Below are positions 1 to 64,000 of a stretch of 64,000 bases of DNA, piece after piece. Source of the stretch: Agromyces cerinus (GTDB taxonomy: Bacteria; Actinomycetota; Actinomycetes; Actinomycetales; Microbacteriaceae); assembly GCF_016907835.1 (NCBI RefSeq), contig NZ_JAFBCT010000001.1, positions 2,604,001 through 2,668,000 on the forward strand, given 5' to 3'. Every line of letters begins with the position of its first letter. Within the stretch, counting starts at the first letter, position 1. Under the pieces are notes generated by a model. That model searched no databases. It was not told the DNA's origin and saw only the letters and a list, made by a program, of their open reading frames with translations. The translations under genes and the position numbers were made by a program.

Positions 1-1
1 G

Positions 2-1345
2 ACCTCGGTCGGGAGCCTGAACGGCGGCGGCGCGCAGACGACGCTGGTGCTCGACGCGATCAAGCAGTGGGAGACCGCGCGCAACCTCGGCGCCTTCACG
101 GCCGAGCAGCGCGAGGCGCTCCGCGACCGGTCGACGAACTGGCACCTCACCATGGTGTCGGCCGAGCGCGAGTGGTCGCTGCAGCAGCTGGATGCCTCGG
201 GCGCACCGATCGGCGATCCGCAGACGGTCTCGGTCCCCGAGCCGGCGATCATCACCGAGTCGCTGACCGACGCCGAAGCGGGCACGCTCTACGGCCAGGT
301 CGTCGCATCGAACTCGCCGGCGACCATCCGCTACGAGGTCACCGCGGGATCGCTCCCGAAGGGCCTCGAGCTGAACGCCGACACCGGCGGCATCATCGGC
401 ATCGCCGAGAAGCCCGGCTCGAGCCGCTTCACCGTCACGGCACGCGGCAGCGCCGGCATCGCGGACTCCTCGAAGGAGTTCACGCTGCAGGTGCGTCCGT
501 TCACACCGCGGGCCGACGTCGAGCTCGAGATGCCGCTCGAGCCGAGCGCCCCGGCCACGGTGACGGTGACGAACGCGGGAACGCACGCGATGAAGAACGT
601 GCGCATCGAGGCCTCGGCCGGCAACGGCTGGGCGATCTCGCCCGAGCTCGAGACCGTCAAGAAGCTCGATGCGGGCGAGGCCGTCACGGTCGAGCTGCAG
701 CTCACCGAGCAGGATGACGCGTCGCGCACGGTCTCCGTGAAGACCCGAGTGCTCTTCGACGCCCCGGGGTCGAAGGACAACGAGCTGACCCGCGAGGCGA
801 CGCTCGAGCTCCCGCTCGCGGACATCGCCGCGGCGTACAACCGCGTGTCGATCTCGGACGACGCGGCGCCCCGCACGGCCAACTTCGACGGCTCGGGCAA
901 CAGCTACTCGGCGCAGGCCCTCGCGGCCGCCGGCCTCGTCGCCGGTGCGGAGTTCGAGCACGATGGCCTGTCGTTCACCTGGCCGTCGGCCGTCGGCGCG
1001 CCGAACAGCGTGGCGGGCTCCGCGACATTCGAGGTGAGCGGCGACGGCACCAAGCTCGGCCTGCTCGGCAGCGCGGTCGGCCCGCAGGTGGGCAGCGGCA
1101 CGATCACGTACCGCGACGGCTCCACCCAGCCGTTCGAGATCGCGTTCAACAACTGGGCGGGCGAGGAGGCCGAAGACGCGGTGGTGTCGTCGCGCTACCG
1201 CAACACGCCATCGGGCCCGGCGAACCACGGGTACTTCTACCGCGTGTTCTACGACTCGGTCGAGCTCGACCCGGCCAAGGAGGTCTACACGATCACCCTG
1301 CCGGCGAACGGTTCGATGCGGGTGTTCTCGGTCGCGATCGGCTGA
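2..1345 (+). CDS. Secreted multidomain protein, C-terminal part (Ig-like, NEW3-like and C-terminal sandwich modules)
   Basis: The reading frame is open from the left edge, so the N-terminus and any signal peptide or catalytic domain lie outside the window. A GTG at 47 is in frame but there is no reason to think it is the start. The visible chain begins with a helical stretch, then a putative Ig-like domain (about nt 230-500, with SLPKGLELNADTGGIIG typical of that fold), a NEW3/NPCBM-associated domain (about nt 510-810), and a C-terminal beta-sandwich (about nt 830-1340) with NFDGSGNSYSAQAL and YRDGST. These modules are common at the end of actinobacterial secreted glycosidases. The last module recurs in the gene at 39011. 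The enzyme activity cannot be named from this fragment. Confidence 0.75.
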   Translation, partial: TSVGSLNGGGAQTTLVLDAIKQWETARNLGAFTAEQREALRDRSTNWHLTMVSAEREWSLQQLDASGAPIGDPQTVSVPEPAIITESLTDAEAGTLYGQVVASNSPATIRYEVTAGSLPKGLELNADTGGIIGIAEKPGSSRFTVTARGSAGIADSSKEFTLQVRPFTPRADVELEMPLEPSAPATVTVTNAGTHAMKNVRIEASAGNGWAISPELETVKKLDAGEAVTVELQLTEQDDASRTVSVKTRVLFDAPGSKDNELTREATLELPLADIAAAYNRVSISDDAAPRTANFDGSGNSYSAQALAAAGLVAGAEFEHDGLSFTWPSAVGAPNSVAGSATFEVSGDGTKLGLLGSAVGPQVGSGTITYRDGSTQPFEIAFNNWAGEEAEDAVVSSRYRNTPSGPANHGYFYRVFYDSVELDPAKEVYTITLPANGSMRVFSVAIG

Positions 1346-1365
1346 CACGCCACCGACCCCGCATG

Positions 1366-1400
1366 AGGGCGGGCCGACCGGTCTCCGGTCGGCCCGCCCT
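1366..1400 (+). terminator. Strong stem-loop terminator
   Basis: A perfect 16-bp GC-rich inverted repeat (arms 1366-1381 and 1385-1400) with a TCT loop begins 20 bp after the stop of the secreted protein gene. The run of T residues after it is very short, as usual for high-GC actinobacteria. Confidence 0.85.
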
Positions 1401-1489
1401 TCTGCCGTTCCCTGCCGATGCACCGGCCACCCAGCCGCACGATCTAGGCTCGAAGCACCGTCACCGAACTGCAGAAGGAGCATGCCGCC

Positions 1490-2764
1490 ATGAGCGACGC
1501 CGCGAACCTCGACGTCTTCGACCGCCGCGAGTCGGAGGTGCGCGGGTACGTCCGCGCGTTCCCCACGGTCTTCGACCGTGCGAGCGGCTCGACCCTCGTC
1601 GACGTCGACGGCCGCGAGTACCTCGACTTCTTCGCCGGAGCCGGCGTGCTGAACTACGGGCACAACAACCCCGTGTTCACCCGCGCGCTCATCGAGTACC
1701 TCGAGCGAGACGGCATCATCCACGGCCTCGACATGGCGACCTCGGCCAAGCGCGCGTTCATCGAGGCGTTCGAGCAGTACGTGCTCGCGCCGCGCGGCCT
1801 CGACCACAAGCTGCAGTTCACCGGCCCGACCGGCGCGAACGCCGTCGAGGCGGCCTTGAAGGTCGCCCGACAGGCGACTGGCCGCTCCAACGTCGTCGCG
1901 TTCACGAACGCGTTCCACGGCCTCAGCGTCGGCGCCCTCGCCGCGACCGGCAACGCCACCTACCGCGAGGCGGCGGGCATGCCGCTCGGCAACGTCACGC
2001 GCCTGCCCTACGACGGCTACCTCGGCGCCGACGTCGACACGCTCGACCTGTTCGAGAAGATGCTCGGCGACCCGGGATCCGGCCTCGACCTGCCCGCCGC
2101 CGTCATCGTCGAAGCGGTGCAGGGCGAGGGCGGCATCAACGTGGCGAGCGTGCCATGGCTGCAGCGCCTGCGCGCGCTGACCGCGGAGCGCGGCATCCTG
2201 CTCATCCTCGACGAGATCCAGTCGGGCGTCGGCCGCACCGGTTCGTTCTTCGCGTTCGAGGCCGCCGGCATCGTGCCCGACATCGTCACCGTGTCGAAGT
2301 CGATCTCGGGCTCGGGCCTGCCGATGTCGCTCGTGCTGCTGCGCCCCGAGGTCGACGTGTGGAAGCCCGGCGCCCACACCGGCACGTTCCGCGGCAACAA
2401 CCTCGCCTTCATCTCGGCTCGCGTCGCGCTCGAGACCTACTGGGCCGACGCCGAGTTCACCGACGCCGTGGCCGCGAAGTCGGCACTGCTGCGCGGCGAG
2501 CTCGAGGCGATCGCCGCCGAGTACCCCGAGCTCGGCTTCGTGGTGCGCGGTCGCGGGCTGATGTACGGCCTGGCGTGCGACGCCGACCGCGCGCTCGCCG
2601 GCTGCGTCTCGAAGGAGGCGTTCACGCGAGGCCTCGTCATCGAGACCTCGGGCGCCTTCGACGAGGTGCTGAAGTTCCTGCCCGCGCTCACGATCACCGA
2701 CGACGAGCTGCGTCGCGGTCTCGCGATCGTGCGCGAGAGCCTCGCTGCGGTGCGCTCGGCCTGA
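1490..2764 (+). CDS. ectB: Diaminobutyrate--2-oxoglutarate transaminase
   Basis: A class III PLP aminotransferase of 424 residues, the usual EctB length. It should convert L-aspartate-4-semialdehyde plus glutamate into L-2,4-diaminobutyrate, the first step of ectoine synthesis. EctB features are ESEVRGYVRAFPTVF (15-28), DFFAGAGVLNYGHNNP (46-61), TGPTGANAVEAALK (111-124), AFHG (141-144), DEIQSGVGRTG (241-251) and the PLP lysine K270 in SKSISG. The ATG follows a GAAGGAG Shine-Dalgarno sequence near 1471. No ectA or ectC is adjacent: the next gene is convergent. It may therefore supply diaminobutyrate for another purpose (siderophore, cell-wall amino acid) or ectA/ectC may be elsewhere. Family assignment is firm; pathway role is inferred. 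Confidence 0.93.
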   Translation: MSDAANLDVFDRRESEVRGYVRAFPTVFDRASGSTLVDVDGREYLDFFAGAGVLNYGHNNPVFTRALIEYLERDGIIHGLDMATSAKRAFIEAFEQYVLAPRGLDHKLQFTGPTGANAVEAALKVARQATGRSNVVAFTNAFHGLSVGALAATGNATYREAAGMPLGNVTRLPYDGYLGADVDTLDLFEKMLGDPGSGLDLPAAVIVEAVQGEGGINVASVPWLQRLRALTAERGILLILDEIQSGVGRTGSFFAFEAAGIVPDIVTVSKSISGSGLPMSLVLLRPEVDVWKPGAHTGTFRGNNLAFISARVALETYWADAEFTDAVAAKSALLRGELEAIAAEYPELGFVVRGRGLMYGLACDADRALAGCVSKEAFTRGLVIETSGAFDEVLKFLPALTITDDELRRGLAIVRESLAAVRSA

Positions 2765-2772
2765 GCACGGAT

Positions 2773-2809
2773 GCTCCGGGGCGGGCGTCCCCCGACGCCG
2801 CCCCGGAGC
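2773..2809. terminator. Bidirectional terminator between convergent genes
   Basis: A GC-rich inverted repeat with outer arms GCTCCGGGGCGG and CCGCCCCGGAGC, continuing inward to GCGTC/GACGC with a one-base bulge. It lies between the convergent stops of ectB (2764) and the amidohydrolase (2820). Confidence 0.7.
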
Positions 2810-2819
2810 GGCGCCCGTG

Positions 2820-4409
2820 TCACGCCCCGCCGTGCACGAGCTTCCCGCCGGTGAACGTCGCCCGCACCGGGATCTCGGAGATCCCTTCGGGGTCGGCACG
2901 ACGCGGGTCGGCGCCGAGTGCGACGAAGTCCGCGAGGTATCCGGGTGCCAGGCGCCCCTTGCGCCCCTCTTCACCCGTCGCCGTCGCCGAACCGATCGTG
3001 TAGACCCCGATCGCCTCCTCGACGCTGATCGCCTGGGTCTCCCCGACCCGCATCCCGTCGACTCCCCTGCGCGTCACCATCGACTGGATCGCGCCGAGCG
3101 GCGGGATCGGACTCGCGGGATGATCGGTCGAGGCCGCGACCGCGACTCCGGCATCGAGGAACGCCCGGTGCGCGAACAGCCGCTCGACCCGGTCGGCGCC
3201 GTACCACTGCTCCAGTCGCCCGCCGTAGAAGCGCGCGTAGGCCGAGAACGGCACGACCGTCAGTCCGAGCGCGGCGATCCTCGTGATGATCTCGGCGTCG
3301 ACGATGCTGCAGTGCTCGATGCGGTGGCGCACGCCGGTCTGCACGGTGGCCGCTGCGGTCTCGTAGGCCTGCAGCAGCATCCGGATCGCGACATCGCCGT
3401 TGGCATGGATCGCGAGCCGGTTGCCGTCGGCGTGCACGCGCCCGACCAGTGCGTCGAGTTCCTCCTGCGTGGTGATCAGCATGCCGTGGTCGTGCGTGCC
3501 GACGAACGGCTCGGAGACGCGGCACGTCCGCCCGCCGATCGCACCGTCGACGAACGCCTTGACGCCCGCGACGCGCAGCCACTCGTCGCCGAAGTCGGTG
3601 CCGAGCCCGAGTGCTCGGTACTCCTCGTACCGCTCGGCGGCGAGGAGCATGGCGACGCGGATGCCGCGGCCGCCCTGCGCCTTGGCCATCGAGTGGATCT
3701 CGAGCTGCTGGGGCCCGACGAACGCGTCGCACGTCGAGGTGATGCCGACTGCGTTCCATTCGGCTGTGACCCGCGCATACTCGGCGATGACGTCGGCCGG
3801 CTCCGGCGCCGGCAACGGCGCGAGCGCGTCACCGGGCCGGCTGACGTACCGGCCGAGGAGCGCGCGCTCGTAGACGCGCCCGTCGAGTCGCCCGTGCGGG
3901 TCGCGCCCATAGCTTCCCCCCGCGATGTCTGGGGCGTCTTCGCCGACCCCGAGCTCCTCGAGCGCACGACTGTTGAGCACGGCCCAGTGGGCGGACACGT
4001 GCCGCACGATCACGGGCGTCGTCGGGGCCGCGGCATCGAGCATGGCCCGATCGATGCGCCCCGTCACCGAGTCGTCGTAGTTGCCGGCGAGCACCCATCC
4101 CCGACGTGTTGCCGTGCGGTTGCGGACCGCGTCGAGCAGGCCTTCGACGCCGACGACGCTCGCGGGCGAGACATCCAGGTCGAGACGGGATTGGACGGTG
4201 TCGGCGAGGTGGGCGTGGGCATCGTTGAATCCCGGCACGACGACCGCATCCCCGAGGTCGACGACCTCGGCGTCCGGGTGGCGGTCGCTCAGCTCGCGGA
4301 ACGAACCGCTCGCGCTGATGCGGTCCCCGGCCACGGCGAACGCCTCGGGCCGGGTGCCGTCCTGGCTGATGATCGTTCCGGCTCGGTACAGCACCGGGCT
4401 CTGTCGCAT
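2820..4409 (-). CDS. YtcJ-like amidohydrolase (amidohydrolase family 3)
   Basis: A cytoplasmic metal-dependent amidohydrolase of 529 residues. The metal-binding HxH lies in GFNDAHAHL (about 60-68). Later family motifs are AIHANGDVAIRMLLQAYE, HRIEHCSIVD and STDHPASPIPP. YtcJ-type enzymes hydrolyse amide or N-acyl bonds; the substrate cannot be read from sequence. I chose the ATG at 4409 because GGAGG lies 5 nt upstream. An in-frame ATG at 4439 touches the stop of the transporter gene and would add ten residues. The transporter upstream on the same strand suggests a two-gene uptake-and-hydrolysis operon, probably under the divergent LysR protein. A second, only distantly similar member is at 15828-17486. 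Confidence 0.88.
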   Translation of the reverse strand: MRQSPVLYRAGTIISQDGTRPEAFAVAGDRISASGSFRELSDRHPDAEVVDLGDAVVVPGFNDAHAHLADTVQSRLDLDVSPASVVGVEGLLDAVRNRTATRRGWVLAGNYDDSVTGRIDRAMLDAAAPTTPVIVRHVSAHWAVLNSRALEELGVGEDAPDIAGGSYGRDPHGRLDGRVYERALLGRYVSRPGDALAPLPAPEPADVIAEYARVTAEWNAVGITSTCDAFVGPQQLEIHSMAKAQGGRGIRVAMLLAAERYEEYRALGLGTDFGDEWLRVAGVKAFVDGAIGGRTCRVSEPFVGTHDHGMLITTQEELDALVGRVHADGNRLAIHANGDVAIRMLLQAYETAAATVQTGVRHRIEHCSIVDAEIITRIAALGLTVVPFSAYARFYGGRLEQWYGADRVERLFAHRAFLDAGVAVAASTDHPASPIPPLGAIQSMVTRRGVDGMRVGETQAISVEEAIGVYTIGSATATGEEGRKGRLAPGYLADFVALGADPRRADPEGISEIPVRATFTGGKLVHGGA

Positions 4410-4439
4410 GTCGACCTCCATCGATTCACTTCCCGCCAT

Positions 4440-5786
4440 TCAGGCGGGTGCCGTCACGGCCGGCGCGACCGCGTCATCCGCAGTGGCCGGCACCGAAGGC
4501 GCCGTCGCCTGGGGCTTCCTGCGCAGGCGCTTGGCCAGGGCCGCAGTGCAGACGAGGCTGATGGCGATGAGCAGGATCTGGTAGCCGGCGACGCCCCAGA
4601 TCTCGTTGCCGAAGCCGGTCAGGAGCGACTGGGCGACGAGCGGTGTCGCTCCGCCGACGATGGTGGCGCACAGCTGGTAGGCGATCGAGAGACCGGTGTA
4701 GCGGACGGCGGGCGGGAACGCGCCCGCGAGGAATCCCGCGAGCACCGCGAAGTACGAGGCGGTCATCACGGTGGTCAGCGCGAGGCCGAACGTGATCGCG
4801 GCCGGGTCGCCGGTGTTGATCAGCAGGTAGGTCGGGATCGTGACCAGGAGACTGCCGGTCAGGGTGATGAGCATGAGCCTGCTGATGCCGATGCGGTGCG
4901 CGACGATCGCGGCCACCGGCTGCACGAAGAACTGCAGGATCGCGATCACGAGCAGGATGTTGAGCACGGTGGGCCGCGGCACTTCGAGGATCCCGGTCGT
5001 CCACGACAGCGTGAAGGTGTTGTTGAAGTACGCGATGGCGATGCCGATGGCGCTCGCACCCATTCCGAGGAAAATCGAGGCCGGGGCGACCTTGAAGACC
5101 TCGACGATCGGGGCCCTCGCCACGGTGTGGGACTTCTTGAGCTCGGTGAACGCGGCGGTCTCCTCGAGGTTCAAGCGCACGAGGAGCGCGACGAGCACGA
5201 GCACTGCCGAGAAGAGGAACGGCACGCGCCATCCCCATGCCATGAACTGCTCGTCGGGCAGCCGGCTCACGAGGAGGAAGGCGAGCGTGGCGAGGATCGA
5301 CCCCGCAGGCGAGCCCTGCTGGACCCACATGCCGGCCAGACCGCGCCGGCGTTCGGGGCTGTTCTCGGTCGCGAGGGTCACCGCACCGCCCCACTCGCCG
5401 CCGAGGCCGAGCCCCTGCAGCGCCCGCAGCACGACGAGCAGCACCGGCGCCCAGACGCCGATGGTCGCGTAGCCCGGCAGCACGCCGATCAGGGTCGTGG
5501 CGATGCCCGTCAGCAGCAGGGTCGCGACGAGGGTGCCGCGTCGGCCGAAGCGATCGCCGAGGTGGCCGAAGATGAGTCCGCCGATGGGGCGGGCGATGAA
5601 GCCGACCCAGAAGGTGGCGAATGCGGCGAGCAGGCCGACGGTCGGGGATGCCTCTGGGAAGAAGACCGGCCCGAACACGAGCGCAGCGGCGGTGCCGAAC
5701 AGAAAGAAGTCGTACCACTCGATCGTCGTTCCGACGAAGGTGGCGGCGGCGGTCTTGATCTCGGTCGACCGTGTCGACGATGACAT
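4440..5786 (-). CDS. MHS-family MFS transporter (proton symporter)
   Basis: A 448-residue, 12-helix major facilitator of the metabolite:H+ symporter family (the ShiA/KgtP/ProP type), predicted to import an organic acid or amino-acid-like solute. The family-typical start TIEWYDFFLFGTAAALVFG (21-39) and the loop 2-3 motif LGDRFGRRG (about 76-84) are present, with LRALQGLGLGGEWGGAV farther on. The start at 5786 is set by AGGAG 5 nt upstream; the frame remains open to 5924 but the extra residues look non-coding. Its TGA is immediately followed by a possible ATG of the amidohydrolase, so the pair is probably co-transcribed. Confidence 0.9.
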   Translation of the reverse strand: MSSSTRSTEIKTAAATFVGTTIEWYDFFLFGTAAALVFGPVFFPEASPTVGLLAAFATFWVGFIARPIGGLIFGHLGDRFGRRGTLVATLLLTGIATTLIGVLPGYATIGVWAPVLLVVLRALQGLGLGGEWGGAVTLATENSPERRRGLAGMWVQQGSPAGSILATLAFLLVSRLPDEQFMAWGWRVPFLFSAVLVLVALLVRLNLEETAAFTELKKSHTVARAPIVEVFKVAPASIFLGMGASAIGIAIAYFNNTFTLSWTTGILEVPRPTVLNILLVIAILQFFVQPVAAIVAHRIGISRLMLITLTGSLLVTIPTYLLINTGDPAAITFGLALTTVMTASYFAVLAGFLAGAFPPAVRYTGLSIAYQLCATIVGGATPLVAQSLLTGFGNEIWGVAGYQILLIAISLVCTAALAKRLRRKPQATAPSVPATADDAVAPAVTAPA

Positions 5787-5860
5787 GGTGTCTCCTGGGA
5801 ACGGGGCACCTGCGGCCCGGGTCCCACCATCACACCAGTCGAGGCCTATGCTGTCGAATG

Positions 5861-5880
5861 ATACTTTCTTTGGATATCCA
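5861..5880. promoter_or_regulatory. LysR-type binding box in divergent promoter region
   Basis: ATA-N11-TAT at 5861-5877 fits the T-N11-A consensus of LysR regulators, and TGGATATCCA at 5871-5880 is a perfect 10-bp palindrome touching the LysR start codon. The 93-bp gap between the divergent transporter and regulator genes is where such a site is expected. Confidence 0.5.
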
Positions 5881-6773
5881 TGTTGAACGCGCATAACCTT
5901 CCCGACCTCCGCGTGCTGTCGCACTTCCTCACGGTCGTCGAAGCCGGCTCGGTGACGAGAGCCGCGTCGATGCTGCGCATCACGCAGCCGGCCCTGTCAC
6001 GTCAGATGCAGCAGCTCGAGCAGCGCCTCGGCACGCGATTGTTCGACCGCACGACGACGGGCGTGAGACCGAGCTCCGCCGGACTCACGCTGGTGCCGCT
6101 CGTGCGCGGCCTCATCGATCGCGCGGAAGGCGTGCAGCGCGCGGTCGAACAGCTCACCGTCGACGCCCCCGTGCGGTTCCGGGCAGCCTGCCCCGAGGCC
6201 ACCGTGCGCGGTGTGATCGCGCCGTTCGTCGCCGAGACGTCCGCCCCGATCACGGGCACCGAGATCGACCTCGCGGTGCGCGTCTACGACCACGTCATCG
6301 GTCGGAGCGCCGACCTGGCGGTGAACACGCTGCCGCCGCCGCTCGGCCTCGAGTCCGAGCTCATCGACTCGGCACCCGTCCAGGTGCACGTGACGCCGGG
6401 GCATCCGCTCGCCGAGCTGGAGTCGATCGACGCGAGTGACCTCGTCGACGCATCGATCATCGTGCTCGCCTCGGGCTCGGGCCTCCGGCAGGTGGTCGAT
6501 CGCGCACTGTGGCCGGTGCGGGATCGGATCACGATCGTCGCCGAACCGTCGTCGTCCGACCTCGCGATGGCGCTCGCGTCGACGGGGGCCGGCATCTGCA
6601 TCGACGTCGTCGGACCCCAGTTCGGACTCATCGGACGCACCTTCACCTCCGATCGGCAGCGGGTCATGATGCCGATCTACGCCGCCTGGGAGGCCGACCA
6701 CTTCGCCGCGGACCAGCTGCGCTCGCTCGCCGGCGCGCTGACGGCGTGGTCGAGCGGGCGCGTCCGCGACTGA
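5880..6773 (+). CDS. LysR-family transcriptional regulator
   Basis: 297 residues. An N-terminal winged helix-turn-helix (about 8-66, with TRAASMLRITQPALSRQMQQLEQ and LGTRLFDRT) is followed by a LysR substrate-binding domain (about 90-290). It is divergent from the MHS transporter and amidohydrolase, the standard arrangement for a LysR activator whose ligand is the imported or hydrolysed compound. There is no clear Shine-Dalgarno before the ATG, and a binding box abuts the start, so translation may be leaderless or autoregulated. Family assignment is firm; target assignment is by position. Confidence 0.9.
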   Translation: MLNAHNLPDLRVLSHFLTVVEAGSVTRAASMLRITQPALSRQMQQLEQRLGTRLFDRTTTGVRPSSAGLTLVPLVRGLIDRAEGVQRAVEQLTVDAPVRFRAACPEATVRGVIAPFVAETSAPITGTEIDLAVRVYDHVIGRSADLAVNTLPPPLGLESELIDSAPVQVHVTPGHPLAELESIDASDLVDASIIVLASGSGLRQVVDRALWPVRDRITIVAEPSSSDLAMALASTGAGICIDVVGPQFGLIGRTFTSDRQRVMMPIYAAWEADHFAADQLRSLAGALTAWSSGRVRD

Positions 6774-6835
6774 CGAGGCTGGCCACGACGCTTCATCCGG
6801 CGCCCTCGCTGGACGATTCCCGTGTTCAGGATCGT

Positions 6836-6864
6836 GTTGGATTCAACATGTATCCTAGGCCGCG
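6836..6864 (+). promoter_or_regulatory. Promoter with near-palindromic operator for the dsbA-like/ccdA-like operon
   Basis: A -10 hexamer TATCCT (6851-6856) lies 8 nt before the ATG, suggesting a transcript with almost no leader. Just upstream is GTTGGATTCAAC (6836-6847), a 12-bp imperfect palindrome (10 of 12 positions symmetrical) that could be an operator. I could not identify a -35 box. Confidence 0.5.
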
Positions 6865-7641
6865 ATGTCCACGAAAGCTCCTGCTCCGAAGCCCGTCCAC
6901 CCGCTCGCGCGCAAGCTCCGCTTCGCCCGCATCCTGAACGTCGTACTCGGCGCGGTCGCCGCGTTCCTGCTCGTCGTCGTGATCGCGCTGTCGGTGCCGA
7001 GCGCCGGTCAGGCTCCCGCGGCCGGTGCGCCGCAGACCCCGTCGGCGGATGCCGCCGGCGAGGGCGCCGGCGGCTCCGGCTCCGACTCGGAGATCGCCAC
7101 CCGCGACCCCGATGACCCCCTCGCGATCGGCGACGTCGACGCTCCCGTCGTGCTCGTCGAGTGGGCCGACTTCCGCTGCCCCTTCTGCGCCGTCGTGACC
7201 AACGAGACGCTCCCGACGATCTTCGAGGAGTACGTCGACAAGGGCCTCGTGCGCTACGAGTTCCGCGATGTCGCGTTCTTCGGCGAGGAGTCGATCGACG
7301 CCGCCGTCGCCGCCCGCGCCGCGGGCGAACAGGGCAAGTTCCCCGAGTACCTCGAGGCCGTGTTCGCCGCCGCGCCCGAGAAGGGCCACCCCGACATGCC
7401 GCGCGAGAAGCTCATCGGCTTCGCGACCGAGGCGGGCGTGCCCGACCTCGCGAAGTTCGAGCAGGACCTCGATCGCGCCGACCTCCGCGACGCGGTGCTC
7501 GCGAGCACCGCGGAGGCCCAGAAGCTCGGCGTGACGAGCGTGCCGTTCTTCGTCGCGGGCGACCAGGCCATCGCCGGTGCGCAACCGATCGAGAACTTCC
7601 GCGCCCTCATCGACGAGCAGCTGGCCGCGGCAGGCGAGTGA
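6865..7641 (+). CDS. Membrane-anchored DsbA-like thiol oxidoreductase
   Basis: 258 residues. A short cytoplasmic N-terminus, one transmembrane helix (about 21-43), a low-complexity Ala/Gly/Ser linker (45-78), then a thioredoxin_4/DsbA-like domain with the active-site CPFC (105-108) and a cis-Pro loop TSVPFF near the C-terminus. It should oxidise or isomerise disulfides in secreted proteins on the outer face of the membrane. Its TGA overlaps the GTG of the following CcdA-like gene, so the two are translationally coupled and probably form one redox relay. Whether it acts as oxidase or reductase cannot be told from sequence. Confidence 0.9.
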   Translation: MSTKAPAPKPVHPLARKLRFARILNVVLGAVAAFLLVVVIALSVPSAGQAPAAGAPQTPSADAAGEGAGGSGSDSEIATRDPDDPLAIGDVDAPVVLVEWADFRCPFCAVVTNETLPTIFEEYVDKGLVRYEFRDVAFFGEESIDAAVAARAAGEQGKFPEYLEAVFAAAPEKGHPDMPREKLIGFATEAGVPDLAKFEQDLDRADLRDAVLASTAEAQKLGVTSVPFFVAGDQAIAGAQPIENFRALIDEQLAAAGE

Positions 7642-8516
7642 TCGACCTCGGGCTCGCGGGCGCTCTCGTCGGGGGCGTCCTCACCCTGCTGAGCCCCTGC
7701 TCGGTGATGCTCCTGCCGGCGTTCTTCGCCTACGCGTTCACGAGCCCGAGCCGGCTGATCGCCCGCACCGGGGTGTTCTACCTCGGCCTTATCACGACCC
7801 TCGTGCCGATCGGGGTGCTCGCCGGCACGGTCGGTGCGTTCGTCAGCACGAACCGCACGACCCTCGTGACGGTCGCCGCGATCGTGATCATCGTGCTCGG
7901 CGCCGTGCAACTCGTCGGCATCCCGCTCCCCGCATTCACCCGCAGCGGGGCGGCAGAAGGCACCGGCGTGGCATCCGTCTACCTGCTCGGCACCGTCTAC
8001 GGGCTCGCCGGGGTCTGCGCCGGCCCCCTGCTCGGCTCGGTGCTGGCGCTCGCCGCGCTCGGCGGTCAGCCGCTGTACGGCGGCCTCGTGCTCGCGGTCT
8101 TCGCCCTCGGCATGACCGTGCCCCTCTTCGTGCTCGCCGTCGCCTGGTCGCGATCGCCGCGCCTCCGCGGCATGCTGCGCCCCCGCACGGTACGCATCGG
8201 ACGCTGGACCAACACCTGGACGCAGATCGTCGGCGGCCTCCTCGGCATCGGCATCGGCGTGCTGCTCATCGTCACGGAGGGCACCGCCTCGCTCGGCGGC
8301 GTGCTCGGCGCCTCGCAGCAGTTCGCGGTCGAGAGCTGGGTGCTCGAGCGCACCGCCGCCGTGCCCGACGTCGTCTTCGCCGCGGTCGCGATCGCCGCGC
8401 TGGCGGGCGCCTGGGGCATCCACCGGTGGCGGAGCGGCGCGGCACGGCGAGCGGATGCCTCAGCCGCCGTCTCCCCCGAGGCATCCGGGGTCGCCCGTGA
8501 AGGCGAACCCTCGTGA
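7638..8516 (+). CDS. CcdA/DsbD-like transmembrane thiol transporter
   Basis: 292 residues with six or more hydrophobic helices in the CcdA fold, which passes electrons from cytoplasmic thioredoxin across the membrane. The two expected redox cysteines are visible: C21 in LLSPCSVMLLPAF and C127 in LAGVCAGPLLGSV. The C-terminal 30 residues are a polar tail. The GTG at 7638 overlaps the preceding stop (GTGA). The partner is almost certainly the DsbA-like protein just upstream, which it would keep reduced. Confidence 0.88.
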   Translation: MIDLGLAGALVGGVLTLLSPCSVMLLPAFFAYAFTSPSRLIARTGVFYLGLITTLVPIGVLAGTVGAFVSTNRTTLVTVAAIVIIVLGAVQLVGIPLPAFTRSGAAEGTGVASVYLLGTVYGLAGVCAGPLLGSVLALAALGGQPLYGGLVLAVFALGMTVPLFVLAVAWSRSPRLRGMLRPRTVRIGRWTNTWTQIVGGLLGIGIGVLLIVTEGTASLGGVLGASQQFAVESWVLERTAAVPDVVFAAVAIAALAGAWGIHRWRSGAARRADASAAVSPEASGVAREGEPS

Positions 8517-8581
8517 CCCCCGCGACCCGCGCGACTCACTCAGCGGATGCACCGGGGCCGCGGCCCGGCCATGATGGTGGA

Positions 8582-9223
8582 ATGCCGACCGTCGACAGCG
8601 CCGCAGAGCGCGCCCGCACCGCGATCCGCGCCGGGATCCTCGACGGCACCCACCGGCCCGACACGATGCTCAGCGAGAACGAGCTCGCCGCAGAGCTCGG
8701 CATGAGCCGCACGCCCGTGCGGGCCGCGCTCACCCGGCTGCAGGACGAGGGCTGGATCACGATCTACCCGAAGCGCGGCGCACTCGTGAGATCGCTCAGC
8801 GACCCCGAGATCGCCGACCTCGCAGACGCCCGGCTGATCCTCGAGGCCGCCGGGGTGCAGCGCGCGACCACGACAGCCCGGAAGGCACTCGCCGACCGGC
8901 TCGAGCCGACACTCGTCGCCCAGCGCGCCGCCCTCGAGGCCCGCGACCTCGACGGCTTCGTGACCCTGACGATCGCCTTCCACCGCTCGTTCGTCGAGGC
9001 CGGCGGCAATCGCACCCTCGCCGAGATCGGCGACCGGCTCACCGCGCGGCAGCGACTGCTGCTGAGCGCCCACCGGGATTCGCTCTTCGAGCGGTCCGAC
9101 CAGGTCATCGACGAGCATCGCGCCCTCATCGAACGGCTGCGCGCCGACGACCCCGCCGGCTTCGCCGAGGCCCTGCGCACCCATCTGATGGACACGCACG
9201 GCCCCGAACTCGGCCCGATCTGA
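8582..9223 (+). CDS. GntR-family (FadR-type) transcriptional regulator
   Basis: 213 residues. The N-terminal winged helix (about 4-70, LSENELAAELGMSRTPVRAALTRL) is followed by an all-helical FCD ligand domain with the metal-binding pattern (DARLILE, AFHRSFVEAGGN, DEHRALIERL). A GTG at 8513 would overlap the ccdA-like stop, but the ATG at 8582 sits 6 nt after a -10-like CATGAT, matching the leaderless pattern elsewhere in this window. I therefore prefer 8582. The ligand is probably an organic acid; the target is unknown and the convergent monooxygenase gene is not an obvious one. Confidence 0.85.
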   Translation: MPTVDSAAERARTAIRAGILDGTHRPDTMLSENELAAELGMSRTPVRAALTRLQDEGWITIYPKRGALVRSLSDPEIADLADARLILEAAGVQRATTTARKALADRLEPTLVAQRAALEARDLDGFVTLTIAFHRSFVEAGGNRTLAEIGDRLTARQRLLLSAHRDSLFERSDQVIDEHRALIERLRADDPAGFAEALRTHLMDTHGPELGPI

Positions 9224-9244
9224 GGTCGCGGGCCCGAACTCGCG

Positions 9245-10510
9245 TCAGTCGTCGGCGGGCACCGGCACAGTGAGGCTCGCCCGCTCGTTCAGCAGCTCGG
9301 GCACGAAGCCCGCCGCCTGCTTGTAGCGGTTCGCGATCTCGGCGCGCTCGGCGTAGGGCACGACGAGTTCGATGTCGCCGAAGCCGCCGGGCGCTCGCTC
9401 GTACGCGAGCTGCATGACCTGCTCCGGCCCCATCGAGCGGTTGCTGAGCGTGAGCGCCGTGGTGCGCGGGCGACGCTCGGCCTCGTAGGCGCCGAGCGCA
9501 TCCTCGATCGGGTCGACCGTGCCGAGCTGGAAGGCGAGGGTGCGGGCGTCGATGATCGCCTGCGATGCACCGTTCGAACCGATCGGGTACATGGCGTGCG
9601 CGGCGTCGCCGAGCAGCGTCTGCGAACCGAAGGTCCAGCGTTCGACCGGGTCGCGATCCACCATCGGGTACTCGAGGATCTCGTCGGCGGCGGAGATGAC
9701 GGCCGGAACGTCGAGCCATCCGAAGTCCCAGTCGGCGAAGCGGCCGAGCACCGCGCTCGGGTCTGCGCCTCGGTTCCAGTCGCTCGCACCCGGCTCGGGG
9801 TCATCGGAACGGTACTCGGCGATGAAGTTCACCGTCTGCAGCCCGTCGTCGCCGACCGCCGAGAGCGGGTAGGCGACGAACTTCTGCATCGCGTCGCCGG
9901 CCATGATCATGGTGAGCCCGTCGAGGTACGGCCGCACCCGCGCGGTGCCGCGCCAGAGGATCAGGCCGTTCCACACCGGCGCACCCTCGTCGGGGTACTG
10001 CTGGCGGCGCAGCGCACTGTGGATGCCGTCGGCGGCGATCACGGCGTCGGCCGTCACCCGGGTGCCGGCGTCGGGCCCGCCGACGATGGCGACGCTCGTG
10101 CGCGCACCCTCGCTGCGGGCGTCGCCGACCGGGCTGCCGAGGCGGATGGCGCCGGCGCCGAGACGCTCGAGCACGGCGTCGCGCAGCAGGAGCTGCAGAC
10201 GCCCACGATGCACGGAGTACTGCGGCCAGTGGTAGCCGGCCGCGCGCCCGCGCGGCTCCGACCAGATCTGCTGACCGTGGCGGTTGAAGTACGAGAGGGT
10301 GCTCGTGGCCACGCCGAGCTCGGCGAGCTCGTCGCCGAGCCCGAGCTCGGTGAGCTCGCGCACGGCATGCGGCAGCAGGTTGATGCCGACGCCGAGCGGC
10401 CGGATCTCGGGCACGGACTCGTACAGTGTCACGTCGTCGATGCCCGCCGCGTGCAGCGAGAGCGCCGTCGTCAGGCCGCCGATGCCGGCGCCCGCGATGA
10501 GGACGTTCAT
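9245..10510 (-). CDS. FAD-dependent aromatic-type monooxygenase (PhzS-like)
   Basis: 421 residues of the PF01494 flavoprotein hydroxylase fold. The dinucleotide-binding motif GAGIGG is at 7-12 and the second FAD motif GDAAHAMYPIGSNGASQAI is in the C-terminal third. Strong overall likeness to the PhzS-like group (IRPLGVGINLLPHAVREL, SVHRGRLQLLL) points to NAD(P)H-dependent hydroxylation of a small ring compound. The ATG at 10510 has GGAGA 9 nt upstream; extra in-frame sequence to 10618 looks non-coding. It is last in the amidohydrolase/ABC operon, 44 bp after the ATPase gene, so it may act on the imported and hydrolysed substrate. Confidence 0.85.
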   Translation of the reverse strand: MNVLIAGAGIGGLTTALSLHAAGIDDVTLYESVPEIRPLGVGINLLPHAVRELTELGLGDELAELGVATSTLSYFNRHGQQIWSEPRGRAAGYHWPQYSVHRGRLQLLLRDAVLERLGAGAIRLGSPVGDARSEGARTSVAIVGGPDAGTRVTADAVIAADGIHSALRRQQYPDEGAPVWNGLILWRGTARVRPYLDGLTMIMAGDAMQKFVAYPLSAVGDDGLQTVNFIAEYRSDDPEPGASDWNRGADPSAVLGRFADWDFGWLDVPAVISAADEILEYPMVDRDPVERWTFGSQTLLGDAAHAMYPIGSNGASQAIIDARTLAFQLGTVDPIEDALGAYEAERRPRTTALTLSNRSMGPEQVMQLAYERAPGGFGDIELVVPYAERAEIANRYKQAAGFVPELLNERASLTVPVPADD

Positions 10511-10554
10511 GGTGTGGTTCTCCAGTTCGATGGTTCGGGCCGACGGCGTCGCGC

Positions 10555-12291
10555 TCAGTTCTGCGCGACGGGGTCCTCGAGCTCGCTCGCCTCTGCGGCG
10601 ACGGCCTCGAGGTTCCACTCGGGTCGCGGTACCGAGTCGATGAGCAGTCGCGTGTAGGGATGCTGCGGATTGCCGAGCAGCTCGACCGTGCGGCCGCGCT
10701 CGACGATCTCGCCGGTCTTCATGACCACGGTCTCGTCGCAGAGTCGGCGCACCACCGCGAGGTCGTGGCTGATGAAGAGCACGGTGAGCCCGCGCTCGCG
10801 GCGGATCTCCTCGACGAGCGAGAGCACCTGCGCCTGCACTGAGACGTCGAGCGCGCTCGTCGCCTCGTCCATGACGAGCACATCGGGTTCGATCGCGAGC
10901 GCCCGGGCGATCGCGACGCGCTGCCGCTGTCCGCCCGAGAGGGTGCGCGGTCGCGCCTGGGCGTGCACATCACCGAGTCCGACCTGCTCGAGCAGCTCGA
11001 CGACGCGCTCCCGGGCATCCGTCGTCGAGAGGCGGCGGTGCAGCCGCATGGCGTCTTCGATCGCCTTGCCCGCGGTGATGCGCGGGTCGAGCGACAGGTA
11101 CGGGTCCTGGAAGACCATCTGCACCGAGCGTGCGTGCTCGAGCCGTTCGACCCGCGAGCTCGGCACCGAGGTGCGTTCGCGTCCGGCGATGCGGATGTCG
11201 CCGGCATCCGCCTGCTCGAGACCCACGATCATGCGGGCGAAGGTCGACTTGCCCGAACCCGATTCGCCGACGACGCCGAGGGCGCCGCCGCGCGGGATCT
11301 CGATCGAGGCGTCGATGACGGCGCGCACCGGCTCCTTGCCGCGGCGCACGTACGTCTTCGAGATGCCGCTCGCCGAGAGCATCGCCTCGGCGGGCGCAGA
11401 CGGCGCAGTTGCCGAAGCGGATGCCGCGGCATCCGACTGCGGTGCGACGACCCTGTCGGAGGTCGTCGTCGCCGAGGCATCCGTGCCCGGACCGGCCGAT
11501 GCTGCTGAGTCGCGCGCGACGACGATCGTCGGCGTGGCCGCCACGAGTCGCTTGGTGTACGCCGCCTGGGGGTTGCTGAACACCTGGCGGGCGTCGCCCT
11601 GCTCCTCGACCCGGCCCGCGCTCATCACGTAGACGCGATCGCAGATCGCGGCGGCGAGGTTCAGGTCATGGGTGATGAAGAGCATGCCCATGCCCCGGCT
11701 CGCACGCTGCTCGGCGAGCACGCCGATGATCTCGGCCTGCGTCGTGACGTCGAGCGCGGTCGTCGGCTCATCGCAGATGAGCAGGCGCGGCGAGCTCGTG
11801 AGCGCACCGGCGATCATGACGCGCTGCAGCATGCCGCCCGAGAGCTCGTGCGGGTACTGGTTCAGGTGCTCTTCGGGGCGCGGCAGGCGCACCGCCTCCA
11901 TGAGCGAGATGGCGACGGCCTTCGCGTCGGCCGCCGAGCGACCCTCGCAGAGACGCATCGTCTCGGTGAGGTGGTCGCCGACCGTGCGCATCGGGTTGAT
12001 GCCGGCCCGCGGGTCCTGGAAGATCATCGACGCACGCGTGCGGCGCAGGCCCAGCAGTTCGCTGCGGCTCGCGTCGAGCACCGACTGGTCGAGCAGCTGC
12101 ACCGATCCGCCCATGGTCGCCCGGCTGGGCAGGAGGCCGAGCACCGAGCGGGCCGTGAGCGACTTGCCCGAGCCCGACTCGCCGACGAGGCCGACGGTCT
12201 CCCCTTCGGCGACCGTGAGGCTGATGCCGTCGAGCAGTCGCCTGCCGTTCGGCAGGTCGAGCGTGAGCTCGGAGATGTCGAGGAGTGTCAT
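10555..12291 (-). CDS. Oligopeptide-type ABC transporter, double ATP-binding protein
   Basis: 578 residues with two complete nucleotide-binding domains in one chain, like a DppD-DppF fusion. Domain 1 has Walker A GESGSGKS (37-44), signature LSGGM and Walker B LLICDEPTTALD. Domain 2 has GESGSGKST, LSGGQRQRVAIARAL and LVMDEATSALD. Between them is an Ala/Ser/Thr-rich linker that encodes one copy of an 18-bp palindrome repeated in the window (11418-11435). The ATG overlaps the stop of the upstream permease (ATGA). It powers import of the peptide-like substrate bound by the lipoprotein at 14150. Confidence 0.93.
   Translation of the reverse strand: MTLLDISELTLDLPNGRRLLDGISLTVAEGETVGLVGESGSGKSLTARSVLGLLPSRATMGGSVQLLDQSVLDASRSELLGLRRTRASMIFQDPRAGINPMRTVGDHLTETMRLCEGRSAADAKAVAISLMEAVRLPRPEEHLNQYPHELSGGMLQRVMIAGALTSSPRLLICDEPTTALDVTTQAEIIGVLAEQRASRGMGMLFITHDLNLAAAICDRVYVMSAGRVEEQGDARQVFSNPQAAYTKRLVAATPTIVVARDSAASAGPGTDASATTTSDRVVAPQSDAAASASATAPSAPAEAMLSASGISKTYVRRGKEPVRAVIDASIEIPRGGALGVVGESGSGKSTFARMIVGLEQADAGDIRIAGRERTSVPSSRVERLEHARSVQMVFQDPYLSLDPRITAGKAIEDAMRLHRRLSTTDARERVVELLEQVGLGDVHAQARPRTLSGGQRQRVAIARALAIEPDVLVMDEATSALDVSVQAQVLSLVEEIRRERGLTVLFISHDLAVVRRLCDETVVMKTGEIVERGRTVELLGNPQHPYTRLLIDSVPRPEWNLEAVAAEASELEDPVAQN
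11418..11435. repeat. Copy 1 of 18-bp palindrome CGGATGCCGCGGCATCCG
   Basis: A perfect 18-bp palindrome inside the interdomain linker of the ABC ATPase (about residues 286-291). Identical copies are intergenic at 34787-34804 and 55125-55142. Confidence 0.75.
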
Positions 12292-13148
12292 GCGGGGATC
12301 TCGCCTCCGATGCGGTCCGAGAGTTCTTCGCCGATCACGTTGACCGCGACGACGACGAGCACGATCGCGACCGCTGGCACGAGTGCGGGAAGGAAGTATC
12401 CGCCGATGAGGCCGGACTGGGCCTCGTTCACCATCGCGCCCCAGTCGGCTGTGGGCGCCTGGACGCCGAGGCCGAGGAACGAGAGGGCGGCGAGCTCGGC
12501 GAGCACGTAGCCGAAGTTCAGCGTCGACTGCGCGCCGACGATCGGCATCACGTTGGGCAGCACTCGGCGCAGCGCGATGAACCCGCCGCCGAAGCCCTGC
12601 ACACGATAGGCCGCGACGTACGGACGCGAGCGTTCGGACGCGATGAGCGAGCGCGTGAGCCGCGCGACGAACGGGGCGTAGGCGATGCTCATGGCCACGA
12701 CCGGGGCGACGAGGCCCTTGCCGAAGAGCGCGACCGCCATGATCGCGAGGAGCAGCGCCGGGAAGGCGAAGATCACGTCGAAGATGCGGCCGAGCACCGA
12801 GTCGATCCAACCGCCGCGCCAGCCGGCCAGGAGGCCGAGCAGGATGCCGACGATCGTCGAGAAGATGACGACGAGCAGCGGCGCCAGGAGCGCGGTGCGC
12901 GCACCGAACATCATGCGGCTCAGGGTGTCGCGGCCGAGCGCGTCGGTGCCGAGCCAGTGCGCCGGGCTCGGCCCGGCCTGGATGTTCAGCAGGTCGACCT
13001 GGTTCGGCGGATACGGGGCGAGGAACGACGCGAAGATCGCGGCGAGCGTCACGACGCCGAGGAACACGGCGCTGATGAGGAACGTGGTGCTCGAGCGCCG
13101 CACGCGCGGAGCCCGCAGCACCTTCATGGCCATGGTGGGGGTGGTCAT
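12288..13148 (-). CDS. ABC transporter permease (DppC/OppC type)
   Basis: 286 residues with six predicted helices. It has the N-terminal OppC_N segment (LAPYPPNQVDLLNIQAGPSP, LGTDALGRDTLSRMMFGAR), and the permease EAA-like loop around LRRVLPNVMPIVGAQSTLN contacts the ATPase. The start at 13148 overlaps the stop of the partner permease (ATGA), and its own stop overlaps the ATPase start. It forms the membrane channel with the DppB-type permease. Confidence 0.92.
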   Translation of the reverse strand: MTTPTMAMKVLRAPRVRRSSTTFLISAVFLGVVTLAAIFASFLAPYPPNQVDLLNIQAGPSPAHWLGTDALGRDTLSRMMFGARTALLAPLLVVIFSTIVGILLGLLAGWRGGWIDSVLGRIFDVIFAFPALLLAIMAVALFGKGLVAPVVAMSIAYAPFVARLTRSLIASERSRPYVAAYRVQGFGGGFIALRRVLPNVMPIVGAQSTLNFGYVLAELAALSFLGLGVQAPTADWGAMVNEAQSGLIGGYFLPALVPAVAIVLVVVAVNVIGEELSDRIGGEIPA

Positions 13149-14101
13149 CGGGCACCAGCTCCTGCAGCGGCTCGGGGGTCGATCCACGGTTCGAGGACGT
13201 CGATGATCGCGTTCACCACGACGAACGCCGTGACGATGAGCAGCACGATCGCCTGCACGACCGGGAAGTCGAGACGGTCGACCGATGCGACGAGCAGCGA
13301 GCCGATGCCGGCGAGACCGAACGCCGCCTCGACGATCGAGCTCGCGACGAGGAGGCCTGCCACGAGCACGCCGCTGACGGTGAGGATCGGGCCGATCGAG
13401 TTGCGGAAGACGTGACGACGGATGACAGTGCCGCGCTTGAGTCCGCGGCTGGTCGCCACCTCGACGTGCTCACGACCGAGCTGCTCGACCATGGAGGATC
13501 GGGTGACCTTGCCGACGAGCACGACGAAGACGATCGCGAGCGCGATCGACGGCAGCACGAGGTGGTAGATCGTGTCGAAGAACCCCTCGCCGGACCCGAA
13601 CGACGGGAACCAGCCGAGCTGCACCGCGAAGATCGCGATCAGCACGATGGAGCCGACGAACGACGGGATGGCGCCGAGCACGGTGAGGCCGATCAGCACG
13701 GCACGGTCGAGCACCTTGCCCCGGTTGAGGGATGCCACGATGCCGGCCGTGAGGCCGACCACTGCGATCATCGTGCCGGCCATGATGACGAGGCCGAGGG
13801 TCACCGGTAGGCGATCGCCGATCACCTGCGAGACATCCTGCCGGTACTGCAGCGAGCGACCGAAGTCACCCTGCAGCACGCCGGTGAGCCAGTTCAGGTA
13901 CTGCTGCCACGGCGGCAGGTCGAGCCCGTACTGGGCGGTGACCTGGGCCACGGCCTCGGGGCTGGGCTTCCGGCCGCGCAGCAGGAAGCTGACGGGGTCG
14001 CCGGGCACGAGGAACCGCGAGAAGAACACGAGCAGTGATGCGAGGAAGAGCGTGAGGAGCAGGGCGCCGAGCTTGCCCGCCACCCGGCGGAGCGTGGTCA
14101 T
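13145..14101 (-). CDS. ABC transporter permease (DppB/OppB type)
   Basis: 318 residues. Typical DppB features are the N-terminal helix with FLVPGDPVSFLLRG, a periplasmic-type loop with YGLDLPPWQQYLNWLTGVLQGDFGRSL, and the ATPase-docking segment EVATSRGLKRGTVIRRHVFRN. It pairs with the downstream DppC-type permease through a 4-bp overlap, and starts about 50 bp after the lipoprotein gene. Confidence 0.93.
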   Translation of the reverse strand: MTTLRRVAGKLGALLLTLFLASLLVFFSRFLVPGDPVSFLLRGRKPSPEAVAQVTAQYGLDLPPWQQYLNWLTGVLQGDFGRSLQYRQDVSQVIGDRLPVTLGLVIMAGTMIAVVGLTAGIVASLNRGKVLDRAVLIGLTVLGAIPSFVGSIVLIAIFAVQLGWFPSFGSGEGFFDTIYHLVLPSIALAIVFVVLVGKVTRSSMVEQLGREHVEVATSRGLKRGTVIRRHVFRNSIGPILTVSGVLVAGLLVASSIVEAAFGLAGIGSLLVASVDRLDFPVVQAIVLLIVTAFVVVNAIIDVLEPWIDPRAAAGAGAR

Positions 14102-14149
14102 CGGATGACCGCCGCTCCGCCGAGGTGGACCAGGCTGCGCCCGTCAGTG

Positions 14150-15808
14150 CTAGCGTGCGCCAATGGTTGCTGCCCAGGGGTAGTACAGGAAGGCGATCGA
14201 CGGTGCGACGCCGGTGATGCGCTCACCCATGAACAGGGTCACGGGGGCCTCGAACATCGGCAGCCACGGGAGCTCCTCGTTCGCGATCTGCTGTGCTTCG
14301 GCGGTCTTCTCCGAGCGCGCAGCGGGGTCTTCGATCGTGAGCGCCTCGTTGACGACGGCGTCGAACTCGGGGTTGGACCATTCGCCGTAGTTGCTGAACT
14401 CGCCGGTGCGCAGCACGCTGTACATCTCGAGCGGGTCGGGGCTCGAGAGGTACCACGAGGTGTAGAACAGGTCGACGCCCTCGCGAGCGGTCGGGTCGGA
14501 GAACAGTGCCGTGTAGGCGTTCGGCGTGACGGTCTCGATGTTGACCTTGAGGCCGATCGCCTCGGCCGCCGCTGCGGTGGCCTGCGCGTAGACGTTGAAG
14601 TCGCTGCTGATCGGGGCGGTCACGTAGGTGAGCTCCTCGCCGGCCACGCCGGCTTCCTCGACGAGCTTCTTGGCCGCCTCGAGGTCGTACGGGTACTCCT
14701 CGATGTCGCCGAACGCACTCGCGATGGCGGCGTCGCTCGCGCCGTCCCAGACCGACTCGGTCGTGAGCACGTCGGTCGTGTTGCCGTAGCCCTTGACCGC
14801 CGCGTCGACGATGCCCTGGCGGTCGAGCGCCATGAGCAGCGCCTGGCGCACGCGCACGTCGCCGAGCGGGCCCTCGAGGTCGGAGATGATCAGGTTGTTG
14901 ACCGCGGTGTTCAGGCCGAAGAGCATGTCGCCCTGGTCCGAGTCGAGCAGCTGGGGCACGGCGTCGGCGGGAATCATCCAGCCGCCGTCGACCTCACCCG
15001 ACTTCAGCGCGTTGGTGCGGGCGTTGGCGTCGTTCATGAAGATGAACTTCACCTCGGCCGAGCGCGCGGTGAGCTCGGGGTCCCAGTAGCCGTCGTAGCG
15101 CTCGAGCGTGATCGACTCGCCCGACTGCCACTCGCCGAAGCTGAACGGGCCGGTGCAGTTCACGCCGCCGGTCGAGTTGCCGTAGTCGGCACCCTTCTCT
15201 GCGAGGGTGGCCGCGGACTCGATGACACCGGCGGAGCCGCCCATGCCGAGGTTGAACTGCGAGTCGGGCCCGGTCATGGTGACCGTGACCTGCATGTCGC
15301 CGGTCTGCTCGATCGAGGCCACGTTCTGGTAGTTCGAGTACCACGACGAGCCGACGGCCGGGTCGAGGTGGCGGCTCATCGACGCGACGACGTCGGCCGC
15401 GGTCAGCGGGGTGCCGTCGTGGAAGGTGACGCCGCTGCGGATCTCGTAGACCCAGGTCTCGGGCGTCGGGTGCGCGAACGACTCGGCGAGGCCGGGCGAG
15501 AGAGTCCAGTCGGGGTTCAGGCGCATGAGCGACTCGCAGACGTTGGCGAGCACCATGTTGTCGGCGTAGTCGAACGCGTAGGCGTAGTCGAGCGAGTAGG
15601 GCTCGGCGTAGTTCGCCCACGTGAACGAGTCGAGGTCACCCGAGGGCGCGTCGGTCTGAGCGGTGAGTTCCCACTCGGCCGGCTGGGCCTTCTCGGGTTC
15701 GGCGCCGGAGCAGCCGGTCAGGACGAGTGCGGCTCCGAGTCCGGCGGCGACGAGCGACGCGACGCGGCGACCGGTGCCTCGGGCGGGCATGACAGGGGAC
15801 GGGGACAT
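14150..15808 (-). CDS. Peptide-type ABC transporter substrate-binding lipoprotein
   Basis: 552 residues of the SBP_bac_5 (DppA/OppA) family. A positively charged N-terminus, hydrophobic stretch and lipobox LTGC (30-33) predict a membrane-anchored lipoprotein with acylated C33. Family landmarks include RSGVTFHDGTPLTAADVV and VRQALLMALDRQGIV. AGGAG lies 9 nt before the ATG. It is preceded by the amidohydrolase gene (19-bp gap) and followed by the two permeases and ATPase. Ligands of this family include peptides, opines, nickel and sugars; the linked amidohydrolase suggests an amide or N-acyl compound. Confidence 0.92.
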   Translation of the reverse strand: MSPSPVMPARGTGRRVASLVAAGLGAALVLTGCSGAEPEKAQPAEWELTAQTDAPSGDLDSFTWANYAEPYSLDYAYAFDYADNMVLANVCESLMRLNPDWTLSPGLAESFAHPTPETWVYEIRSGVTFHDGTPLTAADVVASMSRHLDPAVGSSWYSNYQNVASIEQTGDMQVTVTMTGPDSQFNLGMGGSAGVIESAATLAEKGADYGNSTGGVNCTGPFSFGEWQSGESITLERYDGYWDPELTARSAEVKFIFMNDANARTNALKSGEVDGGWMIPADAVPQLLDSDQGDMLFGLNTAVNNLIISDLEGPLGDVRVRQALLMALDRQGIVDAAVKGYGNTTDVLTTESVWDGASDAAIASAFGDIEEYPYDLEAAKKLVEEAGVAGEELTYVTAPISSDFNVYAQATAAAAEAIGLKVNIETVTPNAYTALFSDPTAREGVDLFYTSWYLSSPDPLEMYSVLRTGEFSNYGEWSNPEFDAVVNEALTIEDPAARSEKTAEAQQIANEELPWLPMFEAPVTLFMGERITGVAPSIAFLYYPWAATIGAR

Positions 15809-15827
15809 ATTTGGCGGCTCCTCTTGG

Positions 15828-17486
15828 TCAGGCAGTGCGGGTGAAGGCGGACGTGCCCTCGATCCAGGTGGAGGTCACCGTCGCGCGGTGGATCTCCTCC
15901 TTGGGGAGGCTGAAGGGGTTCGGTTCGAGCACGACGAGGTTCGCGAGGTAGCCCTCGCGGATGTATCCGGTGTCGTGGTCGCGGTGGTTCACGTAGGCGG
16001 TGCCCGAGGTGTAGGCGGCCATCGCCGTCTCGAGGTCGAGACGCTGGTGCTCGCCGCCGAGGGGCTCGGAGTCGAGGCCCGGTGCGATGCGGTTGACGGC
16101 GATGTGGATCGCGTCCATCGGGTCGGCGCTCGAGACGGGCCAGTCGCTGCCCGCCGCGAGGCGTGCGCCGTGGCGCACCAGGTCGCCGAACGGGTACTGG
16201 CGGGCTTCGGCGCCGTCCTGCAGGAACGGCAGGGTGAGGTCGTCGATCTGGTCTTCGTGGGTCGCCCAGAGCGCCTGCAGATTCGCGACCGCGTCGAGCG
16301 GGGCGAATCGCGCCGTCTCCGACTCCTCGACGATCTGCAGGTGTGCGAGGTGGTGGCGTCCGTCACCGGGCCCGTTGGCCGTGCGCGCCGCCTCGATGGC
16401 GTCGAGCGCTTCGCGCACCGCCCGGTCGCCGAGCGCGTGGAAGTGCACCTGCATGCCTGCGGCGTCGAGGTCGGTGACGACCTGCTTCAGGAACTCGGGG
16501 TCGACGAACGAGAGTCCGCTGTTGTCGGTGTCGTGACCGTGGCTGTCGCGGTAGGGCGTGAGCATGGCAGCCGTCTGGTTCTCGGCGACGCCGTCGACCA
16601 TGATCTTGGTCGTGCCGAGCGAGTAGCGAGCGGTCGTGCCCGCAGCGACGAGCTCGTCGCGACGCGCGATCATCTGCTCGACCTGCTCGATGCCGCCGTC
16701 GCGCTCCCACCACTGGGCGCCGACCACGTGCACGCGCAGCGTGCCCTCTGCGACGGCCCTGCGGTAGACCTCGTCGACGCTCTCGATGCCCGAGATGCTG
16801 CCGATCATGGCGTCCTGCCAGCCGGTGATACCGAGCGCGAGCAGTTCGTCCTGCGCGCGCAGCAGACCGGCGTAGGCGAAGTCGGCCTCGATTCCGGGGC
16901 GCACCGCGCTGAACAGGTGCTCGGCGCCCTCGTGGAACGTGCCGGCCGGGAACCCGTCGGCCTCGCGCTCGATGCGCCCGTCGACGGGGTCGGCGGTCGA
17001 TGCGTCGAGACCCGCGAGGGTGATGGCCGCCGTGTTCGCCCACACGCTGTGGTGGTCGCGGCTCGAGAGCACGACGGGGCGGTCGGGCACGACGGCGTCG
17101 AGCAGTGCGCGCACGGGCGCGCCGCCCGGGTACTGGTCCATCGACCATCCGCCGCCGAGGATCCACGCTTCGTCGGGGTTCGCATCGGCGTACGCCTTCA
17201 CGGCGGCGACGGCCTCTTCGGCGCTCTCGGTCTCGGTCAGGTTGCACATGAGCAGCTCGACGCCGGCTCCGATCGGATGCACGTGCGCGTCCTGGAAGCC
17301 GGGGCTGAGCAGCGCGCCGTCGAGATGGACGACCTGCGTTCCCTCGCCGATGAGCGCCTGCGCCTCGGCCTCGGGAACGACCGCCGTGATGCGATCGCCG
17401 GTGACGGCCACGACGTGGCCCTGAATTGGTCGGCCGGTTCCTGTGAACACGGCCGCTCCGGTGAACAGCACATCGGCAGCTGACAC
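15828..17486 (-). CDS. YtcJ-like amidohydrolase (amidohydrolase family 3), first gene of ABC operon
   Basis: 552 residues. The metal-binding HxH is in GFQDAHVHPIG (H68, H70), with later VHFHALGDRAVREALDAIE, HHLAHLQIVEE and GSDWPVSSADP. The start is a GTG at 17486 with a purine-rich GAGG-type ribosome site. As the promoter-proximal gene of the operon it likely hydrolyses the compound brought in by the downstream ABC system, before or after attack by the flavin monooxygenase at the operon end. It is only distantly similar to the amidohydrolase at 2820, which is paired with a different transporter class. Confidence 0.9.
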   Translation of the reverse strand: MSAADVLFTGAAVFTGTGRPIQGHVVAVTGDRITAVVPEAEAQALIGEGTQVVHLDGALLSPGFQDAHVHPIGAGVELLMCNLTETESAEEAVAAVKAYADANPDEAWILGGGWSMDQYPGGAPVRALLDAVVPDRPVVLSSRDHHSVWANTAAITLAGLDASTADPVDGRIEREADGFPAGTFHEGAEHLFSAVRPGIEADFAYAGLLRAQDELLALGITGWQDAMIGSISGIESVDEVYRRAVAEGTLRVHVVGAQWWERDGGIEQVEQMIARRDELVAAGTTARYSLGTTKIMVDGVAENQTAAMLTPYRDSHGHDTDNSGLSFVDPEFLKQVVTDLDAAGMQVHFHALGDRAVREALDAIEAARTANGPGDGRHHLAHLQIVEESETARFAPLDAVANLQALWATHEDQIDDLTLPFLQDGAEARQYPFGDLVRHGARLAAGSDWPVSSADPMDAIHIAVNRIAPGLDSEPLGGEHQRLDLETAMAAYTSGTAYVNHRDHDTGYIREGYLANLVVLEPNPFSLPKEEIHRATVTSTWIEGTSAFTRTA

Positions 17487-17525
17487 GTCGCCCTCGCTTC
17501 CTCGTCGAACGGGTTGGTGAAGGTG

Positions 17526-17591
17526 ACGTTAGCGACGCCTCAGCACTGCTGTCAACTGTGTTGACAACATTGTGCTCGCATTCGTTATGCT
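17526..17591. promoter_or_regulatory. Divergent promoters sharing one palindromic operator
   Basis: A perfect inverted repeat, TGTCAAC-TGT-GTTGACA (17550-17566). Each arm contains a consensus -35 TTGACA, one for each strand. Leftward: TTGACA at 17555-17550, 18-bp spacer, TAACGT at 17531-17526, serving the amidohydrolase/ABC operon. Rightward: TTGACA at 17561-17566, 19-bp spacer, TATGCT at 17586-17591, serving the TetR gene. Binding of a dimer here would occlude both -35 boxes at once. Confidence 0.8.
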
Positions 17592-17675
17592 GACGTTATC
17601 GAGCGCGGCTCAGATCCGAACGGACCGTGGAGCGTGGCACGATGGACTTCGAACTTCGAGGATGAAGAGGGCGAT

Positions 17676-18374
17676 TTGACTGCGACTGACTCCAACCGTG
17701 GCGGTGCCGCGCGCGCGTCGACCGGCCGGGCTCGCCTCGACCGCGAATCGATCGTGGCCGCGGGACTCGAACTGGCCGCGACCTCGGTGACGACGACGAT
17801 CTCGGTGCGCGAACTCGGCACCCAGCTCGGCGCCGACCCGACGGCGATCTACCGCCACTTCCGCAGCAAGGAGCAGCTGATGGAGGCGCTCCTCGACGAG
17901 CTGACGCTCCGCAGCGTCGCCGCCGTCACCGCCGAGACATCCGACTGGCGCGAGCGTCTGCGGCAGCTCTCGCAGGCCACCCTGAGGCACTACTCCGCAC
18001 ACCCGGCCATCGGCGCCGAGGCGATCGTGCTCACGACCCACGGCCCCGGCGAACTCGAGGCGATCGAGATCATGCTCGAAGCCTTCTCCGAGGCCGGGCT
18101 CACCGGCGACGACGTCGTGCGGCACTATGCGCTGCTCGCCTCGCATGTGCTCTCGAGTGCCGCCGGCATCGCACGAGGCCGCGCGGAGCGGGGCGACGGC
18201 CCCGAGCCCGGCCCCTGGTTCGACGGCCCGATCCTCGCCGACCCCCGCCGGTTCCCCCTGATCACGGCCTTCAACAGCGAGCTCGCCGACCTCCAGGACG
18301 TCGACCTCTTCCTGCTCGGGGTCGAAGCCGTCATCCAGTCGGCCGAACTGACCGTGGCGCGCAACGCGGAGTAG
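17676..18374 (+). CDS. TetR-family repressor, probable regulator of the amidohydrolase/ABC operon
   Basis: 232 residues from the TTG at 17676, which has GAAGAGG 5 nt upstream; an in-frame GTG at 17634 lacks such a site. The helix-turn-helix is at about 44-66 (VRELGTQLGADPTAIYRHFRSKEQL), and the rest is an all-helical ligand and dimer domain. It is divergent from the six-gene catabolic operon, and the shared promoter carries a perfect palindrome over both -35 boxes, so it very likely represses itself and the operon until the substrate binds. The palindrome link is inference from position and symmetry. Confidence 0.88.
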   Translation: MTATDSNRGGAARASTGRARLDRESIVAAGLELAATSVTTTISVRELGTQLGADPTAIYRHFRSKEQLMEALLDELTLRSVAAVTAETSDWRERLRQLSQATLRHYSAHPAIGAEAIVLTTHGPGELEAIEIMLEAFSEAGLTGDDVVRHYALLASHVLSSAAGIARGRAERGDGPEPGPWFDGPILADPRRFPLITAFNSELADLQDVDLFLLGVEAVIQSAELTVARNAE

Positions 18375-18377
18375 CGC

Positions 18378-19370
18378 TCAGCTCCGCGCCGCCGGCGCCG
18401 GCCGAAGCGCCGCGATGCCGAACCGCGGCCCCTCGCGCCGCGCCTCCCCCGGCGTCGAGCCATGGTGCCGTTTGAAGGCACGACTGAACGCGGCCTCCGA
18501 GGAGTAGCCGACCCGACGCGAGATCGTGGCGATCGGGTCGCTCGTGCTCGCGAGCTCCGCCCGGGCCTGCTGGAGACGCCAGCCTGCGAGGTACCGCATC
18601 GGCGGTTCACCGAGGAGGGCGGTGAACCGCTCGGCGAAGGCCGACCGCGACATGTTCGCCTCGCGCGCGAGCTCGACCAACGTCCAGTCGTGGTCGATGC
18701 GGGCGTGCATACGGCCGAGAGCACGGCCGACGTGCGGGTCGCGGAGTGCGGCGAGCCATCCGGTGGCCGACGGATCGGACGTGCGCAGCCACGAGCGCAG
18801 CACCTGCACGACGAGCACGTCGGCGAGGCTCGTCATGACCGCCTCGCCGCCCGGCTGAACGCTCTCCGCCTCACGCGCGAGCAGTCGCAGCACGGTCTGG
18901 AACGCACCCGCCTCGCCGTCGTCCCAGGAGTCGACCCTGATGAGGCCGGGCAGCTCCTCGATCATGCGTGCGGAGAGCGGCCCGTCGACCTGCAGTGCCG
19001 CGTACGCGATCAGGGTGCGATCGCCCCCTCCCCCGATGCGCATGTGCTCGTACGTGTCGCTCACCTGTTCGACGGGGATCTCGAAGAGCGGCGTGCTCGA
19101 GGCATCCGCTGCACTGAGCAGTCGGTGCGACGCACCGCCCGTGATGAGCGCGGCGCTGCCGGCCTCGAGCTCGTGCCGCTCACCGTCGATCTCGAGCACG
19201 CACCGGCCGGCGAGCACGACCGGCAGCATCATGAACCCCTCGAGTTCGGGGAACTCCACGCCCCACGGCGCTGTGAGCTCGGCGCGGCAGTAGAGGGCGC
19301 CGGTGAATCGGAGCAGCTGCAGGCCGTCGCCCAGCGAATCGCCGGCGGCCTGGGTGCGCGGGTTGACCAT
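18378..19370 (-). CDS. AraC-family regulator with N-terminal cupin domain
   Basis: 330 residues. The N-terminal half is a cupin_6-type ligand domain (GFMMLPVVLAGRCVLEIDGE, LITGGASHRLL). The C-terminal 100 residues hold the double helix-turn-helix of AraC proteins (WTLVELAREANMSRSAFAERF and PIATISRRVGYSSEAAFSRAF). I start it at the ATG 19370 because the cupin begins soon after. It is divergent from the NAD(P)-binding protein gene at 19510, a pairing often seen for this subgroup, which probably senses a small reactive or aromatic compound. Confidence 0.9.
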   Translation of the reverse strand: MVNPRTQAAGDSLGDGLQLLRFTGALYCRAELTAPWGVEFPELEGFMMLPVVLAGRCVLEIDGERHELEAGSAALITGGASHRLLSAADASSTPLFEIPVEQVSDTYEHMRIGGGGDRTLIAYAALQVDGPLSARMIEELPGLIRVDSWDDGEAGAFQTVLRLLAREAESVQPGGEAVMTSLADVLVVQVLRSWLRTSDPSATGWLAALRDPHVGRALGRMHARIDHDWTLVELAREANMSRSAFAERFTALLGEPPMRYLAGWRLQQARAELASTSDPIATISRRVGYSSEAAFSRAFKRHHGSTPGEARREGPRFGIAALRPAPAARS

Positions 19371-19509
19371 GCGTCCAGCGTGCCATGCAGATCCGCCGAA
19401 GATCCGAGAATCTGGACGAACAGCATAGAAATCCGGCCGTTGAGAGATTGTGCGTCCCGCTCGAGAGACCCACGCTGGATGCATCATCACTCACCGAAAG
19501 GACACGAAC

Positions 19510-20328
19510 ATGTCTGAGAACTTCGCGGTCATCGGCGCCACCGGCAAGACCGGCCGTCGCGTCGCCGACCTCCTCGAGGCGGACGGCCACGCCGTGCGCC
19601 GCCTCGCCCGCGGCACGAGCCCGGCGTTCGACTGGGAGCACCCGGAAGGGTGGGCTTCCGCACTGCAGGGCATCGACCGGCTGTACGCGGCCTACGTCCC
19701 CGACCTCGCGGCCCCCGGCTCCGAGTCGGCAATCACTCGCTTCGTCGAGATCGCCGAAGAGGTCGGCGTGCAGCGCATCGTGCTGCTCTCGGGCCGAGGA
19801 GAGGACGGGGCGCGTCGCTGCGAGGACATCCTGCTCGCCTCGAACGTGCCCGCCGCGGTCGTGCGGGCGAGCTGGTTCGCGCAGAACTTCACCGAGGGCA
19901 TGCTGACCGACGCGGCCGTCACGGGGGTGCTGGCGCTTCCGGCCGGGAACGTGCGAGAGCCGTTCGTCGACGTCGACGACGTGGCAGCAGTCGCCGTCGA
20001 GGCGCTCACGGGACCGGGGCACGAGGGCCGCGTGCACGAGGTGACCGGGCCGGAGTCGCTCACGTTCGCAGAGGTCGCGGCGATCCTGTCGGAGACCACG
20101 GGACGCGAGATCGTCTATGTGCCGATGGAGCTCGACGAATTCCACGCCGCGGTCGCCGCCGAGGAGGGCGAGTCCGTCGCGAACCTGCTCACCGAGCTGT
20201 GCCGCGAGACCTTCGACGGCCGCAACGTGCTCCCGACCGGGGGCGTGGCCGCGGCACTCGGTCGGCCGCCGCGCGACCTGCGCTCCGTGCTGACGACCGC
20301 CGCTGCCGCCACGACAGCACGGCCGTGA
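19510..20328 (+). CDS. NmrA-like NAD(P)-binding protein
   Basis: 272 residues. An extended (atypical) short-chain dehydrogenase fold with the N-terminal nucleotide motif GATGKTG (9-15) and the NmrA/QOR2-like course (RIVLLSGRGED, VVRASWFAQNFTEG, EVTGPESLTFAEVAAIL). Such proteins reduce quinone-like compounds or act as NADPH sensors. AAAGGA precedes the ATG. It is transcribed away from the AraC gene and is its likely target. The YxxxK pair of classical dehydrogenases is not evident, as is common in NmrA proteins. Confidence 0.85.
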   Translation: MSENFAVIGATGKTGRRVADLLEADGHAVRRLARGTSPAFDWEHPEGWASALQGIDRLYAAYVPDLAAPGSESAITRFVEIAEEVGVQRIVLLSGRGEDGARRCEDILLASNVPAAVVRASWFAQNFTEGMLTDAAVTGVLALPAGNVREPFVDVDDVAAVAVEALTGPGHEGRVHEVTGPESLTFAEVAAILSETTGREIVYVPMELDEFHAAVAAEEGESVANLLTELCRETFDGRNVLPTGGVAAALGRPPRDLRSVLTTAAAATTARP

Positions 20329-20383
20329 GACCCGGCGAGACCGAGCCGGGATCGCGGCATCGACCGTCGGACGGGCGACACCG

Positions 20384-20423
20384 ACGACCGAGGCCCGGTG
20401 CTCCACGCATCGGCCTCGGTCGT
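20384..20423 (+). terminator. Stem-loop terminator after the NmrA-like gene
   Basis: Perfect 12-bp arms ACGACCGAGGCC (20384-20395) and GGCCTCGGTCGT (20412-20423) with a 16-nt loop. It lies 55 bp after the NmrA-like stop and before the next promoter. Confidence 0.65.
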
Positions 20424-20442
20424 ACCCGCACCCGCCACTCGA

Positions 20443-20448
20443 TAGGCT
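20443..20448 (+). promoter_or_regulatory. -10 box TAGGCT of a leaderless promoter
   Basis: TAGGCT ends 6 nt before the ATG at 20455, and no Shine-Dalgarno is present. Transcription would start at or next to the A of the start codon. Confidence 0.6.
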
Positions 20449-20454
20449 CACGGC

Positions 20455-20826
20455 ATGCTCGCCGTCGTCGTACTCTGCGTGATCCTCGGCGTGCTCGCCG
20501 TCTTCCAGCTCGCGCTCGCCCTCGGGGCGCCGATCGGGCGATTCGCGTGGGGCGGGCAGCATCGCGTGCTGCCCGCACGACTGCGCATCGGCAGCGCCGT
20601 CGCGATCGTGATCTACGCCGTGATCGCGGTGATCGCACTCGATCGCGCGGGTGCCATCGACGTCGTCTCCGACGTGATCTCGACGGTCGGCATGTGGGTC
20701 GTGTTCGGGTACTTCGTGCTCGGCATCCCGATGAACGCCGTCTCGCGAAGCAGGGCCGAGCGGTACACGATGACACCGATCGTCGTGGTGCTCGCCGTGC
20801 TCAGCCTCCTCATCGCCCTCGGATAG
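20455..20826 (+). CDS. Small four-helix membrane protein of unknown function
   Basis: 123 residues, almost entirely four hydrophobic helices (about 1-24, 43-62, 72-92 and 104-122) joined by short loops, with a basic SRSRAERY segment before the last helix. I recognise no catalytic motif; related small integral membrane proteins are annotated only as hypothetical. It appears to be transcribed alone, from a leaderless promoter, just after a terminator. Confidence 0.8.
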   Translation: MLAVVVLCVILGVLAVFQLALALGAPIGRFAWGGQHRVLPARLRIGSAVAIVIYAVIAVIALDRAGAIDVVSDVISTVGMWVVFGYFVLGIPMNAVSRSRAERYTMTPIVVVLAVLSLLIALG

Positions 20827-20860
20827 CACCGCCGTCGGCGACCCGGCGCCCAGCGCCGGC

Positions 20861-21658
20861 TCAGTCGACGAGCGCCCCGGCCGTGAGGTTCGAGATGACG
20901 CCGGTCATCGAGCGCGCCCGGTCGGATGCCGCGAACGCGAGGTACTCCGCGACCTCGGCGAGCGACGGCAGCCGGCCGAGCAGCGTCGTGCCGGCGAGCC
21001 CGGCGAGCCACTCGTCGCGGCCGATGCCGCCCGCCGCAGCGATACGGCCGAACATCTCGCCGGTGTACGAGGTGTCGTACGCGTCGGCCATCGCGTGCGG
21101 GCGCACGCAGACGACCCGCACGCCGCCCGGGCCGAGCTCGCCGGCGAGCGCCCGCGAGAAGCCCTCGAGCCCGGCGCTCTGCGCGGCGTTGCCGATGATT
21201 CCGGTGCCCGAGAGCCGCGCGCCGGGCGTCGAGATCGTGAGGATCACGCCGCTGCCCTGCGCGAGCATCGGGCGGGAGACCGCCTTGGCTGTGACGAAGT
21301 TCGTCTGCAGGTAGCCGGTGACCGGGTGCAGGTAGTCGGCGAGCGAGGTCTCGGCGATCGGCAGGCCCTGCACGTGGTCGAAGCCCACGGCGTTCAGGGC
21401 GATGTCGATGCGGCCCGCGGCATCCGTCACCTCGTCGACGTGCCGGTCGACGGCCGCCTGGTCCATCGCGTCGACCACGGCGAGGTCGACGGATGCCCCG
21501 AGCTCGCGCGCTGCGGATGCTGCGGTCTCGAGTCGCGGCAGGCTGCGGCCGGCGAGGAACAACCGGGCGCCCTCGCGCGCGAACACCCGCGCGGTCGCGG
21601 CCCCGATGGACCCGCCGCCGCCGTGGATCACGGCCACCTTGTCGTCGAGCAGCATCAT
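20861..21658 (-). CDS. SDR-family protein lacking the usual YxxxK catalytic pair
   Basis: 265 residues of Rossmann fold. The nucleotide-binding glycines are in HGGGGSIG (12-19), with LNAVGF in place of the NNAG motif. The region that normally reads YSASKAAL aligns with NAAQSAGL, so the catalytic Tyr and Lys are replaced by Asn and Ser. Either the chemistry differs or the protein has a binding role. It is the third gene of an operon with ArsR and SRPBCC genes, each joined by ATGA overlaps. ATG 21658 is used; a second ATG follows directly. Confidence 0.85.
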   Translation of the reverse strand: MMLLDDKVAVIHGGGGSIGAATARVFAREGARLFLAGRSLPRLETAASAARELGASVDLAVVDAMDQAAVDRHVDEVTDAAGRIDIALNAVGFDHVQGLPIAETSLADYLHPVTGYLQTNFVTAKAVSRPMLAQGSGVILTISTPGARLSGTGIIGNAAQSAGLEGFSRALAGELGPGGVRVVCVRPHAMADAYDTSYTGEMFGRIAAAGGIGRDEWLAGLAGTTLLGRLPSLAEVAEYLAFAASDRARSMTGVISNLTAGALVD

Positions 21659-22089
21659 GCGTCTCCGTTCTCTGCGAGGGTCCTGGCGAACCGGTCGATG
21701 ATCTCGGTCCAGCCCGCGGTGTGCCGCTGCACGGCCTCCGCGTCGGGCAGGAGCTCGTGGCGCACCTCGACGACGGTGGCGTCGCCGTCGGGACGGAACG
21801 TCACCCGCACCACCGAGTCGGTCTGGTGCGTGGCGGCCGAGCGCCAGGTGAACTCGAGCGTGTGCGGCCGGTCGATGACCGTGTAGTTGCCCGCGTGCAC
21901 GAACGAACCGTTCGGGTCGTGCATCGTGATCGCGAAGGCGCCCCCGACCCGGCGATCGGCGACCGCGCCCGACGGGGCGCTGCCGTCGCGGCGCATCCAC
22001 ACGGCGAGGCTCTTGGGGTCGAGCCAGGCGTCGAAGAGACGCTCGGCGGATGCCGCGATGCGCCGGCTGACCGTGACGACCGCGGTCAT
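21655..22089 (-). CDS. SRPBCC/AHSA1-domain protein
   Basis: 144 residues, a single Bet v1-like domain of the AHSA1 group (SRRIAASAERLFDAWLDPKSLAVWM, VGGAFAITMHDPNG, TEIIDRFARTLAE). These small cavity proteins often sit beside ArsR regulators and bind hydrophobic ligands; the biochemical role is generally unknown. The start ATG overlaps the ArsR stop and its stop overlaps the SDR start, so translation of the three is coupled. Confidence 0.88.
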   Translation of the reverse strand: MTAVVTVSRRIAASAERLFDAWLDPKSLAVWMRRDGSAPSGAVADRRVGGAFAITMHDPNGSFVHAGNYTVIDRPHTLEFTWRSAATHQTDSVVRVTFRPDGDATVVEVRHELLPDAEAVQRHTAGWTEIIDRFARTLAENGDA

Positions 22090-22454
22090 CGCAGCGCTCC
22101 GCTCGTGGTGCCGGCGTCGGCATCGACGTCCCCGTCGGCGTCGGCGAGCACGAACGCCTCGAGCGCGGCGAGGCGCTGCTCCCAGAACTCGCGGTACTGC
22201 GTCATCCACGCGACCGCTTCACCGAGCGCCTCGGCGCGCAGCGACAGCACGTGGTCGCGCCCGCGCACGTGCCGCTCCACGAGCCGGGCGCGCTCGAGCA
22301 CCTTGATGTGCTTGCTCGTGGAGTTCAGCGAGATCGGGAACTCGCGCGCGAGTTCGGTGACGCGCGCGTCGGAGACGCGGAGGCGGTCGAGGATCGCGCG
22401 TCGCGTGGGATCGGCGACGGCGCTGAGCACGGTGTCGAGTTGATATTCACCCAT
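22086..22454 (-). CDS. ArsR-family transcriptional regulator
   Basis: 122 residues with a winged helix-turn-helix spanning most of the chain (SAVADPTRRAILDRLRVSDARVTELAREFPISLNSTSKHIKVLERARLVE... in outline). There are no cysteine pairs of metal sensors, so this is the non-metal ArsR subgroup usually found with SRPBCC proteins. The transcript is probably leaderless: -10 TATATT lies 7 nt before the ATG. A perfect palindrome covers both -10 and start codon, which points to tight autorepression. Confidence 0.9.
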   Translation of the reverse strand: MGEYQLDTVLSAVADPTRRAILDRLRVSDARVTELAREFPISLNSTSKHIKVLERARLVERHVRGRDHVLSLRAEALGEAVAWMTQYREFWEQRLAALEAFVLADADGDVDADAGTTSGALR

Positions 22455-22490
22455 GGGGGTGAATATATGCCCGAGGCGAACCCGCGTCAA
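22443..22490 (-). promoter_or_regulatory. ArsR operon promoter with palindrome over -10 and start codon
   Basis: On the minus strand: -35 TTGACG (22490-22485), 17-bp spacer, -10 TATATT (22467-22462), 7 nt, then ATG at 22454. A perfect inverted repeat with 10-bp arms (ATATTCACCC at 22443-22452 and GGGTGAATAT at 22457-22466, 4-bp centre) spans the -10 box, the transcription start and the first codons. Confidence 0.85.
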
Positions 22491-22563
22491 GGGGTTCGAC
22501 GATCGTGGACCGATTCCGGTGCGCGCCTGCCGGCGTCTCACGAGACCGCAGAACGGCGATGCC

Positions 22564-22622
22564 TTGACCATGACACGTCGGGTGTTTATTGTTCTTCGAT
22601 AAGATCGAAAAACGATAAGGAG
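22564..22622 (+). promoter_or_regulatory. Promoter and candidate XRE operator for the DUF2975/XRE pair
   Basis: -35 TTGACC (22564-22569), 17-bp spacer, -10 TATTGT (22587-22592). Immediately downstream, over the expected start point, lies the inverted repeat TTCGAT-AAG-ATCGAA (22595-22609), and CGATAA occurs twice (22597 and 22613). AAGGAG (22617-22622) is the ribosome site for the GTG at 22629. Confidence 0.7.
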
Positions 22623-22628
22623 TTGGTC

Positions 22629-23306
22629 GTGACCGTCACCGAGGCATCCGCTGCCCGACCGAACGCACGCACGCGCACGCCGCGCGGCACCTCGATCGGC
22701 ATCGGGCTGATCTGGGTCATCGCGACCTTCGCGATGCTCTTCGACGCGCTGGCGCTGTTCTCGATCACGACGGGGCTGTTCTTCGTGAACGTGCTGCAGG
22801 GCGATGTCGAGGCGCATCAGTCGCTCACCGCGCTCCCGCAGTTCATCCAGGCGGAACTCCGCGAGGGCGCCGACCCCGCCGACCTCACCGACCTCTCCAT
22901 CTGGGTCCGTGCCCTCTGCGCGCTGCCCACCCTCGTGCATCTCGTGGTGGTGCTCGTCTCGACGATCCTGGTGACGCGCGCGATCCGGGTCATCGAAGGC
23001 GGCCGCCCCTTCACGACGGTCGGCGTTCGCGCGTGGGCGCTGCTCAGCGTCGTGCTCATCGTCGGCGGCGGTCTCCAGGGCCTCCTCGACACGGTCGCCG
23101 TCGGGGTCCTCTCCGCCCTCGCTCGCACGAATACCGATGGCTACCCCGACGGCCCGTGGGGGCTCGGCGGCGACTACCAGGCGCTCGGCACGAACCTCCC
23201 CGACTGGCCCTGGATCTTCTTCGTGCTCGGCATCATCTCCGCCGCCGTCGCCGCCGCATTCCGCGAGGGCTCGCGCCTCGAGGCGGAGGTCGAGGGTGTC
23301 GTCTGA
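22629..23306 (+). CDS. DUF2975-family membrane protein
   Basis: 225 residues with four predicted membrane helices (about 20-45, 90-110, 128-150 and 190-210) separated by polar loops, matching the DUF2975 layout. The family is almost always followed by a small XRE-type regulator, as here, and is thought to work with it as a membrane-linked signalling unit, but no function is established. The GTG at 22629 has AAGGAG 6 nt upstream. The final codons overlap the downstream regulator gene by 11 bp. Confidence 0.8.
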   Translation: MTVTEASAARPNARTRTPRGTSIGIGLIWVIATFAMLFDALALFSITTGLFFVNVLQGDVEAHQSLTALPQFIQAELREGADPADLTDLSIWVRALCALPTLVHLVVVLVSTILVTRAIRVIEGGRPFTTVGVRAWALLSVVLIVGGGLQGLLDTVAVGVLSALARTNTDGYPDGPWGLGGDYQALGTNLPDWPWIFFVLGIISAAVAAAFREGSRLEAEVEGVV

Positions 23307-23571
23307 CCGCGGTGAACAGACCGAGCACGGCACGCCGCGGAACTCCGAGGACAGCGACCATCGCATCGTCGTGCACCTCGCCGAGGTGCTCGAGCAGCGC
23401 GGCATGACCCTCACCGAACTCTCCGAACGCATCGGCGTCACGCTCGCCAACCTGTCGATCCTGAAGACCGGCAAGGCCCGCGCGGTTCGCTTCACGACCC
23501 TCACCGCGATCTGCGAGGCCCTCGACACGACGCCCGCCGAACTCTTCAGCTACGAGCCCCGCGACGACTGA
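23296..23571 (+). CDS. Cro/CI-type (XRE) small transcriptional regulator
   Basis: 91 residues. After a polar 25-residue N-terminus comes a compact helix-turn-helix (RIVVHLAEVLEQRGMTLTELSERIGVTLANLSILKTGK, in outline) of the YozG type. The GTG at 23296 has GGAGG 6 nt upstream, inside the DUF2975 reading frame. Together the two genes form a conserved pair; the palindrome at 22595 is its probable autoregulatory site. Confidence 0.85.
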   Translation: MSSDRGEQTEHGTPRNSEDSDHRIVVHLAEVLEQRGMTLTELSERIGVTLANLSILKTGKARAVRFTTLTAICEALDTTPAELFSYEPRDD

Positions 23572-23623
23572 CCGTCGCCGCCGGCGGGTTCCAGATGTCG
23601 GTCGGCGGTGGCAGGCTGACGTC

Positions 23624-24199
23624 ATGGCGATCGAGGTGCGCGCGGCGACCGAGTTCGACGACGTCGCGGCGGTCGTCGGGCCGAAGAACCCGACGTCGAA
23701 CGTGTGCTTCTGCCTGAGCTACCGGCTGCTCTCCTCGAAAGAGAACGTCGAGTTGCGCGGGCCCGAGCGCGCCGACCGCGTGCGCGAGCTCTGCGCGCTC
23801 GACCCTCCGCCCGGCGTGCTCGCCTACGACGGCGACGAGGTGGTCGGCTGGGCGGGGGTGCATCCGCGCGCCGACACGAGCTTCGCGAAGAACCGCAAGA
23901 TCCCGCACGTCGACGACCTCGACGTGTGGTCGGTGTGGTGCATCCGCGTGCGGCCCGGGCACCGCAAGAGCGGCATCAGCCACCACCTGCTCGCCGGCGC
24001 GGTCGAGTTCGCCCGCGAGCACGGCGCGCCGGCGATCGAGGGCTACCCGGTCGACAACCGGGGCGAGAAGGTCGACCTGACCATGGCCTACGTCGGCACC
24101 CGCGCACTGTTCGAGCGGGCCGGCTTCACGAAGGCGGCCGACACCGAGTCGGTGGTGGGCGGGTTCCCCCGCGTGCTCATGCGCCTCGATCTGCGCTGA
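23624..24199 (+). CDS. GNAT-family N-acetyltransferase
   Basis: 191 residues. The acetyl-CoA loop is VWCIRVRPGHRKSGISHHLLAGAVEFARE (in outline, about 105-133), with a late FERAGFTKA motif. Substrate unknown. A -10-like CAGGCT lies 6 nt before the ATG, consistent with a leaderless transcript. The 3' end overlaps the convergent MMPL gene by 23 bp, with no terminator between them. Confidence 0.85.
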   Translation: MAIEVRAATEFDDVAAVVGPKNPTSNVCFCLSYRLLSSKENVELRGPERADRVRELCALDPPPGVLAYDGDEVVGWAGVHPRADTSFAKNRKIPHVDDLDVWSVWCIRVRPGHRKSGISHHLLAGAVEFAREHGAPAIEGYPVDNRGEKVDLTMAYVGTRALFERAGFTKAADTESVVGGFPRVLMRLDLR

Positions 24200-26795
24200 G
24201 CCCCGTCGCCTCGTCCGTCGCCGACGTCGCCGACTCTTCCGCCGAGGCATCCGTCGTCGCCGCATCGGCGGTCGTCGCCCCGTGCACCGGGTGGCTCCGC
24301 TCGAGGGCCGCGCCCTCGACATCGACGTCGGGCAGCAGCCGGTCGAGCCACTTCGGCAGCCACCAGGCGGCCGGGCCGAGCAGGTGCATGATCGCCGGCG
24401 TCAACAGCATGCGCACGATGAAGGCGTCGAAGAGCACGCCGATCGCGAGGCCGAAGCCGAGCGGCCGCACCATCGTGAGGTGCGAGAAGACGAAGCCGCC
24501 GAAGACGGCCGCCATGATGATCGCCGCCGCGGTGACCACCGCCCGCCCGCCGCGCAGGCCCGCGACGACGGCGACCCGCGCCGGGGTGCCGTGCACGTAG
24601 GCCTCGCGCATGCCCGAGACGAGGAACAGCTGGTAGTCCATCGCGAGGCCGAAGAGCACGCCCATCACGATGATCGGCGCGAAGTTCAGCACCGGCCCCG
24701 GGTTGTGCACGCCGAAGACCTCGCCGAACCAGCCCCACTGGAAGATCGCGACCGTGGCGCCGAACGCCGCGAACAGCGAGAGCACGAAGCCGGCCGTCGC
24801 GATGAGCGGCACCAGGATCGAGCGGAACACGAGGATCAGGATGATGAGCGAGAGCCCCACCACGACCGCGAGGTAGAGCGGCAGCACCCCGGCGAGCTTC
24901 GCCGAGATGTCGATGTTGCCGCTCGCCCCGCCCGCGACGCCGAGTTCGACGCCGTCGAGACCGGCAGCGGATGCCTCGTCGCCGTCGATCGGCGACTGGC
25001 TGCGCAGTTCGTGCACGAGCGCCTCGGTCGACTCGCTCGAGGGGCCGTCGCTCGGCACGACCTGGAAGGCGAAGAAGTCGCGCTCGTCGGAGACGCCCGC
25101 CGGGGCGACGGCGACGACGTCGTCGACGCCCATGAGCCACTCGGCGAGATCGGCCTGGGTGGCCACGACCTCGTCTTCGGCGACCCCGTCGGGCAGCGTC
25201 GCAGTGACGAGCAGCGGACCGTTCTGGCCGGCGCCGAAGGCATCGGAGACCGCGGTGTAGGCCTGATAGGTCGTGGCATCCGGTGATTCGGATGCCCCGT
25301 CGGGCAGGCCGAGCCGCATCGAGAGCGCCGGGATGGCGATGACGAGGAGCACGACGATCGACACGACCGCGGTGACGATCGCCCGCCACGTCGGCATGGC
25401 GACGAGCTTCGGCGCGGCGTGCGACTCGTGGCCGATCTCGGCACGGGCGCGCTTCGAGAGCACGCGCACCCCGATGAGGCCGAGCAGCGCCGGGGTGAGC
25501 GTGACCGCGATGAGCACGGCGACGAGCACGCAGACCGCGCCGACGGTGCCCATGATGCCGAGGAACGGGATGCCGGTGACGTTCAGCGCGAGCAGCGCGA
25601 CGAGCACGGTCGAGCCGGCGAAGACGACGGCGTTGCCCGCGGTGCCGTTGGCGAGCCCGATCGACTCGTGCAGCTCCATGCCGGCGAGCACCTGGCGCCG
25701 GTGCCGGTTGATGATGAAGAGCGCATAGTCGATGCCGACTGCGAGGCCGAGCATGACGCCGAGCACGGGGGTCACCGACGACATGTCGACGACGCCCGAG
25801 AAGGCGAGCGACCCGGCCACGCCGATGCCGACGCCGATGAACGAGGAGATGATCGGCAGGGTGGCCGGCAGGAGCGCCCGGAACACGATGATGAGCACGA
25901 GCGCGGCGATGAGCACGCCGACGATCTCGCCGACGCCGATGAGCCCGTCGATCGACGCGGCGATCTCCGAGGAGTAGTCGACGTTCACGCCGTCGATGTC
26001 GGCTCCGTCGAGCTCGGCGGCGACCTCGGCTTTCAGCTCGCTCGACAGCGAGAAGAGGTCGTCCTCGAACATGACGGCGCCGATCGCCGTGCTCTCGTCG
26101 GTGGAGACCGTGCGGATCTCGGCGGCGGCGTCCATGAGTCGCTCACCGTCCTCGAGTTCGGCGGCCGAGGCGTCGAGCTCCTCGGCGCCGGCATCGAGCT
26201 CGGCCTGCTGCGCGTCGAGCTCGGCGGCGCCCGCGTCGAGCTGCGCCTGCTGCGCGTCGAACTGGGCGGCTGCCTGGTCGTACGCCCCTGCGGCCTTCGC
26301 CTGCTCGATCGCCGCGTCGAGCTGCGCCTGCCCCGCGTCGAGCTCGGCTCGGGCGGCATCGAGCTGGGTCTGGCCCGCTGCCAGCTCGGCACGGCCCGCC
26401 TCGATCTGCGCGGCGCCGTCGGCGAGCTGCGCCGCCTGGTCGTCGCGAGCGGCGGTCGTGGTGAACGGATCCACGACGTCCGAGACGCCGTCGATCTCGG
26501 CGATGTCGGCGAGGAGCGCGGAGATCTCCTCTCGCTGCGTATCGCTCAGCGCCTCGCCGTCGTCGGTCTGGAAGACGACGGTGCCGGTGGCGCCGCCGAG
26601 CCCGTCGAGTCGCGCGTCGAGCTGCTCGGTGACGCGCTCGGTCTCGGTGCCCGGGATGCTCATGCTCTGCGTGAGCGTGCCGCCGAAGGCGAGGAAGGCG
26701 CCGCCGGCGAGTGCGAGCACACCGAGCCATCCGACGAGCACGAGCCAGGCCCGGCGTACGGAGAATCGACCGATGCGGTAGAGGAGTTCAGCCAT
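24177..26795 (-). CDS. MMPL/RND-family transporter with extended coiled-coil insert
   Basis: 872 residues, with twelve predicted helices in two repeats of the MMPL (RND) fold: helix 1 at about 16-38, a large outside loop, five helices including GIDYALFIINRHRR, and a second similar half ending in MDYQLFLVSGMREAYVHG. It should export lipids, peptides or drugs using the proton gradient. The first external loop carries an Ala/Asp/Gln/Leu repeat (124-219) predicted to form a long coiled coil. It is divergent from a TetR gene with a palindrome between them, the usual efflux-control arrangement. Confidence 0.9.
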   Translation of the reverse strand: MAELLYRIGRFSVRRAWLVLVGWLGVLALAGGAFLAFGGTLTQSMSIPGTETERVTEQLDARLDGLGGATGTVVFQTDDGEALSDTQREEISALLADIAEIDGVSDVVDPFTTTAARDDQAAQLADGAAQIEAGRAELAAGQTQLDAARAELDAGQAQLDAAIEQAKAAGAYDQAAAQFDAQQAQLDAGAAELDAQQAELDAGAEELDASAAELEDGERLMDAAAEIRTVSTDESTAIGAVMFEDDLFSLSSELKAEVAAELDGADIDGVNVDYSSEIAASIDGLIGVGEIVGVLIAALVLIIVFRALLPATLPIISSFIGVGIGVAGSLAFSGVVDMSSVTPVLGVMLGLAVGIDYALFIINRHRRQVLAGMELHESIGLANGTAGNAVVFAGSTVLVALLALNVTGIPFLGIMGTVGAVCVLVAVLIAVTLTPALLGLIGVRVLSKRARAEIGHESHAAPKLVAMPTWRAIVTAVVSIVVLLVIAIPALSMRLGLPDGASESPDATTYQAYTAVSDAFGAGQNGPLLVTATLPDGVAEDEVVATQADLAEWLMGVDDVVAVAPAGVSDERDFFAFQVVPSDGPSSESTEALVHELRSQSPIDGDEASAAGLDGVELGVAGGASGNIDISAKLAGVLPLYLAVVVGLSLIILILVFRSILVPLIATAGFVLSLFAAFGATVAIFQWGWFGEVFGVHNPGPVLNFAPIIVMGVLFGLAMDYQLFLVSGMREAYVHGTPARVAVVAGLRGGRAVVTAAAIIMAAVFGGFVFSHLTMVRPLGFGLAIGVLFDAFIVRMLLTPAIMHLLGPAAWWLPKWLDRLLPDVDVEGAALERSHPVHGATTADAATTDASAEESATSATDEATGLSADRGA
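26139..26426 (-). repeat. Heptad-like repeat region in the MMPL protein
   Basis: Residues 124-219 repeat short units such as AELDAGQAQLDA, AQQAQLDAGAAELDA and QQAELDAGAEELDA, about 7 residues per unit with Leu every seventh position, interrupted once by AIEQAKAAGAYDQ. This is coiled-coil sequence projecting from the membrane. Confidence 0.75.
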
Positions 26796-26850
26796 GAGCC
26801 GAGGCGCCCTTCATGAGGTGACGAGGTCGGCGCTTCATCGAGCCCTCTCG

Positions 26851-26909
26851 AGGATAACCGACATCTGTCGGAGATCTTGCCGCGTCGGGACATCCGGAGC
26901 TGGCAGAAT
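26851..26909. promoter_or_regulatory. TetR-type operator between MMPL and TetR genes
   Basis: The perfect palindrome CCGACA-TC-TGTCGG (26858-26871) lies directly beside a leftward -10 candidate TATCCT (26856-26851) for the MMPL gene. Rightward, CAGAAT (26904-26909) is 6 nt before the TetR ATG at 26916, fitting a leaderless promoter. Confidence 0.7.
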
Positions 26910-26915
26910 CCCCCT

Positions 26916-27473
26916 ATGGACGTCAGGGTGGAGCGAACGCGGCGACGCCTGCAGGACGCCCTGCTCGAACTCGCCCGCGAACGACCGCTCGACGAGGTGA
27001 CGGTCGCCGAGATCGCGGCGCGCGCCGGCGTGAATCGCAGCAGCTTCTACCAGCACTACTCCGACAAGGAGACGCTGCTCGCCGACGCCCTCGACGCGGC
27101 GGCCGAGGCCGCCGCCGCGATGTTGCCGAACACCTACGAGCCGCCGACCGGTCCGCCGCAGGCGCTCGTCGTCTTCCTGCAGCACGTCGACGATCACGCC
27201 GAGCTCTACCGGTCGGTCTTCGGACCGACGGGGTCGGCCGCGGTGCTGGCCCGCCTGCGTGCTCGCATCGACGCGATCGTGCGCGCCGGTTTCGTCACCG
27301 CGGATTCCCGGGCGTACGACGGCCTGCCGCTCGACATCATCGCGGCCGGCATCACGGGCTCGGCGCTCGGGGTCGTCGAGGCCTGGCTCATGCGCGATCC
27401 GCGCCCGTCGGTCGACGTCGGCGCCGGCTGGGTCTGGCGCGCGCTGCTCGGCCCGGGAGCCGGCTGGGCGTGA
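26916..27473 (+). CDS. TetR-family regulator, probable controller of the MMPL exporter
   Basis: 185 residues. The N-terminal helix-turn-helix (about 10-56) contains TVAEIAARAGVNRSSFYQHYSDKETLLADAL, and the C-terminal helical domain is of the TetR_C type seen in small actinobacterial repressors. I chose ATG 26916 over an upstream in-frame start at 26877 because a -10 box lies 6 nt before it. The 14-bp palindrome at 26858 is its likely binding site, controlling the divergent MMPL gene. Confidence 0.88.
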   Translation: MDVRVERTRRRLQDALLELARERPLDEVTVAEIAARAGVNRSSFYQHYSDKETLLADALDAAAEAAAAMLPNTYEPPTGPPQALVVFLQHVDDHAELYRSVFGPTGSAAVLARLRARIDAIVRAGFVTADSRAYDGLPLDIIAAGITGSALGVVEAWLMRDPRPSVDVGAGWVWRALLGPGAGWA

Positions 27474-27519
27474 CGCCGTCGGTCGTCTCCGCTAGGTTGA
27501 CCCCGACGAAAGGAATGCG

Positions 27520-28878
27520 ATGACCTCCGCATCCGAACTCCTCGCTCTTCGCTCCGAACTCGCCGGTTCGCTCGTCCTTCCCGGCGACGCCGACTACGAG
27601 GCCGCGCGCATGCCGTGGAACCTCAGCGTCGACCAACGGCCGGCGGCCATCGCCGAGCCGGCGGCTGTCGCGGACCTGCAGGCCATCCTCCGCACAGCGG
27701 CGGCCACCGGTCTCGGAGTGACGGTGCAGCCCAACGGCCACGGCGCCTCCGGCGACCTGAGCGACGTCGTGCTCATCCGACCCACGAGATTCGACACCCT
27801 CATCGTCGACGAACAGGCCAGAGTGCTCCGCGCCGGCGCTGGCGTCAACTGGGGTCGCGCGCTCGAACGGCTCGACGGCACCGGGCTCGTCGCCCTCGCG
27901 GGGTCGAACCCCGAGGTCAACGTCGTCGCCCTCGCCATCGCCGGCGGACACTCGATGTTCAGTCGCCGCTACGGCATCACCGCCCGATCGATCATCTCCG
28001 TCGAGTTCGTCGACGCGGCCGGCACGCTGCACCGCGTGACCGACGCCGACGACGCCGAACTCATGTGGGCGCTGCGCGGAGGCGGCGGCCTGTTCGGCAT
28101 CGTCACCGAGGTCGAGCTCGTGCTCTACCCCGGTGAGGCGATCTTCGGCGGCAGCCTGATGTTCCCGGCCGAGGCGGCCGAAACCGTCGTCGCCGCCGCC
28201 CTCGGCCTCGCTCGCGACGAACCCGAACTCGGGCTCGACATCGGCATGATGCACTTCCCCGACGCACCCCAGGCCCCGCCGCATCTGCGCGGCCGCACGG
28301 TGGCGACGGTCGGGCTCGTGCACGTCGGCGACGAGGCCTCCGGGCGCGCTTTCGCCGACCGTCTCGTCGCCGTCGCCGAACCGATCGCCGACACGCTCAC
28401 GAGCTTCACGATCGGTTCGCTCGCCGCCGTCGCGGCGGAGCCGGTCGATCCGATGCCGTCGGCCGACTTCGGTGCAGCTCTCGACGGACTCGACGCCGCC
28501 GCCTTCGCGCACGACTTCGTCGACGCGTTCCTGCGCGGTGCCGAGCGAGGTCTCATGCGCTGCAGCATCCGCGCCATGGGCGGTGCGATCGCCGACGAAC
28601 TCGGCGCCGAGTTCGCCGCGGTCGGGGCGACGCAGTCCGACGGCCTGATGAGCTGCGGCGTGCTGCTCTTCGACCCGTCACTCGACGCCACCGCGGCATT
28701 CGAGCCGATGCGGGACCTCGCCGCCAAGTACCCGGGCGGCACGCTGCTGCCGACGTTCCTCGGTTCGGGCGCGACGCTCGCCGATGCCTACGATGGCGAG
28801 GTGCTCGACCGACTCGCCGCCGTCAAGCGGCGCGTCGACCCGGACGGCCTCATCCGCAGCAACCGCCCGCTCAGCTGA
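27520..28878 (+). CDS. FAD-linked oxidase (PCMH/BBE type)
   Basis: 452 residues. An N-terminal FAD-binding PCMH domain (about 35-205) has NGHGASG at the position where related enzymes bind FAD covalently through His, and AGGHSMFSRRYGITARSIIS. The C-terminus ends with a berberine-bridge-like segment (VKRRVDPDGLIRSNRPL). It is a soluble flavin oxidase of unknown substrate (sugars, alkaloid-like or phenolic compounds are typical). AAAGGA precedes the ATG, with a TAGGTT -10-like box near 27492. Confidence 0.85.
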   Translation: MTSASELLALRSELAGSLVLPGDADYEAARMPWNLSVDQRPAAIAEPAAVADLQAILRTAAATGLGVTVQPNGHGASGDLSDVVLIRPTRFDTLIVDEQARVLRAGAGVNWGRALERLDGTGLVALAGSNPEVNVVALAIAGGHSMFSRRYGITARSIISVEFVDAAGTLHRVTDADDAELMWALRGGGGLFGIVTEVELVLYPGEAIFGGSLMFPAEAAETVVAAALGLARDEPELGLDIGMMHFPDAPQAPPHLRGRTVATVGLVHVGDEASGRAFADRLVAVAEPIADTLTSFTIGSLAAVAAEPVDPMPSADFGAALDGLDAAAFAHDFVDAFLRGAERGLMRCSIRAMGGAIADELGAEFAAVGATQSDGLMSCGVLLFDPSLDATAAFEPMRDLAAKYPGGTLLPTFLGSGATLADAYDGEVLDRLAAVKRRVDPDGLIRSNRPLS

Positions 28879-28912
28879 TGCGGCTCGTCGTTCCGCACGG
28901 GGCGTGAGCCGC

Positions 28913-30010
28913 ATGGAGCCCCACCGTCTCGATCGCGCCGAGGCGCGACGCATCGCGATTCGCGCGCAATTGCTCGACGCCGACCGGCCGACCGCTCTGC
29001 TCGACGTCGTGCGCCGGCTCACCCTGCTGCAGGTCGACCCGACCGCGGCGATCGCGCCGAACGCCGACCTCGTCGCGTGGAGTCGTCTCGGCGCGGCGTA
29101 TCGGCCCGACGACCTCGTCCGCGCGCTCGAGCACGATCGCTCGCTCTTCGAGGTCGACGCGCTCATCCGGCCGATCGAAGACCTCGCGCTGCACCGCGCC
29201 GACATGGCGACGTGGCCGACGTGGCAGCGGTCACGGGAGTGGCTCGAGCAGAACGAGTCGTTCCGCCGCGACATCCTGCGCCGACTCGCCGAGTCCCCTG
29301 AACCCCTGCTCTCCCGCGACGTCCCCGACACGAGCGCGGTGCCGTGGGAATCGAGCGGGTGGACCCACAATCAGAACGTCGGCCGGATGCTCGAGCTCCT
29401 CGCGCTGCGCGGCGAGATCGCGATCGCCGCCAGACGCGGGCGTGAACGGCTCTGGGCACCTGCCGATCGGGTGTACCCCGCCGAGCTGCTCGCGGCCCCC
29501 GTCATCTCGGCCGATGAAGCGCTGCGGGTGCGCAATGAGCGCCGGCTCACGGCGCTCGGCATCGCCCGCGAGAAGTCGACGAAGATGCCGCTCGAGCCCG
29601 TCGACGTCGGCCTGGCCGGCGAACCGGCGATCGTCGAGGGAGTGCCCGGCGCCTGGCGGGTCGACCCTGCCGCGCTCGGCCGGCCATTCACCGGGCGTAC
29701 GGCCCTGCTCTCGCCGTTCGACCGGCTGACCTACGATCGCGTGCGGGCGCAGCAGCTCTTCGACTTCGAGTACGTGCTCGAGATGTACAAGCCCGCCACG
29801 GCCCGTCGATGGGGCTACTTCGCGCTGCCGATCCTGCACGGCGACCGCCTCGTCGGCAAGCTCGACGCGAAGGCCGACCGCAAGGCCGGCACGCTCACCG
29901 TGCACGCGGTGCACGAAGACGTGCCGTTCAGCCGCGACATCCGCCGAGCCGTCGACGACGAGGTCGCGAGCCTCGCCGAGTGGCTCTCCGTCGAGGTGGT
30001 CGGGGCCTGA
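28913..30010 (+). CDS. Winged-helix DNA-binding protein of the YcaQ/AlkX-like family
   Basis: 365 residues of the HTH_42 family (PF06224), which includes DNA glycosylases that open interstrand crosslinks and bulky lesions. Family landmarks are LTLLQVDPTAAIAPNADLVAWSR and LLSPFDRLTYDRVRAQQLFDFEYVLEMYKP followed by GYFALPILHGDRLVGKLDAKADRK. The catalytic QxQ/QxD-type motif corresponds to LLQVD (residues 39-43). An in-frame GTG at 28904 would add three residues. Probably a DNA repair protein; activity not certain. Confidence 0.8.
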   Translation: MEPHRLDRAEARRIAIRAQLLDADRPTALLDVVRRLTLLQVDPTAAIAPNADLVAWSRLGAAYRPDDLVRALEHDRSLFEVDALIRPIEDLALHRADMATWPTWQRSREWLEQNESFRRDILRRLAESPEPLLSRDVPDTSAVPWESSGWTHNQNVGRMLELLALRGEIAIAARRGRERLWAPADRVYPAELLAAPVISADEALRVRNERRLTALGIAREKSTKMPLEPVDVGLAGEPAIVEGVPGAWRVDPAALGRPFTGRTALLSPFDRLTYDRVRAQQLFDFEYVLEMYKPATARRWGYFALPILHGDRLVGKLDAKADRKAGTLTVHAVHEDVPFSRDIRRAVDDEVASLAEWLSVEVVGA

Positions 30011-30062
30011 CCGATCAGCCGGCGACTGGTGCGCGAGTCCGCCGGCCACAACGCCGCGGCCG

Positions 30063-30068
30063 TACAGT
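30063..30068 (+). promoter_or_regulatory. -10 box TACAGT of a leaderless promoter
   Basis: TACAGT ends 6 nt before the ATG of the Dabb-domain gene at 30075, which has no Shine-Dalgarno. Confidence 0.55.
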
Positions 30069-30074
30069 GGGCAC

Positions 30075-30371
30075 ATGATCCGACACACGGTCGCCTTCCG
30101 ATTGCGGCATCCCTCCGGCTCCGCGGAGGAGCGCTCCTTCCTCGCCGAAGCCGAGTCGCTCGCCGCGATCCCCGGCGTCGAACGATTCGAGCAGCTCGAC
30201 CAGGTCAGCTCGAAGAACGCCTACGCGTTCGGGTTCTCGATGGAGTTCGCCGACCAGGCAGCCTACGACGGCTACAACGCGCACCCGGTGCACGTCGCCT
30301 TCGTGCGCGATCGCTGGGTGCCCGAGGTCGAGGAGTTCCTCGAGCTCGACTACGTGCCGCTCGGAGGCTGA
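30075..30371 (+). CDS. Dabb (stress-responsive A/B barrel) domain protein
   Basis: 98 residues, the whole length of a dimeric alpha-beta barrel (IRHTVAFRLRHPSGSAEERSFL, GFSMEFADQAAYDGYNAHPVHVAFV). Such proteins range from stress proteins to polyketide cyclases; no catalytic residue can be assigned. It stands between the winged-helix protein and a toroid-fold protein, on the same strand but apparently with its own promoter. Confidence 0.85.
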   Translation: MIRHTVAFRLRHPSGSAEERSFLAEAESLAAIPGVERFEQLDQVSSKNAYAFGFSMEFADQAAYDGYNAHPVHVAFVRDRWVPEVEEFLELDYVPLGG

Positions 30372-30439
30372 GACCGGGGGGCTCCTGCGAGTTCCGGCCG
30401 CATCTGGTCACCGCGGCAGAAGTCCGCGAACATGGGCGC

Positions 30440-31369
30440 ATGGACGATGTCACCGAATGGCTGCTCGATTCCGACCCGGCGATCCGCTGGCAGGTCATGC
30501 ACGACCTGCTCGACGCGCCGCCCGACGAGACCGATCGCGAGCGCGCTCGCATCGCGACCGAAGGCTGGGGTGCCCGCCTGCTCGCCCTGCAGCCCGACGA
30601 CGGCTACTGGGGCGGCGAGGAGTACGGCATCGACGGCGATCGCCGGAGCGTGATCTGGACCCTCCAGCTGCTGCGACGCCTCGGCATCGACCCCGATGCC
30701 CCGCAGACCCGCTCGGCGATCGCCCGGGTGCGCGACGGCGTGGTCTGGCGGGAGTGGGGCGACCTGCCCTTCTTCCACGGCGAGGTCGAGGAGTGCGTGA
30801 ACGGCGGCGTGCTCGCACTCGCTGCGTACTTCGGCGAGCTCGGCGCCGGCAGCGGCCGCATCATCGAGCGACTGCTGCACGAGCAGCTCGCCGACGGAGG
30901 GTGGAACTGCGAGCCGATCGAGGAGTCGACCCGCTCCTCGTTCGACTCGACGATTTGCGTGCTCGAGGGGTTGCTCGCCTACGAACGAGCCGTGCCCGAC
31001 GCGCCGCCCGAGGTCGCGGCATCCCGCCGCCTCGGCGAGGAGTACCTGCTTGAACGGGGCCTCTTCCGCCGCCGCTCGACCGGCGAGATCGTGCTCCCCC
31101 GCTACGCGAACTCCAAGTTCCCGCCGTACTGGACCTACGACGTGCTGCGCGCACTCGACTACTTCCGGCTGGCCGACGACCGACCGGACCCGCGCATCGC
31201 CGATGCGGTCGAACTGGTGGTCTCGCAGCGCGGCGCCGACGGCCGCTGGCTCGCGGGCACGCCGTGGAACGGCGAGGTGTTCTTCGCCGTCGATGCGCCC
31301 GAGGGCGAGCCGAGCCGATGGAACACGCTGCGGGCGCTGCGCGTGCTGCGCTGGTTCGACCAGGGCTAG
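30440..31369 (+). CDS. Squalene cyclase/prenyltransferase-like alpha-toroid protein
   Basis: 309 residues with the repeated Q-W-like and DGG(W) segments of the alpha/alpha toroid (QPDDGYWGGEEYG, LADGGWNCEPIEEST, RGADGRWLAGTPW). It is much shorter than true terpene cyclases and lacks a DxDD motif, so it is probably not a cyclase. Actinobacterial relatives are annotated only by fold. The ATG at 30440 follows a -10-like GAACAT by 6 nt. Convergent with the CPBP gene, 3 bp apart. Confidence 0.75.
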   Translation: MDDVTEWLLDSDPAIRWQVMHDLLDAPPDETDRERARIATEGWGARLLALQPDDGYWGGEEYGIDGDRRSVIWTLQLLRRLGIDPDAPQTRSAIARVRDGVVWREWGDLPFFHGEVEECVNGGVLALAAYFGELGAGSGRIIERLLHEQLADGGWNCEPIEESTRSSFDSTICVLEGLLAYERAVPDAPPEVAASRRLGEEYLLERGLFRRRSTGEIVLPRYANSKFPPYWTYDVLRALDYFRLADDRPDPRIADAVELVVSQRGADGRWLAGTPWNGEVFFAVDAPEGEPSRWNTLRALRVLRWFDQG

Positions 31370-31372
31370 GCG

Positions 31373-32425
31373 TCAGCCCAGGCGGGCGTCGAGCCGCTCG
31401 CGACGGAACTGCCCGGCGGCCACGAGCAGTGCGACGACCGCCGCCATCACCGCGCAGGTGATGAGTCCGGCCGGCCCGGCGAGCCATGCGGGCGGCACCG
31501 GGGAATCGGCGGCGACGACCAGCGCGCCGAGGCCGGCCGCCGCGTTGAAGGCGCCGTGCCCGAACACCGCCGGCCACACCGACCCGGTGCGGAGCCGGGT
31601 CCAGCCGAGCAGCACGCCGAGCACCGTGCAGGCGAGGATCATGAGCAGCACGCCCGTGATGTCGGTGAGCCCGAAGTTGTAGCCGAGCAGGATCAGCGGC
31701 GAGTGCCAGAAGCCCCAGAACGCGCCGGAGACGAGCAGCGCCGGCCAGACGCCGAGGGGCCGCAGCGCGGGCAGCAGCCAGCCGCGCCATCCGACCTCTT
31801 CGCCGAATGCGAACGGTGCGTTGATGATCGCCCCGACAGGGATCATCACGAGCTGCATGGCGACGAGCAGCGCGATCGGCGGGGCGGGCGTGCCCGGCGG
31901 GAGCAGGGTGTCGAGCTGCTCGGCGAATCCCGAGAAGCCGATGAGATCGAAGCGGGCGAGGCCGAGCAGCCCGACCACGAGCAGCCCCGCCGCGATCAGC
32001 AACGGCAGCGCGAGGATCGCGGCGGCGGACATGCCGAGTGTGCGGCCGACGGGCCGCAGCGGCCACATGCCGAGGTCTCGCAGGATGCCGCGTGCACCGC
32101 GCCGCCCGCGGTGGCGCCGTTCCACGAGGAGCGCGGCGATCGTGGCGATCGCCGGGGTCAGCATCATGGCGGCGGCGATCACGGGAAGCAGCGGGTCGGT
32201 CATGCCGAGCCCTCGCACCCAGAGCGGCGAGGCGACGAGCCACGCGAGCCCGCACGAGACGATCGCGAAGACGGCGACCGCCGCCCACGGCACGCGCTGC
32301 GCCCCGGGTGCCTCGAGCGGCGCGTCGACCGGTACGGCGTCGGGGACGGCGTGCATCGCGGACACCGCGGGCACGGCGGAGACGGGGGTCATCGAGACGG
32401 TCGGGTCGGCACGTTCATCGCTCAC
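31373..32425 (-). CDS. CPBP-family intramembrane metalloprotease
   Basis: 350 residues with about eight helices. The CPBP (Abi/Rce1) catalytic motifs are visible: FGEEVGWRGWLLPAL (EExxxR), then FWGFWHSPLIL (FxxxH) and FGHGAFNAAAG. Members process prenylated or peptide substrates or protect against bacteriocins; no partner gene is obvious. The GTG at 32425 lies 7 nt after -10-like TAGCGT (32438-32433, minus strand), another leaderless candidate. An N-terminal Val/Ala/Pro-rich stretch of about 45 residues precedes the first helix. Confidence 0.88.
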   Translation of the reverse strand: MSDERADPTVSMTPVSAVPAVSAMHAVPDAVPVDAPLEAPGAQRVPWAAVAVFAIVSCGLAWLVASPLWVRGLGMTDPLLPVIAAAMMLTPAIATIAALLVERRHRGRRGARGILRDLGMWPLRPVGRTLGMSAAAILALPLLIAAGLLVVGLLGLARFDLIGFSGFAEQLDTLLPPGTPAPPIALLVAMQLVMIPVGAIINAPFAFGEEVGWRGWLLPALRPLGVWPALLVSGAFWGFWHSPLILLGYNFGLTDITGVLLMILACTVLGVLLGWTRLRTGSVWPAVFGHGAFNAAAGLGALVVAADSPVPPAWLAGPAGLITCAVMAAVVALLVAAGQFRRERLDARLG

Positions 32426-32479
32426 GCCATCGACGCTACCGACGGGTGACCCCCTCGCGAATCCCCCGTGCGACGGAGT

Positions 32480-34165
32480 TCAGCGCTCCGCGTCGACCGC
32501 CCGCGTCGCCATCGCGTGGCTCGCGACGATGTGCCCGTAGACGAGTCCCTGGCCGATCGTGGCGCCGGCACCGGGATAGCTCTCGCCGAACACGTTGGCC
32601 GCTGCGTTGCCGATCACGTACAGGCCCCGGATGGGTGTGCCGTCTTCGGCGAGCGCCCGGCCGTCGGCATCGGCGGTGACACCGCCGCAGGTGCCGAGGT
32701 CGGAGAGCACGACGCGCACCGCGTACAGCCCTGCGGGGTTCAGCGGGCGGAGGTTCGGGTTCGGTGCGATCGTCGGGTCGCCGTAGTAGCGGTCGTAGGC
32801 GCTGTCCCCCCGGCCGAAGTCGTCATCGGATCCGGCGGCGGCGAGCTCGTTGAATCGGCGAGCGGTCTCCCCCAGCGCGGCAGCGGGCACCCCCATCTGC
32901 TCGGACAGCTCGACCCACGACGAGCCGCGCACGGCGATGCCGTGCTCGTACCAGGCGTTCGGCAGCGCCATGCGCGGGAACACCTGCCCGCCGAGGAGGT
33001 AGCTGTTGCGGTACTCCTGGTCGAAGACGAGCCACATGGTGCCGACCGGCCGCCCCTCGCGCTCCCGTTCGAGCACGTCGTGGCCGAACGACATGTAGTC
33101 CTCGGCCTCGTTGAGGAACCGGTCGCCCGAGGCGTCGACGATGAACGAGCCTGGCAGCGAGCGCTCGGCGAGCATCACGATGGGCCGCTCGCCGGGCAGC
33201 GGCGAGATCGCGGGGAACCACCAGGCCTGGTCCATCAGGGCGACCCCCGCGCCGAGCTCCTGAGCTGCGCGGATCGCGTCGCCGGTGTTGCCGTCGCTGC
33301 CGAGGCTCCAGTCCTCGAGCGACGCCGACTGCACGGTGCGCCGCAGCGCGAGGTCGTGGTCGAATCCGCCGGCGGCGAGCACCACGCCGAGCCGGGCCGT
33401 GATCGTGATCTCCCGGCCGTCGCGGGTGACGACCGCGCCGATCACGCCGCCGTCGGCATCGGTGACGAGCCGCTCGAGGCCCACCTCGGTCCACACGGGG
33501 ATGCCGGCGCGCACGACGCCGTCGAAGAGGCCCGCGGCGAGCGCGCGACCGCCGGCCGCGTACTCGCGGCCGATGAGCTTGCCGCCGATGCCCTGGATCG
33601 CGCGCTTGATCGCGACGCCGAAGCCGCGCACCGGCGACTTCGCCATGAGGTTCAGCCACTTGTAGTCGGCACCCGTCGCGGGCATCGGCAACGGTGCCTC
33701 CATGACGGCGGGCCGGAGCCGCGCACGTTCCGTGCCGAGCCGGGCGACGTCGAACGGCCGGCACTCGCAGCTGCGACCGGCGGGCGAGCCGCCGGGCAGC
33801 TCGGGGTGGTAGTCGGAGTAGCCCTCTGCCCACGTGAACTGCATGCGCGTCGTGCGTTCGAGCATGCGCACGGTGTCGGGGCCGTGCTCGAGGAAGCTCT
33901 CCCACCGCGGCTCGGGGCTCGTGCCGTCGACGACCGCGGTCAGGTACTCGCGGGCCTTCTCGGGTGAATCGTTCGCGCCGCGCTCATCGAGCACCGGGTT
34001 CGCGGGAATCCAGAACGCCCCGCCCGAGCGCGCCGTCGAGCCGCCGACGAATCGGGTCTTCTCGATCACGAGCACCTCGGCGCCCTGCTCGTGCGCGGAG
34101 AGGGCGGCGGCGAGCCCGGTTCCCGATCCGACCACGAGCAGGTCGATCGTCATGTTCTCGGTCAT
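32480..34165 (-). CDS. FAD-dependent 3-ketosteroid dehydrogenase-like oxidoreductase
   Basis: 561 residues of the fumarate reductase/KstD flavoprotein family. GSGTGLAAALSAHEQGAEVLVIEK forms the N-terminal FAD site, and the C-terminal YPGAGATIGQGLVYGHIVASHA matches the KstD signature, including the conserved YPG. It may dehydrogenate steroid-like or other alicyclic ketones. No other steroid catabolism gene is nearby, so the substrate is uncertain. I use the ATG at 34165 (GGGAG 11 nt upstream); ATGs at 34153 and 34183 are also possible. Two tandem palindromes lie just upstream. Confidence 0.85.
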   Translation of the reverse strand: MTENMTIDLLVVGSGTGLAAALSAHEQGAEVLVIEKTRFVGGSTARSGGAFWIPANPVLDERGANDSPEKAREYLTAVVDGTSPEPRWESFLEHGPDTVRMLERTTRMQFTWAEGYSDYHPELPGGSPAGRSCECRPFDVARLGTERARLRPAVMEAPLPMPATGADYKWLNLMAKSPVRGFGVAIKRAIQGIGGKLIGREYAAGGRALAAGLFDGVVRAGIPVWTEVGLERLVTDADGGVIGAVVTRDGREITITARLGVVLAAGGFDHDLALRRTVQSASLEDWSLGSDGNTGDAIRAAQELGAGVALMDQAWWFPAISPLPGERPIVMLAERSLPGSFIVDASGDRFLNEAEDYMSFGHDVLEREREGRPVGTMWLVFDQEYRNSYLLGGQVFPRMALPNAWYEHGIAVRGSSWVELSEQMGVPAAALGETARRFNELAAAGSDDDFGRGDSAYDRYYGDPTIAPNPNLRPLNPAGLYAVRVVLSDLGTCGGVTADADGRALAEDGTPIRGLYVIGNAAANVFGESYPGAGATIGQGLVYGHIVASHAMATRAVDAER

Positions 34166-34215
34166 CTTCGACGGAGCTCCCATTCATCGGCAGACAATGG
34201 AGCCATCCTCGCCGA

Positions 34216-34248
34216 TGTGCACGTCGTGCACAATAGGCACATCGTGCC
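34216..34248. promoter_or_regulatory. Two tandem palindromes upstream of the KstD-like gene
   Basis: TGTGCAC-GTC-GTGCACA (34216-34232) is a perfect 17-bp inverted repeat. GGCAC-ATC-GTGCC (34236-34248) is a second, centred 18 bp away, and both share GCAC-NTC-GTGC. A leftward -10 candidate TATTGT (34235-34230) overlaps the junction. This looks like a two-site operator controlling the KstD-like gene; the cognate regulator is unknown. Confidence 0.6.
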
Positions 34249-34268
34249 AACCAAGGGCCACCAGCGAG

Positions 34269-34757
34269 TCAGAGGAAGAGCTTGAACCCCACGTGGGATG
34301 CCGCGAAGCCGAGCCGCTCGTAGAAGCGATGGGCGTCGGCACGGCGCGCATCCGACGTCAACTGCACCAGCGACGCCCCGCGTTCGCGTGCATGGCCGAT
34401 CGCCCACTCGATCATCGCCGAGCCGAGTCCGAGGCCCCGCAGCTCCTCCGAGACGCGCACGGCCTCGATCTGCATGCGCATCGCCCCGCGTCGGGCGAGC
34501 CCGGGGATCAGCGAAAGCTGCATGGTGCCGACCACCCGGCCATCGGGGGCCTCGAGCACCGTCAACGTCTGGGCGTCGTCGGCGTCGATCGCTGCGAAGG
34601 CACGTTCGTAGGGCTCGAGTTCGTCGGCCGAGGCCGCCTCCTCGGCGGCGCGGAGCGAATCCGCGGCGATCAGCGCGACGAGTGCCGCGAGGTCGCCGCG
34701 CTCCGCACGCCGCAGTGTGAAGGTGGACCCGCCGGCTTCGAGCATCGCGAACTGCAT
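34269..34757 (-). CDS. GNAT-family N-acetyltransferase
   Basis: 162 residues. Motif A is MRMQIEAVRVSEELRGLGLGSAMIEWAI (in outline, about 93-120), with the acetyl-CoA loop RGLGLGSAM, and motif B is DARRADAHRFYERLGF. This is the MarR-linked PhnO/YjgM-like type of acetyltransferase. It is 55 bp downstream of the MarR gene on the same strand and may be under MarR control. Substrate unknown. Confidence 0.87.
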   Translation of the reverse strand: MQFAMLEAGGSTFTLRRAERGDLAALVALIAADSLRAAEEAASADELEPYERAFAAIDADDAQTLTVLEAPDGRVVGTMQLSLIPGLARRGAMRMQIEAVRVSEELRGLGLGSAMIEWAIGHARERGASLVQLTSDARRADAHRFYERLGFAASHVGFKLFL

Positions 34758-34786
34758 GCTCTCAACCTCTCACAGCGACGGGAAGA

Positions 34787-34804
34787 CGGATGCCGCGGCA
34801 TCCG
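34787..34804. repeat. Copy 2 of 18-bp palindrome CGGATGCCGCGGCATCCG
   Basis: An intergenic copy between the acetyltransferase and MarR genes, identical to those at 11418 and 55125. Confidence 0.75.
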
Positions 34805-34812
34805 TTCACGCC

Positions 34813-35316
34813 TTACTCCCGGTCCTGCCCGAGCCGCCGCAGCAGGGCCGCGAGGGTCGCCTGCTCCTCGCGGCTGAGGCCGCGGAGCTCCTCCGCCTCG
34901 CGCTCTGCGAGGGTGCGCATCGCCGCGTCGACGCGCGTCGCGCCCTCGTCGGTGAGACGCACGAGCACGCTGCGACCGTCTCGCGGGTTCGGCCGGCGTT
35001 CGACGAGGCCGCGGCGGGTCAGGTTGTCGAGCCGGTTCGTCATCGCGGCGCTGCCGATCATGGTCGCCTCGATGAGCTGCGCCGGACTGAACTCGTGCGG
35101 CGGCTCCTCGCGCCGGAGCGCGGCCAGCACGTCGAACTCCCAGACCGCGAGCCCCGCGCCGCTGAACGCGCTCGCCCGCAGCCGCCCGAGGCGGTTCGCC
35201 ACGCGCCGCAGCCGCGACATGACGTCGAGCGGTGTCAGGTCGACGCCGGGCAGGCGATGCGACCAGGCGTCGATCAGCAGGTCGACCTCGTCATCGCGGT
35301 CACCGCGCTCACTCAT
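34813..35316 (-). CDS. MarR-family transcriptional regulator
   Basis: 167 residues from the ATG at 35316. The winged helix (about 60-125) includes FSPAQLIEATMIGSAAMTNRLDNLTRRGLVERRPNPRDGRSVLVRLT, typical of MarR, with dimerisation helices on both sides. An in-frame ATG at 35328 lies inside the palindrome ATACC-AAAC-GGTAT (35327-35340), which is the probable autoregulatory site. The neighbouring acetyltransferase is a likely co-transcribed target. Confidence 0.88.
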   Translation of the reverse strand: MSERGDRDDEVDLLIDAWSHRLPGVDLTPLDVMSRLRRVANRLGRLRASAFSGAGLAVWEFDVLAALRREEPPHEFSPAQLIEATMIGSAAMTNRLDNLTRRGLVERRPNPRDGRSVLVRLTDEGATRVDAAMRTLAEREAEELRGLSREEQATLAALLRRLGQDRE

Positions 35317-35326
35317 GCTCCGGGGC

Positions 35327-35340
35327 ATACCAAACGGTAT
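35327..35340. promoter_or_regulatory. Palindrome in front of the MarR gene
   Basis: ATACC-AAAC-GGTAT, perfect 5-bp arms, with further GG/CC pairing outside a single mismatch. The position just before the MarR start fits autorepression. Confidence 0.5.
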
Positions 35341-35471
35341 CCCGTCGAGGCCCGCCGATCACATTTCGAACGCGGCAGATGACGGATGACCCGATCACGG
35401 CGATCACCGATCGAAACTGCGTCAGACTGGAAGGGTGCCGGCCACCCCCGCGCCGGCCACTGGGAGGAACC

Positions 35472-36767
35472 GTGACCCTCGATCGAACGACGACCATCGA
35501 CGGTCTGCTGCCGACGGGGCTCCGTCGGGACTTCCCGTACCTCGACCAGGAGCTGAACGGGCATCCGCTCGCCTACCTCGACTCCGGGGCGACCGCGCAG
35601 CGACCGCTCGCCGTGCTCGACGCCGAGCGCGCCTACCTCGAGCACGCGAACGCCGCCGTGCACCGCGGCGCGTCGACCCTCGTCGGCACGTCGACGACCG
35701 CGTTCGAAGACGCGCGCGAGACCGTCGCCCGCTTCGTCGGCGCGGGCCCCCGCGAGATCGTGTGGGCCTCGAACGCGACCGACGCGATCAACATGGTCGC
35801 GCTCGGTATGGCGGATGCCGCGGCCGGCCTCGGCGGCGCGGAGGCCGAGATCTTCAGGCTCGGGCCGGGCGACGAGATCGTCGTGACCGAGGCAGAGCAC
35901 CACGCCGACCTGATCCCGTGGCAGCACCTCGCGGCGAAGACCGGTGCGACGCTGCGCTGGATCCCCGTGAACGACGACGGCACCTGGTCGATCGACGACG
36001 CGGCATCCGTCATCGGGCCCCGCACCCGGGTCGTCGCCTTCGGGCACGTCTCGAACGTCACCGGCTTCCTCGCGCCCGCTGCAGAGGTCGTCGAGCTCGC
36101 CCACCGCCACGGCGCCCTCGTCATGCTCGACGCCTGCCAGTCGGTGCCGCACCGCCCGGTCGACTTCGCCGAGCTCGGCGTCGACTTCGCCGCCTTCTCG
36201 GCGCACAAGATGCTCGGCCCGACGGGCATCGGCGTGCTCTACGGCACGGCGCACCTGCTCGACGCGCTGCCGCCCGCGCGCACCGGCGGATCGACGATCA
36301 CGACCGTGACGATGGAGTCGGCGTCGTTCCTGCCCGCACCGCAGCGCCTCGAGGCCGGCACGCAGCCGGTCTCCCAGGCCGTGGCCCTCGCCGAGGCGGT
36401 GCGCTACCTCGAGGCGCTCGGCATGCACAACGTGCACGCCCATGAGACGGCGCTCGCCGAACTCCTCGTCGAGGAGACCTCGCGGGTCGCAGGGGTTCGC
36501 CTCGTCGGCCCACCGCCCGGCAGCCCGCGCGCCGCCCTCGCGAGCGTCGACGTGCCGGGCGTGCACGCCCACGACGTCGGCCAGTTCCTCGACTCGCAGG
36601 GCATCGCCGTGCGAGTCGGCCACCACTGCGCCCAGCCCCTGCACCGGCGGCTGGGGCTGCGCGCCACCACGCGCGCGAGTGCCTACGTCTACACGACGGC
36701 CGACGAGGTGCGCCGCTTCGCCGCGGCGCTCTCCGAGGTGCGCGGCTTCTTCGGGGTCGGCGCATGA
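35472..36767 (+). CDS. sufS: Cysteine desulfurase SufS
   Basis: 431 residues, class V PLP aminotransferase fold. The PLP lysine is K246 in SAHKMLGPTG, and the persulfide-bearing cysteine is C386 in RVGHHCAQPLH, the group II (SufS) arrangement. It removes sulfur from L-cysteine and passes it to SufU for Fe-S cluster assembly. The GTG at 35472 has GGGAGG 4 nt upstream. Its TGA overlaps the sufU start (ATGA). The scaffold genes sufBCD are not next to it, and the upstream MarR gene is divergent. Confidence 0.95.
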   Translation: MTLDRTTTIDGLLPTGLRRDFPYLDQELNGHPLAYLDSGATAQRPLAVLDAERAYLEHANAAVHRGASTLVGTSTTAFEDARETVARFVGAGPREIVWASNATDAINMVALGMADAAAGLGGAEAEIFRLGPGDEIVVTEAEHHADLIPWQHLAAKTGATLRWIPVNDDGTWSIDDAASVIGPRTRVVAFGHVSNVTGFLAPAAEVVELAHRHGALVMLDACQSVPHRPVDFAELGVDFAAFSAHKMLGPTGIGVLYGTAHLLDALPPARTGGSTITTVTMESASFLPAPQRLEAGTQPVSQAVALAEAVRYLEALGMHNVHAHETALAELLVEETSRVAGVRLVGPPPGSPRAALASVDVPGVHAHDVGQFLDSQGIAVRVGHHCAQPLHRRLGLRATTRASAYVYTTADEVRRFAAALSEVRGFFGVGA

Positions 36768-37222
36768 GCGACCTGTCGGGTCTGTACCAGGAGCTCATCC
36801 TCGACCACTCGCGCCGACGACTCGGCGACGGCGAACTCGCCGAGCCGCACGCGACGCATCACGAGCTGAACCCCACGTGCGGCGACGAGATCACGATGGG
36901 CATCCGGCTCGATGCATCCGGAACCGCGCTCGAGGCGATCGGCTGGACCGGCGACGGCTGCAGCATCTCGATGGCCTCGGCCTCGGCGCTCACCGAACTC
37001 GCCGCCGGCGCCGACCTCGACCGGGTGCGAGAGCTCATCGACGGGTTCCGCGCGATGATGCGTTCGCAGGGCGCGGGCGAGGCCGATGAGGAGCTGCTCG
37101 GCGACGCGATCGCCTTCCACGGCGTCTCGAAGTACGTCATGCGGGTGAAGTGCGCGATGCTCGCGTGGGTCGCGCTCGAGGCCTGCATCGCCGCGGCGAG
37201 CGCCGACGCCGCGCGCTCCTGA
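36764..37222 (+). CDS. sufU: SufU zinc-dependent sulfurtransferase
   Basis: 152 residues. The zinc site of SufU is complete: C39 and D41 (NPTCGDE), C66 (GDGCSIS) and C130 (RVKCAMLAW), with the SufU-specific insertion between the second and third cysteines. C39 accepts sulfur from the SufS persulfide by ligand exchange on zinc. Translation is coupled to sufS by a 4-bp overlap. Confidence 0.95.
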   Translation: MSDLSGLYQELILDHSRRRLGDGELAEPHATHHELNPTCGDEITMGIRLDASGTALEAIGWTGDGCSISMASASALTELAAGADLDRVRELIDGFRAMMRSQGAGEADEELLGDAIAFHGVSKYVMRVKCAMLAWVALEACIAAASADAARS

Positions 37223-37521
37223 CGCAGGCGACCCCGCCGGCGGGCCGCGAGCGAACGAGCAGGATCCGCTCAGTGCGAGCGCTCGGCGATCGGAGCCGAT
37301 GCCGGTCGCGCTCCCCCAGATCAGCAGTGATTTCTGCGCACCGTCACGTCGTATTCGCGCGGCCGAACACCACGACCTTCTCGTGCGTGCGCGCAGGCCG
37401 ACTGATCATTTGTGATCGAAATCCTCAATATTCCGTCAACTCTTGACACGAAACGATCAGGCCAGCAGGGTGTGGGATACCGAGCATCACCGAGCATTCC
37501 CTAACCCACCTGGAGAGTGTC
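37223..37521 (+). promoter_or_regulatory. 299-bp intergenic control region upstream of the GH109-like gene
   Basis: Lower GC than its surroundings and without an open frame. It contains the inverted repeat GATCA-TTTG-TGATC (37404-37417), a consensus -35 TTGACA (37443-37448) with a weak -10 CAGGGT 17 bp later, and the direct repeat ACCGAGCAT at 37479-37487 and 37489-37497, one helical turn apart. GGAGAG precedes the ATG. No strong terminator for sufU was found. The layout suggests regulated expression of the secreted pair downstream. Confidence 0.6.
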
Positions 37522-38985
37522 ATGACGCGTTTTCTCACCATCCCCCGCCCGACCGAGGATCCGATCAGTGCTGATCGGGACTCGGGGGCATTCGGCTTCA
37601 GCCGGCGAAACCTCCTCGGCGGAATCCTCGCCGGCGTCGCCGTCACGGCCGTCGTTCCCTCGGTCGCCAACGCGGCGATCATCCCCGCCCGGAAGGGCGG
37701 CGCAACGTCGATGGCGAATGAGCCGTTCGAAGCCGTCGACGTCGTCAAGATCGGCCTCATCGGCCTCGGCAACCGGGGCATGGGCATGCTGAACGGATGG
37801 GTCGACGTGCCCGGCACCGCCGTCACGGCGGTCTGCGACATCCGGGCCGACCGTGCCACCACTGCGGCCAATCGGGTCGCCGGCAAGGGCAAACCACGGC
37901 CTCGCGAGTACGGCGGCAGCGACGAGTCGTTCCAGAAGATGCTCGACACCGAAGAGCTCGACCTGGTGTACATCGCGACGCCGTGGGAGTTCCATCACGC
38001 GCACGGCAAGGCCGCCCTGCTCGCGGGAGCGCACGCGGCGATCGAGCTGCCGATCGCGACGGAGCTCGACGAGCTCTGGGACCTCGTCGACACGTCGGAA
38101 CGCACACGCAAGCACCTGTTCCTCGCCGAGAACTGCTCGTACGGGCGCAACGAGCTCGCGATGCTGAAGATGGCGCACGAGGGCGTCTTCGGCGACGTGA
38201 CGAGCGGCCACGGCGGCTACCTGCACGACCTCCGCGCACTGCTGTTCGCCGACGGCTACTACACCGACGACTGGCGCCGGCTCTGGCACACCCGCAGCAC
38301 CGCGAGCTTCTACCCCATGCACGGACTCGCACCGATCGCCGCCGCCATGGACATCAACCGGGGCGACCGCCTCGACACGTTGACGGCGACGGCGACGGCG
38401 GCGCGCGGCCTCGCCGACTACCGCGAACGCTTCGTGCCCCGCGACCACCGCTCGTGGAAGGAGGAGTACATCAACGGCGACCTCGTCACCTGCATGATCA
38501 CGACGGCGAACGGCCGCACGATCCGCGCCGAGCACAACGTCAGCCAGGCCCGCCCCTACAGCCGCATCAATACGCTCGAGGGCAGCAGGGGCATCTTCGA
38601 GGACTACATCGGCGGTGACTCCACGGGTGCCCGCATCTACGCGGAGCCCTACCACGGCGGTGACACCTGGCGCGGCGCGAGCGCGATGCGCACGGAGTTC
38701 GACCACTGGCTCTGGAAGGACCTCGAGGGTCCGGCCGCCGGCGGTGGCCACGGCGGCATGGACTACATCCTGCAGTGGCGGATCGTGCAGCAGATGCGCG
38801 CCGGCCTCGTGCCCGACATCGACGTCTACGACTCCGCCGCCTGGTGCGCGCCGGTGCCGCTCAGCGTGACGTCGCTCGAGAAGGGCGGCAAGCCCGTCGA
38901 GGTGCCCGACTTCACCCGTGGCGAGTGGAAGAAGATGCGCCTCGGCCTCGACTCCACCCGCTCCGCCATGCCCGCCGTCGTCTGA
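37522..38985 (+). CDS. Tat-exported Gfo/Idh/MocA protein, GH109-like glycosidase
   Basis: 487 residues. A twin-arginine signal is visible (SRRNLLGG at 27-34, hydrophobic core to about 50), so it should be exported folded with its nucleotide bound. The Rossmann domain has GLIGLGNRGMGML (78-90), and the C-terminal oxidoreductase domain has GHGGMDY. This layout matches glycoside hydrolase family 109, whose members use bound NAD to cleave alpha-N-acetylgalactosaminides by a transient oxidation mechanism. The specificity is not proven here. It shares an operon (25-bp gap) with a secreted NEW3-type protein. Confidence 0.82.
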   Translation: MTRFLTIPRPTEDPISADRDSGAFGFSRRNLLGGILAGVAVTAVVPSVANAAIIPARKGGATSMANEPFEAVDVVKIGLIGLGNRGMGMLNGWVDVPGTAVTAVCDIRADRATTAANRVAGKGKPRPREYGGSDESFQKMLDTEELDLVYIATPWEFHHAHGKAALLAGAHAAIELPIATELDELWDLVDTSERTRKHLFLAENCSYGRNELAMLKMAHEGVFGDVTSGHGGYLHDLRALLFADGYYTDDWRRLWHTRSTASFYPMHGLAPIAAAMDINRGDRLDTLTATATAARGLADYRERFVPRDHRSWKEEYINGDLVTCMITTANGRTIRAEHNVSQARPYSRINTLEGSRGIFEDYIGGDSTGARIYAEPYHGGDTWRGASAMRTEFDHWLWKDLEGPAAGGGHGGMDYILQWRIVQQMRAGLVPDIDVYDSAAWCAPVPLSVTSLEKGGKPVEVPDFTRGEWKKMRLGLDSTRSAMPAVV

Positions 38986-39010
38986 TCGATCAGCTGAGAG
39001 AGGATTCACC

Positions 39011-40189
39011 ATGTCGATGAAGTTCCTTCGCCGTGCCGCGATCGCCGGCGTGTTCGTGCTCGCCGCGTCCACGTGGTCGACGTCGGCCGTGGCCGGCGCA
39101 TTCGCCGAGGAGTCGCCGGCCGCGACCGCACCACCCGCCGCCTCCGATGCGGCGGAGACCGCAGCACCGGAGACCGAGGCCCCCGAGACCGAGGCGCCCG
39201 AGACCGAGGCACCCGAATCGGAGGCACCCGCCGCCGAGGCACCCACCGAGTCGGCGACGTCGTCGGAGGTCGATGACCCCGAGACGTCCGCAGCGGCGGA
39301 GCCCGCGCCCGAGATCGTGGTCTCGATTCCCGAGGTCGACCTCGACGGCCCGGCGATCGCCGAGGTCGAGGTCACCGTGTCGAACGACTCGTCCGAGAAG
39401 ATGAGCTCGGTCGTCGTCTCCTTCGCGGGCCCGGTCGGCTGGCAGGTCGTGCCGTCGAGCCAGAAGGTCGACGCGATCAAGCCCGGCCGCGACCAGACCG
39501 CGACCTTCCAGATGCGCGTCCCCGAGAAGCGCCCCGGCTTCGCACTGCGCGTCTTCACCTCGACGGTCACCTACAAGGGCGGCGACGGTGCGGGAAGCGC
39601 GACCGGAGTGCGAGCGATGCCGACGACGCCGCCCACCGACTCGCTCCCCACGCTCTTCAACAACGTGGGCATCACGGCCCTGTCGCAGACGACCGCCGGC
39701 AACTTCGACGGCGAGGGCAACACGTTCTCGGCGGAGCAGCTCGCAGCGGTGGGCGCCGCACCGGGCGCCCAGATCGAGGCGCTCGGAGCCACGCTCACGA
39801 TGCCGTCGTCGCAGCCGGGCACCGCCGACAACGTCACGGCCGCCGGGCAGGCACTGCGCATCGGCGCGCAGGGCCAGCGGCTCGTCTTCCTCGGCTCCGG
39901 CTCCAGCCTCAACGCGGCCGGGACCGCGACCGTCTTCTACACCGACGGCACGACCAGTTCGGGTGCGATCGGCTTCCCGAACTGGTCGTTCCACGACGAG
40001 AATGCGCACGGTGCTGAACTCGTGATCTCGACGAACGGCCGGAACCGACCGAGCGGGTACGGAGACGCCGCCTACCAGTACCGCATGTTCGCGCATTCGG
40101 TGCCGCTGACCGCAGGCAAGACGGTCGACTTCGTCGTGCTGCCGACGAACAGCTCGATGCACATCTTCTCGATCGCGGTCGCTCCCTGA
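39011..40189 (+). CDS. Secreted NEW3-domain protein with a carbohydrate-associated C-terminal module
   Basis: 392 residues. Sec signal peptide (about 1-29, FLRRAAIAGVFVLAASTWSTSAVAGA), an acidic Pro/Glu/Thr linker with PETEA repeats (53-72), a NEW3-like domain (about 98-190: EIVVSIPEVDLDGP, AEVEVTVSNDSSEKM, GWQVVPSSQKVDAIKPG) and the C-terminal beta-sandwich (about 215-392: NFDGEGNTFSAEQL, FYTDGTTSSG). No catalytic domain is present. The same last module closes the truncated protein at the left window edge. It probably binds glycans or assists the GH109-like enzyme encoded just upstream. The start has a GAGAGAGGA ribosome site. Confidence 0.85.
   Translation: MSMKFLRRAAIAGVFVLAASTWSTSAVAGAFAEESPAATAPPAASDAAETAAPETEAPETEAPETEAPESEAPAAEAPTESATSSEVDDPETSAAAEPAPEIVVSIPEVDLDGPAIAEVEVTVSNDSSEKMSSVVVSFAGPVGWQVVPSSQKVDAIKPGRDQTATFQMRVPEKRPGFALRVFTSTVTYKGGDGAGSATGVRAMPTTPPTDSLPTLFNNVGITALSQTTAGNFDGEGNTFSAEQLAAVGAAPGAQIEALGATLTMPSSQPGTADNVTAAGQALRIGAQGQRLVFLGSGSSLNAAGTATVFYTDGTTSSGAIGFPNWSFHDENAHGAELVISTNGRNRPSGYGDAAYQYRMFAHSVPLTAGKTVDFVVLPTNSSMHIFSIAVAP
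39167..39226 (+). repeat. 15-bp tandem repeat encoding PETEA units
   Basis: Four 15-bp units encode PETEA, PETEA, PETEA, PESEA in the linker of the secreted protein. Synonymous changes are few, suggesting recent expansion. Confidence 0.75.
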
Positions 40190-40211
40190 TCCGTTCACGC
40201 TGATCGATTCG

Positions 40212-40239
40212 CGCCCGGCCGGTGATCACCGGCCGGGCG
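40212..40239 (+). terminator. Palindromic terminator after the secreted operon
   Basis: A perfect 28-bp palindrome (arms 40212-40225 and 40226-40239, 14 bp each) beginning 22 bp after the stop of the NEW3 protein gene. It also faces the convergent tmsB-like gene and may act in both directions. Confidence 0.75.
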
Positions 40240-40295
40240 TGAACGTACGCGGGGACCGGTGCCGGCACGAGCACTCGCGAGCGAGCGCTAGCGGG

Positions 40296-41642
40296 TCAGG
40301 GCGTCCACCACGGTCGCAGCGGCAGGTCGCCCGTGCCGCCGCGCTCGTCGGGCCGCACGGCCAGCACCTGGTGCAACTGGATGCCGCCCGTCTCGAAGGC
40401 GAGGCGAGACCCCGCCATGTAGAGGCCCCACACCTTCGCGGTCGGCAGTCCGACCTCGGCGACCGCCTCGTCCCAGTGCGCGACGAGGTTCGCGCACCAG
40501 TCGCGCAGCGTGAGCGCGTAGTGCAGGCGCAGGTTCTCCTCGTGCATCACCTCGAGGCCGACATCCTGCGCCTCGGTGATGATGCGGCCCGAGCCGGTGA
40601 GCTCGCCGTCGGGGAACACGTAGCGGTCGATGAACCCCTTCGCCGCGGGCTCCGATCGGTTGTCGGGGCGCGTGATGCAGTGGTTCAGCAGCAGCCCGCC
40701 CGTGCGCAGTCGCGACTGCAGGAAGGTGAAGTACGACGCGTAGTTCTTGACGCCGATGTGCTCGAGCAGGCCGATCGACGAGACCGCGTCGAAGCCCGAC
40801 TCGGTGATGTCGCGGTAATCGCCGTACCGCACCTCGGCGAGGTCGCTCAGCCCCTCGTCGACGATGGCCTGCTGCGCCCACGCCGTCTGCTCGGCCGACA
40901 GCGTCACCCCGAGCGCCCGCACCCCGCGGCGCGCGGCGTAGCGCACCATGCCGCCCCACCCGCAGCCGACGTCGAGCAGCCGGTCGCCGGGCTGCAGTCG
41001 CAGCTTCTCGAACACCAGCCGGTACTTGTTCTCCTGTGCCTCGTCGAGTGAGGCCTCGGCGTCGGGATAGCACGCGCAGGTGTAGGTCATCGAGGGCCCG
41101 AGCACCCATTCGTAGAAGGTGTTCGAGACGTCGTAGTGGTGGTGGATCGCCTCGGCGTCGCGGCTCTTGCTATGCCGCAGACCTTCGGCGACGCGGCGCC
41201 AGCGGGGCGGTGCCTCCTGCGGGGGCGGCGCGATCGGGCGCAGGTGCTCGAGCCCGATCGATCGGATCACGTTGGCCATGGTCCGCGGCGGCGGCAGCTT
41301 GAAGACGAGCTCGTCGGCGAGCGCCTTCAGCAGCTCGTAGGGGTCGCCGGGGTGCACGCCGTGGATGTCGATGTCGCCGGCGATGTATGCGCGGGCCAGA
41401 CCGAGGTCGCCGCGCCCGGTGGCGAGGTAGGTGGTGCCCCGCGGACTCTTCAGCTCGATGCCGAGCGTCGCGTCGGGCGGCCCGGCCGAGCTGCCGTCGT
41501 AGGCGGTGAAGTGCAGCGGCAGTCGGCCGCCGGCGAAGATCTCGAGGATCTCGGCGAGGGTGAGCTTGCCCGAGGCATCCGTCGTCTCATGGTGCTCGGG
41601 TGTCTCAGCCGTCTCGGCCGCCGTGCCCTTGGTCGTGGTCAT
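40296..41642 (-). CDS. tmsB: SAM-dependent fatty acid methyltransferase (cyclopropane synthase family), probable TmsB
   Basis: 448 residues of the cyclopropane-fatty-acid synthase family: an N-terminal lipid-binding domain, then a methyltransferase domain with SAM motif LLDVGCGWGG and IHHHYDVSNTFYEWVLG, YTCACYPDAEASLDEAQ and the family glutamate in SIGLLEHIG. Because it is fused by a 4-bp overlap to a DHCR24-like flavoprotein gene, I call it TmsB (also called BfaB), which methylates oleoyl chains at C10 to give a 10-methylene intermediate. A plain cyclopropane synthase is the alternative. The partner gene is upstream on the same strand. Confidence 0.85.
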   Translation of the reverse strand: MTTTKGTAAETAETPEHHETTDASGKLTLAEILEIFAGGRLPLHFTAYDGSSAGPPDATLGIELKSPRGTTYLATGRGDLGLARAYIAGDIDIHGVHPGDPYELLKALADELVFKLPPPRTMANVIRSIGLEHLRPIAPPPQEAPPRWRRVAEGLRHSKSRDAEAIHHHYDVSNTFYEWVLGPSMTYTCACYPDAEASLDEAQENKYRLVFEKLRLQPGDRLLDVGCGWGGMVRYAARRGVRALGVTLSAEQTAWAQQAIVDEGLSDLAEVRYGDYRDITESGFDAVSSIGLLEHIGVKNYASYFTFLQSRLRTGGLLLNHCITRPDNRSEPAAKGFIDRYVFPDGELTGSGRIITEAQDVGLEVMHEENLRLHYALTLRDWCANLVAHWDEAVAEVGLPTAKVWGLYMAGSRLAFETGGIQLHQVLAVRPDERGGTGDLPLRPWWTP

Positions 41643-43018
41643 CGTCGTTGCACCGCCTTCGCGTAGAGTTCGTGGAGTCTGGAATCCGGGTCGTACCGCT
41701 GTTTGGCGACTCGATAGGCGTCGCCGCCGTAGAGCGCGTCGAACTCCGATCGTGAGTAGAAGGCGTCGGAGTAGAGCGACTTGTGGCCGTCGAGCGCGCT
41801 GACCTCGCGTTCGATGCTGCGGTTCGTCTCGCCCTCGGTCGCCCCGACCGGCACGGTCGACCAGAAGCCGACGTTGACGTAGCTGCGATGCGGTTCGAGC
41901 GGGTAGAGCGGCCAGGCGTCGTCGCCCCGCAGCCGCAGCGGGCACAGCCAGATCGGCTCGATCGGCACGTGCTCGAGGAACCAGTCGAGGAATTCGGCGC
42001 ACCGCTCGATCGGCACCTCGACGTCTTGGATCACGCGTTCGCGCGGCGGCAGGCCCTTGACCGCCTCGATGCGGTTGCCGAGGTCGTAGCGCCGTTCGAG
42101 TCGCATCAACGTCGCGTACGACCGACTGCGCCGGAGCCGGCGCGGCCAGAGTCGTCGAACGAGCGGATGCTGCGCACCGAACGCCTCGGAGCACCAGAAC
42201 CAGTCGGTGTCCCACCGCCACAGGTAGTCGTGCGTCGTGAGTCGGTCGCGGGCTGCGCCGTCGTCGTGCTGGATGGAGCGATAGAAGACCTGCTGCCCGG
42301 TGTAGTCGCTGACGGGTCCGGATGCCGCGGTGCGCCGGCCGACGCAGAGGTACGACTCCTCGGCGCTGAAGACGACGCCGTCGAGGTAGTCGACAGGGAC
42401 GCTGTCGTATTGGCCCGTCTCGACGATCCCTTCCATCGCGGCGAGCAGGTCGGCGACGGCGTGGAATCGCAGGTGGGTGAGCGCGACGAACGGCAGCACC
42501 GGCTCGAGCTCGATGCGCAGGCGCACCGCGTAGCCGAGCGTGCCGTACGAGTTCGGGAAGGCGCGGAAGAGGTCGGCGTGCTCGATCGGTGATGCCGTGA
42601 GCACCTCCCCCGCCCCCGTCAGGATGTCCATCTCGAGCACCGACTCGTGCGGCAGGCCGTTGCGGAACGACGTCGACTCGATGCCGAGACCGGTGACCGC
42701 TCCGCCGAGGGTGATGGTCTTCAGCTGCGGCACCACGAGCGGCGCGAGTCCGAACGGCAGGGTCGCCGCGACGAGGTCTTCGTAGGTGCACATGCCCGCG
42801 ACGTCGGCGGTGCGCGCCTCGACGTCGATCGAGATCACGTGCGTCAGTCCGGAGGTGTCGAGGCCCGGGGCATCCGTCGCCGCCCTCGATCTGAAGAGGT
42901 TCGAGGTGCGCTTGGCGAGCCGTACCGGCGAGCCGGGCGGCACGGCCCGGTAGCTCGCGAGCAGGCGCTCCACGCCGGCGGCGTGGGTGGTGCGTGCATC
43001 GGTCGCTGGTGCGGACAC
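41639..43018 (-). CDS. tmsA: FAD-binding reductase of 10-methyl fatty acid synthesis, probable TmsA
   Basis: 459 residues of the FAD-linked DHCR24/UfaA1 type. The PCMH-like FAD domain has GLAPLVVPQLKTITLGGAVTGLGIESTSFRNGLPHE (in outline, about 91-125), followed by the DWARF-type C-terminal domain. Paired with the methyltransferase it should reduce 10-methylene to 10-methyl fatty acid chains, giving tuberculostearate-like membrane lipids. The GTG at 43018 lies 6 nt after TAGTTT (43030-43025), and GGAGG is too close to serve as a normal ribosome site, so a leaderless transcript is likely. Confidence 0.85.
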   Translation of the reverse strand: MSAPATDARTTHAAGVERLLASYRAVPPGSPVRLAKRTSNLFRSRAATDAPGLDTSGLTHVISIDVEARTADVAGMCTYEDLVAATLPFGLAPLVVPQLKTITLGGAVTGLGIESTSFRNGLPHESVLEMDILTGAGEVLTASPIEHADLFRAFPNSYGTLGYAVRLRIELEPVLPFVALTHLRFHAVADLLAAMEGIVETGQYDSVPVDYLDGVVFSAEESYLCVGRRTAASGPVSDYTGQQVFYRSIQHDDGAARDRLTTHDYLWRWDTDWFWCSEAFGAQHPLVRRLWPRRLRRSRSYATLMRLERRYDLGNRIEAVKGLPPRERVIQDVEVPIERCAEFLDWFLEHVPIEPIWLCPLRLRGDDAWPLYPLEPHRSYVNVGFWSTVPVGATEGETNRSIEREVSALDGHKSLYSDAFYSRSEFDALYGGDAYRVAKQRYDPDSRLHELYAKAVQRR

Positions 43019-43120
43019 GCCTCCAAACTAGTCCGCGGTGCCCCTCGTGCGCATCAGCTCGCGCGCAGGAGTGCGTCGCACCAGTGCCGACGCGTCGGCG
43101 GGTGCTGGCAGACTCGGGGC

Positions 43121-43801
43121 ATGACGACGGAGATCGGCACCCCCGGCGGCACCCCCGAGCGCCCGGCGCGCTTCTTCGCCTCGCCCGAGGAGTTCCGAGC
43201 GTGGCTCGAGGCCAACCACGACACGGCCACCGAACTCTGGATGGGCCTGTCCAAGAAGCACGTGCCCGATCGCGGGCTGACGTGGGAGCAGGCGGTGCCC
43301 GAGGCCCTGTGCTTCGGCTGGATCGACTCGGTCTCGCAGCGCATCGACGACGATGCACGGCGCCAGCGATGGACCCCGCGCAAGGCCACGAGCACGTGGT
43401 CGAGCGTGAACATCGCGCTCGTCGAGCAGCTCACGGCTGCCGGCCGCATGCACGAGGCCGGCATCGCCGCCTTCGAACGACGTCGTGAGGATCGATCGGG
43501 CATCTACTCCCACGAGAACCCCGATCCGGGGCTGCCGGCCGAGGCCGCGGCGCGGCTCGCGGCGAACCCGGCCGCCTCCGCGTTCTGGCAGACCGCGACG
43601 CCGACCTACCGCCGCGTGGTCACGCATTGGGTGCTGACCGCGAAGCAGGAGGCGACCCGCGAGCGGCGGCTCGCCCAGCTCATCGACGACAGCGCCGCCG
43701 GGCTGCTCGTGCCGTTCCAGCGATACGGCGAGACCCCGAAATGGGCGGAGCGTGCCGCCGAGGCGGCGCGAGCCGCGGCATCCGCTGCATCGGCCGACTG
43801 A
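43121..43801 (+). CDS. YdeI/OmdA-family protein
   Basis: 226 residues. It matches the YdeI family (FFASPEEFRAWLEANHDTATELWMGLSKK, ALCFGWIDSVSQRIDDDARRQRWTPRK and a C-terminal KWAERAAEAARAA helix). Relatives are called bacteriocin-protection or OmpD-associated proteins, but the molecular role is unknown. The ATG at 43121 lies 6 nt after CAGACT (43109-43114), again the leaderless pattern. It is divergent from tmsA with 102 bp between them. Confidence 0.83.
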   Translation: MTTEIGTPGGTPERPARFFASPEEFRAWLEANHDTATELWMGLSKKHVPDRGLTWEQAVPEALCFGWIDSVSQRIDDDARRQRWTPRKATSTWSSVNIALVEQLTAAGRMHEAGIAAFERRREDRSGIYSHENPDPGLPAEAAARLAANPAASAFWQTATPTYRRVVTHWVLTAKQEATRERRLAQLIDDSAAGLLVPFQRYGETPKWAERAAEAARAAASAASAD

Positions 43802-43810
43802 CCGCGCCGA

Positions 43811-44620
43811 TCAGCCCCGACCGGCGAAGAAGCCGAGGGCGCTCTCGCGGAACACCCGCGAGCCGGGCGCGTTGAAGTGGTGCCGCGCCGGCAGTTCGAC
43901 GAAGGTGCCGTTCGGCGTCGCACGCGCGAGCAGCTTCGACTGCGCGAGGATCGCGTCTTCGCTGCCGGTCGCGAAGAGGATCGGCTGCAGCGGAGGGTGC
44001 GCGACGTCGGGATCGGCGTCGCCGAGCCGCATGCCCTCGGCGAGCGCGACGAGCGCGAGGAGGTCGTTGCCGGCCACCCGCTCGGCGAGTGTCACGTAGT
44101 TGCGGGTCACCTGGTCCTCGACCGGGGTGCCGTACTCCGCGAACGCTCGCGCCTCGGCGATCTGCAGCCGCGCGAGCGGCCGCCCGTCGGGGATGCCGCC
44201 GAGCACGGCGCGCTCGACGTGGTCGGGCACCTGCACGGCGACCTGCCAGCCGACCCGGGCGCCGAGCGAGTAGCCGGCGTAGAGCACGGTGTCGAGCAGG
44301 TAGGTGTCGAGCACGGTCGTGATGTCGTCGACGAAGGCGTCCATGCCGTAGGCGGATGCCTCGTGCGGCTTGTCGCTGGCGCCGTGGCCGCGCTGGTCGA
44401 TGCCGAGCACCCGGTACCCCGCGCGCGTGAGGTCGCGCACCCACCCCGTGCTCACCCAGTTGTCTCGGCAGCTCGACGCGAAGCCGTGCACGCAGAGCAC
44501 CGTCGGGGCGTCCTCGTCTCCCCAGGAGTACGTGGCGATGCGGATGCCGTCGCCAGACATCACGTACTGCGGCGCTGGCATCTCGGTGAGGGCGGGGAGC
44601 GAGGCATCCATGTCAGCCAT
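43811..44620 (-). CDS. Alpha/beta hydrolase
   Basis: 269 residues. The nucleophile elbow is GYSLG with S118, the oxyanion region is VHGFASSCRDNW (44-55), and the late histidine is in ARHHFNAPG. Cytoplasmic hydrolase of unknown substrate (ester, epoxide or C-C bond). The annotated ATG at 44620 has GAGGG 5 nt upstream; an in-frame ATG at 44611 lies 7 nt after CAGAAT and would suit a leaderless transcript. Confidence 0.87.
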   Translation of the reverse strand: MADMDASLPALTEMPAPQYVMSGDGIRIATYSWGDEDAPTVLCVHGFASSCRDNWVSTGWVRDLTRAGYRVLGIDQRGHGASDKPHEASAYGMDAFVDDITTVLDTYLLDTVLYAGYSLGARVGWQVAVQVPDHVERAVLGGIPDGRPLARLQIAEARAFAEYGTPVEDQVTRNYVTLAERVAGNDLLALVALAEGMRLGDADPDVAHPPLQPILFATGSEDAILAQSKLLARATPNGTFVELPARHHFNAPGSRVFRESALGFFAGRG

Positions 44621-44745
44621 TCTGGCCCTCGGAGCGGATGCCCCGGAGGTCGCCGCGCCTTACGGCGACGCCTCGGCCGAAGGGACGAGGCAGGTCGGGC
44701 CGATCGCCCGATGTCGCGCCGGCCGGTTCCCGCGAGCATCGGGTC

Positions 44746-45456
44746 ATGACCGAAGCATCCGCTCGCCCCATCATGTCGCGCACGACTGCGACCCGCCGCC
44801 GGGAATGGCTCGCACCAGCCGGCCTCATCCTCCTCAGCCTCGTGCCGATCGTCGCCGGCAGCATGCGGCTCACCGAACTCGCGAGCGACCCGGTCGTGAC
44901 GGCCGACAATGCGCGGTTCGTCGTGTTCCCCGCGCCGGTCGTCGTGCACATCGTCGGCGCGACCGTCTTCGCGCTGCTCGGCGCCCTGCAGTTCGCGCCG
45001 TCGCTGCGGCGTCATCGCTGGCACCGCCTCTCGGGACGCATCGCGGCGCCGGCCGGCCTCCTCGCCGCCCTGTCGGGCCTCTGGCTGACGGTCTTCTCCG
45101 ACCTGCCCACCTCCGACGGACAGGCGCTGCTCTTCATCCGCCTCGTGTTCGGCACCGCGATGGCCGCGAGCATCGTGGTCGCCTTCGTCGCGATCCGGCG
45201 CGGCGACATCCGCACCCACAGCGCATGGATGACTCGCGGCTACGCGATCGGCCTGGCCGCGGGCACGCAGGTGTTCACGATGCTCCCGTGGTTCCTGCTG
45301 TTCGGCGTGCCCGATGTGAACCAGCGCGCCGCGCTCATGGCCGCCGGCTGGCTGATCAACCTCGCCGTCGCCGAGGTCGTCATCCGGCGCCGCGACGCCC
45401 GCGGCATGTTCCGTCCTTCCGGCCGATCCGCCCGTGCCGCCGCAGCCCTACGATGA
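44746..45456 (+). CDS. DUF2306-family membrane protein
   Basis: 236 residues with about six helices and the DUF2306 layout (HIVGATVFALLGALQFAPSLRRHRWHRLSGRI, SAWMTRGYAIGLAAGTQVF). The conserved His/Arg residues between helices could bind heme or a metal, but this is not established. It is only 5 bp upstream of the histidine kinase gene, though the kinase has its own candidate leaderless promoter. Confidence 0.83.
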   Translation: MTEASARPIMSRTTATRRREWLAPAGLILLSLVPIVAGSMRLTELASDPVVTADNARFVVFPAPVVVHIVGATVFALLGALQFAPSLRRHRWHRLSGRIAAPAGLLAALSGLWLTVFSDLPTSDGQALLFIRLVFGTAMAASIVVAFVAIRRGDIRTHSAWMTRGYAIGLAAGTQVFTMLPWFLLFGVPDVNQRAALMAAGWLINLAVAEVVIRRRDARGMFRPSGRSARAAAALR

Positions 45457-45461
45457 GGGGC

Positions 45462-46616
45462 ATGACGAGCCCCGCCCGCGCGCTGTGGCATGCGCCGGCC
45501 GCGTCGCCGCCCCCGCCCCGCCGCGTCTGGCGCGACTGGGTGCTCGTCGCGGCCATCCCGCCGCTCGTGCTGCTCGAGGCGGCGCTGCGCACCGACGTGC
45601 CGTGGCGCTGGCTCTGGGCCGTCGTGCTCATCGCCCTCGTGCCGACCCTGCTCTGGCGACGCACCCGGCCGCTCCTCATGCTCGTCATCGCGTTCGGCAC
45701 CGGCGCGGTGGTCTCGGTGGCGACGGGCGGCGACCCGCAGCTCGCCGCGACCGCCTACATGCTCGTGCTCGTCTACGCCGCGTTCCGGTGGGGCGACGGC
45801 CCGGCGCGCATCGTCGGCGCAGCGCTCCTCGTCGGCTCGACGACGCTCTCCCTCGCCTTCGGACCGACGACGCTCACCGATCTCATCGGCGGCACGGCCG
45901 TGCTCGTCGCCACGATCTCGCTCGGCGCGGCGTTCCGCTGGCGGGCGGGGTCGCGCGCCCGCGAACTCGACCGGGTGAAACTCGACGAGCGCGAGCAGCT
46001 CGCTCGCGACCTGCACGACACCGTGGCGCACCACGTCTCGGCGATCGCGATCCAGGCGCAGGCCGGCACGGTGCTGGCGGCCACCGACCCCGATGCCGCG
46101 ATCGCAGCGCTGCGCACCATCGAGGGCGAGGCCTCGCGCACGCTCGCCGAGATGCGATCGATCGTGCGGGTGCTGCGCCGAGCGGATGCCGCCGAGCTCG
46201 CGCCGGGGCCGGGCCTCGGCGATCTCCGTGGACTCGCGTCGGCCGCCTCGGCCGACTCCGCCGACTCGGCATCGGCATCTCCCCGCGTCGAGGTGCGGGT
46301 CACCGGCGACGCCGAGTCCGTGCCGCCGACGATCGGCGCCGCCGTCTACCGCATGGCGCAGGAGTCGGTGACGAACGCGCGGCGTCATGCTCGCGGGGCG
46401 ACTCGGGTCGAGGTGCTCGTGCAGGTCGACGACGCCGGCATCCGGCTCGACGTGCACGACGACGGCGCCGCTGCGGCATCCGCTTCGCCCGGGTTCGGCA
46501 TCGTCGGCATGGTCGAGCGCGCGACACTGCTCGGCGGCACGTGCGCTGCGGGCGCAGCGCCCGAGGGCGGCTGGACCGTGACCGCGGCACTCCCCCGCAG
46601 CGGGTGGTCGACGTGA
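45462..46616 (+). CDS. NarL-type sensor histidine kinase
   Basis: 384 residues. Five or so membrane helices in the first 160 residues form the sensor, followed by a HisKA_3 domain with the phospho-acceptor H185 in ARDLHDTVAHHVSAIAIQAQ, and a HATPase_c domain (MAQESVTNARRHARGA, GFGIVGMVERATLLGG). No extracytoplasmic domain of note, so it probably senses a membrane signal, as in LiaS/DesK-like kinases. Its stop overlaps the response regulator start. TACGAT lies 7 nt before the ATG. Confidence 0.92.
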   Translation: MTSPARALWHAPAASPPPPRRVWRDWVLVAAIPPLVLLEAALRTDVPWRWLWAVVLIALVPTLLWRRTRPLLMLVIAFGTGAVVSVATGGDPQLAATAYMLVLVYAAFRWGDGPARIVGAALLVGSTTLSLAFGPTTLTDLIGGTAVLVATISLGAAFRWRAGSRARELDRVKLDEREQLARDLHDTVAHHVSAIAIQAQAGTVLAATDPDAAIAALRTIEGEASRTLAEMRSIVRVLRRADAAELAPGPGLGDLRGLASAASADSADSASASPRVEVRVTGDAESVPPTIGAAVYRMAQESVTNARRHARGATRVEVLVQVDDAGIRLDVHDDGAAAASASPGFGIVGMVERATLLGGTCAAGAAPEGGWTVTAALPRSGWST

Positions 46617-47287
46617 CCGTGCGCGTGCTGATCGCCGACGACCAGGAGCTCGTGCGGGCGGGGCTCCGGGTGCTCCTCGACACGCAGCCCGACATCGAGG
46701 TGATCGCCGAGGCCGCCGACGGCGCGGAGGCGATCGCCCTCGCGCGGCGGCTGCGGCCCGACGTGTGCCTCCTCGACATCCGCATGCCGGGCACCGACGG
46801 CCTCGAGGCCACCAGGGCGATCGCCGGTCCGGATGTCGCGGAGCCGATCCCGGTCGTCGTGATCACGACCTTCGACCTCGATGAGTACGTCTACGCGGCC
46901 CTGCGCGCCGGCGCTCGAGGGTTCCTCCTGAAGGACGCCGGCCCGGCCATGCTCGCCGAGGCCGTGCACGCCGCCGCTCGCGGTGACGCCCTCATCGCGC
47001 CGAACGTGACCGTGCGACTGCTCGAGGCGTTCGCCGAGGCGAACCCGGTCGACACACGAGACGACGCGCACGGTGCGCCGCTCCTCGAACCGCTCACCGC
47101 CCGCGAGCGCGAGGTGCTCGCCGCGGTCGCCCGCGGCCTCGGCAACACCGAGATCGCCGGCGAACTGCACATCTCGCTCAGCACGGTGAAGACGCACATC
47201 GCGAGCCTCATGACGAAGCTCGGTGCGCGCAACCGGGTCGAGCTCGCGATCTGGGCGCTCGGCGAGGGCCGCGGCCGTCGCGACTGA
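46613..47287 (+). CDS. NarL/FixJ-family response regulator
   Basis: 224 residues. The receiver domain has the acidic pair D9/D10, phospho-acceptor D55 (VCLLDIRMPG) and K in FLLKDAG. The C-terminal LuxR-type helix-turn-helix is LTAREREVLAAVARGLGNTEIAGELHISLSTVKTHIASLMTKLGARNR in outline. The GTG start overlaps the kinase stop by 4 bp, so the two are made together. Targets are unknown; no adjacent transporter operon suggests one. Confidence 0.94.
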   Translation: MTVRVLIADDQELVRAGLRVLLDTQPDIEVIAEAADGAEAIALARRLRPDVCLLDIRMPGTDGLEATRAIAGPDVAEPIPVVVITTFDLDEYVYAALRAGARGFLLKDAGPAMLAEAVHAAARGDALIAPNVTVRLLEAFAEANPVDTRDDAHGAPLLEPLTAREREVLAAVARGLGNTEIAGELHISLSTVKTHIASLMTKLGARNRVELAIWALGEGRGRRD

Positions 47288-47301
47288 GGCCTTCGGGCCG
47301 G

Positions 47302-47805
47302 TCAGCCCTGGAAGTCCTCCGGGTCCACGTCCTCGAGGAATCGCTTGAACTCGTCGAGCCTCGCCTCATCGCCGGCCTCGGTGCCGAAGTCGACCATCTC
47401 GGCCGGGATGCCTGCGGCCTCGAGCACGTCTTCGGCGACCCAGATGGTGGCGTCAGCCCGCAACGCGAGCGCGATGGCGTCGGACGGACGCGAATCGATG
47501 GTCTGCGGCCCCGAGGGGGTCGTGAGCGAGAGCTCGGCGAAGAACGTGCCCTCCTCGATGCGGGTCAGGTCCACCCGCCGGAGCTCGGCCCCGACCGCGC
47601 CGAACAGCGTGGCGATCAGGTCGTGCGACAGCGGCCGGGGCGGCTGTCGCCCCTCGAGGGCGATGAGGATCGACGTTGCCTCCTGCGAACCGATCCAGAC
47701 CGGCAGCACGAGCCCGGTGCCCGTCTCCTCGTGCAGCGGCTTCAGCAGCACGAGATTGCGCTGCAGGGAATCGAGCGCGATTCCGAGGACTCGAACCTGG
47801 ACCAC
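47302..47805 (-). CDS. Bifunctional nuclease (BFN/DUF151) family protein
   Basis: 167 residues with the DUF151 core (VRVLGIALDSLQRNLVLLK, LPVWIGSQEATSILIALEGRQPPRPLSHDL, SRPSDAIALALR). Actinobacterial members are usually encoded near MerR/Gar regulators; this one is alone. Reported activities are RNase and DNase, but the cellular role is unclear. The GTG at 47805 is preceded by GGGAGG, and a leftward -10 TACGAT lies near 47846. Confidence 0.88.
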   Translation of the reverse strand: MVQVRVLGIALDSLQRNLVLLKPLHEETGTGLVLPVWIGSQEATSILIALEGRQPPRPLSHDLIATLFGAVGAELRRVDLTRIEEGTFFAELSLTTPSGPQTIDSRPSDAIALALRADATIWVAEDVLEAAGIPAEMVDFGTEAGDEARLDEFKRFLEDVDPEDFQG

Positions 47806-47969
47806 TTGCCTCCCGCCGGATGATCGGGTGTGACCCTGCCATCGTACGTCGAGCGCCGCTCAGCGGCCCCGGGCGTCTGGGATGCAACACGGAACGGACC
47901 GTCCGCCCCGATCACGGCACGCGCGACTAGGCTCGGCCTCGGCGGCAGCGACGAAGGGCCGAGGGAACC

Positions 47970-49109
47970 ATGGGGAACGCACTCACCGAAGACCAGCTCG
48001 CGATCGTCGATGCGGTGCGCGAATTCACGGCGACCGAGCTCGCCCCGTTCGCGAACGAACGCGACCAGACGAAGCAGTTCCCGATCGAGGCGCTCGAACA
48101 CGCCGGCCGACTCGGTCTCGGGGGCATCTACGTGCGCGAGGACGTCGGGGGCTCGGAGCTCGGCCGGTTCACGGCCGCGCTCATCTTCGAGGAGCTCGCC
48201 CGCGGCGACACCGCGATCGCGGCCTACCTCTCGATCCACAACATGGTCGCGTGGATGATCGACCGCTACGGCGACGACGCGCAGCGCGAGCAGTGGCTGC
48301 CCGCGCTCACGACGCTCGTGGATCGCGGCAGCTACTGCCTCACCGAGCCGTCGGCGGGGTCGGATGCCGCGGCGATCACGACGACCGCCAGGCGCGAGGG
48401 CGACGAGTACGTGCTGAACGGCGTGAAGCAGTTCATCTCGGGCGCCGGGTCCTCCGCGGTGTATCTCGTCTTCGCGCGCACCGGGGAGCCAGGGTCGCGC
48501 GGCATCAGCGCGATCGTCGTGCCCGCCGGGGCATCCGGTCTCTCATTCGGCCCCGACGAGAAGAAGATGGGCTGGAATGCGCAGCCGACGCGCCAGGTCG
48601 TGCTCGAAGACGTGCGGGTGCCCGTCGGCAACCGCCTCGGCGCCGAGGGCGACGGCTTCGCGATCGCGATGTCGGGACTCGACGGCGGCCGGGTGAACAT
48701 CGCCGCGTGCTCCATCGGCGGTGCGCAGTGGGCGCTCGACCAGACCCTCCGCTACGTGCAGGAGCGCGAGACGTTCGGGCATCCGCTCGGCGAGCATCAG
48801 TCGGTCGTCTTCACGCTCGCCGACATGGCCACCGACCTCCACGCAGCGCGACTGCTCGTGCACGACGCCGCAGAGGCCCTCGATGCCGGACGCCCCGATG
48901 CCACCTCGAGGTGCGCGATGGCGAAGCGGTTCGCGACCGATGCCGCGTTCACGGCGGCGAACAGCGCCCTGCAGCTGCACGGCGGCTACGGCTATCTCTC
49001 GGAGTACGGCATCGAGCGGGTGGTGCGCGACCTGCGGGTGCACCAGATCCTCGAGGGCACGAACGAGATCATGCGCATGATCGTCGGCCGGCGGCTGCTC
49101 GGCCGCTGA
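47970..49109 (+). CDS. Acyl-CoA dehydrogenase (short/branched-chain type)
   Basis: 379 residues, the standard tetrameric ACAD length. The FAD motif is YCLTEPSAGSD, and the C-terminal motif LQLHGGYGYLSEYGIERVVRDLRV is followed by the catalytic base E362 in QILEGTNEIMRM. The closest general type is isobutyryl- or short branched-chain acyl-CoA dehydrogenase. Electrons would go to the ETF encoded at 51308-53081. GAGGGAA precedes the ATG and a TAGGCT -10 candidate is near 47930. Convergent with the TetR gene. Confidence 0.92.
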   Translation: MGNALTEDQLAIVDAVREFTATELAPFANERDQTKQFPIEALEHAGRLGLGGIYVREDVGGSELGRFTAALIFEELARGDTAIAAYLSIHNMVAWMIDRYGDDAQREQWLPALTTLVDRGSYCLTEPSAGSDAAAITTTARREGDEYVLNGVKQFISGAGSSAVYLVFARTGEPGSRGISAIVVPAGASGLSFGPDEKKMGWNAQPTRQVVLEDVRVPVGNRLGAEGDGFAIAMSGLDGGRVNIAACSIGGAQWALDQTLRYVQERETFGHPLGEHQSVVFTLADMATDLHAARLLVHDAAEALDAGRPDATSRCAMAKRFATDAAFTAANSALQLHGGYGYLSEYGIERVVRDLRVHQILEGTNEIMRMIVGRRLLGR

Positions 49110-49122
49110 CGCGAGCCTCGCC

Positions 49123-49713
49123 TCAGCCCTCGACCGTGAGCATGCCGTGGTGCAGCAGATCGAGGTAGTTCTCGCTGATGCTCGCCGCCGTGTGACTGCC
49201 GCCGGGGCGGAACCAGAACACCGTCGACCATACGGCGTCGCGGATGAACCGGAACGCGAGCCGAGGATCGATGGTGTCGCGGAACACGCCGGTGGCCTGC
49301 CCCTCCATGATCTGCTCGAGCCAGAGCTCCTCGATGCGCACGGCACCGTCGGCGAGGAACTCGAACCCCGGCTGAGTCATGAGGAAGCCGGTCTCGTTCT
49401 GGTAGATGCGCACGTCGTCGGGCCGCTGCTCGATCGTGAGGAACGCGTGCTCGATCAACTGGTCGAGGCGCTCGCGTGCGCTGCCCCCGCTTGCGGCGAT
49501 GCGCTCGAACGCCGAGAGCGTGTCGTGCTGGAAGCCGTGCAGGATCTCCTGCAGCACCGCCTCCTTGGAGGCGAAGTGGTGGTAGAGGCTGCCCGACAGG
49601 ATGCCGGCCTCGTCGGCGATGTCGCGCACGGTCGTCGCCGAGTACCCGCGGGCGGCGATGAGCCGCCTCGCGATGACGATGATCTGGTCGCGCCGTTCGG
49701 AACCGTCGCCCAC
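49123..49713 (-). CDS. TetR-family regulator, KstR2-like
   Basis: 196 residues. Helix-turn-helix at about 22-50 (TTVRDIADEAGILSGSLYHHFASKEAVLQEIL), with the SLYHHF phrase and C-terminal domain of the KstR2/fatty-acid type of repressors that sense acyl-CoA thioesters. It is last in the etfB-etfA-cytochrome b operon, starting 1 bp after the cytochrome stop with a GTG. A site matching the KstR2 consensus sits before etfB, so it probably feeds back on its own operon. Confidence 0.88.
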   Translation of the reverse strand: MGDGSERRDQIIVIARRLIAARGYSATTVRDIADEAGILSGSLYHHFASKEAVLQEILHGFQHDTLSAFERIAASGGSARERLDQLIEHAFLTIEQRPDDVRIYQNETGFLMTQPGFEFLADGAVRIEELWLEQIMEGQATGVFRDTIDPRLAFRFIRDAVWSTVFWFRPGGSHTAASISENYLDLLHHGMLTVEG

Positions 49714-49714
49714 G

Positions 49715-51301
49715 TCAGCGCCCGCTGACCTTGCCGAAGAGGCGGGCGATGGGCGCGAGCACGAGCGGGCGCGCGGCGACCCAGACCGCCGCGATCACCA
49801 CGAGCGAGGCGACGAAGATCCAGAACCCGGTCCAGTTCACGACGTCCTGGCTCGCGTACATGTGGTTGAGGTTGCGGAGCGCGCCGGTCGCGAACACGAG
49901 ACCCACGTGCACGATGATGAACGCCACGAAGTAGAGCATCACCGGGAAGTGCACGGCGCGCGCCCACTCCACCGGGTAGATGCGGTTCAGCGTCTTCGCG
50001 TTCTTCGGCCAGAGGCCCGACATGCGCACGCCCGTGATCGCCGCGAGCGGCGCCGCGATGAAGACGGTGAGGAAGTAGGCGATCTGCTGCAGGCTGTTGT
50101 AGTTCACCCAGCCGTTCTCGGTCGGCCAGTCGAGCGAGAGGTACTGCAGCAGGGCCGACAGCGCGTTCGGGAAGACCTCCCAGCTCGTCGGCACGATCCG
50201 CATCCACTGCCCGGTCGCGAAGAGGAGCACGACGAACACCGCGCCGTTGACGAGCCACAGGATGTCGAGCGACTGGTGGAACCACAGCGAGAGGCTGATC
50301 TTGCGCTGCGGGTTCCAGCGCGGCGACCAGAACGCGGTCGGCCGCTTCTGGGTCCGCACCTGCAGGCCCGATCGCATGATGAGCACGATCAGGAAGACGT
50401 TGAAGAAGTGCTGCCAGCCGATCCAGGCCGGGATGCCGATGGGCGCCGACTCGGGCAGGTGGTACTCGCCCGGGTAGGCAGCGATGAAGTCCTGCATCGG
50501 CGCGAGGCCGAGCAGCCAGTTGACCACGACCACGACGCCGGTGGCGGCGAGCAGCAGGCCGAACCCGCCGATGACGAGCGCACCGGCCCACTCCGCACGC
50601 GAGTACGGACCGTACAGCTTCGGCCACGGCTCGGCAGCTGGGCGAGCGGATGCCGCGGCGGCCGCGACCGGGCGACGGGGCGGCTGCATCGGGGTGCGCT
50701 GAGGAGCCGGTGCCGCCACAGCCACGGGTGCGGCGGCGACTGCTGCTGCCACGACCGGTTCGGGTGTCGGCTCGGGAGCGACCTCGACCGCTGCTTCCGC
50801 GACGACGCGCTCGGGCCGCGCGGGCGCCGAACCGGCGGGCGGCCAGGGCTCGCCGTCGGGAGTGCGGGGCAGTCCACGGCGGAGCGCTTCGCCGCCACCG
50901 GCCGACGCCACCGCACCCGTAGCCGTAGCCGCAGCCGCGGGAACGGAGTCGGCGCGATCGACGACGGCAGCGACATCCGCTGCAGGGGTCGCGACCGCGG
51001 CAGCCGCCACGGTCTCGACGACCGGAGCGGTCGCGGCAGGCGGCCACGGTTCGCCGCCGGGCACGCGGGGCAGCCCGCGGCGCACGGGGCGAGCAGTCGA
51101 TGCGACCGCGACGGCAGGAGCGACGGCGGCCGCAGGCGCAACCGGCGCCGCGACATCCGCCACCGCCGGAGCGCTCGCCTCAACGACCGCGACGGCAACC
51201 GGAGCCACCTCGACTCCCACGATCTCCGACACGGGGGGCCAGGGGTCACCGCCGGCGACGCGGGGCAGGCCCTGCCGCGTCGTTCGCCCGTAGGTCGCCA
51301 T
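49715..51301 (-). CDS. Membrane b-type cytochrome with repeated N-terminal motif, probable ETF electron outlet
   Basis: 528 residues. The first 230 are Ala/Val/Pro-rich and disordered, with three copies of R-x-GLPR-x-x-x-G-x-PWPP at 9-23, 74-88 and 141-155 and a trace (EPWP) at 224. The remainder has four to five helices in a cytochrome b561/hydrogenase-cytochrome-like fold with candidate heme histidines in [32 protein letters not shown] and IIVHVGLVF. It lies between etfA and a TetR gene, 6 bp and 1 bp away. I infer that it passes electrons from ETF to the quinone pool. Confidence 0.8.
50837..51277 (-). repeat. Three copies of a 15-residue motif in the cytochrome b N-terminus
   Basis: [15 protein letters not shown] (51277-51233), [15 protein letters not shown] (51082-51038) and [15 protein letters not shown] (50881-50837), separated by about 50 low-complexity residues. 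The motif is conserved while the linkers are not, which indicates a binding role. Confidence 0.85.
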
Positions 51302-51307
51302 CGCGCG

Positions 51308-52294
51308 CTACGCCTTCCGCGCCTCGAGCGCGGCGATCAGCTGCGGCACGACCGTGAACAGGTCGCCCACGATGCCGAAGTCGGCGATCTCGAAGATCGG
51401 GGCGTCTCCGTCCTTGTTGATCGCGACGATCGTCTTCGCGGTCTGCATGCCGGCGCGGTGCTGGATCGCACCCGAGATGCCGAGCGCGATGTAGAGCTGC
51501 GGCGACACGGAGACGCCGGTCTGGCCGACCTGGTGCGACTGCGGGATGTAGCCGGCGTCGACCGCGGCACGCGACGCGCCGACGGCGGCGCCGAGCACGT
51601 CGGCGAGCTGCTCGACGAGCGCGAACTGGTCTTCGGAGCCGAGGCCGCGACCGCCCGAGACGACCTTCGCCGCACCGCGCAGCTCGGGGCGCGACGACGC
51701 GACGACCTCTTCTTCGAGCGCGCCGACCTCGGCGGCCTTCCGACCGGATGCCGCGACCTCGAGCCGCTCGATCGAGGCGGGCTGCGCCTCGGCGCGGGCG
51801 TCGATCGAGCCCTCGCGGACGGTGATGACCGGTGCACCCCAGGTGACGGCGGAGTCGACGTTGTAGGCGCCGCCGTACACGGAGTGGTGGGCGACGATGC
51901 CCTCGGAGTCACGGGAGACCCCGACGGCGTCGACCGCGAGGCCCGAGCGCGACCGCGCGGCGAAGCGGGCGGCGATCTCACGGCCCTCGATGGAGTTCGA
52001 GACGAGGATCGCGTCGGGTCGCACGAGTTCGGCGGCCGCGGCGAGCGCGTCGGCGCCCGGCACGGTGAGGCCCGAACCGGCAGCGGAGTGCTCGGCGACG
52101 AGCACACGGGCCCCGCCGAGCGCGGCGGCATCCGTTGCGGCCTGCTCGCCCGCACCGGGGGCGGCGACGAGCAGCGCGACAGGGGTGCCGACCCCGGCTG
52201 CGGCGCCGAGCAGGCCGGCGGCGCTCTTGGAGAGGGCCCCCGACGGCGTGACGTCGAGGAGCACGAGGATCGAGTCTGCGGAGTAGTCAGTCAT
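51308..52294 (-). CDS. etfA: Electron transfer flavoprotein alpha subunit
   Basis: 328 residues. The C-terminal FAD domain has the ETF-alpha signature around [17 protein letters not shown] followed by [19 protein letters not shown]. With EtfB it carries electrons from acyl-CoA dehydrogenases to the membrane. The ATG at 52294 follows AAAGGGA. It is 10 bp downstream of etfB and 6 bp upstream of the cytochrome gene, so one transcript is likely. Confidence 0.96.
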
Positions 52295-52304
52295 CGGGGT
52301 CCCT

Positions 52305-53081
52305 TTACGCGAGCCGGTTCTGGACGAGGTACTCGGCGAGGCGCTCGCCGGCATCACCCTCGTCGACGATCTTGGTGCCCGCCGAGCGGGGCGGCTTCTC
52401 GCCGAGGGAGATCACGATCGAGCGCGACGCCTCGGTGCTCTCGGCGTCGACGCCGAGGTCGGTGAGCGAGAGCGTCTCGAACGGCTTCTTCTTGGCGGCC
52501 ATGATGCCCTTGAAGTTCGGGAACCGGGCATCGGGCAGGGCCTCGGTGATCGAGATCACCGCGGGCAGCGACGCCGTGACCTGCATCGTGCCGTGGTCGG
52601 TCGCGCGCTCGCCGCGCAGTTCGGCGCCGTCGATCTCGACCGAGTTGAGGCTCGTCGCGTTCGGCACGTCGAGGAGCTCCGCGATCATGGCCGGCAGCAC
52701 GCCGCCGGAACCGTCGGTCGACTGGTTGCCCGCGATCACGAGGTCGAAGCCGATGCGCTGCAGCGCGGCCGCGAGCACCTCCGCGGTGAGGCCGAGGTCG
52801 GCGCCGAGGAGCGCCTCGTCGGCGACCTGCACGGCACCCGCGGCGCCCATCGCGAGGCCCTTTCGCACGGTCGCCGCAGCCGACCCGGGTGACATCGACA
52901 GCACGACGACCTCGGTGTCGGCGTGGGAGTCGGCGTACGCGAGCGCCACCTCGAGCGCGCGCTCGCTGATCTCGTCGAGCACCGTCTCGCTCGCAGCGCG
53001 GTCGGCGAGGCCCGTCTGCAGGTTGAGCTTGCGGTCCCCGTACGTGTCGGGGACTTCCTTGACCAGGACGACGATCTTCAT
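52305..53081 (-). CDS. etfB: Electron transfer flavoprotein beta subunit
   Basis: 258 residues with the ETF-beta start [19 protein letters not shown] and the AMP-site region [20 protein letters not shown], ending in a variable C-terminus. First gene of the operon etfB-etfA-cytochrome b-tetR. AAGGAG is 4 nt before the ATG. A KstR2-type palindrome lies about 30 bp upstream, next to the -10 candidate TAGGAT. Confidence 0.96.
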
Positions 53082-53107
53082 TCCGCTCCTTCGACGAGTT
53101 GCTTCAT

Positions 53108-53127
53108 CCTAACCAAGCACTTGCTTG
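53108..53127. promoter_or_regulatory. KstR2-type operator and etfB promoter
   Basis: ACCAAGCACTTGCT (53114-53127) fits the AnCAAGnnCTTGnT consensus known for KstR2 at every fixed position. It abuts the leftward -10 candidate TAGGAT (53113-53108) of the etfB operon and lies in the divergent region facing the acyl-CoA dehydrogenase gene at 53246. Confidence 0.75.
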
Positions 53128-53233
53128 CCCGAAAAGGGGCCTGTTTTGTGGGATGCCGCCAAACCCGCTCGCGCAGCACCGGGCCGCACTCGTGGAACCC
53201 GCACAGTTCATGCCCACTCGAGAGACGCCGGGT

Positions 53234-53239
53234 TACGCT
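53234..53239 (+). promoter_or_regulatory. -10 box TACGCT of a leaderless promoter
   Basis: TACGCT ends 6 nt before the ATG of the acyl-CoA dehydrogenase at 53246; no Shine-Dalgarno is present. Confidence 0.55.
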
Positions 53240-53245
53240 GCGGGC

Positions 53246-55042
53246 ATGAGTGGATTCCGACCCCCTGTTGCAGATATCGCCTTCGCCCTCGAGCATGTCG
53301 TGGACTACGACGCCGTCGCGCAGCTGCCCGGCTTCGAGCACGCCGACCTCGAGACCGTCACCGAGATCCTCGACGAGGCCGGCAACTTCATGGCCGAAGT
53401 CGTCGCCCCGACCAACCGAGCCGGCGACCTCGAGGGTTCGAAGCTGAACTCCGACGGCTCCGTCACCACGGCCACCGGCTTCAAGGAGGCCTACTCGGCC
53501 TACGTCGACGCCGGCTGGGGCTCGGTGCCGCTGCCCGAGGCGTTCGGCGGCGGCGGATTCCCGCGCACGATCGGCCTCGCGCTCCAGGAGCTCATGGCGA
53601 CCGCGAACATGGCCTTCGCCCTCGCGCCGCTGCTCACGCAGGGTGCGATCGAGGCGCTGCTGCACTACGGCAGCGACGAGCAGAAGCAGCAGTGGCTGCC
53701 GAAGATGGTCACCGGCGAGTGGGCCGGCACCATGAACCTCACCGAACCGCACGCCGGCACCGACGTCGGCGCGCTCACCACGAAGGCCGTCAAGCGCGAC
53801 GACGGCACCTACGCCATCACGGGCCAGAAGATCTTCATCACCTTCGGCGACCACGACCTCAGCGAGCAGATCGTGCACCTCGTGCTCGCTCGCACCCCCG
53901 ATGCGCCGGCCGGCACCAAGGGCATCTCGATCTTCATCGTGCCGAAGTTCCTCATGAACGACGACGGCTCGCTCGGCGAGCGCAACGGCGTGCACACCGT
54001 CGGCGTCGAGCACAAGATGGGCATCCACGGTTCGCCCACGTGCGTGCTCTCGTACGAGGACGCGACCGGCTACCTCGTCGGTGAAGAGAACATCGGCATG
54101 CGCATCATGTTCGTCATGATGAACAGCGCCCGCCTCTCGGTCGGCATGCAGGGCCTCGCGGTGTCGGAGCGCGCCTACCAGCAGTCGCTCGACTACGCGC
54201 GGGAGCGCATCCAGGGCCGCGCGATCGGCGCCACCCAGGACTCCCCCATCATCGACTTCCCCGACGTGCGCCGCATGCTCATGACGCAGAAGGCATACAT
54301 CGCCGCGATGCGCCGCATGATGCTCCTGACCGCGACCTACACCGACGTGTCGACGCACCACCCCGACCCCGCGACGCGCGCTCGCGCCAACGAGATCGTC
54401 GGCCTGCTCACGCCCATCAACAAGTCGTTCGGCACCGACCTGGGCAACGAGCTCACCTCGCTCGCGCTGCAGATCCACGGTGGCATGGGCTTCATCGAGG
54501 AGACCGGCGCGGCACAGCACTACCGTGACGTGCGCATCGCCGCGATCTACGAGGGCACCAACGGCGTGCAGGCCGCCGACCTCGTCGGCCGCAAGCTCCC
54601 GGTGCGCGACGGGGCATCCGCTCTCGAGTTCATCGCGTCGATGCGCGAGCTCGACGGCGAACTCGCCGCTGCCGGTGAGGAATTCGCCTCGATCCGCACG
54701 CAGCTCGGCGCCCAGCTCGACGCGCTCGAGCAGACCACGATGTGGATGCTCCGCACCGGCGCCACCGACCCGAACGCCGTGCTCTCGGGCTCCACGCCGT
54801 ACCAGCGCATCTGGGGTCTCGTGGTCGGCGGATGGCTCATGGCGAAGTCGGCCCTCGCCGCTCGCGGCCTCGACGACGACGGCACCGCCGAGACGCAGCT
54901 GCCGCTCGCACGGTTCTACGCCGAGCAGCTGCTGCCGCAGGCCGCAGGCCTCGTCGGCGCAGCAACCGCCGGGTCACGCGACCTCTTCGCTCTCAGCGGC
55001 GAGGCGCTCGGCAACGCAGCAGCCCGCGGAGTTCGCGTCTGA
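53246..55042 (+). CDS. Acyl-CoA dehydrogenase, long (DmdC/FadE5-like) type
   Basis: 598 residues, the length of the dimeric FadE5/DmdC group rather than the classic 380-residue type. It has NLTEPHAGTDVGALTTKA (FAD site), LQIHGGMGFIEETGAAQHYRDVRIAAIYEGTNGVQAADLVGRKL with the catalytic Glu in YEGTNG, and an extra C-terminal helical domain (about 470-598). Substrates of the group include medium to long acyl-CoAs and methylthiopropionyl-CoA. It is divergent from etfB and probably regulated with it. Confidence 0.92.
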   Translation: MSGFRPPVADIAFALEHVVDYDAVAQLPGFEHADLETVTEILDEAGNFMAEVVAPTNRAGDLEGSKLNSDGSVTTATGFKEAYSAYVDAGWGSVPLPEAFGGGGFPRTIGLALQELMATANMAFALAPLLTQGAIEALLHYGSDEQKQQWLPKMVTGEWAGTMNLTEPHAGTDVGALTTKAVKRDDGTYAITGQKIFITFGDHDLSEQIVHLVLARTPDAPAGTKGISIFIVPKFLMNDDGSLGERNGVHTVGVEHKMGIHGSPTCVLSYEDATGYLVGEENIGMRIMFVMMNSARLSVGMQGLAVSERAYQQSLDYARERIQGRAIGATQDSPIIDFPDVRRMLMTQKAYIAAMRRMMLLTATYTDVSTHHPDPATRARANEIVGLLTPINKSFGTDLGNELTSLALQIHGGMGFIEETGAAQHYRDVRIAAIYEGTNGVQAADLVGRKLPVRDGASALEFIASMRELDGELAAAGEEFASIRTQLGAQLDALEQTTMWMLRTGATDPNAVLSGSTPYQRIWGLVVGGWLMAKSALAARGLDDDGTAETQLPLARFYAEQLLPQAAGLVGAATAGSRDLFALSGEALGNAAARGVRV

Positions 55043-55061
55043 TCCGACCGCTCAGCACGAC

Positions 55062-55095
55062 CGATGCGCCCGCCCTCTCGAGGGCGGGCGCATCG
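55062..55095 (+). terminator. Stem-loop terminator after the acyl-CoA dehydrogenase
   Basis: Perfect 15-bp GC-rich arms (55062-55076 and 55081-55095) with a CTCG loop, 19 bp after the stop codon. It also faces the convergent transglycosylase gene. Confidence 0.85.
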
Positions 55096-55124
55096 TCGTT
55101 CACGCGGCATCGACGCGCATCGAG

Positions 55125-55142
55125 CGGATGCCGCGGCATCCG
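55125..55142. repeat. Copy 3 of 18-bp palindrome CGGATGCCGCGGCATCCG
   Basis: An intergenic copy, here extended by one pair to a 20-bp palindrome (55124-55143), between the terminator and the stop of the transglycosylase gene. Confidence 0.75.
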
Positions 55143-55151
55143 CTGCGCGGC

Positions 55152-56051
55152 TCAGTCGACCGAGTCGGCGAACTCGAGCGCGACGGTCGCGATCTTGTCG
55201 ACGTAGTCGTTGTCGTGGTTGTACGAGAAGACGGCAGCACGCCAGCCCTCGGAGTTCGTCATCTCGCCCGACTCGCAGAGATAGCGCGCCGTCGACAGGG
55301 CCGCGTCGTCGATCTGGTTCGGGTCGGCGACACCGTCGCCGTCGCCGTCGCTGCCCCACTTCTGCCATGTCGAGGGGATGAACTGCATCGGGCCGACCGC
55401 GCGATCCCACTTGGTGTCGCCGTCGAACTCGCCGTCATCGGTGTCGTCGATCCTCGCGACGTCGGCGCCGCCGTCGAGGGCCGGGCCGATGATCGGCGGC
55501 TGGGCATTGCCGTTGGAGTCGAGCTTCGAATCGCCGTGGCGCCCGTGATCGGACTCGACGGCGCCGATCGCGGCGATCGTCGCCCAATCGAGACCGCACT
55601 CGGCGTCCTCCTCGGCGATCATGACGTGGGCCAGCGCATAGGCCGACAGCGCCCGCTTGGGAATGCCGGTGGCCTCGGAGATGGTCGCGAGCCACTCGGG
55701 GTCGACCGACGGCATGGGCGCCAGCTTCGAGCCGGAGAGTCCGGTCGGCTCCTCGGGAGTGCCGGCATCGCCGTCCGTCGGCTGCTCATCGACCTCGGCC
55801 TCGGGCGGCGTGGTCAGTTGCGGCATCGCCACACCCGGTCCGTAGGCGTCTGGCGCTGCGAAGCCGTCGGGGTTGGTCGCCGTGCCGACGAGGTTCACCG
55901 CGACGACACCGCCGACCACCAGTGCGACCGCCCCGACCACGATGCCGACGGATGCCGCGGCGCGCCGGACGAGCCGCCATTTCGACCCCGGCGCTCGGCC
56001 CGGGCGACGCTCTCCGTACTCGTCGTCGTCGAAATCGTCATGCCAGGACAT
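55152..56051 (-). CDS. Membrane-anchored lytic murein transglycosylase (MltB-like)
   Basis: 299 residues. A charged cytoplasmic N-terminus, one helix (about 31-55), an acidic Pro-rich linker (62-108) and a lytic transglycosylase domain with catalytic E166 in AIGAVESDHGRHG, then GPMQFIPSTWQKWG and DGDGDGVADP, which looks like a calcium loop. It should cleave peptidoglycan glycan strands at the cell surface. GGAG lies 10 nt before the ATG. It is downstream of the PspA pair on the same strand. Confidence 0.9.
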   Translation of the reverse strand: MSWHDDFDDDEYGERRPGRAPGSKWRLVRRAAASVGIVVGAVALVVGGVVAVNLVGTATNPDGFAAPDAYGPGVAMPQLTTPPEAEVDEQPTDGDAGTPEEPTGLSGSKLAPMPSVDPEWLATISEATGIPKRALSAYALAHVMIAEEDAECGLDWATIAAIGAVESDHGRHGDSKLDSNGNAQPPIIGPALDGGADVARIDDTDDGEFDGDTKWDRAVGPMQFIPSTWQKWGSDGDGDGVADPNQIDDAALSTARYLCESGEMTNSEGWRAAVFSYNHDNDYVDKIATVALEFADSVD

Positions 56052-56201
56052 CGGTGGCTCGCTCCGTTCAGGCGTGGGTGCAGGGTTCCCACCGGGTCGT
56101 TCTCCGCCGGCTCATCCGAGCCCGGCGATCACAACCGCTCCTTCACAGTACCCGCGCATCGCGGCTGCCGCATCAGTCGCGGCAGACGCCCGGGTACTGC
56201 G

Positions 56202-56975
56202 TCACCCCGCTCGCCCGATGCTCAACCACCCGTCGGGCCCCGGACGCTCCGTTGCACCGCCGGCCTGCCCCGATGCGCCCTTCAGCGCCTGCAGCTGGCG
56301 TTCGATCTCCGCCTGGGCCGAGACCGCGGCGAGCTGACGCTCGATGTCGGCGTCGGGTGCGGCCGTGAGGTCGGTCAGGGCGCCACTGGCGAGCAGTTCA
56401 TCGGTCGCGGCGGCGCGGGCCTGCATCTGCGCGACGCGGTCGCGCGCGCGATCGAGGCTCGACCCGACGTCGGTGATGGTGTTGCTGATGCCGGACACGG
56501 CCTCGTTGGCGCGCACCTGCGCCTCGGATGCCGTGTACGTCGCCTTGATGGTCTCCTTCTCGATGCGGAACGCGGCCACCTGGTCGGTGAGCCGTCGCTC
56601 CCGGTCTTGCAGCTGCGCCGTCTGCCGATCGAGCGCGGTGAACTGCTGCTGCAACTGCGCGACCTGGCCTTCGAGCATGGCGCGACGCTCGAGCGCGGCC
56701 CGTGCGAGGTCTTCGCGCCCCTGCGCGAGCGCCTCCGCGGCCTGCGAACCCAGGCGCTGATAGCGCGCGCCCATCTCTTCGCCCTGCAACTCGATGCGCT
56801 TCTTGGCGGTCGCGACCTCGGCGACCGCGAGGCGCACCTGCTGAAGCAGTTTCACCTGCTGGTCGTAACTGTCGTCGAGGGTCTCACGCGGGTCCTCCAT
56901 GCGATCGAGCGCCTTCGAGGTCTTGCTCCGGAAGATGGTCCGCATCCGCGCGGAGTTGCTGTTGCTGGTGCTCAT
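56202..56975 (-). CDS. PspA/IM30-family phage-shock protein
   Basis: 257 residues, nearly all long coiled-coil helices (MEDPRETLDDSYDQQVKLLQQVRLAVAEVATAKKRIELQ in outline, then ALERRAMLEGQVAQLQQQFTALDRQ). PspA proteins polymerise on stressed membranes and limit proton leakage. The ATG overlaps the stop of the membrane-anchored gene upstream, which probably recruits or regulates it. Confidence 0.9.
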   Translation of the reverse strand: MSTSNSNSARMRTIFRSKTSKALDRMEDPRETLDDSYDQQVKLLQQVRLAVAEVATAKKRIELQGEEMGARYQRLGSQAAEALAQGREDLARAALERRAMLEGQVAQLQQQFTALDRQTAQLQDRERRLTDQVAAFRIEKETIKATYTASEAQVRANEAVSGISNTITDVGSSLDRARDRVAQMQARAAATDELLASGALTDLTAAPDADIERQLAAVSAQAEIERQLQALKGASGQAGGATERPGPDGWLSIGRAG

Positions 56976-57604
56976 GGTCGGTTCCCCTCATCTCGAACGG
57001 TGGAAGTCGTGGGTGGTCGCGTCACTGCGACGCGACCGTCACGTCGGTTCAGTGCCTGAAGTTCTTCGATGCCCGCCTGGAGCGCCGCGACCTCGCGGTC
57101 GACGTCCGAGCCGAGCATGGACAGGGCGTCGTCGGTCGTGCCCGAGAGATCGGATGCCACGGCATCACGCACCCGTCGCACGAGCGCCTCGACCTGATCG
57201 ACGCGGCGACGAGCCGCGGGTATCTCCTCGGCGAGCACAGCGGTACTCGTCTCGGACTCCATCAACCGCAGCTGCAGGTCGAGCACGCCGCCCTCGTCGC
57301 TGATTCGCCGGAAGAGCCGTGGCAGCTCGCCGCGGGCACCGCCCGATCCGCCCGATTCGCCGGCGAGATCGACGGCGGCGGCGCCGCTGCGCAATGCGTC
57401 ATCGAGACGCACCCGCAGGGCGAGCACCGTACGCTGCGGCCCGTGGCTCACTCGCGCGCGGGCGCGCAGCGCCGTCGCCCCGACGCGACTCCGTCTGATG
57501 CGGCGCACGAGCGCTCGCACGACGAGCACGAACGTCACCATGACGGCGATCGAGAGCAGCACGATCGTGCCGAGCCCGATCAGGATCGCTTCGATGCCGG
57601 TCAC
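56972..57604 (-). CDS. Membrane-anchored coiled-coil protein encoded with PspA
   Basis: 210 residues: one N-terminal helix (about 4-30), a basic stretch (RALVRRIRRSRVG), then a cytoplasmic region with two predicted coiled-coil segments (about 90-140 and 150-195). I do not recognise a named family, but the position (4-bp overlap with pspA) and layout resemble the anchor proteins of actinobacterial Psp systems such as PspM. The GTG at 57604 has GGGG 8 nt upstream; nearby in-frame GTGs at 57610 and 57613 are alternatives. Confidence 0.75.
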   Translation of the reverse strand: MTGIEAILIGLGTIVLLSIAVMVTFVLVVRALVRRIRRSRVGATALRARARVSHGPQRTVLALRVRLDDALRSGAAAVDLAGESGGSGGARGELPRLFRRISDEGGVLDLQLRLMESETSTAVLAEEIPAARRRVDQVEALVRRVRDAVASDLSGTTDDALSMLGSDVDREVAALQAGIEELQALNRRDGRVAVTRPPTTSTVRDEGNRP

Positions 57605-57806
57605 GTGCACCACCCCGCTCAATTCCGACAGCACTGCCGAGAACGCGATATAACGCGTCTCGCACAAGATACTCCGGAATCGCCGGAACCGTGAGCCCCG
57701 GCGCCCGATTCGCAGGCAGCACGCAGGGGCGACGCCGACGCCGCCCGTTCAGTTGATGATCTCGCGGCGCTGCGAGAGGAGCGGGTCGGTGCACCATCCC
57801 ACTCGG

Positions 57807-58694
57807 CTAAGGCCCGCTGATCGACCGGAGCGCATACTGCCGCACCTGCACGAACCGGGTCGCGGCGCACGTCGACAACAGGGGTTCGGAGCGGGTCTCC
57901 TCGAGCTCGACGACGAGGTCGCCACGGTCGCCGCCGAGCCGAACGCGCCATCCGGTGTCAGCCGCCTCCTCGGCGATCGGCGCATACGAGTCGATGCGTT
58001 CGTCGCCGAGCGCCTCACGGGCGAAGTGCTGGGCGGCCTGCACCGGATGCGTCAGCGAGCTGCGCCCCCGGTATCGGTCGGGCACGATGCGGCCGGCGTC
58101 GAAGGCGTCGGCGATGCGCACGGGGTCGCCGTCGTCGGCGTACCCGTAGTAGAGCCCGTGCGGGAAGACCACCATGGTTCCGGCGAACCGGTCGCCGCCG
58201 AGGTGCGAGCACTCCCAGGTCTCGTCAGGGCGCGCTTCGGCGAGCGCGGCGACCACCCGACGACCGCGCACCGCGCAGCATCGGTCGTGCCGGGCATGAG
58301 TGCAGACGCAGTAGACGGGCTGCGACGACGGCGTGCCCGTCGACCCGTCGAGCGGCACGTCGAGCAGGGCCGCCGCATTCGGCACCTCACCCCAGACGAC
58401 GCGCTCGCGACCCGGCCGTGAATCGACGATCGCCCACCGCTGCACCGTCGGAGCAGCGCGCCGACCGGTGCGGCGGATCGCGAGCGGCCGCATGCCGGCG
58501 CCCTCGATGCGCCGCACCAGCGCGCGCCCGAGTTCGCGGTCGAACGGCGCGTCGAGCAGGGCGTTCTGCCCCCAGCTGCCCGCCACTTCGATGAGGAACC
58601 AGCGCAGCCCGCGCGGGCCGGTGCCGACGAGCGGATCGCTCCGCTCCCGAGCGCGATCGCTGCACGGTGCCCAGTGCTCGACGGCGAGAGTCAC
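57807..58694 (-). CDS. Sucrase/ferredoxin-like thioredoxin-fold [2Fe-2S] protein
   Basis: 295 residues of the PF06999 family. Candidate cluster ligands are C11, C129 and C131 (VYCVCTHARHDRCC), C139/C140, C162 and H164 in WECSHLGGDRFAGTMVVFPHGLYYG, the family signature. Thioredoxin-fold ferredoxins of this type (Apd1-like) bind 2Fe-2S with Cys/His ligands. The GTG at 58694 overlaps the JmjC-type oxygenase stop, so the two are translationally coupled; I infer that it delivers electrons to, or keeps reduced, the iron oxygenase. Last gene of the repeat-peptide operon. Confidence 0.83.
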   Translation of the reverse strand: MTLAVEHWAPCSDRARERSDPLVGTGPRGLRWFLIEVAGSWGQNALLDAPFDRELGRALVRRIEGAGMRPLAIRRTGRRAAPTVQRWAIVDSRPGRERVVWGEVPNAAALLDVPLDGSTGTPSSQPVYCVCTHARHDRCCAVRGRRVVAALAEARPDETWECSHLGGDRFAGTMVVFPHGLYYGYADDGDPVRIADAFDAGRIVPDRYRGRSSLTHPVQAAQHFAREALGDERIDSYAPIAEEAADTGWRVRLGGDRGDLVVELEETRSEPLLSTCAATRFVQVRQYALRSISGP

Positions 58695-59926
58695 GCGGGT
58701 GCCACCACGAACCCCTCGCGCACGAGGCGGTGCACCACGACGACCGCGCTCTCGGCGTCGAGGCCGGGCAGCTCGCCCGCCCTGACGGCGCCTCCCGCTG
58801 CGAGCCGGCGCACGGCCTGTTCGGCCTCGATCGGGAGCGACAACGTCTTCGCACGCCCCACGATGCGCACACGGTCGTCGATGGTCGTGACGAGCACGGG
58901 CAGCGATGCGCGCCAGCGCACGGCCGTCGACGCATCCAGCGCCTCGAGCGCCTCGAGCGTCGCGAGCGGCGCGACCGGTTCCGCGCGGGTCTCGCCGTCG
59001 AACCGGTTCGCGAGCACGGCGGCCGGCCGCGAGGCATCCGTCTGCTGCAGCGTCTCGACGAGTGCCTGCACCGTCTGCGCGACGATGGGTGCGAGCGCAT
59101 CCTCGTCGCGCAGGTCGATGCCGAGCGGAAGCGAGGTGCGCAGCGCGGCATTCTCGCCGACCCCGCGCAGCAGCACGTCGACCACGTCGGCGCGAGTGAA
59201 GGGCGCCATGCCGATCGTCAGGTGCACGGATGTCGCGCCGAGCGCCGTCGCCGAATGGATCCACCCGCGCGGCAGGTAGAGCGCATCGCCCGGGCGCAGC
59301 ACCGCATCGATGACCGGCTCCCCCGTGGCCGCACGCGCCACGGCGCCGCGGTGCTGGTCCCACGGCTGGGCGCGCAGCGGATCGACGTGCACCGGCGCGT
59401 GGATGCGCCAGTGCTTCTCGCCCGAGATCTGCAGCACGAAGACGTCGTGGGTGTCGTAGTGCGGGTCGAACCCCTGCGACGACGGCGGCGTGACGTAGGC
59501 GTTGACCTGCGCCGGGTGGCCGAGGTCGTCGATGAGCTCGCGTGTGTAGTCGATGATCGGCGGCCACAGCCGGTGCAGTCCCTGCAGCACGATGGTCGCG
59601 CCGCCGGCGAACTCGGCGAGCACCTTGTCGCTCGAGACCTGGTCCGCGACCTCGGCCCCGAAACCACCCGAGGCGGTGTACGCGGATGCCGCGAGCACCG
59701 CGCCCTCGTTCGCCATGCGGATGAACGGCGTGCGCACCCCGCGACGCGTGATGAGCTCGTCGACGGCGGCGACCGAGAAGAGGTCGTCGAAGCCGGCCCC
59801 GAGCTCGGCGGCGGTCGAGAGCAGCGGTTCGCGACCCCAGTACCGTTCGGCGAACTCGTCAGCCGGGACACGGATGCAGCGCGAAAGCGCGGGCCGCTCG
59901 ATCGGCCCGCGCTCCGATTCGGTCAC
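58691..59926 (-). CDS. JmjC-type (RoxA-like cupin) iron/2-oxoglutarate oxygenase
   Basis: 411 residues. A JmjC_2 domain (about 15-240) has the iron triad H156 and D158 (PHYDTHDVFVLQISGEKHW) with H224 (PRGWIHSA), then a dimerisation and winged-helix C-terminus as in the ribosomal oxygenases YcfD/RoxA, which hydroxylate Arg or His in ribosomal proteins. Here the gene starts with a GTG whose first base is the last base of the TAG stop of an 85-residue repeat protein gene, making that small protein the best candidate substrate. Ribosomal protein hydroxylation is the alternative. Confidence 0.87.
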   Translation of the reverse strand: MTESERGPIERPALSRCIRVPADEFAERYWGREPLLSTAAELGAGFDDLFSVAAVDELITRRGVRTPFIRMANEGAVLAASAYTASGGFGAEVADQVSSDKVLAEFAGGATIVLQGLHRLWPPIIDYTRELIDDLGHPAQVNAYVTPPSSQGFDPHYDTHDVFVLQISGEKHWRIHAPVHVDPLRAQPWDQHRGAVARAATGEPVIDAVLRPGDALYLPRGWIHSATALGATSVHLTIGMAPFTRADVVDVLLRGVGENAALRTSLPLGIDLRDEDALAPIVAQTVQALVETLQQTDASRPAAVLANRFDGETRAEPVAPLATLEALEALDASTAVRWRASLPVLVTTIDDRVRIVGRAKTLSLPIEAEQAVRRLAAGGAVRAGELPGLDAESAVVVVHRLVREGFVVAPA

Positions 59927-60183
59927 TACGCCGAACCGTCGGCGCCGCCGTCGTGACCACCGGGGTTCGCACCGCCATCGGCGACGCCCTCCCCCGCTGC
60001 CGCGGACCCGTCGGCGCCGCCGTCGTGACCACCGGGGTTCGCACCGCCGTCGGCGACGCCCTCTCCTTCAGCGGCCGATCCGTCGGCGCCTCCATCGTGG
60101 CCCTTCGGGTTGGCACCGCCATCGGCGGTGCCTTCCCCTTCGGCTCCGGGCTCGAGGGTGATGTCGTCATCGTTGATCGTCAT
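59926..60183 (-). CDS. Small repeat protein, possible multi-core substrate of the adjacent oxygenase
   Basis: 85 residues: a 12-residue leader-like start (MTINDDDITLEP), three consecutive 24-residue repeats (13-36, 37-60, 61-84) and a final Ala. The repeat is built as xAxGEGxADGGANPxGHDGG followed by ADGS, with no Cys, Lys appearing once and no aromatic residue. The ATG at 60183 has GAGGAA 6 nt upstream, and TACGCT (60217-60212) is a -10 candidate. It is the first gene of an operon with a JmjC oxygenase and a ferredoxin-like protein. I know no named family; conserved Asn, His and Asp in each repeat are plausible hydroxylation sites. Confidence 0.8.
   Translation of the reverse strand: MTINDDDITLEPGAEGEGTADGGANPKGHDGGADGSAAEGEGVADGGANPGGHDGGADGSAAAGEGVADGGANPGGHDGGADGSA
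59932..60147 (-). repeat. Three 72-bp tandem repeats
   Basis: Each 72-bp unit encodes one 24-residue repeat of the small protein. Units 2 and 3 are almost identical at the nucleotide level; unit 1 (the leader-proximal one) differs most, including Lys for Gly after NP. Confidence 0.85.
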
Positions 60184-60298
60184 GAGATTTCCTCTCCTCG
60201 CCTGCCCGCTCAGCGTATCGAGGGCGCCGTTCCTGCGGAATGGGTTGACGAATCCGATCGCAGCGATGTGAGCACGATCGGGGATCCGCTCGATGAGC

Positions 60299-60700
60299 TC
60301 ACTGCGCTCGCAGAGCATCGAACGGCGCGATCGTGACGATGCCTTCCACCTGGCGCGCGAGTTCGGGGTCGAGGGTGATGAAGGCGTCGGCCTGCAGCTT
60401 GGCGACGGCGACGAATTCGGCGTTCGTCGTATCCTCCCAGTCGAACAGCTCGGCGACCTTCCAGGCGACCGCACGAGACACGCGGTCGCCCAAGAGACGC
60501 ACACGCACCGACGTGAGCCGGTTCAGTTGCACGTGCGCAGCATCGCCGCTCAGCTCTCCACTGCGAACTCCGCGGTACAGGTGCGACATCACCCGCGAGC
60601 GGAGCACGTTCGGTGCGACCAGCTGGTGGGAATCCGGCACGGTGACCCCCTCCTGCACCAGTCGCAGCGCCGTAAGGGTGTCGATCGCGAATCGTGTCAT
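60299..60700 (-). CDS. PIN-domain protein (VapC-like)
   Basis: 133 residues with PIN-like acidic positions: D6 in RFAIDTLTALRL, the central TTNAEFVAVAKLQADAFITLDPELA region with E and D residues, and an N-terminal APNVLRSRVMSHLYR helix. VapC toxins cleave RNA, and family members of this length usually have an antitoxin encoded just upstream. None is visible between 60701 and the LysR stop at 60782, so this is an orphan or a non-toxin PIN protein. GGAG lies 6 nt before the ATG. Confidence 0.75.
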   Translation of the reverse strand: MTRFAIDTLTALRLVQEGVTVPDSHQLVAPNVLRSRVMSHLYRGVRSGELSGDAAHVQLNRLTSVRVRLLGDRVSRAVAWKVAELFDWEDTTNAEFVAVAKLQADAFITLDPELARQVEGIVTIAPFDALRAQ

Positions 60701-60781
60701 GGCCTGCTCCTCCGCCGGTCCCTGCGGCACACGATACGACGACGCTCACGGGAGCGCATCGCGCCTACGTCAGGGTCATCC

Positions 60782-61762
60782 TCACCGAGGTTCGACGGAT
60801 GCCCCGGAGACGCCCCGACGCTCACCGGCGAGTCGCATCGTCTCCCCCGCCCTGGCCGCGAACGACGTGGCGCTCGCGGTGATCGTGCGCCGCATGACCT
60901 CGACGGCCGCGGTCGGCGCGACGTCGGCCGAGCAGGCGAGGCTGATCGAGCGTTCGAGCGCCGGTGTCCCGAGCCCCGGCGTTTCCAGCCGCACCGATCG
61001 CAGACCCGGCCGGTCGATGAGCACCATCGCGGGCACGATCGCGACGCCGAGCCCCCGTTCGACGAACCGCAGCACGGCATCCATCTCAGCCCCTTCGAGC
61101 ACCACCTCGGGCGCGAGGCCGGCTGCGCGGAACGCCGCGTCGGTGGCGCTGCGCAGGTCGTACGACGAGCTGAAGACGATCTGCGGCAACGCCGCGACAT
61201 CCGCAAGTTCGATGGTGTCGCGCGCGGTGATCGGCGGCGCGCCGGCCGATGAGATGACCACGAGCTCCTCGACGAGCAGCGGGGTCACGGTGAAGCGCTC
61301 GGCGGTCGAGGCATCCGTGGTCGTGATCAGCGCCAGGTCGAGCTCGCCGCCGGCGAGTTCGTCGAGGAGCCGGCGCGAGCCCTGTTCCGAGAGGTGCAGT
61401 TCGATGGCCGGATGCTCCGCGTGGAACGCGCTGAGCACCTCGGCGACGAGGCTGATGCAGAGTGTGGGGGTGGCGCCGAGCCGCACCCGGCCGCGCTCGA
61501 GGCCGGCGAGTTCGGCGAGTTCTCGCCGCACCGATTCGGCGTCGGCGAGCATGCGCCGGGCGAGCGGCAGCAGCGACTCCCCCGCGGTCGTCAGGGTGCT
61601 GCCGCCGCGGGCGCGGTGGAACAGGTCGGCGCCGAGATCGTGCTCGAGTGCGGCGATCTGGCGGCTCAACGAGGGCTGGGCGAGGTAGAGCTCCTCAGCG
61701 GCCCTGGTGAAGTTGCCGAACCGGGCCACCTCGACGAAGCTGCGGAGTTGCTCGAGGTTCAT
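60782..61762 (-). CDS. LysR-family transcriptional regulator
   Basis: 326 residues. Typical N-terminal helix-turn-helix (NFTRAAEELYLAQPSLSRQIAALEHDLGADLFHR in outline) and a C-terminal ligand domain. TACGGT (61774-61769) lies 6 nt before the ATG, another leaderless candidate. It is divergent from the HxlR gene, with 129 bp between them; its target could be that gene, the flavoprotein farther right, or neither. Confidence 0.9.
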   Translation of the reverse strand: MNLEQLRSFVEVARFGNFTRAAEELYLAQPSLSRQIAALEHDLGADLFHRARGGSTLTTAGESLLPLARRMLADAESVRRELAELAGLERGRVRLGATPTLCISLVAEVLSAFHAEHPAIELHLSEQGSRRLLDELAGGELDLALITTTDASTAERFTVTPLLVEELVVISSAGAPPITARDTIELADVAALPQIVFSSSYDLRSATDAAFRAAGLAPEVVLEGAEMDAVLRFVERGLGVAIVPAMVLIDRPGLRSVRLETPGLGTPALERSISLACSADVAPTAAVEVMRRTITASATSFAARAGETMRLAGERRGVSGASVEPR

Positions 61763-61825
61763 ACCGATACCGTACGCGCATCGTGGCCGAGACATCCATG
61801 CCGTAGACGGATGCCCCGGCGGTCG

Positions 61826-61844
61826 GTTACTCAGGGTACGTAAC
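61826..61844. promoter_or_regulatory. Inverted repeat in the LysR/HxlR divergent region
   Basis: GTTAC-N9-GTAAC (61826-61844). It lies about 50 bp before the HxlR start and could be bound by either regulator. TAGCGT near 61855 is a -10 candidate for the HxlR gene. Confidence 0.45.
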
Positions 61845-61891
61845 GCACGACCTGATAGCGTCCCTGAAGATCCCGGCATCTGGAGGCCACC

Positions 61892-62341
61892 ATGACGACC
61901 GACTCCATCCGCGTGCTCTCGGACCGGCCCGTCGACCCGGTCCTGGAGCACGTGGGCAGCGAGGCGTGCAGCGTCGACAACCCGGCGAGCCGCGTCATCC
62001 GCGAGACCCTCGCCCGCGTGGGCGACAAGTGGAGCATGCTCGTCATCGGGGTGCTGCACGACGGCCCCCTGCGATTCACCGAACTGCAGCGCAAGGTCGA
62101 CGGCATCTCGCACCGCATGCTCACCCAGACCGTGCGCAGCCTCGAGCGCGACGGCCTGGTCACGCGCACGAGCTACCCCGAGATCCCGCCCCGGGTCGAA
62201 TACGCGGCGACGGCGCTCGGCCGTTCGCTCTCGGTGCCCGTCATCGAGCTCGCCCGCTGGGCGGCCGCGCACCACGACGACATCCTCGACGCCCGCGAGG
62301 CGTTCGACGACGAGCACGAGGCCTCCGCAGCACTTCGATAG
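61892..62341 (+). CDS. HxlR-family transcriptional regulator
   Basis: 149 residues with the HxlR winged helix (RVGDKWSMLVIGVLHDGPLRFTELQRKVDGISHRMLTQTVRSLERDGLV in outline). One cysteine (C26) in an N-terminal extension, EACSVDN, could be a redox switch as in thiol-sensing HxlR proteins. GGAGG is 5 nt before the ATG. It is followed on the same strand by the flavoprotein gene, with its own promoter and palindrome between. Confidence 0.9.
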   Translation: MTTDSIRVLSDRPVDPVLEHVGSEACSVDNPASRVIRETLARVGDKWSMLVIGVLHDGPLRFTELQRKVDGISHRMLTQTVRSLERDGLVTRTSYPEIPPRVEYAATALGRSLSVPVIELARWAAAHHDDILDAREAFDDEHEASAALR

Positions 62342-62370
62342 CCGAGGCGTATCGTCGCGACGTTATATAT

Positions 62371-62403
62371 GCATTGGAGTAATCCAATGCGCGAATCTAG
62401 CGT
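62371..62403 (+). promoter_or_regulatory. Promoter with perfect palindrome for the flavoprotein gene
   Basis: GCATTGGA-GTAA-TCCAATGC (62371-62390) is a perfect 20-bp inverted repeat. Its left arm contains a -35 candidate TTGGAG (62374-62379); 18 bp later is -10 TAGCGT (62398-62403), 7 nt before the ATG at 62411. A repressor here would block the -35 and spacer. Confidence 0.7.
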
Positions 62404-62410
62404 GGACGCC

Positions 62411-64000
62411 ATGAGCACCCCGAGCCACTCAGGCAGCACCCCTTCAGAGCGCCAGATCTCCACCAACGTCCTCGTGATCGGCACCGGCGGCTCCGGCCTG
62501 CGCGCCGCCATCGAGCTCGCAGAGGCGGGCGTCGACGTGCTCGCCCTCGGCAAGCGCCCCAAGTCCGACGCGCACACCTCGCTCGCGGCCGGCGGCATCA
62601 ACGCCGCCCTCGCCACGATGGACGCCGACGACAGCTGGCAGCAGCACGCCGCCGACACCCTCAAGGAGAGCTACCTGCTCGCCGACCCGCGCACCGTCGT
62701 CACGGTCACGGAGGGCGCCGCGCGCGGCATCGACGACCTCGAGCGTTACGGCATGCCCTTCGCACGTGAAGACGACGGCCGCATCTCGCAGCGCTTCTTC
62801 GGCGCGCACACTTACCGTCGCACCGCGTTCGCAGGCGACTACACCGGGCTCGAGATCCAGCGCACGCTCGTCAACCGGGCCGCGCAGTTGAAGGTGCCGA
62901 TCCTCGACACGGTCTACGTGACCCGCATCCTCGTGAACGACGACGGAGCGGTGTTCGGCGCCTACGGCTTCGACCTCGAAGACGGCACCCGCTACCTCAT
63001 CCACGCCGACGCGGTGATCCTCGCGGCCGGCGGCCACAACCGCATCTGGCGGCGCACCTCGTCGCGGCGCGACGAGAACACGGGCGACTCGTTCCGCCTC
63101 GCCGTCGAGGCGGGCGGGCGGCTGCGCGACCCCGAGCTCGTGCAGTTCCACCCCTCGGGCATCATCGAGCCCGAGAACGCGGCGGGCACCCTCATCAGCG
63201 AGGCGGCCCGCGGCGAGGGCGGCATCCTCACCAACGGCCTCGGCGAGCGCTTCATGCACAAGTACGATCCCGAGCGCCTCGAACTCTCGACCCGCGATCG
63301 CGTGGCCCTCGCCTGCTACACCGAGATCAAGGAGGGGCGCGGCACCCCCAACGGCGGTGTCTGGCTGGATGTCTCGCACCTGCCCCGCGAGACGATCATG
63401 TCTCGCCTCCCCCGCGTCTACCAGACCATGCTCGAGCTGCAGATGCTCGACATCACGAAGGAGCCGATCGAGATCGCGCCCACCGCGCACTACTCGATGG
63501 GCGGCGTGTGGGTGCGCCCCGACGACCACGGCACGGATGTCCCGGGCCTCTACGCCATCGGCGAGGCATCCTCGGGCCTGCACGGCGCGAACCGGCTGGG
63601 CGGCAACTCGCTCATCGAGCTGCTCGTCTTCGGCCGCATCGTGGGACAGGCCGCTGCGGCCTACTCTGCGTCGCTCGACGCGCAGACGCGGTCCGCGGCC
63701 GCGGTGCAGACCGCGCGCGACGAGATCGCGGGGCTGCTCGCCTCCGACGGCACCGAGAACGTGCGCGCCCTGCAGCGCGCCATCCGCGACACCATGACCG
63801 AGCACGCCGGCGTCGTGCGCGACGAGGCCGGCCTCCTCGCCGGGCTCGCCGAGCTCGACGCGATCGAGTCCCGCATTGCCGACATCGGCGTGCACCCCGA
63901 CATCGCCGGCTACCAGGACCTGGCGCACGCCTTCGATCTCAAGTCGGCCGCGCTCGCCGCGCGCGCGACCCTCGCTGCGGCGCTCGAACGCCGCGAGACC
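62411..64000 (+). CDS. Fumarate reductase/succinate dehydrogenase-type flavoprotein subunit (3' end outside the window)
   Basis: The first 530 codons are visible, and the frame is open to the last base. The FAD site is VLVIGTGGSGLRAAIELAEAGVDVLAL (about 20-46 in outline), with AHTSLAAGGINA holding the His position that binds FAD covalently in SDH and fumarate reductases. Catalytic-region motifs are QFHPSG, RGEGGILTNGLGERFM, STRDRVALA, TAHYSMGGV and GLHGANRLGGNSLIELLVFG. It should oxidise succinate or reduce fumarate, or a similar acid, if iron-sulfur and membrane subunits follow. Transcript probably leaderless (-10 7 nt upstream). Confidence 0.85.
   Translation, partial: MSTPSHSGSTPSERQISTNVLVIGTGGSGLRAAIELAEAGVDVLALGKRPKSDAHTSLAAGGINAALATMDADDSWQQHAADTLKESYLLADPRTVVTVTEGAARGIDDLERYGMPFAREDDGRISQRFFGAHTYRRTAFAGDYTGLEIQRTLVNRAAQLKVPILDTVYVTRILVNDDGAVFGAYGFDLEDGTRYLIHADAVILAAGGHNRIWRRTSSRRDENTGDSFRLAVEAGGRLRDPELVQFHPSGIIEPENAAGTLISEAARGEGGILTNGLGERFMHKYDPERLELSTRDRVALACYTEIKEGRGTPNGGVWLDVSHLPRETIMSRLPRVYQTMLELQMLDITKEPIEIAPTAHYSMGGVWVRPDDHGTDVPGLYAIGEASSGLHGANRLGGNSLIELLVFGRIVGQAAAAYSASLDAQTRSAAAVQTARDEIAGLLASDGTENVRALQRAIRDTMTEHAGVVRDEAGLLAGLAELDAIESRIADIGVHPDIAGYQDLAHAFDLKSAALAARATLAAALERRET

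Follow-up and report, generated by a model that had tools for sequence, protein, structure and literature searches.

An Asp-rich repeat peptide encoded with a JmjC-type oxygenase in Agromyces cerinus suggests a protein modification not yet described

In Agromyces cerinus, as in many other actinobacteria, a short Asp-rich repeat peptide is encoded beside a JmjC-type oxygenase, and this gene arrangement suggests a hitherto undescribed form of protein modification. Judging from comparisons of sequences, the peptide and the oxygenase, usually with a [2Fe-2S] helper, would form a substrate/enzyme module in which many Asp residues are modified, probably by β-hydroxylation; we put the probability of this reading at roughly two in three. 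As for its parts, the peptide is very probably the substrate of the JmjC enzyme, Asp is quite likely to be the modified residue and, given Asp, β-hydroxylation is a likely chemistry. Metal binding by the modified peptide is speculative. Bacterial JmjC_2 enzymes include a large group for which we know of no substrates. If true, the reading would provide this group with a dedicated substrate and extend 2-oxoglutarate (2OG) oxygenase chemistry to dense aspartate arrays, offering a minimal two- or three-gene system for multi-site hydroxylation and its purpose in named isolates of Agromyces, Curtobacterium and Cellulomonas.

Architecture of the operon

The three genes all lie on the minus strand of the window (the whole 64,000-nucleotide stretch of DNA that was analysed), and successively overlap by 1 bp and 4 bp. 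The features are as follows.

59926..60183, minus strand: Asp-rich repeat peptide gene, 85 residues (translation, homologues, pN/pS)
60160..60171, minus strand: leader motif DDDI, residues 5–8, candidate recognition motif (motif count across peptides)
60076..60147, minus strand: repeat 1, 24 residues, TADGGANPKGHDGGADGS core (translation)
60004..60075, minus strand: repeat 2, 24 residues, VADGGANPGGHDGGADGS core (translation)
59932..60003, minus strand: repeat 3, 24 residues, VADGGANPGGHDGGADGS core (translation)
58691..59926, minus strand: JmjC_2 (PF08007) Fe(II)/2-oxoglutarate-type oxygenase, 411 residues (Pfam E-value 2.2e-30)
59453..59461, minus strand: H156-Y-D158, iron ligands 1 and 2, followed by the clade-typical H160-D161 (homologue alignment)
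59255..59257, minus strand: H224, iron ligand 3 (homologue alignment)
57807..58694, minus strand: Suc_Fer-like (PF06999) protein, 295 residues (Pfam E-value 3.3e-15)

The peptide ORF begins with the ATG at 60183, directly 5′ of which lies the purine-rich AGGAGAGGAAATC, and its stop codon (59926–59928) shares 1 bp with the GTG start of the JmjC gene. The Suc_Fer-like gene starts with the GTG at 58694, overlaps the JmjC gene through the 4-bp GTGA, and ends with its stop codon at 57807. The 85 residues of the peptide divide into 12 + 3 × 24 + 1, and the repeats are equal in length and not identical, with NPKGHD in repeat 1 and NPGGHD in repeats 2 and 3. The initial annotation had described an overlapping three-gene operon composed of a peptide with 12 leader-like residues and three 24-residue repeats, a JmjC-type oxygenase with an intact HxD...H triad, and a sucrase/ferredoxin-like protein. 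Re-reading of the sequence, the Pfam matches and the homologue alignment bear out this description.

Is the small repeat ORF a genuine gene? The peptide has 137 homologues at E ≤ 1e-3 (the best 120 of the 137 were listed). Over 37 independent pairs, the differences at codon positions 1/2/3 amount to 162/123/852 and pN/pS is 0.135; the peptide is therefore a genuine gene. The window peptide matches no Pfam and no NCBIfam family, and further peptides are likewise without a model match (seven in NCBIfam, four in Pfam), so that annotation based on these two collections misses them.

The enzyme is of the JmjC_2/ribosomal-oxygenase type, as judged by its JmjC sequence match together with the HxD...H triad. 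Among 180 aligned homologues, H156 and D158 are kept in all 180 and H224 in 179, the lone exception being a gap, while H160 and D161 are kept in 178 and 179, respectively. A profile of 15 homologues matches the solved structures of NO66 (2.3e-35), MINA, 4csw, YxbC, YcfD and FIH; the match of 4csw, listed as a cupin 4 family protein, spans 152–405 of the profile and thereby reaches the C-terminal part. The third protein combines the PF06999 match with conserved Cys and His residues, CxHxxHDxCC...HxGGDRFA being kept in at least 126 of 127 Suc_Fer-like sequences, and is probably a [2Fe-2S] thioredoxin-like ferredoxin.

A scan of positions 57600–60800 returned no promoter and no terminator. Among 135 regions upstream of the peptide, no iron box was found, the best IdeR-like match being mismatched at 7 of 19 positions, and shared dyads or 8-mers were near background in 109 non-redundant upstream regions. 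None of the three operon proteins matched a PADLOC anti-phage defence family at E ≤ 0.01.

Pairing of peptide and enzyme across genomes

How constantly does the peptide accompany the enzyme? Of 394 genomes of the class, 41 contain a match to a peptide-only profile, in every case followed by a JmjC match on the same strand at a distance of −8 to 334 nt. From the enzyme side, the peptide is present at 80 of 80 named loci (79 by script; at L195 it is interrupted by a run of N) and in 58 of the 60 fetched regions in which the enzyme scores at least 410 bits. The search of the window's own family that the initial annotation had proposed gave the peptide in 20 of 22 Microbacteriaceae genomes with an enzyme match. 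The counter-case it had named, an oxygenase and a ferredoxin-like gene with no repeat protein, was not seen among the inspected loci: where Suc_Fer adjoins the enzyme, the upstream gene encodes a peptide with DGG repeats or another Asp-rich one at 61 of 61 loci of the class set, at 70 of 70 of the named set and at 18 of 18 in L270–L291, these sets having some loci in common. An enzyme match occurs in 131 genomes of the class, of which 33, mostly low-scoring, lay outside the peptide inspection. L139 and L141 have enzymes of the clade (424 and 410 bits, respectively), an upstream ORF that is acidic but non-repetitive, and no Suc_Fer; beside the remote enzymes of L022, L023, L151, L160, L161, L162 and L290, no peptide was detected. 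In other actinobacterial classes, the enzyme and Suc_Fer occur together with different Asp-rich peptides. One 45-residue peptide has relatives in Nocardiopsis, and a 35-residue peptide type also exists.

The type of repeat tracks the enzyme tree, with 18 label changes as compared to a shuffled mean of 75.8; between close relatives such clustering is in part trivial, and the tree is a FastTree with several long branches. Because the pairing is fixed and the repeat type follows the enzyme tree, the peptide is likely to be a multi-site substrate. With peptide starts assigned from the DNA by a fixed rule, 123 of 158 distinct peptides have the motif [DE][DENSG][DE][IM] among their first 30 residues, whereas shuffling gives a mean of 6.3 and a maximum of 12. 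The motif is absent from the other 35, and its frequency varies with the peptide type (NP, 86/91; TPG, 11/30; pure ADGG, 5/9). The peptide cores differ between lineages, and the acidic N-terminal DDDIT is probably the recognition motif of the small protein.

The Suc_Fer-like gene lies close downstream of the enzyme at 120 of 139 peptide loci, a count that includes L182, where the Suc_Fer-like ORF is further downstream. At the remaining 19 it is missing, so that a role in donating electrons or protecting the iron site is conjectural. No substitute emerged, as the ORFs downstream at these loci share nothing beyond close relatives (the listing covered 17 of the 19, without L093 and L217, together with L182 and L139). 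Beyond the enzyme and Suc_Fer, no third gene is conserved across 147 loci (up to 12 kb, ORFs of at least 80 residues), and no linked protease or exporter is conserved within the same bounds. Two other neighbour clusters (48 and 32 loci) were rejected as shadow ORFs, since 41 of 51 and 32 of 32 of their ORFs, respectively, lie antisense over the operon. A precursor gene beside a modifying enzyme, as expected of RiPPs, is found at every one of the 41 profile-matched and 80 named loci, and a linked protease or exporter is not, though such genes may sit elsewhere in the genome. A RiPP natural product is a candidate reading only, because no protease or transporter is linked.

Aspartate as the likely target

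Among 130 distinct peptides, NP is absent from 38 and HD from 17, while ADGG is absent from none, and the Asp of this unit is therefore the likely target. The initial annotation had named NP, HD and AD in its proposal of multiple cores. That proposal is supported in part: the repeats are most likely the substrate of the JmjC enzyme in view of the fixed pairing and the co-variation with the tree, and the residues named would have to be narrowed to the Asp of ADGG as the likely target. From residue 13 onward, the 130 peptides contain no Cys, Trp or Tyr at all; His is missing in 7, Asn in 38, Pro in 5 and Asp in none, and Gly and Ala equal Asp in universality. Of 606 A-x-G-G-[ASNT] sites, 603 have Asp at x, one has Glu and none has Asn. 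On the enzyme tree, some lineages have lost NP and His while no lineage has lost A-D-G-G, and L127 carries a nearly pure ADGG array of 16 units. In the remoter loci, 28 distinct Asp-rich peptides lack His after residue 20 in 25 cases, Asn in 22 and Asp in none. Alternatively, the Asp could serve recognition or the work of the product without itself being modified.

We propose that the small protein, which carries tandem Asp-rich repeats, would be recognised via its acidic N-terminal DDDIT. The ribosomal-oxygenase-type JmjC enzyme, with Fe(II), 2OG and O2, would act on Asp within the A-D-G-G units and modify each molecule at many sites, most likely by hydroxylation at C-β. In favour of this chemistry, the relatives with an established activity are NO66 and MINA, which hydroxylate histidine at C-3 (PMC9994133). 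The Suc_Fer-like [2Fe-2S] protein would be an accessory, perhaps holding the iron of the enzyme in its reduced state. Such a module would yield a disordered peptide densely set with β-hydroxyaspartates, whose chemistry would suit it to bind hard metal ions (Fe3+, Ca2+). A tentative and rather doubtful extension is that Actinobacteria make an intracellular poly-(β-hydroxyaspartyl) protein via this dedicated enzyme, with O2/Fe(II)/2OG-dependent tuning of its metal binding, to buffer iron or to sense oxygen or iron instead of being secreted as a natural product; if true, this would be multi-site hydroxylation of a protein in a new class of its own.

Several other explanations were weighed against multi-site β-hydroxylation of Asp. 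The repeats could be RiPP cores hydroxylated at the NP/HD residues (Asn, Pro or His) and excreted as a natural product. NP and GHD are kept in most peptides of the branch that comprises Microbacteriaceae, Cellulomonas and Mycobacterium/Rhodococcus, and both NO66 and MINA, relatives of the enzyme, hydroxylate His. Nevertheless, the losses of NP and HD, the nearly pure ADGG arrays, the scarcity of His in the remoter peptides and the lack of a linked exporter or protease make this explanation unlikely. The enzyme could also take Asp beyond simple hydroxylation, by oxidation to aminomalonate, crosslinking, isoaspartate formation or D-G backbone chemistry. Asp-Gly bonds are prone to isomerisation, which lends this some appeal. 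It is also consistent with SmaO, an Asp β-hydroxylase of a graspetide cluster whose product is reported to be converted to aminomalonate by a second enzyme (PMC13097080); the operon, however, has no conserved second oxidase, and we hold such chemistry to be unlikely as well.

It is improbable that the enzyme is a ribosomal oxygenase with the acidic peptide as its regulator or decoy (pseudo-substrate). Its sequence relatives are indeed NO66, MINA and YcfD, and the NP-type repeat is similar to the beginning of NPVEHPFGGGNHQH, the Rpl8 peptide used with NO66. However, the hydroxylated Rpl8 residue is H216 (PMC6006756), which by numbering falls outside NPVEH; neither NP nor His is conserved among the peptides, and the repeat type tracks the enzyme tree. 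NPxxH as a mimic of the ribosomal loop (NPVEHPFGGG in Rpl8) was rejected on the first two of these grounds. Very improbable is a metal-binding or structural peptide that is active unmodified, in an operon united by iron/oxygen regulation: its acidic, Gly-rich composition and the two presumed iron proteins adjoining it would fit, but the 1-bp stop/start overlap in the window, the fixed gene order elsewhere, the action of characterised enzyme relatives on proteins, the way in which repeat type and enzyme vary together and the lack of an iron box upstream all argue against it.

Relation to described systems

Publications already describe JmjC enzymes from RiPP pathways, namely BipG and PbsQ (PMC12707348, PMC12257519). 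In the biphenomycin-type clusters (BipG/BpmG/PbsQ), a JmjC or cupin-like oxygenase lies beside a precursor peptide, as in the operon, and there hydroxylates it. As far as the excerpted descriptions extend, these oxygenases act on Orn, unlike the Asp target proposed here, the clusters are larger, with MNIO, B12-rSAM, arginase, a TldD protease and an MFS transporter (bip), and neither tandem Asp repeats nor Suc_Fer are named. Across the 147 loci, MNIO, B12-rSAM and arginase-type partners are absent as conserved neighbours.

NO66, MINA53 and YcfD, whose solved structures are matched by the enzyme profile, share the iron triad and differ from the operon enzyme in its clade-typical H160-D161 after HxD. 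Their known substrates are ribosomal proteins, modified at His or Arg (PMC6006756), in contrast to the dedicated acidic repeat peptide proposed here. SmaO is described as carrying out, on Asp of a ribosomal peptide, the chemistry predicted here, and it acts near the N-terminus of a graspetide precursor (PMC13097080). Corallotide, described in the same source, resembles the operon in its repeated motifs (five) within one precursor, hydroxylated by a 2OG oxygenase, but there a PF13640 enzyme targets Lys after macrocyclisation by a graspetide synthetase. No graspetide synthetase is conserved near the 147 operon loci.

The Suc_Fer-like sequences carry HxGGD, with the Asp in 126 of 127, and the bis-histidine motif HxGGH of Apd1/Aim32 was not found in them. 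We take Apd1 and Aim32 to belong with PF06999. These thioredoxin-like ferredoxins are [2Fe-2S] proteins with the HxGGH motif (PMC11138216). Because HxGGD replaces HxGGH, the cluster ligands of the Suc_Fer-like protein may differ from those of Apd1/Aim32.

The operon and its peptide gene

In the window, three genes on the minus strand form an overlapping operon:

60183 to 59926, minus strand: repeat peptide gene, 85 residues
59926 to 58691, minus strand: JmjC_2 (PF08007) oxygenase gene, directly after the peptide gene
58694 to 57807, minus strand: Suc_Fer-like (PF06999) gene, after the JmjC_2 gene

The peptide and JmjC_2 genes overlap by 1 bp, and the JmjC_2 and Suc_Fer genes by 4 bp. The peptide, laid out as 12 + 3 x 24 + 1 residues, matched no family in Pfam and NCBIfam. 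The enzyme and the Suc_Fer family each have a single match in the whole genome, and the closest named relatives of the enzyme (among the best 80 of at least 586 named loci) are four Agromyces records with 85-87% identity. Upstream of the operon, a 143-residue ORF on the same strand (window 60302-60730, minus) has no Pfam or NCBIfam match. The neighbourhood (window 53099-62341) is ordinary, with an acyl-CoA dehydrogenase, an SLT-type transglycosylase, PspA/IM30, and LysR and HxlR regulators.

The peptide gene is genuine, and selection acts on it. Comparison of 37 independent pairs of such genes, matched in length and at least 75% identical as protein and 70-97% as DNA, gave a pN/pS of 0.135, and third codon positions take 852 of the 1137 differences. 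Relatives of the peptide numbered 137 at E <= 1e-3 in a protein search; among the 120 listed, one is named "BatC protein" and the others are hypothetical or nameless. In one relative, P0121, on a 550-base contig, an N-terminal part resembling this JmjC family shares its reading frame with two DGG repeats, which is due either to a natural gene fusion or to chimeric assembly.

Association of the peptide with the enzyme and Suc_Fer

How closely are the peptide and the enzyme associated? A profile built from 30 peptide relatives, without any enzyme information, matched 41 of the 394 genomes of the class, and in each of the 41 the best peptide match is followed, after -8 to 334 nt on the same strand, by the match to the enzyme. 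The enzyme profile matched 131 of the 394. From the enzyme side, the class set comprised 80 regions, 78 from these 131 genomes (mostly higher-scoring) and two from the search of the window's family. The enzyme reaches at least 410 bits in 60 regions, 58 of which have a DGG-repeat peptide upstream; the other two (L139 and L141) have an acidic upstream ORF without repeats. The 20 lower-scoring regions include DGG repeats in 2, other Asp-rich peptides in 10 and other short peptides in 4, and no peptide was identified in the remaining 4. The named set, the 80 top-ranking loci out of at least 586 and hence chosen for closeness to the query, has the peptide by script in 79, and in the 80th, L195, the peptide is broken by a run of N. 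An enzyme match occurs in 22 of the 199 genomes of the window's family. Twenty of these 22 also have the peptide; the two without it (L022 and L023) carry the most remote enzymes (30-32% identity). The JmjC match contains an internal stop in genomes G536 and G544 and lies in two pieces in G466, while the adjoining peptide reads through in each; decay or sequencing error may be responsible.

The arrangement extends beyond the window's class. In a phylum draw of 198 genomes, 28 have an enzyme match, 20 of them in other classes (loci L270-L291 minus L280 and L285). Immediately before the enzyme, 18 of these 20 encode an Asp-rich peptide built of units like DADGTDGDATD; L284 has a different, two-fold repeat there, and no upstream peptide was found at L290. 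Suc_Fer is present in 17 of the 20, one of these at only 20 bits. Many of the other-class peptides have a similar acidic start (LTDEDIKTTW, LSDEEIETVW; compare INDDDITLE in the window). The motif [DE][DENSG][DE][IM] occurs within the first 30 residues of 123 of 158 distinct peptides, as compared to a shuffled mean of 6.3 and maximum of 12, and is rarer in peptides with TPG-type repeats (11 of 30).

The third gene, encoding the probable [2Fe-2S] ferredoxin Suc_Fer, is accessory. It lies close downstream in 120 of the 139 peptide loci (51/60 in the class set and 69/79 in the named set), with under 1.6 kb of sequence covered downstream in 3 of the 19 loci lacking it, and also at L195, outside this count. 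Since Suc_Fer matches occur in 214 of the 394 class genomes, more than have the operon, the family has other uses. The initial annotation had proposed RiPP-like cores hydroxylated by the JmjC enzyme, and the case that would speak against it, an enzyme with Suc_Fer beside it but neither a DGG-repeat nor another Asp-rich peptide, was sought and occurs at none of the loci inspected: such a peptide accompanies the two genes in 61/61 loci of the class set, 70/70 of the named set and 18/18 among L270-L291, sets that share some loci. Clustering of ORFs of at least 80 aa in 147 loci recovered the enzyme (143 loci) and Suc_Fer (101 loci), and revealed no linked protease or transporter; two more clusters, of 48 and 32 loci, consist mainly of antisense shadow ORFs, and none of the rest covers more than 15 loci. 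At L092 and L106, the gene after JmjC, in the usual place of Suc_Fer, encodes some 60 residues (DLCMGLLAAGLPLALICDLTDP or similar); the L092 protein has no Pfam match.

The conserved aspartate and its putative modification

The repeat unit ADGG[AS]NPxGHDGGADG is found in Microbacteriaceae, Cellulomonas, Mycobacterium, Rhodococcus and relatives. The unit varies by lineage, with further forms ADGGATPGQHDGGADG and ADGGAEGTPGVQDGGADGG, and some peptides are almost pure ADGG arrays (16 ADGG in L127). Among 130 distinct peptides (139 peptides from 160 loci), ADGG is missing from none, NP from 38 and HD from 17, and Cys, Trp and Tyr are absent from residue 13 onward. On these counts, the constraint falls on the aspartate itself and not on charge, because x in A-x-G-G-[ASNT] is Asp at 603 of 606 sites, Glu at 1 and Asn at 0, while the residue preceding Asp in G-x-DGGADG varies (His 261, Ala 157, others 17). 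On a tree of the enzymes, built from 178 of 180 rows (L146 and L161, with fewer than 330 residues, were omitted), repeat types cluster: 18 changes versus a shuffled mean of 75.8, with none of 200 shuffles as low, a clustering that comes partly from near relatives on a tree with several long branches flagged.

A profile of 15 enzyme homologues matches the solved structures NO66, MINA, 4csw, YxbC, YcfD and FIH; the match to 4csw, listed as a cupin 4 family protein, extends as far as profile position 405. The iron ligands are conserved, and H160 and D161 (window enzyme numbering), right after the HxD, are also nearly invariant. NO66 and MINA hydroxylate histidine at C-3, according to PMC9994133, and therefore hydroxylation of aspartate at C-3 requires no new type of chemistry.

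On the best-supported reading, the repeat protein is the substrate of the JmjC enzyme, usually accompanied by a [2Fe-2S] helper, and is modified at many of its aspartates. The repeat protein is probably disordered, and its many aspartates would be converted, most likely, to beta-hydroxyaspartate. This residue occurs in siderophores and calcium-binding EGF domains, and its chemistry suggests a possible metal-related role. The module works like a RiPP modification step, but it belongs to that class only in part, because it has no linked processing or export gene in the 147 loci clustered and no known product. Separate reports exist of RiPP pathways with JmjC enzymes, of beta-hydroxylated Asp in RiPPs and of repeat precursors that go with 2OG oxygenases; the combination of a ribosomal-oxygenase-type enzyme, a tandem Asp-rich repeat protein and Suc_Fer was not met among the open-licence papers listed. 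The closest published hint found is a remark in a survey of RiPP recognition elements (PMC12710340), which mentions that some PF08007 proteins of fish and algae carry an RRE-like domain and have their closest bacterial homologues in RiPP-like contexts.

Other peptide types upstream of the enzyme

In a further enzyme branch (L247-L266), a short peptide precedes the enzyme in all 20 loci fetched, and Suc_Fer is present in none. In fourteen loci, within L247-L263, this peptide has 35 residues and ends in DGTDSSSDFI or a similar sequence; in the other six it has about 45 residues and ends in PSDGG...SDxND or SDVSxGRSDGND. The 35-residue peptide (MDPIEVEVEDLAEVTSRDITAGGDNDGTDSSSDFI type) is strongly conserved, is also found at L152 and L154, and seems to form a precursor family of its own; one such peptide matched no model in Pfam and NCBIfam. 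The PSDGG...SDxND (or similar) type, found at L250, L259, L261, L264, L265, L266 and L285, ends near or overlaps the JmjC start, and the relatives of one such peptide come from Nocardiopsis. At L150 and L153, short ORFs directly upstream of the JmjC gene end in FLICDPDPSDDCWIVCNPNYCY and GWDWDGTDGYFVTDPDPTDAAWHPA, respectively, and are possibly precursors of more classical products.
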